Below are positions 1 to 13,816 of a stretch of DNA of 13,816 bases, piece after piece (within the stretch, counting starts at the first letter, position 1; each line of letters starts with the position of its first letter). Made by a program: the position numbers and the translations under genes. The notes beneath the pieces were generated by a model that ran no database searches, was not told where the DNA came from, and worked only from the letters and a program-made list of their open reading frames with translations. Origin of the DNA: an uncultured Oscillospiraceae bacterium. GTDB taxonomy: Bacteria; Bacillota; Clostridia; Oscillospirales; Oscillospiraceae. The stretch spans positions 1-13,816 of the forward strand of contig CAKUHX010000028.1 of the NCBI GenBank assembly GCA_934659475.1, read 5' to 3'.

Positions 1-2
1 AG

Positions 3-1544
3 ACCCTCCCCGCCCTCGGTCACGACCCCGTCCACCACGACGCAAAGGCGGCGTCCTGCACCGGGATCGGCTGGGACGCTTACGTCACCTGTTCCCGCTG
101 CGACTACACGACCTACAAGGAGATCGCCGCGCTCGGGCACGACTTTGTAAACGGCAGCTATCAGCACGACGCCGGCAAACACTGGAAAAAGTGCTCCCGC
201 TGCGATGCGGAGGATGCAAAGGCGGCGCACAACTTCAGCCAGAACGGCCGTACCTACACCTGTACCGACTGCGGCTATTCCTACACCGTCTCCTCCGGCG
301 GCGGCAGCAGCACCATCACCGTCCCCGTCACCGGCAGCCGGGACACCGTGAAGATCTCGGCGAGCGTGAGCGGCGGCACGGCGGAGGTCAAGGAGATCCG
401 GCAGGACGAGCTGGACAAGATCGGCACGGACAGCGACGTGGTCATCGACCTGGCCGGCCTGGGCAAGAGCGTGACAGGGGCCGCCCTGCCCGTGGGCACG
501 GTGGAGCGCATCTCCGGCTCTCAGGCCGACGGCGCGCTGATCAAGCTGCCCCACGCGCAGATCCGCCTGGACCGGCAGACCCTGACCGCTCTGGCGGAGC
601 AGACCTCCGGCCGCGATGTGCGGCTGGTGGTAGAGACGGACACCAAGGCGAAGAGCACCATGACCGCCGCCCAGAAGCAGGCGCTGGAGGGCATGAAGAA
701 CGCCGCCGCCATCGAGGCGTACTTCGTCTCCAACGGCACGCGCATCTATGACTTCAACGGCGGCCAGGTGGAGCTGACCATCCCCTATCAGGCCACCGGT
801 GCGATCCGCGCCTGGTATCTGAAGGAGGACGGCACGCGGGAGCAGGTCTCCGCGGTGTATGACAAGGAGAACGCGCGGCTGACCCTGCGCCACTTCTCCC
901 ACTACGTCATCGAGGAGCTGGAGGCGGGCATGGCCTATGCCGCCTGCCCGAGGGACGGCAGCTGCCCCATCGCCCCCTATACCGACGCCGCGCCCACCGC
1001 GTGGTATCACGACGGGGTGCACTACTGCATCGACAACGGCCTGATGCAGGGTGTCTCCTCCACCCAGTTCCTGCCCGACGGCAGCACCACCCGCGCCCAG
1101 CTGGTCACCATCCTGTGGCGGCTGGAGGGCGCCCCCGCCGCCCGGGGGGATGAGACCTTCCTGGACGCGGCTGACGGCGCGTGGTACACCGCCGCCGTCC
1201 GCTGGGCGGCGGGCGAGGGCATCGTGCGGGGCTATGGCGACGGGCGCTTCGGCCCGGACGACGCCGTGACGCGGGAGCAGATGGTGGCGATCCTGTACCG
1301 GTTCGCCCAGTATAAGGGCGCGGACGTGAGCGTGGGCGGGGATACGAACATCCTCAGCTTTGCCGACGCGGCGGCCGTCAGCGAGTACGCGGTGCCCGCC
1401 ATGCAGTGGGCCTGCGGCTCCGGCCTGGTGGCCGGCGTCGCCCTGGAGGGCGGGCTGGCCCTGGTCCCCAAGGGCACCACCACCCGCGCCCAGGCGGCGA
1501 CCCTGATGATGCGCTTTCAGAGCATCTTTGTCAAAAATACCTGA
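3..1544 (+). CDS. SLH-domain cell-surface protein, 5' end outside the window
   Basis: The frame is open from the left edge to TGA at 1542-1544, giving 513 visible residues with the N-terminus missing. A GTG at 348 is internal, because the homologous-looking frame continues upstream of it. Visible residues 1-105 hold Cys- and His-rich repeats with three CxxC motifs (CSRC twice, then CTDC) spaced by GHDF- or HNF-like segments, as in many clostridial surface proteins. A Ser/Gly-rich joint leads into a beta-rich domain (about 116-310) of the kind that often precedes SLH domains. Three SLH domains follow at about 326-377, 386-437 and 453-507, with the typical YGDGRFGP and TREQMVAILYR signatures. 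SLH triplets bind pyruvylated secondary cell-wall polymer, so the protein is probably exported and anchored non-covalently to the wall. The ligand of the N-terminal part cannot be told from this fragment. The CxxC motifs could bind zinc, which is inference. Confidence 0.92.
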   Translation, partial: TLPALGHDPVHHDAKAASCTGIGWDAYVTCSRCDYTTYKEIAALGHDFVNGSYQHDAGKHWKKCSRCDAEDAKAAHNFSQNGRTYTCTDCGYSYTVSSGGGSSTITVPVTGSRDTVKISASVSGGTAEVKEIRQDELDKIGTDSDVVIDLAGLGKSVTGAALPVGTVERISGSQADGALIKLPHAQIRLDRQTLTALAEQTSGRDVRLVVETDTKAKSTMTAAQKQALEGMKNAAAIEAYFVSNGTRIYDFNGGQVELTIPYQATGAIRAWYLKEDGTREQVSAVYDKENARLTLRHFSHYVIEELEAGMAYAACPRDGSCPIAPYTDAAPTAWYHDGVHYCIDNGLMQGVSSTQFLPDGSTTRAQLVTILWRLEGAPAARGDETFLDAADGAWYTAAVRWAAGEGIVRGYGDGRFGPDDAVTREQMVAILYRFAQYKGADVSVGGDTNILSFADAAAVSEYAVPAMQWACGSGLVAGVALEGGLALVPKGTTTRAQAATLMMRFQSIFVKNT

Positions 1545-1608
1545 TAGACCCCCAGAACGGGCTAATGCAAATAATATAAGAACGGCCATGTAAAATCTGA
1601 AAAGGTGA

Positions 1609-1644
1609 AAAACGGAGCTGCTATGACCATAGCAGCTCCGTTTT
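1609..1644. terminator. Strong intrinsic terminator, probably bidirectional
   Basis: A perfect 16-bp stem (1609-1624 with 1629-1644) closes a GACC loop. The stem core is CGGAGCTGCTAT, flanked by A-run and T-run arms. Read on the plus strand it ends in TTTTC and lies 65 bases after the SLH gene. Read on the minus strand it ends in TTTTTC and lies about 210 bases after the MATE-kinase fusion gene. It is well placed to separate the two convergent transcripts. Confidence 0.85.
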
Positions 1645-1853
1645 CTTGATCGTTGAGATCGATCTTGACAGATCCGTTAACTGATACCGCAAAGCATTTT
1701 CTTGCCGTTCTGCACGAACAGCTTCGACAGTTCGATGGACAAATAGGGTCGTTCCACGGCTGATCTGCATCTATCCAGTATGTTTGACAAAAGGAAAACG
1801 CAAAATATTTACATGGCTCAGATATGTGTCCCCCGGTCGCTGCGCGGCCCGAC
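1645..1853. other. Intergenic stretch without recognised genes
   Basis: Together with 1545-1608 and the terminator this makes a 309-base gap between two convergent genes. The right part, 1645-1853, is less GC-rich than either neighbour. A minus-strand reading frame runs through it, but its translation is Cys/Arg-rich low-quality sequence resembling no family I know. Short self-complementary stretches are present (GATC-rich at 1647-1665, and a GC-rich 5-bp stem at 1835-1854), without a T-run. I see nothing else in it. Confidence 0.5.
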
Positions 1854-3803
1854 CTATGCTTTCCCATGGCCGGCGACATACTGCAGAATGATGTCAGCCG
1901 TTTTCTCCACGCCCACCGAGGAGTCCACCGACAGCTCGTAGTGCCTGGCGTCGCCCCAGCGCCTGCCGGAGATGTGCCGGTAGTAAGAGGCCCTGGCCCT
2001 GTCCGAGCGGCGGATGTTGCGCTTGGCCTCGCTGAGCGTATCCCCGTAGACTTCCATGACCCTGCCGATGCGGTACTGGAGCGGCGCGTGGACAAACACG
2101 CGGATAACGTTCTCCTGATCCTTCAGCACATGATCGGCGGCCCGCCCTACGATCACGCAGGAGCCGTTGGCGGCGATCTTCCGAATGATGCGGTCCTGCG
2201 CCTTTATGGCCCGCTGGACCGCGTGAGAACTCAGGTACAGGTCGCGCAGCACATCCGGCGCATTCTGATGGATGTCTGAAATGAACTCCCGATCCAGTCC
2301 GCTCTCGTGGGCGGCGAGAGCGACCATTTCCTTATAGTAGAATGGGACCCCCAGTTTTTGGGCCACCAGCCTGCCGACCTGCTTGCCCGAGGAGCCGTGC
2401 TCCCTGGCGATCGTGATGATCACGCCGGGGTGCGACGGCTTCAGCGCAATGGTGTCCCCGTCGTCTGCGCGGATCGGCGCCGCCTCGCTGACATAGTCCT
2501 GGGCAAGGAAGCGGCGGTAGAACACGAGCCCCACCAGACTGGTCAGTGTCTCGGTCACGGGGAAGGTCAGCCAGAACCAGTTCAGGCCCAGGCGGGAAAA
2601 CAAAGACCCAAGCGGGACGAACAGCACCACGGTGCGGATCACCGTCAGCGCCGAGCTTTTCAGGCTGGAGCCGACCGCCTGAAAAAAGACAGGAAAGATC
2701 AGCGATGTGACCAGGGGCAGGAAGCTGATGCCCACAAAGCGGAAGCCGATCCGGCCGATTTGGATCACCAGAGGGTCCGCGGTGAAGACGCGCAGCATCT
2801 GCGAGGGGAACAGAAGGAAACACAGCATCCCCGCAGCCATCAGTGCAAGGCCGAAGCAGACGGCCGTGCGCAGTGTTTTCCGGCAGCGGTCGATCTTTCT
2901 TGCGGCGTAGTTGTAGCTGATGACCGGCACGATGCAGGTCTGCATCGCCCCCAGCGGGATGAAAAAGAAGGTCTGCCACTTGTAATACAGTCCGAGGGCG
3001 GTCACGGCCTGATCGCAGAAGGTCGCGAGGATCAGGTTGAGCCCGAGAATGTAAAAGGTGTACGCCGACTGCATCAGAATGTTCGGCATGCCGAGACGAA
3101 AGATCCTTGCGATGCAGTCGGGATAGCGCTCCCGTGGGGGAGAGGGGCGGTACCCCTTTTTCATAACGATGAGCGCGGCCGCGACCTGTCCTGCGACCGT
3201 GGCGACGGCGGCGCCGGAGATGCCCAGTTCCGGCAGCCCGAGCATGCCGAAAATAAGGAGCGGGTCGAGGACGATGTTCGTAATGGCGCCGATGATCTGG
3301 GCGAGCATCGGCGTTTTCATGTCGCCGCCCGATTGCAGGACCTTAGTCCAGATGCTTTCGAGAAACAGTCCGAAGCTGAACACGCAGACGATCCTGCCGT
3401 ATGCCACCACGTCCCGAATGACCGCTTCGGAGCTTGTGGACATTTTCGCGTAGGCGGGCATGATCGCCCAGCAGGCCGCGGCGAACAGGAGCCACAGCAC
3501 GACGGCCAGCGGCGTGCCGACGCCGGCGTACTCGTCCGCCTCCTTCCGGTCTCCTGTTCCGAGCTTTGCCGCCATGACGGTGTTGATGCCCACGCCGGTC
3601 CCCACCGCCAGTGCGATCATCAGGAGCTGCACCGGATAGATGATGGACAGCGCGGTCAAGCCGGAGTCCGAGTATTTGCCCACAAAGAAGCTGTCCACGA
3701 TGTTGTAAAGCGCTTGGATGAGCTGCGCCAGCATGACCGGCGGCGCCAGGCGAAATAGTATCCTGCTGATTTTTTCCGTGCCAAACAGATCGGCCTGTTC
3801 CAT
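1854..3803 (-). CDS. MATE-family transporter fused to a C-terminal cytidylate-kinase-like domain
   Basis: Start chosen at ATG 3801-3803, preceded by CGAGGTG; 649 aa ending in TAG. The frame stays open upstream to about 4016, but that extension is low-complexity, lacks a ribosome site and crosses the predicted promoter. Residues 1 to about 445 form a MATE (MOP superfamily) cation/drug antiporter with about 12 membrane helices; the N-terminal ALYNIVDSFFVGKYSDSG stretch is characteristic. After a charged linker (about 446-460), residues 461-649 resemble the cytidylate-kinase-like family (PF13189). They show a P-loop-like AREHGSSGKQVG at 466-477, CVIVGRAADHVL near 549-560 and an Arg-rich lid region near 595-617. 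Transporter function is well supported by family. A nucleotide-binding role of the C-terminal domain is likely, but its substrate is unknown and true CMP kinase activity is not implied. It is transcribed divergently from a MarR-kinase-MATE operon that encodes the same two domains separately. A typical MATE protein is about 450 aa, so the extra 200 residues are the notable point. Confidence 0.93.
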   Translation of the reverse strand: MEQADLFGTEKISRILFRLAPPVMLAQLIQALYNIVDSFFVGKYSDSGLTALSIIYPVQLLMIALAVGTGVGINTVMAAKLGTGDRKEADEYAGVGTPLAVVLWLLFAAACWAIMPAYAKMSTSSEAVIRDVVAYGRIVCVFSFGLFLESIWTKVLQSGGDMKTPMLAQIIGAITNIVLDPLLIFGMLGLPELGISGAAVATVAGQVAAALIVMKKGYRPSPPRERYPDCIARIFRLGMPNILMQSAYTFYILGLNLILATFCDQAVTALGLYYKWQTFFFIPLGAMQTCIVPVISYNYAARKIDRCRKTLRTAVCFGLALMAAGMLCFLLFPSQMLRVFTADPLVIQIGRIGFRFVGISFLPLVTSLIFPVFFQAVGSSLKSSALTVIRTVVLFVPLGSLFSRLGLNWFWLTFPVTETLTSLVGLVFYRRFLAQDYVSEAAPIRADDGDTIALKPSHPGVIITIAREHGSSGKQVGRLVAQKLGVPFYYKEMVALAAHESGLDREFISDIHQNAPDVLRDLYLSSHAVQRAIKAQDRIIRKIAANGSCVIVGRAADHVLKDQENVIRVFVHAPLQYRIGRVMEVYGDTLSEAKRNIRRSDRARASYYRHISGRRWGDARHYELSVDSSVGVEKTADIILQYVAGHGKA

Positions 3804-3911
3804 GGCGGCACCTCGTTTCTTCCTGTGCGGCGCTGGGGCGGGATCAAATACTGAGGCAGCCCGCACCGCACCCATTTTCGTGATGTTCCAAGCCCCGGAT
3901 GGGACGGCGGC

Positions 3912-3940
3912 ATTATAAGGCTTTTGCGGGGTGCAGTCAA
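3912..3940 (-). promoter_or_regulatory. Predicted sigma-A promoter of the MATE-kinase fusion gene
   Basis: On the minus strand TTGACT (3935-3940) is followed by 17 bases and then a perfect TATAAT (3912-3917). Transcription would begin near 3905, giving a leader of roughly 100 bases before the ATG at 3803. This also supports the short start, since the promoter lies inside the longer open frame. The leader contains complementary GTGCGG and CCGCAC stretches that could fold, but I recognise no riboswitch. Confidence 0.82.
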
Positions 3941-4023
3941 TATGGTCTGTAAAAATTTTGCCGTATGCAGGACGGGCACCAGGAGTGCTCAGCCTTCCTT
4001 TTGACATACTGCGCACTCATTTA

Positions 4024-4052
4024 TTGACACAGGTACGAAGCCGTGCTATACT
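4024..4052 (+). promoter_or_regulatory. Predicted sigma-A promoter of the MarR-kinase-MATE operon
   Basis: A perfect TTGACA (4024-4029) is followed by 17 bases and then TATACT (4047-4052). The predicted start site is near 4058-4060, about 30 bases before the MarR start codon, with GGAGG at 4078-4082. A second TTGACA at 4001-4006 has no matching -10 box at normal spacing. Confidence 0.85.
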
Positions 4053-4075
4053 CACGCAAGTCCGAAATCGTACCT
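4031..4075. promoter_or_regulatory. Inverted repeat around the plus promoter, candidate operator
   Basis: AGGTACGA at 4031-4038 and its exact reverse complement TCGTACCT at 4068-4075 are separated by 29 bases. The left arm lies in the -35/-10 spacer; the right arm lies just after the predicted transcription start. A smaller repeat, CGTG and CACG (4042-4045 and 4053-4056), brackets the -10 box. MarR-family proteins usually bind imperfect palindromes over their own promoters, so self-repression by the adjacent MarR-type gene is a reasonable inference. The long spacing is less typical and would imply two bound dimers or a loop. Confidence 0.5.
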
Positions 4076-4088
4076 ACGGAGGCGCTGT

Positions 4089-4526
4089 ATGGGAAGAAAC
4101 GGTGCAGATATGATGTATCGGGTAAACTGCCTAGCATCCGATCTGGATGCCCTGTATCATCAGGCGGCCCTGAAGCTGGGGCTGTCAGACAGCGTAATGT
4201 TCGTACTGTATCTTGTCTATGAAAGGGATGGAAAGTGTCCGCTCAACACCATCTGCAAAGAGACCAGCATCAGCAAGCAGACGATCAACTCCGCGATCCG
4301 GAAGCTGGAAGGAGGATCGATCATTCATCTTGAGCCGGCCGGCGGCAGAACAAAAACGGTATGTTTCACGGAAAAAGGCAGGGAGTATGCGGAAAGAACC
4401 GTCGCGCGGCTCTTTCACGCGGAGCGCAGCGCCTTTGACGGGTGGACGGCGGAGGAGATCGGGCAGTATCTGCACCTGATGGAAAAATACAACGAGCATT
4501 TCCGCAGACAAATCGAGAAAATGTAA
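4089..4526 (+). CDS. MarR-family winged-helix transcriptional regulator
   Basis: 145 aa, a normal MarR length. ATG at 4089 follows GGAGG (4078-4082) with 6 bases between. Helical N-terminal part (about 8-45), then a winged helix-turn-helix: NTICKETSISKQTINSAIRK at about 53-72 contains the recognition helix, and the wing lies near 83-97 (PAGGRTKT, then FTEKG). The last 40 residues form the C-terminal dimerisation helix. Proteins of this family bind DNA as dimers and are commonly released by small phenolic or drug-like ligands. It is the first gene of the operon, 9 bases before the kinase-like gene, and sits between two divergent transporter units. It is therefore the likely regulator of one or both. 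The ligand cannot be read from sequence. Two Cys residues (14 and 49) could allow redox sensing, but that is only a possibility. Confidence 0.93.
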   Translation: MGRNGADMMYRVNCLASDLDALYHQAALKLGLSDSVMFVLYLVYERDGKCPLNTICKETSISKQTINSAIRKLEGGSIIHLEPAGGRTKTVCFTEKGREYAERTVARLFHAERSAFDGWTAEEIGQYLHLMEKYNEHFRRQIEKM

Positions 4527-4535
4527 AGAGGTCCT

Positions 4536-5159
4536 ATGATGAACATCATTACGATCAGCCGGGAATTCGGCAGCGGCGGCAGAGAGCTTGGCAAGCGGCT
4601 TTCCGATCTGCTGGGATATGACTATTACGACAGCGAGATCATTTCGGCGGTCACGCAGAAAAGCGGAATGGACGCCGGTCATGTCGCCAGTACGCTGGAG
4701 GATCACGGCTGGAAGGATCAGGCGCTCACCTTCCGCAGTACTCTGGCTTCCGCGGCCTATCTGCGATCTTCCACGGTGGCGCTGCTGATCGAGCAGAAGA
4801 AAGTCATTGAACACATTGCCGCACTGGGCAAGGACTGCGTCATCGTCGGACGGAACGCGGATGTTATTCTGCGGGAATATCACCCATTCAACATCTTTGT
4901 CTGCGCCTCCAAAGAGGCCAAGCTGAAGCGGTGTATGGAAAGAGCCCCCGAGAATGAAAAGCTGACGGAACGGGAGCTGCTCCGCAAAATGAAGAAGATC
5001 GACGATGTACGCTCACAGACCAGGGAGATCCTGTCCGGTCCGGCCTGGGGACAGCGGGACGCTTACCACATCACCGTCAACACGACAGACTGGGAGATCA
5101 AGGAGTTGGTACCGGCGGTCGCAGGCTTTACGGACCGCTGGTTTGGGAAAGAGCCATGA
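4536..5159 (+). CDS. Cytidylate-kinase-like P-loop protein
   Basis: 207 aa, about the usual size for the cytidylate-kinase-like family (PF13189). AAAGAGG at 4525-4531 overlaps the end of the MarR gene. Of two tandem ATGs, the second (4539) has the better spacing, so the true N-terminus may be one residue shorter. Residues 4-20 carry NIITISREFGSGGRELGK-type sequence, the family's P-loop. Here Arg stands where a classical Walker A has Lys, as is common in this family. CVIVGRNADV at 101-110 and an Arg/Lys-rich lid around 128-165 follow, then WGQRDAYHITVN near 171-182. These blocks match the C-terminal domain of the MATE fusion encoded divergently. It lacks the longer layout of housekeeping Cmk, so it is probably an accessory nucleotide-binding protein rather than the essential CMP kinase. 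It overlaps the MATE gene by 4 bases, so equal production and a joint role are likely. Confidence 0.88.
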   Translation: MMNIITISREFGSGGRELGKRLSDLLGYDYYDSEIISAVTQKSGMDAGHVASTLEDHGWKDQALTFRSTLASAAYLRSSTVALLIEQKKVIEHIAALGKDCVIVGRNADVILREYHPFNIFVCASKEAKLKRCMERAPENEKLTERELLRKMKKIDDVRSQTREILSGPAWGQRDAYHITVNTTDWEIKELVPAVAGFTDRWFGKEP

Positions 5160-6496
5160 AACAGCAGATCCAATTATCCGATCATTTTTCTTACGGGCGG
5201 CTGATCCGCTTCACGCTTCCATCCATCGGCATGATGATCTTCACTTCGATCTACGGCGTGGTCGATGGGTTTTTTGTATCGAACTTCGCGGGAAAAACGC
5301 CGTTTGCGGCAGTCAATCTGATCATGCCGTTTCTCATGATCCTGTCCACAGTGGGCCTGATGTTCGGCACCGGCGGTTCGGCCATCGTTGCCAAAACCTT
5401 TGGCGAAGGCGATAAGGAGCAGGGCAACCGGTACTTTTCACTGTTCGTCTATACAGTGGCCGTGCTGGGCGTCTTTTTCGCCGCGTTCGGGATCATTTTT
5501 ATCCGCCCCATCGCATCCGCTCTCGGCGCGGAGGGGGACATGCTGGAAAACGCGGTGCGCTATGCCCGCATCATTTTGCCCGCACTGCCGTTCTATGTGC
5601 TTCAGCTCTTGTTCCAGCCGTTCTGCGTCACCGCGGAAAGGCCAAAGCTGGGGCTGGCCGTCACTGTGCTGTCCGGCCTGACCAACATGGTCCTGGACGC
5701 CGTCCTTGTGATCCTGCTGCCGCAGGAATACAAACTGTCCGGCGCGGCAGCGGCCACCGCGCTGAGCCAGGTAGTCGGCGGCGCGGTGCCCCTGGTATAC
5801 TTCAGGCGGGAAAACAGCAGCATCCTTCGCCTGGGGAGAAGCCAGTTCAACAGCAGGGTGATCTTCAGAGCCTGTACCAACGGCTCATCAGAGTTTATGA
5901 GCAATATCTCCATGAGCCTTGTGGGTATGCTTTATAATATCCAGCTGCTCAAATACGCGGGAGAGGACGGCGTTGCCGCATATGGCGTGATGATGTACGT
6001 CAGCATGATCTTCTCCGCGGCATTTTTAGGCTACTCCATCGGGACCGCCCCCATAGTGGGCTATCACGACGGCGCAAAGAACCATGCGGAACTGCAGGGA
6101 CTGCTCCGCAAAAGCCTGCTCATCATCGGTGTCTTCGGCGCAGCGATGGTCGTCTCGGCGGAACTGCTTGCTTCGCCGCTGTCGGGGATCTTTGTCGGGT
6201 ACGACGCGGCGCTGATGCAGATGACGGCTGCGGGTTTCCGCATCTTCGCGCTGTCGTTCCCCTTCATGGGCTACGCCATCTACAGTTCCGGCTTTTTCAC
6301 CGCACTCAACGACGGCGTCACCTCCGCGATCATCTCATTCTTGAGAACGCTGGTCTTTCAGACGGCTGCGGTCATATTCCTGCCAATGGTATGGGAGCTG
6401 GACGGCGTGTGGATCTCCATTGTAGTCGCGGAAGTCATGGCGATCGTTCTTTCCGTGATCTTCCTGATCGCGAAGCGGAAGAAGTATCACTACTAA
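5156..6496 (+). CDS. MATE-family multidrug/metabolite efflux transporter
   Basis: 446 aa, full length for a MATE protein, with about 12 hydrophobic helices and a short basic C-terminus (AKRKKYHY). ATG at 5156 overlaps the TGA of the kinase-like gene (ATGA), which indicates translational coupling. The N-terminal SIYGVVDGFFVSNFAGKTPF and GTGGSAIVAKTFGEGDKEQG stretches fit the MepA-like branch of the family. The two-fold repeat is visible, with a second half starting near residue 235. MATE proteins export cationic drugs or metabolites using sodium or proton gradients; the substrate here is unknown. It differs clearly in sequence from the MATE half of the divergent fusion protein, so the two are not a recent duplication. 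The gene ends 17 bases before the convergent ABC remnant, with no clear terminator in between. Confidence 0.93.
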   Translation: MKQQIQLSDHFSYGRLIRFTLPSIGMMIFTSIYGVVDGFFVSNFAGKTPFAAVNLIMPFLMILSTVGLMFGTGGSAIVAKTFGEGDKEQGNRYFSLFVYTVAVLGVFFAAFGIIFIRPIASALGAEGDMLENAVRYARIILPALPFYVLQLLFQPFCVTAERPKLGLAVTVLSGLTNMVLDAVLVILLPQEYKLSGAAAATALSQVVGGAVPLVYFRRENSSILRLGRSQFNSRVIFRACTNGSSEFMSNISMSLVGMLYNIQLLKYAGEDGVAAYGVMMYVSMIFSAAFLGYSIGTAPIVGYHDGAKNHAELQGLLRKSLLIIGVFGAAMVVSAELLASPLSGIFVGYDAALMQMTAAGFRIFALSFPFMGYAIYSSGFFTALNDGVTSAIISFLRTLVFQTAAVIFLPMVWELDGVWISIVVAEVMAIVLSVIFLIAKRKKYHY

Positions 6497-6513
6497 AGCC
6501 GGCCGCTCTTCTC

Positions 6514-6903
6514 CTACAGCTTCCAGCCCACAGCCCGCTCACGGCCGCTGATAAAGCGGCGGTAGATACCATCCTGTGCCATCAGTTCTTCGTGTGTGCC
6601 GCGCTGGACGATCTGTCCTTTGTCCACCACGAGGATCTGATCGGCATAGCGGACGGTTTTCAGCCTGTGGGCGATCATGATAACAGTTTTCTCCTGCGTC
6701 AGTTCGCTGACCGCTTCCATCAATTCTTTTTCATCCTCCGGATCGACGTTGGCCGTGGCCTCGTCCAGAATGATGATGGGCGCATCTTTCATCATAGCGC
6801 GGGCGATGGAGATGCGCTGCTTTTCACCGCCGGAGAGATGTCCGCCGCCGCTGCCCACCTGCGTATCGAAGCCGTTTTCCAGCCCCATGATAGCGCTGCA
6901 CAC
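6514..6903 (-). pseudogene. 3' fragment of an ABC exporter ATP-binding domain
   Basis: About 129 residues that are clearly the last part of an ABC transporter nucleotide-binding domain: signature LSGGEKQRISIARAMM, Walker B with D-loop IIILDEATANVDPEDE, and switch His in MIAHRLKTVRYADQIL, ending RERAVGWKL. The Walker A motif, the Q-loop and the whole membrane domain are absent. Similarity starts abruptly near 6900; upstream the sequence becomes the intergenic tail of another gene. A GTG at 6901-6903 could formally start translation, but no ribosome site stands before it and the product could not hydrolyse ATP. It is best read as the leftover end of a MsbA/LmrA-type half transporter cut by recombination. 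The catalytic motifs are intact, so the loss may be fairly recent. Confidence 0.88.
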
Positions 6904-6930
6904 AGTGCGCCGGCCGCAGCTTCTATTTTT

Positions 6931-7128
6931 TCACACCGCCGGCGGCTGGTTCGCAGCGGCGTCCACGAAGAAGAGCGTCAGGCCGATATAGGCGGCGGCC
7001 GCCAGGGCGGCCAGCGCGCAGACGACGAGGCACACCGTGCCCAAGGCGCTTTTCTGCCGCAGACAGACGCGCGACGCGGCGATACCGGCGGCCGAGAACA
7101 GCAGCAGCGCGGCGCTCCCCAGCGTCAT
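6931..7128 (-). CDS. Small two-helix membrane protein of unknown function
   Basis: 65 aa. Its ATG (7126-7128) overlaps the TGA of the preceding DUF3137 gene by 4 bases, strong support for a real, translationally coupled gene. Two hydrophobic segments (about residues 2-19 and 30-54) are joined by a short basic loop containing RVCLRQK, so both ends probably face outward and the loop inward. The composition is Ala/Leu-rich. I recognise no family. As the last gene of the LemA/DUF3137 cassette it may be a membrane partner of those proteins (inference). The gene ends about 28 bases before the broken ABC fragment, so further genes of the original operon could have been lost. Confidence 0.7.
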   Translation of the reverse strand: MTLGSAALLLFSAAGIAASRVCLRQKSALGTVCLVVCALAALAAAAYIGLTLFFVDAAANQPPAV

Positions 7129-8039
7129 ACCTGCGTCTCCTTCCGGTAGAGCGTATCCGCCAGCCGCAGCTCGTCCATGATGCCGGTGAACCAGTGCAGC
7201 TCACCCAGGAACTTCTGCCGCAGGCGGTCCACATCCGCTTTGCTCCTGCCCAGTTCGAAGAAGTCCCGGCCGGTCTTGACGGCGACGTGCAGCCTGCCGC
7301 CCCGCAGGAAGGCCATATAGACCTCGCCGCCGGCCTTGCCCGCCGCGCTCAGGATGTACTCCATCATATGGGGGGTGAGGAGGTAATACGCCTCCTGCGC
7401 GCTGGCGGCGGTGACGAGGAAGCGGCCGTTGAAAGCCGCGTTCTCCATCTCCACGCTGTCGTCTCTGTGCTGGCGGCGCAGGGCCTTGGCGTTTGCGGAA
7501 AGGTGCACCTGGCCGGAGAGCTCCTTGCCAAAGTCACACACCAGCCACTGACCCTTGAACACCTGTGTCTCCTCGTCCTTCCACTGCTGTGTCTCCTCAT
7601 CGTAGTGGGACGAAACGTTGTAGAGCTCCACATCGCTCAGCTCCACGTTTAGCCCCTTGTAGGTGCCCTTGACGTAGTCGCTGCCCCGGACGCCGCTGTA
7701 CTCAAAGGGGAATACCATGCCCGCGTCCTCGATCGACTTGCTGGGGAGACAGCCGAAGGGCTTATACTCCACGTTTTCAAACACCTCGTTCAGCGCGCCG
7801 CTGACAATATTATCCCCCAGCAGCTTTTTGAGCGCCTCGCCGTGCTTGCTCATCTGATAGCCGAACACGAAGGTCAGCACCAGGGTCACAACGGCGACCG
7901 GGGTCAGCTCCGCGGCAAACAGCAGTATCGTCCCCAGGCCAAAGGCGTAGGTCAGGAGTCTGAATACCGTACCTGCGCTGCGGTGGCCCCGCAGCGCCGC
8001 CTCCAGCTGTGTATTCGTCATGACCTGCTTTTCTTCCAC
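7125..8039 (-). CDS. DUF3137-family membrane protein, LemA partner (copy A)
   Basis: 304 aa from a GTG start at 8037-8039, chosen because GGAGGG stands 6-7 bases before it; an ATG six codons later lacks that site. Two membrane helices lie at about 26-43 and 46-63. The following soluble part resembles DUF3137 (PF11335): a beta-rich region with VFKGQWLVCDF near 155-165, NGRFLVTAASAQEAYYLLTP near 205-225, and a helical end. The biochemical role of DUF3137 is unknown; the family is often encoded beside LemA. Here it directly follows lemA (17-base gap) and overlaps the small membrane protein gene. A second, diverged DUF3137 gene lies on the other side of lemA. The shared blocks (FKG, F-x-VTA, LLTP-x-x-ME) show that the two are paralogues. 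Confidence 0.82.
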   Translation of the reverse strand: MEEKQVMTNTQLEAALRGHRSAGTVFRLLTYAFGLGTILLFAAELTPVAVVTLVLTFVFGYQMSKHGEALKKLLGDNIVSGALNEVFENVEYKPFGCLPSKSIEDAGMVFPFEYSGVRGSDYVKGTYKGLNVELSDVELYNVSSHYDEETQQWKDEETQVFKGQWLVCDFGKELSGQVHLSANAKALRRQHRDDSVEMENAAFNGRFLVTAASAQEAYYLLTPHMMEYILSAAGKAGGEVYMAFLRGGRLHVAVKTGRDFFELGRSKADVDRLRQKFLGELHWFTGIMDELRLADTLYRKETQV

Positions 8040-8056
8040 AACGATCCCTCCCTTTC

Positions 8057-8584
8057 TCAGAATGTCATTTTTACATCTTCCCGCTTATATCCCTCCGCGG
8101 CGAAAAACTCCTTGGGCTGCCGCCCTCCGGCCAGCAGCTTTGCCGGGAACAGGGCGATGGCCGTGTTATAGGCGGTGACGCTGGTGTTATACAGCCGCCG
8201 GGCTGCCTGCAGGTGCTCCTCGGCGTCCCGGATGCCCCGCTGCAGCTCGACGAACACCTGGCTGGAACGCAGCTCGGGGTAGCCCTCCGCCACGGCGAAG
8301 AGCTTGCCGCTGAGGAAGTCCATCTGCTGCTGGGCATCGTTCAGCTCCCCGATGCTCATGCCCCGGCGCAGGGCGATGACCCGTTCAAAAAGCTCCGTCT
8401 CGTGGGCCATATAGCCCTTGGCGGTGTCCAGCATTTTGGTGAGCATGTCATAGCGCTTGGTCAGGGCCACCTCCACGCCGGACAGCCCCTCCTGCACGCG
8501 GATCTCTTTTTTCTTAAAGCCATTTACCGTGTTGATGCACCAGATGGCGGCCAGCGCCAGAACGATCAGAAGGATGATGATCAT
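8057..8584 (-). CDS. lemA: LemA family protein
   Basis: 175 aa, close to the normal LemA length of about 185. One N-terminal membrane helix (residues 1-17), then a helical-bundle domain. Family hallmarks are visible: an early basic stretch after the helix (NGFKKKEIRVQEGLSGVEV), AEGYPELRSSQVF at about 98-110, and RRLYNTSVTAYNTAIALFP near 128-146. ATG at 8582-8584 follows GGAAAAGGA. LemA proteins are membrane-anchored and widespread; their function is not settled, though they are often beside membrane proteases or DUF3137 genes. Here lemA sits between two DUF3137 genes with gaps of 15 and 17 bases, which suggests a complex at the membrane. No htpX or TPM-domain gene, the other usual neighbours, is present in the window. 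Confidence 0.93.
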   Translation of the reverse strand: MIIILLIVLALAAIWCINTVNGFKKKEIRVQEGLSGVEVALTKRYDMLTKMLDTAKGYMAHETELFERVIALRRGMSIGELNDAQQQMDFLSGKLFAVAEGYPELRSSQVFVELQRGIRDAEEHLQAARRLYNTSVTAYNTAIALFPAKLLAGGRQPKEFFAAEGYKREDVKMTF

Positions 8585-8599
8585 ATTCCTTTTCCTTTC

Positions 8600-9547
8600 T
8601 CAGTCCCGCGCCGCGAAGAGCGCGGTGTTTTTCAGCAGCAGATCCAGGAAACGTCCCATCTCCTTCAGGGACGTGATATAGCTCCTCTGCAGGGCGTCCA
8701 GATCCCGCAGATCCACGCTGCTGGCCACGGAGGCAAAGCTGTAGTCCGTCTCGATGGTCAGGGAGAAGACGCGCCCCTCCCAGCAGAAGCCCGCGAGATG
8801 GCCCTCCACGCCGCCCTCCAGCGCTGTCAGCTGCTCCATGAACTGGGGCGTCAGCAGACAGAAGGCGTCCTGCTCCCGCTCCGCCGTGACGCAGAAATGG
8901 GCATTGAAGTCCCCGTTCTCCGTGACGATGCCCTGGGGGCTGTCCTCCGTCCGGGCATTGCCGCGAACGAGCCCGGAGGCGGCGACCCGGGTCTGGCACC
9001 GGATGACCACACCCTTGAACACCATGTCCTGACAGGTCCCCAGCCCCTCCTGCCCGCTGCCCCGCTCGTAGACATGATCCAGCCGCACATTGGCCGCGGA
9101 GAAGGACACGCCCCGGTGTGTCCCCTGGTGGAGGTCCTCCACCACGCACTCCTCCCACTTGCCGTCCAGCAGCCGGAACTGCTCTACGCAGGCCCGGTCG
9201 ATGGCCGGATCCGCTGTCCGCAGGTCGGGGCCGAAAGCCCGCTCCAGCTCCGCCCGGAAGAGATCGCCCATCTGCTCCTGCATCAGGGCCTTCAGCTTTT
9301 TCTGGGCCTCACGGCTGAGGAAGATGGCGCAGAAGAGGCCGCCGGAAAACAGCACCCCCGTCAGCACCGCCTTAAGGGCGGCGTCCTGCACTGCGAAATA
9401 GGAGATCAGCCCCCCGGCTATGCCCAGCAGGCCCAACCGGAGCCAGAGGGCGGCCGCCCCCTGATACCGTCCCAGCCGATGGGAGAGCTCCCTCTCGGTC
9501 AGTCTTTCCCCTCCGGCGGTATCAAGGTCATTTTGTCTTTTTTCCAT
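8600..9547 (-). CDS. DUF3137-family membrane protein, LemA partner (copy B)
   Basis: 315 aa; ATG at 9545-9547 after GAGGAAAGA. An N-terminal hydrophilic stretch of about 30 residues is followed by two membrane helices (about 34-52 and 58-77). A charged helix then leads to the beta-rich DUF3137-like domain. Blocks shared with copy A include MVFKGVV, NGDFNAHFCVTAERE, CLLTPQFMEQL and the TIETDYSFASV region near the end. Overall similarity to copy A is low, so the duplication is old and the two copies may form a heteromer around LemA (inference). The gene lies 10 bases after the large lipoprotein gene and 15 before lemA, within one minus-strand operon. The assignment rests on these motifs and on context; a profile search would be the direct test. 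Confidence 0.75.
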   Translation of the reverse strand: MEKRQNDLDTAGGERLTERELSHRLGRYQGAAALWLRLGLLGIAGGLISYFAVQDAALKAVLTGVLFSGGLFCAIFLSREAQKKLKALMQEQMGDLFRAELERAFGPDLRTADPAIDRACVEQFRLLDGKWEECVVEDLHQGTHRGVSFSAANVRLDHVYERGSGQEGLGTCQDMVFKGVVIRCQTRVAASGLVRGNARTEDSPQGIVTENGDFNAHFCVTAEREQDAFCLLTPQFMEQLTALEGGVEGHLAGFCWEGRVFSLTIETDYSFASVASSVDLRDLDALQRSYITSLKEMGRFLDLLLKNTALFAARD

Positions 9548-9557
9548 ATCTCTTTCC

Positions 9558-10877
9558 TCAGTAGCACAGGCTGAAATACAGGCTGCTGTATGGGTCCAGC
9601 GTGTCGATGTTCATGATCGCCTCCTCGGGCGAGATGCTGTCCAGCTGCATGCGTTTGGCGCTGTCCCGGTAGTTGTCCGGCTGGGCCTGGGCAGCAAAGA
9701 CCAGGCCGTCGTATTCCTCCGGGAGATAGACGGAGTAGCTCTTGGTCAGCACCTGGGCCCAGTCCCCCACGTTGTACTGCCAGTCGGTGGAATAGGTGAA
9801 TTCGATAAGGTAGCTGTTCCCCTGCCAGCTGACGGTGTGGAGATAGTAGTTGTCGCCGCGGCTGCTGTTGTTGTAGGAGGAGGCGGTGGTGAGCCACATG
9901 CCGGTATAGAAGTCATACAGCTCGCTGCCGGTGACGGTCATGTACTGCTGGTCAAAGTAGGGGATGGAACTGCCCGGGATGTAGCAGATGGCGTCGAAGT
10001 GCAGCTCCCGGATGCCGTCGTGGGTGTAGTCGCCGCTTTTGGTGATCTCCCAGTAACAGTCGCCGGTGCTGTAGCCGTCGCCAAGGCCGGAGTAGCTGCA
10101 AACGCCGTTCTCCAGCAGGAAGGTGCCCATCTCCACGCCGGCGTTCAGCCCCAGGCCGTTTCTCGTAAAGTACGGCTCGCTGGACTGGATGCCCTCCACG
10201 GGCAGAAGGGTGCCGCCGTTCACCGTGTCGATCAGGTCGCCGCTGACGGTGCGGTCCAGCTGCAGCACGTCGCCGCTGCCGTCGAAGTGGAGGGTCACGC
10301 CCGCCTCATCCGCCCACAGGGTGCCGTGATCGATGGTCTCGGACTGGTCGTTCAAAAACTCCCAGGTGGCGTCGCCGCAGATCCTGAGCCAGAGATCTTC
10401 GCCCTGATACTCCCACAGACCCACATAGCCAGAGAGCATATCATCGCCGCCGACCGTGACGGTGGACAGGTCCTCCCGGAACACATAGCGCTCCACCGGG
10501 TCCCAGATCCAGATCAGTTCTGTGGCGTCTCCGTTTTCATAGATGAAGCTCACCAGCACATCGCTCTCACCGTCGCCGTCCATATCGTCAAAGGAGATAG
10601 CGTTGAACGCCTGCTCCCCGTCAGGGATGGTCATGGGGAAGGACACGCTGTCAAACAGCACCTGCTCCGGCAGATCCCGGTAGAAGGCCGCGCTGCTCTC
10701 GCTCACTGTGACCAGCACATCCACGCTGTCGCCGCCGCGGGTGATGGTGCCGCTGCCCACAACGACCCCCGTGGCGCGCCAGTCGTCCCCCGCAATGTCG
10801 TCCGTTTTGCCGCAGGCCGTGCACAAAAGGCACAGCGCCAGCAGGATCCCGGCCAGAAGATGCCGCCGTTTCCTCAT
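9558..10877 (-). CDS. Large multi-domain lipoprotein of the LemA/DUF3137 cassette
   Basis: 439 aa; ATG at 10875-10877 after a strong AAGGAGGAG. Basic N-terminus, hydrophobic core, then CTAC-G with lipid-accepting Cys22; the -3 position is Cys rather than Leu, with Leu at -4, a slightly weak lipobox. Mature residues about 33-135 form a domain beginning WRATG and TITRGGD, with an Asp-rich loop DMDGDGESD at 98-106, like calcium-binding FG-GAP or EF-hand-type loops. The same domain, with the same layout, is the entire next lipoprotein (144 aa). A second domain (about 145-225, starting SGYVGLWEYQGEDLWL) resembles the repeats of the 254-aa lipoprotein. The rest (about 230-439) is Tyr- and Asp-rich and unrecognised. 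It is probably anchored on the outer face of the membrane; its function is unknown. Confidence 0.82.
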   Translation of the reverse strand: MRKRRHLLAGILLALCLLCTACGKTDDIAGDDWRATGVVVGSGTITRGGDSVDVLVTVSESSAAFYRDLPEQVLFDSVSFPMTIPDGEQAFNAISFDDMDGDGESDVLVSFIYENGDATELIWIWDPVERYVFREDLSTVTVGGDDMLSGYVGLWEYQGEDLWLRICGDATWEFLNDQSETIDHGTLWADEAGVTLHFDGSGDVLQLDRTVSGDLIDTVNGGTLLPVEGIQSSEPYFTRNGLGLNAGVEMGTFLLENGVCSYSGLGDGYSTGDCYWEITKSGDYTHDGIRELHFDAICYIPGSSIPYFDQQYMTVTGSELYDFYTGMWLTTASSYNNSSRGDNYYLHTVSWQGNSYLIEFTYSTDWQYNVGDWAQVLTKSYSVYLPEEYDGLVFAAQAQPDNYRDSAKRMQLDSISPEEAIMNIDTLDPYSSLYFSLCY

Positions 10878-10957
10878 ATCGCTCCTCCTTCTTCTCGCTC
10901 CGGGCCGGTCATGTGCCGGACGCCGGTCTGTTCCAGTGGTCCTCTGTTGGTTTTCAT
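10874..10957 (-). CDS. Possible 27-codon leader ORF before the large lipoprotein
   Basis: Within the 127-base gap, ATG at 10955-10957 opens a 27-codon frame that ends in a TGA overlapping the lipoprotein start as ATGA. The peptide is hydrophilic (begins MKTNRGPLEQTG, ends EREEGGAI) and carries the lipoprotein's ribosome site in its own coding sequence. The site before its ATG (AGAGAACGACC) is weak. The exact stop-start overlap is suggestive of coupling, but in GC-rich DNA such a short frame can arise by chance. Confidence 0.25.
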   Translation of the reverse strand: MKTNRGPLEQTGVRHMTGPEREEGGAI

Positions 10958-11004
10958 GGTCGTTCTCTGTTCACGCCCGCGCCGGCAGAGGGCCGTCATC
11001 CGCC

Positions 11005-11439
11005 TCAGGGCTCACGGGCCGTGCTGTCCCGGTAGAACCAGGAGTCATAGGGCTGATAGACATACCCGGCGCCCTCCTCCCACGTCCACACGATATAGGA
11101 CACGCTCATATCCCCGTGAGAGAGGAACACCTGCAGATCGCCGCTGCCGTCCCCGGTGAAGTCACTGAGGGAGACCTCGCCAAGCTCCCAGTCCTCATCG
11201 CGCAGCTCGCCGATGGGGAGCGCGGCGGTGTCCAGCAGCTGGTGCGTCTCATCATCGCGGTAGAGATAGACCGCCTTTCGGTCGTGGCAGACGCACACGG
11301 CGGTCTGCTCCCCCCCGCGCGTGACTGTGCCATAGGCGTCGACCACATTGGTGCCGCGCCATTTGCCGTCCGCGCTGCCGCAGGCGGTCAGGCTCACACA
11401 CAGGGCCAGGGCCGGGATCCGGGCCAAGAGGCTTCTCAC
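11005..11439 (-). CDS. Small lipoprotein, single-domain paralogue of the 439-aa lipoprotein
   Basis: 144 aa from GTG at 11437-11439, preferred because GAGGAGGGG stands directly before it and gives a clean signal peptide (MRSLLARIPALALCVSLTAC). An alternative GTG at 11461-11463, overlapping the previous stop, would add 8 residues but has a poorer site. Lipobox LTAC, lipid Cys20. The mature part begins WRGTN and TVTRGGE and carries the Asp-rich loop DFTGDGSGD at 93-101. This is the same arrangement as residues 33-135 of the neighbouring large lipoprotein (WRATG, TITRGGD, DMDGDGESD). It is thus a one-domain version of the larger protein. Calcium binding by the loop is possible; function is unknown. 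It lies 20 bases after the 254-aa lipoprotein gene. Confidence 0.78.
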   Translation of the reverse strand: MRSLLARIPALALCVSLTACGSADGKWRGTNVVDAYGTVTRGGEQTAVCVCHDRKAVYLYRDDETHQLLDTAALPIGELRDEDWELGEVSLSDFTGDGSGDLQVFLSHGDMSVSYIVWTWEEGAGYVYQPYDSWFYRDSTAREP

Positions 11440-11459
11440 GGCCCCTCCTCTCCGCGGGC

Positions 11460-12224
11460 TCACCCCACCCGCTGGTAGCAGTCGTACTCGCCGCCCCAGT
11501 ACAGAACATCCACATCTGCCAGAGTCATGTCGTACACCACGTCGTCAAACAGGGTGGAGCTGGCATAATAGGTGTCCGCCGCGTCAGGGTCGGCACTGAG
11601 GGTGCCGGAGTCCACCTCGTTCATGTCGCCGTCCCCGCCGGCCCGCTCATACAGGGTCCAGCTGCCGTACTGGTCGATCTCAAGCACACTGGGCGCGCCG
11701 GCCTCGCCGTCCAGATACCAGGTGCCCGTCAGGGCGGTAAAGTCGCCGTCCCCGATGTTTTCGCCCGGCAGGTCGCCGCTGGCCTTGGTGAAGGTGCCAA
11801 GAGAGTCCACATGGAGGGCCCCGCCCTCGTCCAGCCAGCTGTGGTGGGCCCAGCCGTCGAACTCGTTGTAGAAGTAGTCGGCGCTGTACTCCATCACCAG
11901 CTGGATATAGCCGCTGGCCGTAATATCGCCAGCGGTTTTATACAGGTCGAAGCGCACCTCATCACCGTCTTGGTCCTTCTCTACGATCAGTTCGCTGTCA
12001 TCCTCTCCGATCCAGGTGCCGCAGTACATGCCGTAGTCCACCAGCAGCCGATCGTCCTTCACCATGCCCTCGAAGGACTCCGGCGGGGTGTCGGCTTCGC
12101 CTGTGCTGCCGGAGCTGCTATCGTAGCTGCTGCCGTTGTTTCCGCTTTCGCTGCCGCAGGCCGCCAGCGTCAGACACAGGGCGGCGGCCAGGGCAAGGGC
12201 CAAATACTTTTTCCGGTTTTTCAT
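11460..12224 (-). CDS. Lipoprotein with beta-rich repeats
   Basis: 254 aa; ATG at 12222-12224 chosen, with GGAGG 8-9 bases upstream and a textbook lipoprotein signal (MKNRKKYLALALAAALCLTL, then AAC with lipid Cys23). The open frame extends 20 codons upstream but overlaps the end of the DUF2442 gene there. A Ser/Gly/Asn-rich tether (about 24-50) is followed by two similar beta-rich units, near 65-150 (YGMYCGTWIGEDDSELIV) and 170-250 (ALTGTWYLDG, SVLEIDQYGSWTLYER). The G-x-W start and D-x-x-G-x-W core recur in the large lipoprotein of the same operon. The fold may be lipocalin-like, which is inference. It is probably exposed on the outer face of the membrane, function unknown. It lies 22 bases after the DUF2442 gene. 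Confidence 0.82.
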   Translation of the reverse strand: MKNRKKYLALALAAALCLTLAACGSESGNNGSSYDSSSGSTGEADTPPESFEGMVKDDRLLVDYGMYCGTWIGEDDSELIVEKDQDGDEVRFDLYKTAGDITASGYIQLVMEYSADYFYNEFDGWAHHSWLDEGGALHVDSLGTFTKASGDLPGENIGDGDFTALTGTWYLDGEAGAPSVLEIDQYGSWTLYERAGGDGDMNEVDSGTLSADPDAADTYYASSTLFDDVVYDMTLADVDVLYWGGEYDCYQRVG

Positions 12225-12246
12225 CACTGTTCCCTCCAATTCTGAT

Positions 12247-12486
12247 CTAATGCTCCCGTTCCGCCATGGACAGTATCTCGTCATGGCTCATCTCCACATT
12301 TCCGAAGCGTACAAAAATGCCGTTGGTCACGGCACTGTTCCACACCTGCGGATCGGACAAGGGCTGAAAGCGGATCTTGTCCAAATAGGGCTTCATATCC
12401 AGCAGGAGCCGGCTGCCGGAGACGAAATCCACCTGCAGCATATGCTCAGGCAGGGGCGCTACAGCTGCAATATACCTTCGGTCCAA
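12247..12486 (-). CDS. DUF2442-like small protein, TTG start
   Basis: 79 aa from TTG at 12484-12486, picked because AAAGGAGGG lies 7-8 bases upstream. No ATG or GTG fits that site in frame, and an upstream ATG near 12522 has no ribosome site. The sequence fits the DUF2442 pattern (PF10387): an opening beta strand with a hydrophobic centre (RRYIAAVAPLPEHMLQVDF), a middle DMKPYLDKIRFQPLSD and an end VEMSHDEILSMA. No signal peptide or membrane helix; it is probably cytoplasmic. DUF2442 proteins are often paired with a DUF4160 protein, and some such pairs have been suggested to be toxin-antitoxin modules. No DUF4160 gene is beside this one. It is the first gene of the minus-strand lipoprotein/LemA group, after the terminator at 12568-12603. 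Its promoter would have to lie in the 80 bases between, where I find no convincing boxes. Confidence 0.78.
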   Translation of the reverse strand: MDRRYIAAVAPLPEHMLQVDFVSGSRLLLDMKPYLDKIRFQPLSDPQVWNSAVTNGIFVRFGNVEMSHDEILSMAEREH

Positions 12487-12567
12487 ACGTACACCCTCCT
12501 TTTCCCGTCGATCAGTTCCCGGTCCCATCTTGTGCCCACGGCGGAACGCGCAAAGGGGACCGGACAT

Positions 12568-12603
12568 AAAAAGATCCACCGTACAGATATTGTACGGTGG
12601 ATC
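12568..12603 (-). terminator. Intrinsic terminator of the decayed SLH gene
   Basis: A perfect 13-bp stem (12573-12585 with 12591-12603; arm GATCCACCGTACA) with a 5-base loop. On the minus strand it is followed by TTTTT (12568-12572). It lies about 70 bases after the stop of the SLH remnant and separates it from the DUF2442-to-LemA gene group. On the plus strand no T-run follows. Confidence 0.82.
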
Positions 12604-12674
12604 GAACCGGCCGACCATTAACCAATCGTTAGGTTTTTCGCCGGGAGGGGCCGGGCGCCCCGATCTTCGCCGCC

Positions 12675-13670
12675 TCAGACGGCCTTTTCGCACAGGCGCG
12701 TCAGGATCATGGCCATCTGGGCCCGGGTGGCCGCGCCCTTGGGGGCCAGGGCACCGGTGTCATTGCCGTCCATCAGGCCGCTGGCTTTGGCCCAGCTCAT
12801 AGTGGGGCGGGCGAAGGAGCTGATGGCGGCCTGGTCGGAGAAGCCGGTCAGGTCGGCGGAGGCGGACAGGTCTTAGCCCTTATACTGGGCGTAGCGGTAC
12901 AGGATGGCCGCCAGTTCCTCCCGGGTCACGGCCTGGCCGGGGGCAAAGCGCCCATCGCCATAGCCGCTGACGATCCCGTTGGCTGCCGCCCACGCGGCGG
13001 CCGTCTCATAGTAGCTGCCGGAGGGGACGTCGGAGAAGGGGCATCCGCACTCAGCTTGGACGAGGAGAAGAACACATAATTCGCGCTGCACAGGGCAGTG
13101 CCGCTGTAGACGGTGCTGCCGGAGCTGTCCTGAATGGAAAAGCTGCTGCCCTTTGCGGCCAGAGCGGAGGTGCCGCCGCCCATGGGCCCGCGGCCCATAC
13201 CGCCGATGGAGCCGAAGATGACGTAGGGCTGGGTGGCGCCGGACTTGATGCCGTTCTTGCCGTTGGCGGTGATGTTCAAAGTACCGGAGCCGCAGATGGT
13301 GACATCGGAGCCGTCCTTGCACTTGATGACGGCGTTCTCCGTGTTCTCGTTGTCGGGATAGCTGTCGTCGTTGCTCTGGGCGCTGTCGGTGAGGGTGTTG
13401 GTGGTCCCGCTGGCGGCCACGATGGTCACCTCACTGGACTTGTTGCAGGCGATGGGGGCGGTGTCGCTGCTGGTCAGGGTCAGGCCGTCCATCACCAGGG
13501 TGACGCCGGTGGTGCCCTTCTTGACGGTGATGGAGCCGTCGGCACAGCTGCCGGAGACGATATAGGTGCCGGAGTCCTGGATGGTCAGGTCAGTGCCGCT
13601 GATCTTATAGCCGGTGTAGCTGCCGTCCTCCGCGGCGATGCCGCTGTCGGAGTATGAATGACCTCCTTGT
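12675..13670 (-). pseudogene. Decayed Cthe_2159-type carbohydrate-binding protein with C-terminal SLH domains
   Basis: The remains of one surface protein are spread over two frames. From about 13670 to 13045 the translation matches the Cthe_2159-type carbohydrate-binding beta-helix family (PF14262): YTGYKISGTDLTIQDSGTYI, VTLVMDGLTLTSSDTAP, GSGTLNITANGKNGIKSG, then a Gly/Met-rich stretch and ANYVFFSSSKLSA. The middle is shorter than I expect for this family, so an internal deletion is likely. Near 13035-13060 the frame shifts, and SLH sequence continues (FSDVPSGSYYETAAAW, YGDGRFAPGQAVTREE). After AQYKG an in-frame TAA (12873-12875) breaks the last SLH domain, which otherwise runs on to TGA at 12675-12677. 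At the 5' end AAGGAGGT (13661-13668, reverse strand) is present, but no ATG, GTG or TTG follows at a usable distance and no signal peptide is encoded. Three independent lesions make this a pseudogene. The intact ancestor would have been a wall-bound sugar-binding protein. Confidence 0.85.
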
Positions 13671-13732
13671 GGTGTTTCGGTGTGGAACGGGGAAGTTCCG
13701 GTGCGGTCCCCCCTCGTGATGTGCCCATGATA

Positions 13733-13755
13733 GGCCGGCAGCCTGTATGCTGGCC
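13733..13755 (+). promoter_or_regulatory. Leader hairpin before the VTC-like gene
   Basis: GGCCGGCA (13733-13740) pairs with TGCTGGCC (13748-13755) in an 8-bp stem containing one G-U pair, with loop GCCTGTA. It ends 5 bases before AAGGAGG (13761-13767). A smaller GGAAC/GTTCC hairpin lies at 13684-13699. The stem could affect initiation at the adjacent site. I recognise no known RNA family and found no good promoter boxes upstream. Confidence 0.35.
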
Positions 13756-13776
13756 CCATAAAGGAGGTGTCCACAT

Positions 13777-13816
13777 ATGGCCACTCAGATCCAAGCCTGC
13801 TTTGAGCGCTATGAAA
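13777..13816 (+). CDS. 5' end of a possible VTC-domain (polyphosphate polymerase-type) gene
   Basis: ATG at 13777 follows AAGGAGG (13761-13767) with 9 bases between. Only 13 codons are visible (MATQIQACFERYE), and the gene runs off the window. The F-x-RYE opening matches the start of bacterial VTC-domain proteins, which often begin with F-x-RYE-x-KYLL. In clostridia these genes commonly sit near Cthe_2159-type and DUF4956 genes. The adjacent Cthe_2159 remnant fits that association, although it points the other way. VTC-family enzymes make polyphosphate from ATP in yeast; the role of the bacterial versions is less clear. The evidence is short, so the family call is tentative, while the presence of a gene start is well supported. 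Confidence 0.55.
   Translation, partial: MATQIQACFERYE

Follow-up and report, generated by a model that had tools for sequence, protein, structure and literature searches.

The window, by which we mean the whole stretch of 13,816 nucleotides analysed here, comes from an uncultured Oscillospiraceae bacterium and carries the same gene partnership twice, once fused and once split. On the minus strand, one ORF matches both MatE (1.7e-44) and PF13189 (1.8e-45) in Pfam. Facing this fusion, three consecutive plus-strand ORFs (4089-6496) encode a MarR-family regulator, a PF13189 kinase-like protein and a MATE transporter, and the last two genes share 4 bases (5156-5159). The preliminary description had drawn this layout, a fused MATE-kinase gene opposite a MarR/kinase/MATE operon, and Pfam together with the ORF coordinates confirms it. 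The features are as follows.

1854-3803, minus strand: fused gene for a 649-aa protein read from ATG 3803, a MATE carrying PF13189 at its C-terminus (Pfam; end-to-end homologues of similar length)
2571-3740, minus strand: MATE part of the fusion (TIGR00797 over residues 22-411)
1917-2420, minus strand: PF13189 Cytidylate_kin2 domain of the fusion (residues 462-629, 155.7 bits against a cut-off of 28)
3912-3940, minus strand: promoter-like site TTGACT-17-TATAAT, candidate for the fused gene (pattern match only)
4024-4052, plus strand: promoter-like site TTGACA-17-TATACT, candidate for the MarR operon (pattern match only)
4031-4075: perfect 8-base inverted repeat AGGTACGA/TCGTACCT (arms 4031-4038 and 4068-4075), candidate MarR operator
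4089-4526, plus strand: MarR-family regulator (MarR_2, 1.8e-6, 28.4 bits against a cut-off of 27)
4536-5159, plus strand: stand-alone PF13189 kinase-like protein, 207 aa (4.7e-36, 125 bits)
5156-6496, plus strand: stand-alone MATE transporter, 446 aa (MatE, 1.2e-40)

The most probable start of the fusion is ATG 3803, not GTG 4016 of the longest ORF, since a sigma-70-like site lies at 3940-3912 on the minus strand and relatives span the 649-aa form end to end; the PF13189 match at residues 533-700 of the longest ORF corresponds to 462-629 of this form. Four promoter-like sites were observed in the region against 0.5 expected, and the two best (11/12 matches each) point away from each other. The inverted repeat overlaps the promoter-like site of the MarR operon and has no further exact copies in the window. 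Judged by pattern alone, it is a candidate MarR operator, through which the MarR protein would probably control its own operon. Convergent with the split MATE gene, an ORF at 6514-6903 (minus) aligns with ABC_tran over its final third alone (positions 93-137 of 137) and may be an ABC transporter fragment or a broken gene. Further along, a LemA gene lies between two DUF3137 genes (7125-9547, minus; Pfam). The left end of the window holds an SLH-domain protein (348-1544, plus; Pfam), and the right end an SLH-type-looking sequence (12873-13774, minus), judged by eye only.

Both window MATEs match the MATE family (PF01554, TIGR00797). Each contains two PF01554 stretches, and against the TIGR00797 cut-off of 147.4 the fused protein scores 200.8, which is over, and the split MATE 145.4, which is just under. 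Described MATEs have a cytosolic N-terminus and are driven by ion gradients; we know of none with a nucleotide-type subunit, and in this respect they are unlike the PF13189-bearing fusion. The AF2 model of the fusion has a pLDDT of 79 and a pTM of 0.62. Twelve membrane helices were counted in its MATE part, which predicts that both ends of the MATE lie on one side of the membrane. The linker to the kinase domain measures 12-21 residues, profile to profile, in 40/40 fused loci, and because it is short and similar in length throughout, the two domains are expected to be close to each other. Their relative placement is left unsettled by the model, given its pTM.

A significant PF13189 match was found at residues 462-629, within the stretch (461-649) to which the preliminary description had assigned the kinase-like domain, and both window kinases exceed the family cut-off of 28 bits (155.7 fused, 125 split). 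The domain is modelled as a P-loop kinase fold, the same as that of the solved members 3hdt and 3fdi, and CMP kinases are among its nearest fold relatives outside PF13189. It resembles the solved members in profile, fold and conserved residues, and differs in its fusion to a MATE, which is undescribed in the papers found. With CMP/dCMP kinases it has in common the general fold and the GR and DxxR-type motifs; however, its P-loop is deviant and its scores fall under both family cut-offs. The split kinase reaches 20.3 bits for PF02224 (cut-off 26) and 24.4 bits for TIGR02173 (cut-off 102.1), and the fused kinase 22.9 bits for TIGR02173, with no PF02224 match at E 0.001. The domain is also shorter, with 168 residues covering the PF13189 profile versus chains of 208-236 in CMP kinases. 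No description of the function of PF13189 or of a MATE-PF13189 module was found in the open-licence PMC literature; passages of PMC9848294 and PMC8756737 mention the family in passing, and the accession PF13189 occurs in one paper there, PMC7806268.

The deviation of the P-loop is specific. The Walker A motif GxxxxGK[ST] is absent, the sequences reading REHGSSGKQ and REFGSGGRE instead, and sequence alignment puts a glycine at the position of the Walker A lysine, which makes nucleotide binding by the domain uncertain. In the AF2 model helix 1 begins at G471-K472, which might let K472, or R16 in the split protein, stand in for the lysine. This basic residue is K in 97% of 39 fused rows and R in 89% of 19 paired rows, and it is K or R in 65% of 113 others. 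R465, G468, G471, K472, R552, D599, R602 and W614 are kept in 95-100% of the fused rows. The GR, RxxR and DxxR motifs, whose roles we take to be those of CMP kinases, stand at CMP-kinase-like positions in 84-100% of fused and paired rows, barring the first R of RxxR, which in paired rows is R in 63% and K in 26%. In the fusion of Gemmiger sp. An120 (L035), the end of the kinase domain could not be aligned with its relatives, possibly owing to a frame change.

Used as a query, the fusion matched 5571 proteins at E 0.001 or better (7995 candidates scored), and both PF13189 and PF01554 were present in 120/120 of the matches listed. The relatives kept, the best 80 of 146 encoding genome stretches, comprise full fusions, truncated fusions and close MATE relatives without the kinase. 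Among 199 genomes of the phylum (seed G001 included, at most six candidates scored per genome), matches at E 1e-60 or better reached the kinase part only in G001 and G367 (match 326-647); the other 17 matching genomes gave a MATE match only. By these counts the fusion is frequent in gut metagenomes but rare across the phylum. Two fusions come from MAGs named outside Clostridia (L012, in a record titled Treponema, and L021, Phascolarctobacterium), by horizontal transfer or through mis-binned contigs.

PF13189 was then sought in eight seed genomes, 59 genomes of the class of G001, and 59 and 56 genomes of two orders, those of Gemmiger sp. An120 (G003) and Lachnoclostridium sp. An131 (G004), with neighbourhoods taken as the stretches around strong matches. 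In the two orders, 31/59 and 23/56 genomes carry PF13189 at E 1e-15 or better. Among 135 PF13189 genes, three are fused (an undercount, six seed-genome fusions lying outside it), 16 have an adjoining same-strand MATE and three an adjoining ABC exporter. The recurrent MATE neighbourhood expected from the preliminary description was indeed found: a directly adjoining same-strand MATE accompanies 16/129 unfused genes of Clostridia-type genomes (100-bit floor) versus 4/809 in the background (Fisher p 2e-11), which makes chance an unlikely cause. The background was drawn from genes of the same regions, and its rate may be diluted by the crude ORF caller. Without the eight seed genomes the count is 10/104 (p 1.7e-7); both p-values are too small, as related genes are not independent. 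By set, adjacency amounts to 1/30 in the class, 6/26 in the seed genomes, and 6/41 and 3/38 in the orders, which is uneven; given the low class-wide figure, the link is concentrated in the orders holding the seed genomes. Both gene orders occur, with a gap of at most 21 bases or an overlap in 13/16 pairs. Lachnospira eligens and Roseburia sp. 831b have pairs with 13-base gaps. The pairing extends to Bacteroidota, where the genes overlap by 11 bases in Prevotella sp. oral taxon 299 (kinase and MATE by Pfam) and are 41 bases apart in Phocaeicola massiliensis (kinase by Pfam, MATE by tblastn).

A quick tree built from 171 kinase domains places the window fusion inside a clade of 39 fused domains (SH-aLRT 100) and a second fused pair, L139 and L246, among split MATE-kinase pairs. 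The window split kinase clusters with the split kinases of L267, L266, L303 and L298 and with the unpaired L154. The kinase of L229 shares 59-62% identity with the main fused clade, but its MATE reaches no more than 31% with that clade and 43% with another subfamily. Since the main fused clade, the L139/L246 pair and L229 represent three MATE subfamilies that carry the domain, we infer three separate joins, with the provisos that a contig end truncates the MATE part of L139, which passes only a profile built in this analysis, that the frame of L246 is without a MATE start, and that several MATE-tree branches are long. The window's own two pairs share neither kinase clade nor MATE subfamily, which bears out the earlier suggestion that the pairing arose more than once. 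A recent duplication had been discounted, rightly so given identities of 22% between the window MATEs and 30% between the window kinase domains. Across 16 split pairs, MATE and kinase identities correlate (mirror r 0.594, 0/9999 permutations), and 15/17 split-pair rows fall in one half of the kinase tree, with two in the other half of 80 rows. Genomic association and this co-divergence make it very probable that the MATE and the kinase-like protein are functionally coupled, as first proposed.

In the main MATE clade, 41 fused and 34 solo rows are intermixed, with 19 changes of state, at least 11 of them forced by supported branches; shuffled labels gave a mean of 24.9 changes, and 5/500 shuffles were as low as 19. 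The solo MATEs end at their own stop with no kinase remnant within the next 1.5 kb, leaving aside L036, L040, L050 and L078 (contig ends or broken frames). For the 39 fusions, 8/9 supported kinase splits are in line with the MATE tree and the ninth contradicts it (Mantel r 0.675); with L229 added, agreement is 8/11 and r is 0.39. The simplest reading is one join followed by repeated loss, with exchange of fused and solo alleles also possible, and the fused domain seems to be lost often. Close MATE relatives without the domain occur at many tree positions, which suggests that transport can do without it. Where dS is 0.12-0.33 (four pairs), dN/dS is 0.066-0.129 in the kinase part and similar, 0.036-0.125, in the MATE part; nine more pairs were run, of which three yielded no dS value, five stood at a dS of 0.9-2.6, and the last was too close. 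Because the kinase values are low and similar to those of the MATE part, the fused domain is, by this estimate, under purifying selection and not decaying.

The partnership is not confined to MATEs. When the same-strand neighbours of 132 PF13189 genes were clustered, MATEs were found at 15 loci, an ABC ATPase cluster at 12, amino-acid-type ABC permeases at eight and binding proteins at eight. An importer-type ATPase lies directly upstream of PF13189 in 11/129 cases versus 8/809 in the background (Fisher p 6e-6, kinship ignored). The loci with these other transporters are as follows.

PF13189 directly downstream of an importer-type ABC ATPase: L293, L290, L291, L294, L297, L270, L253, L258, L157, L133, L164
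CitMHS_2 followed by PF13189 with an N-terminal extension: L142, 1239-3752; L292, 5926-8350

The 11 importers are of amino-acid, branched-chain or urea type, and five of the kinase genes (L290, L291, L293, L294, L297) form one close clade. Among ten importer neighbours scanned, the best matches were GlnQ, LivF, LivG and UrtE for the ATPases, GlnP and GltK for the permeases, and a lysine/arginine/ornithine type for the binding protein. UrtE in L253 scores 309.2 bits against a cut-off of 285.8; the other best matches are under curated cut-offs, so the importer substrates are not fixed by them. The two CitMHS_2 transporters, from two genomes, lie 15 and 13 bases upstream of PF13189 proteins that are extended at the N-terminus by about 127 and 140 residues. 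New here are PF13189 genes placed last in ABC importer operons (amino-acid, branched-chain and urea type) or behind CitMHS_2. In an expression table for Fusobacterium nucleatum in PMC9848294, a cytidylate kinase-like gene stands at 1.956 and an RND permease, whose locus tag is two steps away, at 1.953.

That one partner family is common to transporters of such different substrates suggests that PF13189 acts on the transporter itself and not on any one class of substrate. It weakens the earlier proposal of a nucleoside-like substrate being phosphorylated. On that reading the domain would add phosphate to a nucleoside-like metabolite or drug, which the MATE would then export or which would be trapped. 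The CMP kinases among the fold relatives and the largely kept GR, RxxR and DxxR motifs speak for such a substrate kinase, as does a MarR-type regulator directly upstream of 16/40 fused versus 6/41 solo MATE loci; against these points stand the amino-acid, urea and CitMHS_2 partners, the scores under the PF02224 and TIGR02173 cut-offs, and the frequent absence of the domain from close MATE relatives, and we consider this reading unlikely. Bacterial tyrosine kinases also occur fused to, or split from, membrane partners. A putative protein kinase of P-loop fold, with the transporter, the MarR protein or some other partner as its target, would agree with the fused and split forms beside several transporter types and with the basic residue kept in the deviant P-loop of MATE-linked members, yet it seems less probable still.

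Neither significant transporter link is present in 102/129 PF13189 genes, and some lie near housekeeping-type genes (LspA/RluD-like at four loci, CarB-like at three; labels read from sequence). PF13189 could on these grounds be an ordinary nucleotide enzyme that rides in operons with no action on the transporter. However, separate fusions to three MATE subfamilies, the co-divergence of the split pairs and the enriched adjacency to both MATEs and importers make this improbable.

We tentatively favour, at somewhat less than even chances, a PF13189 protein that acts as an accessory, nucleotide-responsive gate of a membrane transporter, working like GlnK on AmtB. The ABC importer and CitMHS_2 partners favour such a regulator over phosphorylation of exported nucleosides, and nucleotide-level gating, also raised in the preliminary description, appears to fit the genomic data better. 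The protein would be a cytosolic accessory subunit: in the fusion, the short linker would hold the kinase domain under the last MATE membrane helix, and in the split form, close or overlapping genes would let kinase and MATE be made together. The CMP-kinase-like pocket would most likely bind a nucleotide (ATP/ADP or NMP), whose state would slow or release the transporter. The observed basis is genomic coupling, more than one join, co-divergence, purifying selection, close MATE relatives that often do without the domain, and recurrence with other transporter classes; nucleotide binding, direct contact, gating and its direction are what we infer. Counting against a gate are the 102/129 genes with neither of the two significant transporter links, MATE pairing mostly in one half of the kinase tree, the single clade behind 5/11 importer-linked genes, the glycine at the Walker A lysine position and the pTM of 0.62.

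GlnK is a cytosolic partner encoded beside its transporter AmtB, a gene pair as here, and a nucleotide-dependent gate is what we propose for PF13189. The PF13189 fold is unrelated, and the family can be fused and is shared by several unrelated transporter classes. The Pfam scan gave no PII-family match and the model is a P-loop kinase fold, so the comparison with PII is functional only. More broadly, and with clearly less confidence, PF13189 may be a general family of transporter-coupled regulatory subunits: nucleotide-kinase relatives with a remodelled P-loop that would gate MATEs, ABC importers (amino-acid, branched-chain, urea) and CitMHS_2, tying transport to nucleotide status apart from PII, CBS and RCK. 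If the gate is real, nucleotides would control MATE transport in many gut bacteria, a process so far attributed to ion gradients alone. PF13189 is common and has two solved structures, and the gene associations raise a testable role in MATE exporters and nutrient importers, for which fused and solo MATEs about 80% identical offer natural controls. At two further loci (L120, L123), PF13189 lies between CoaE-like and lytic-transglycosylase-like genes, recognised by eye, and BacA (Pfam, L120).
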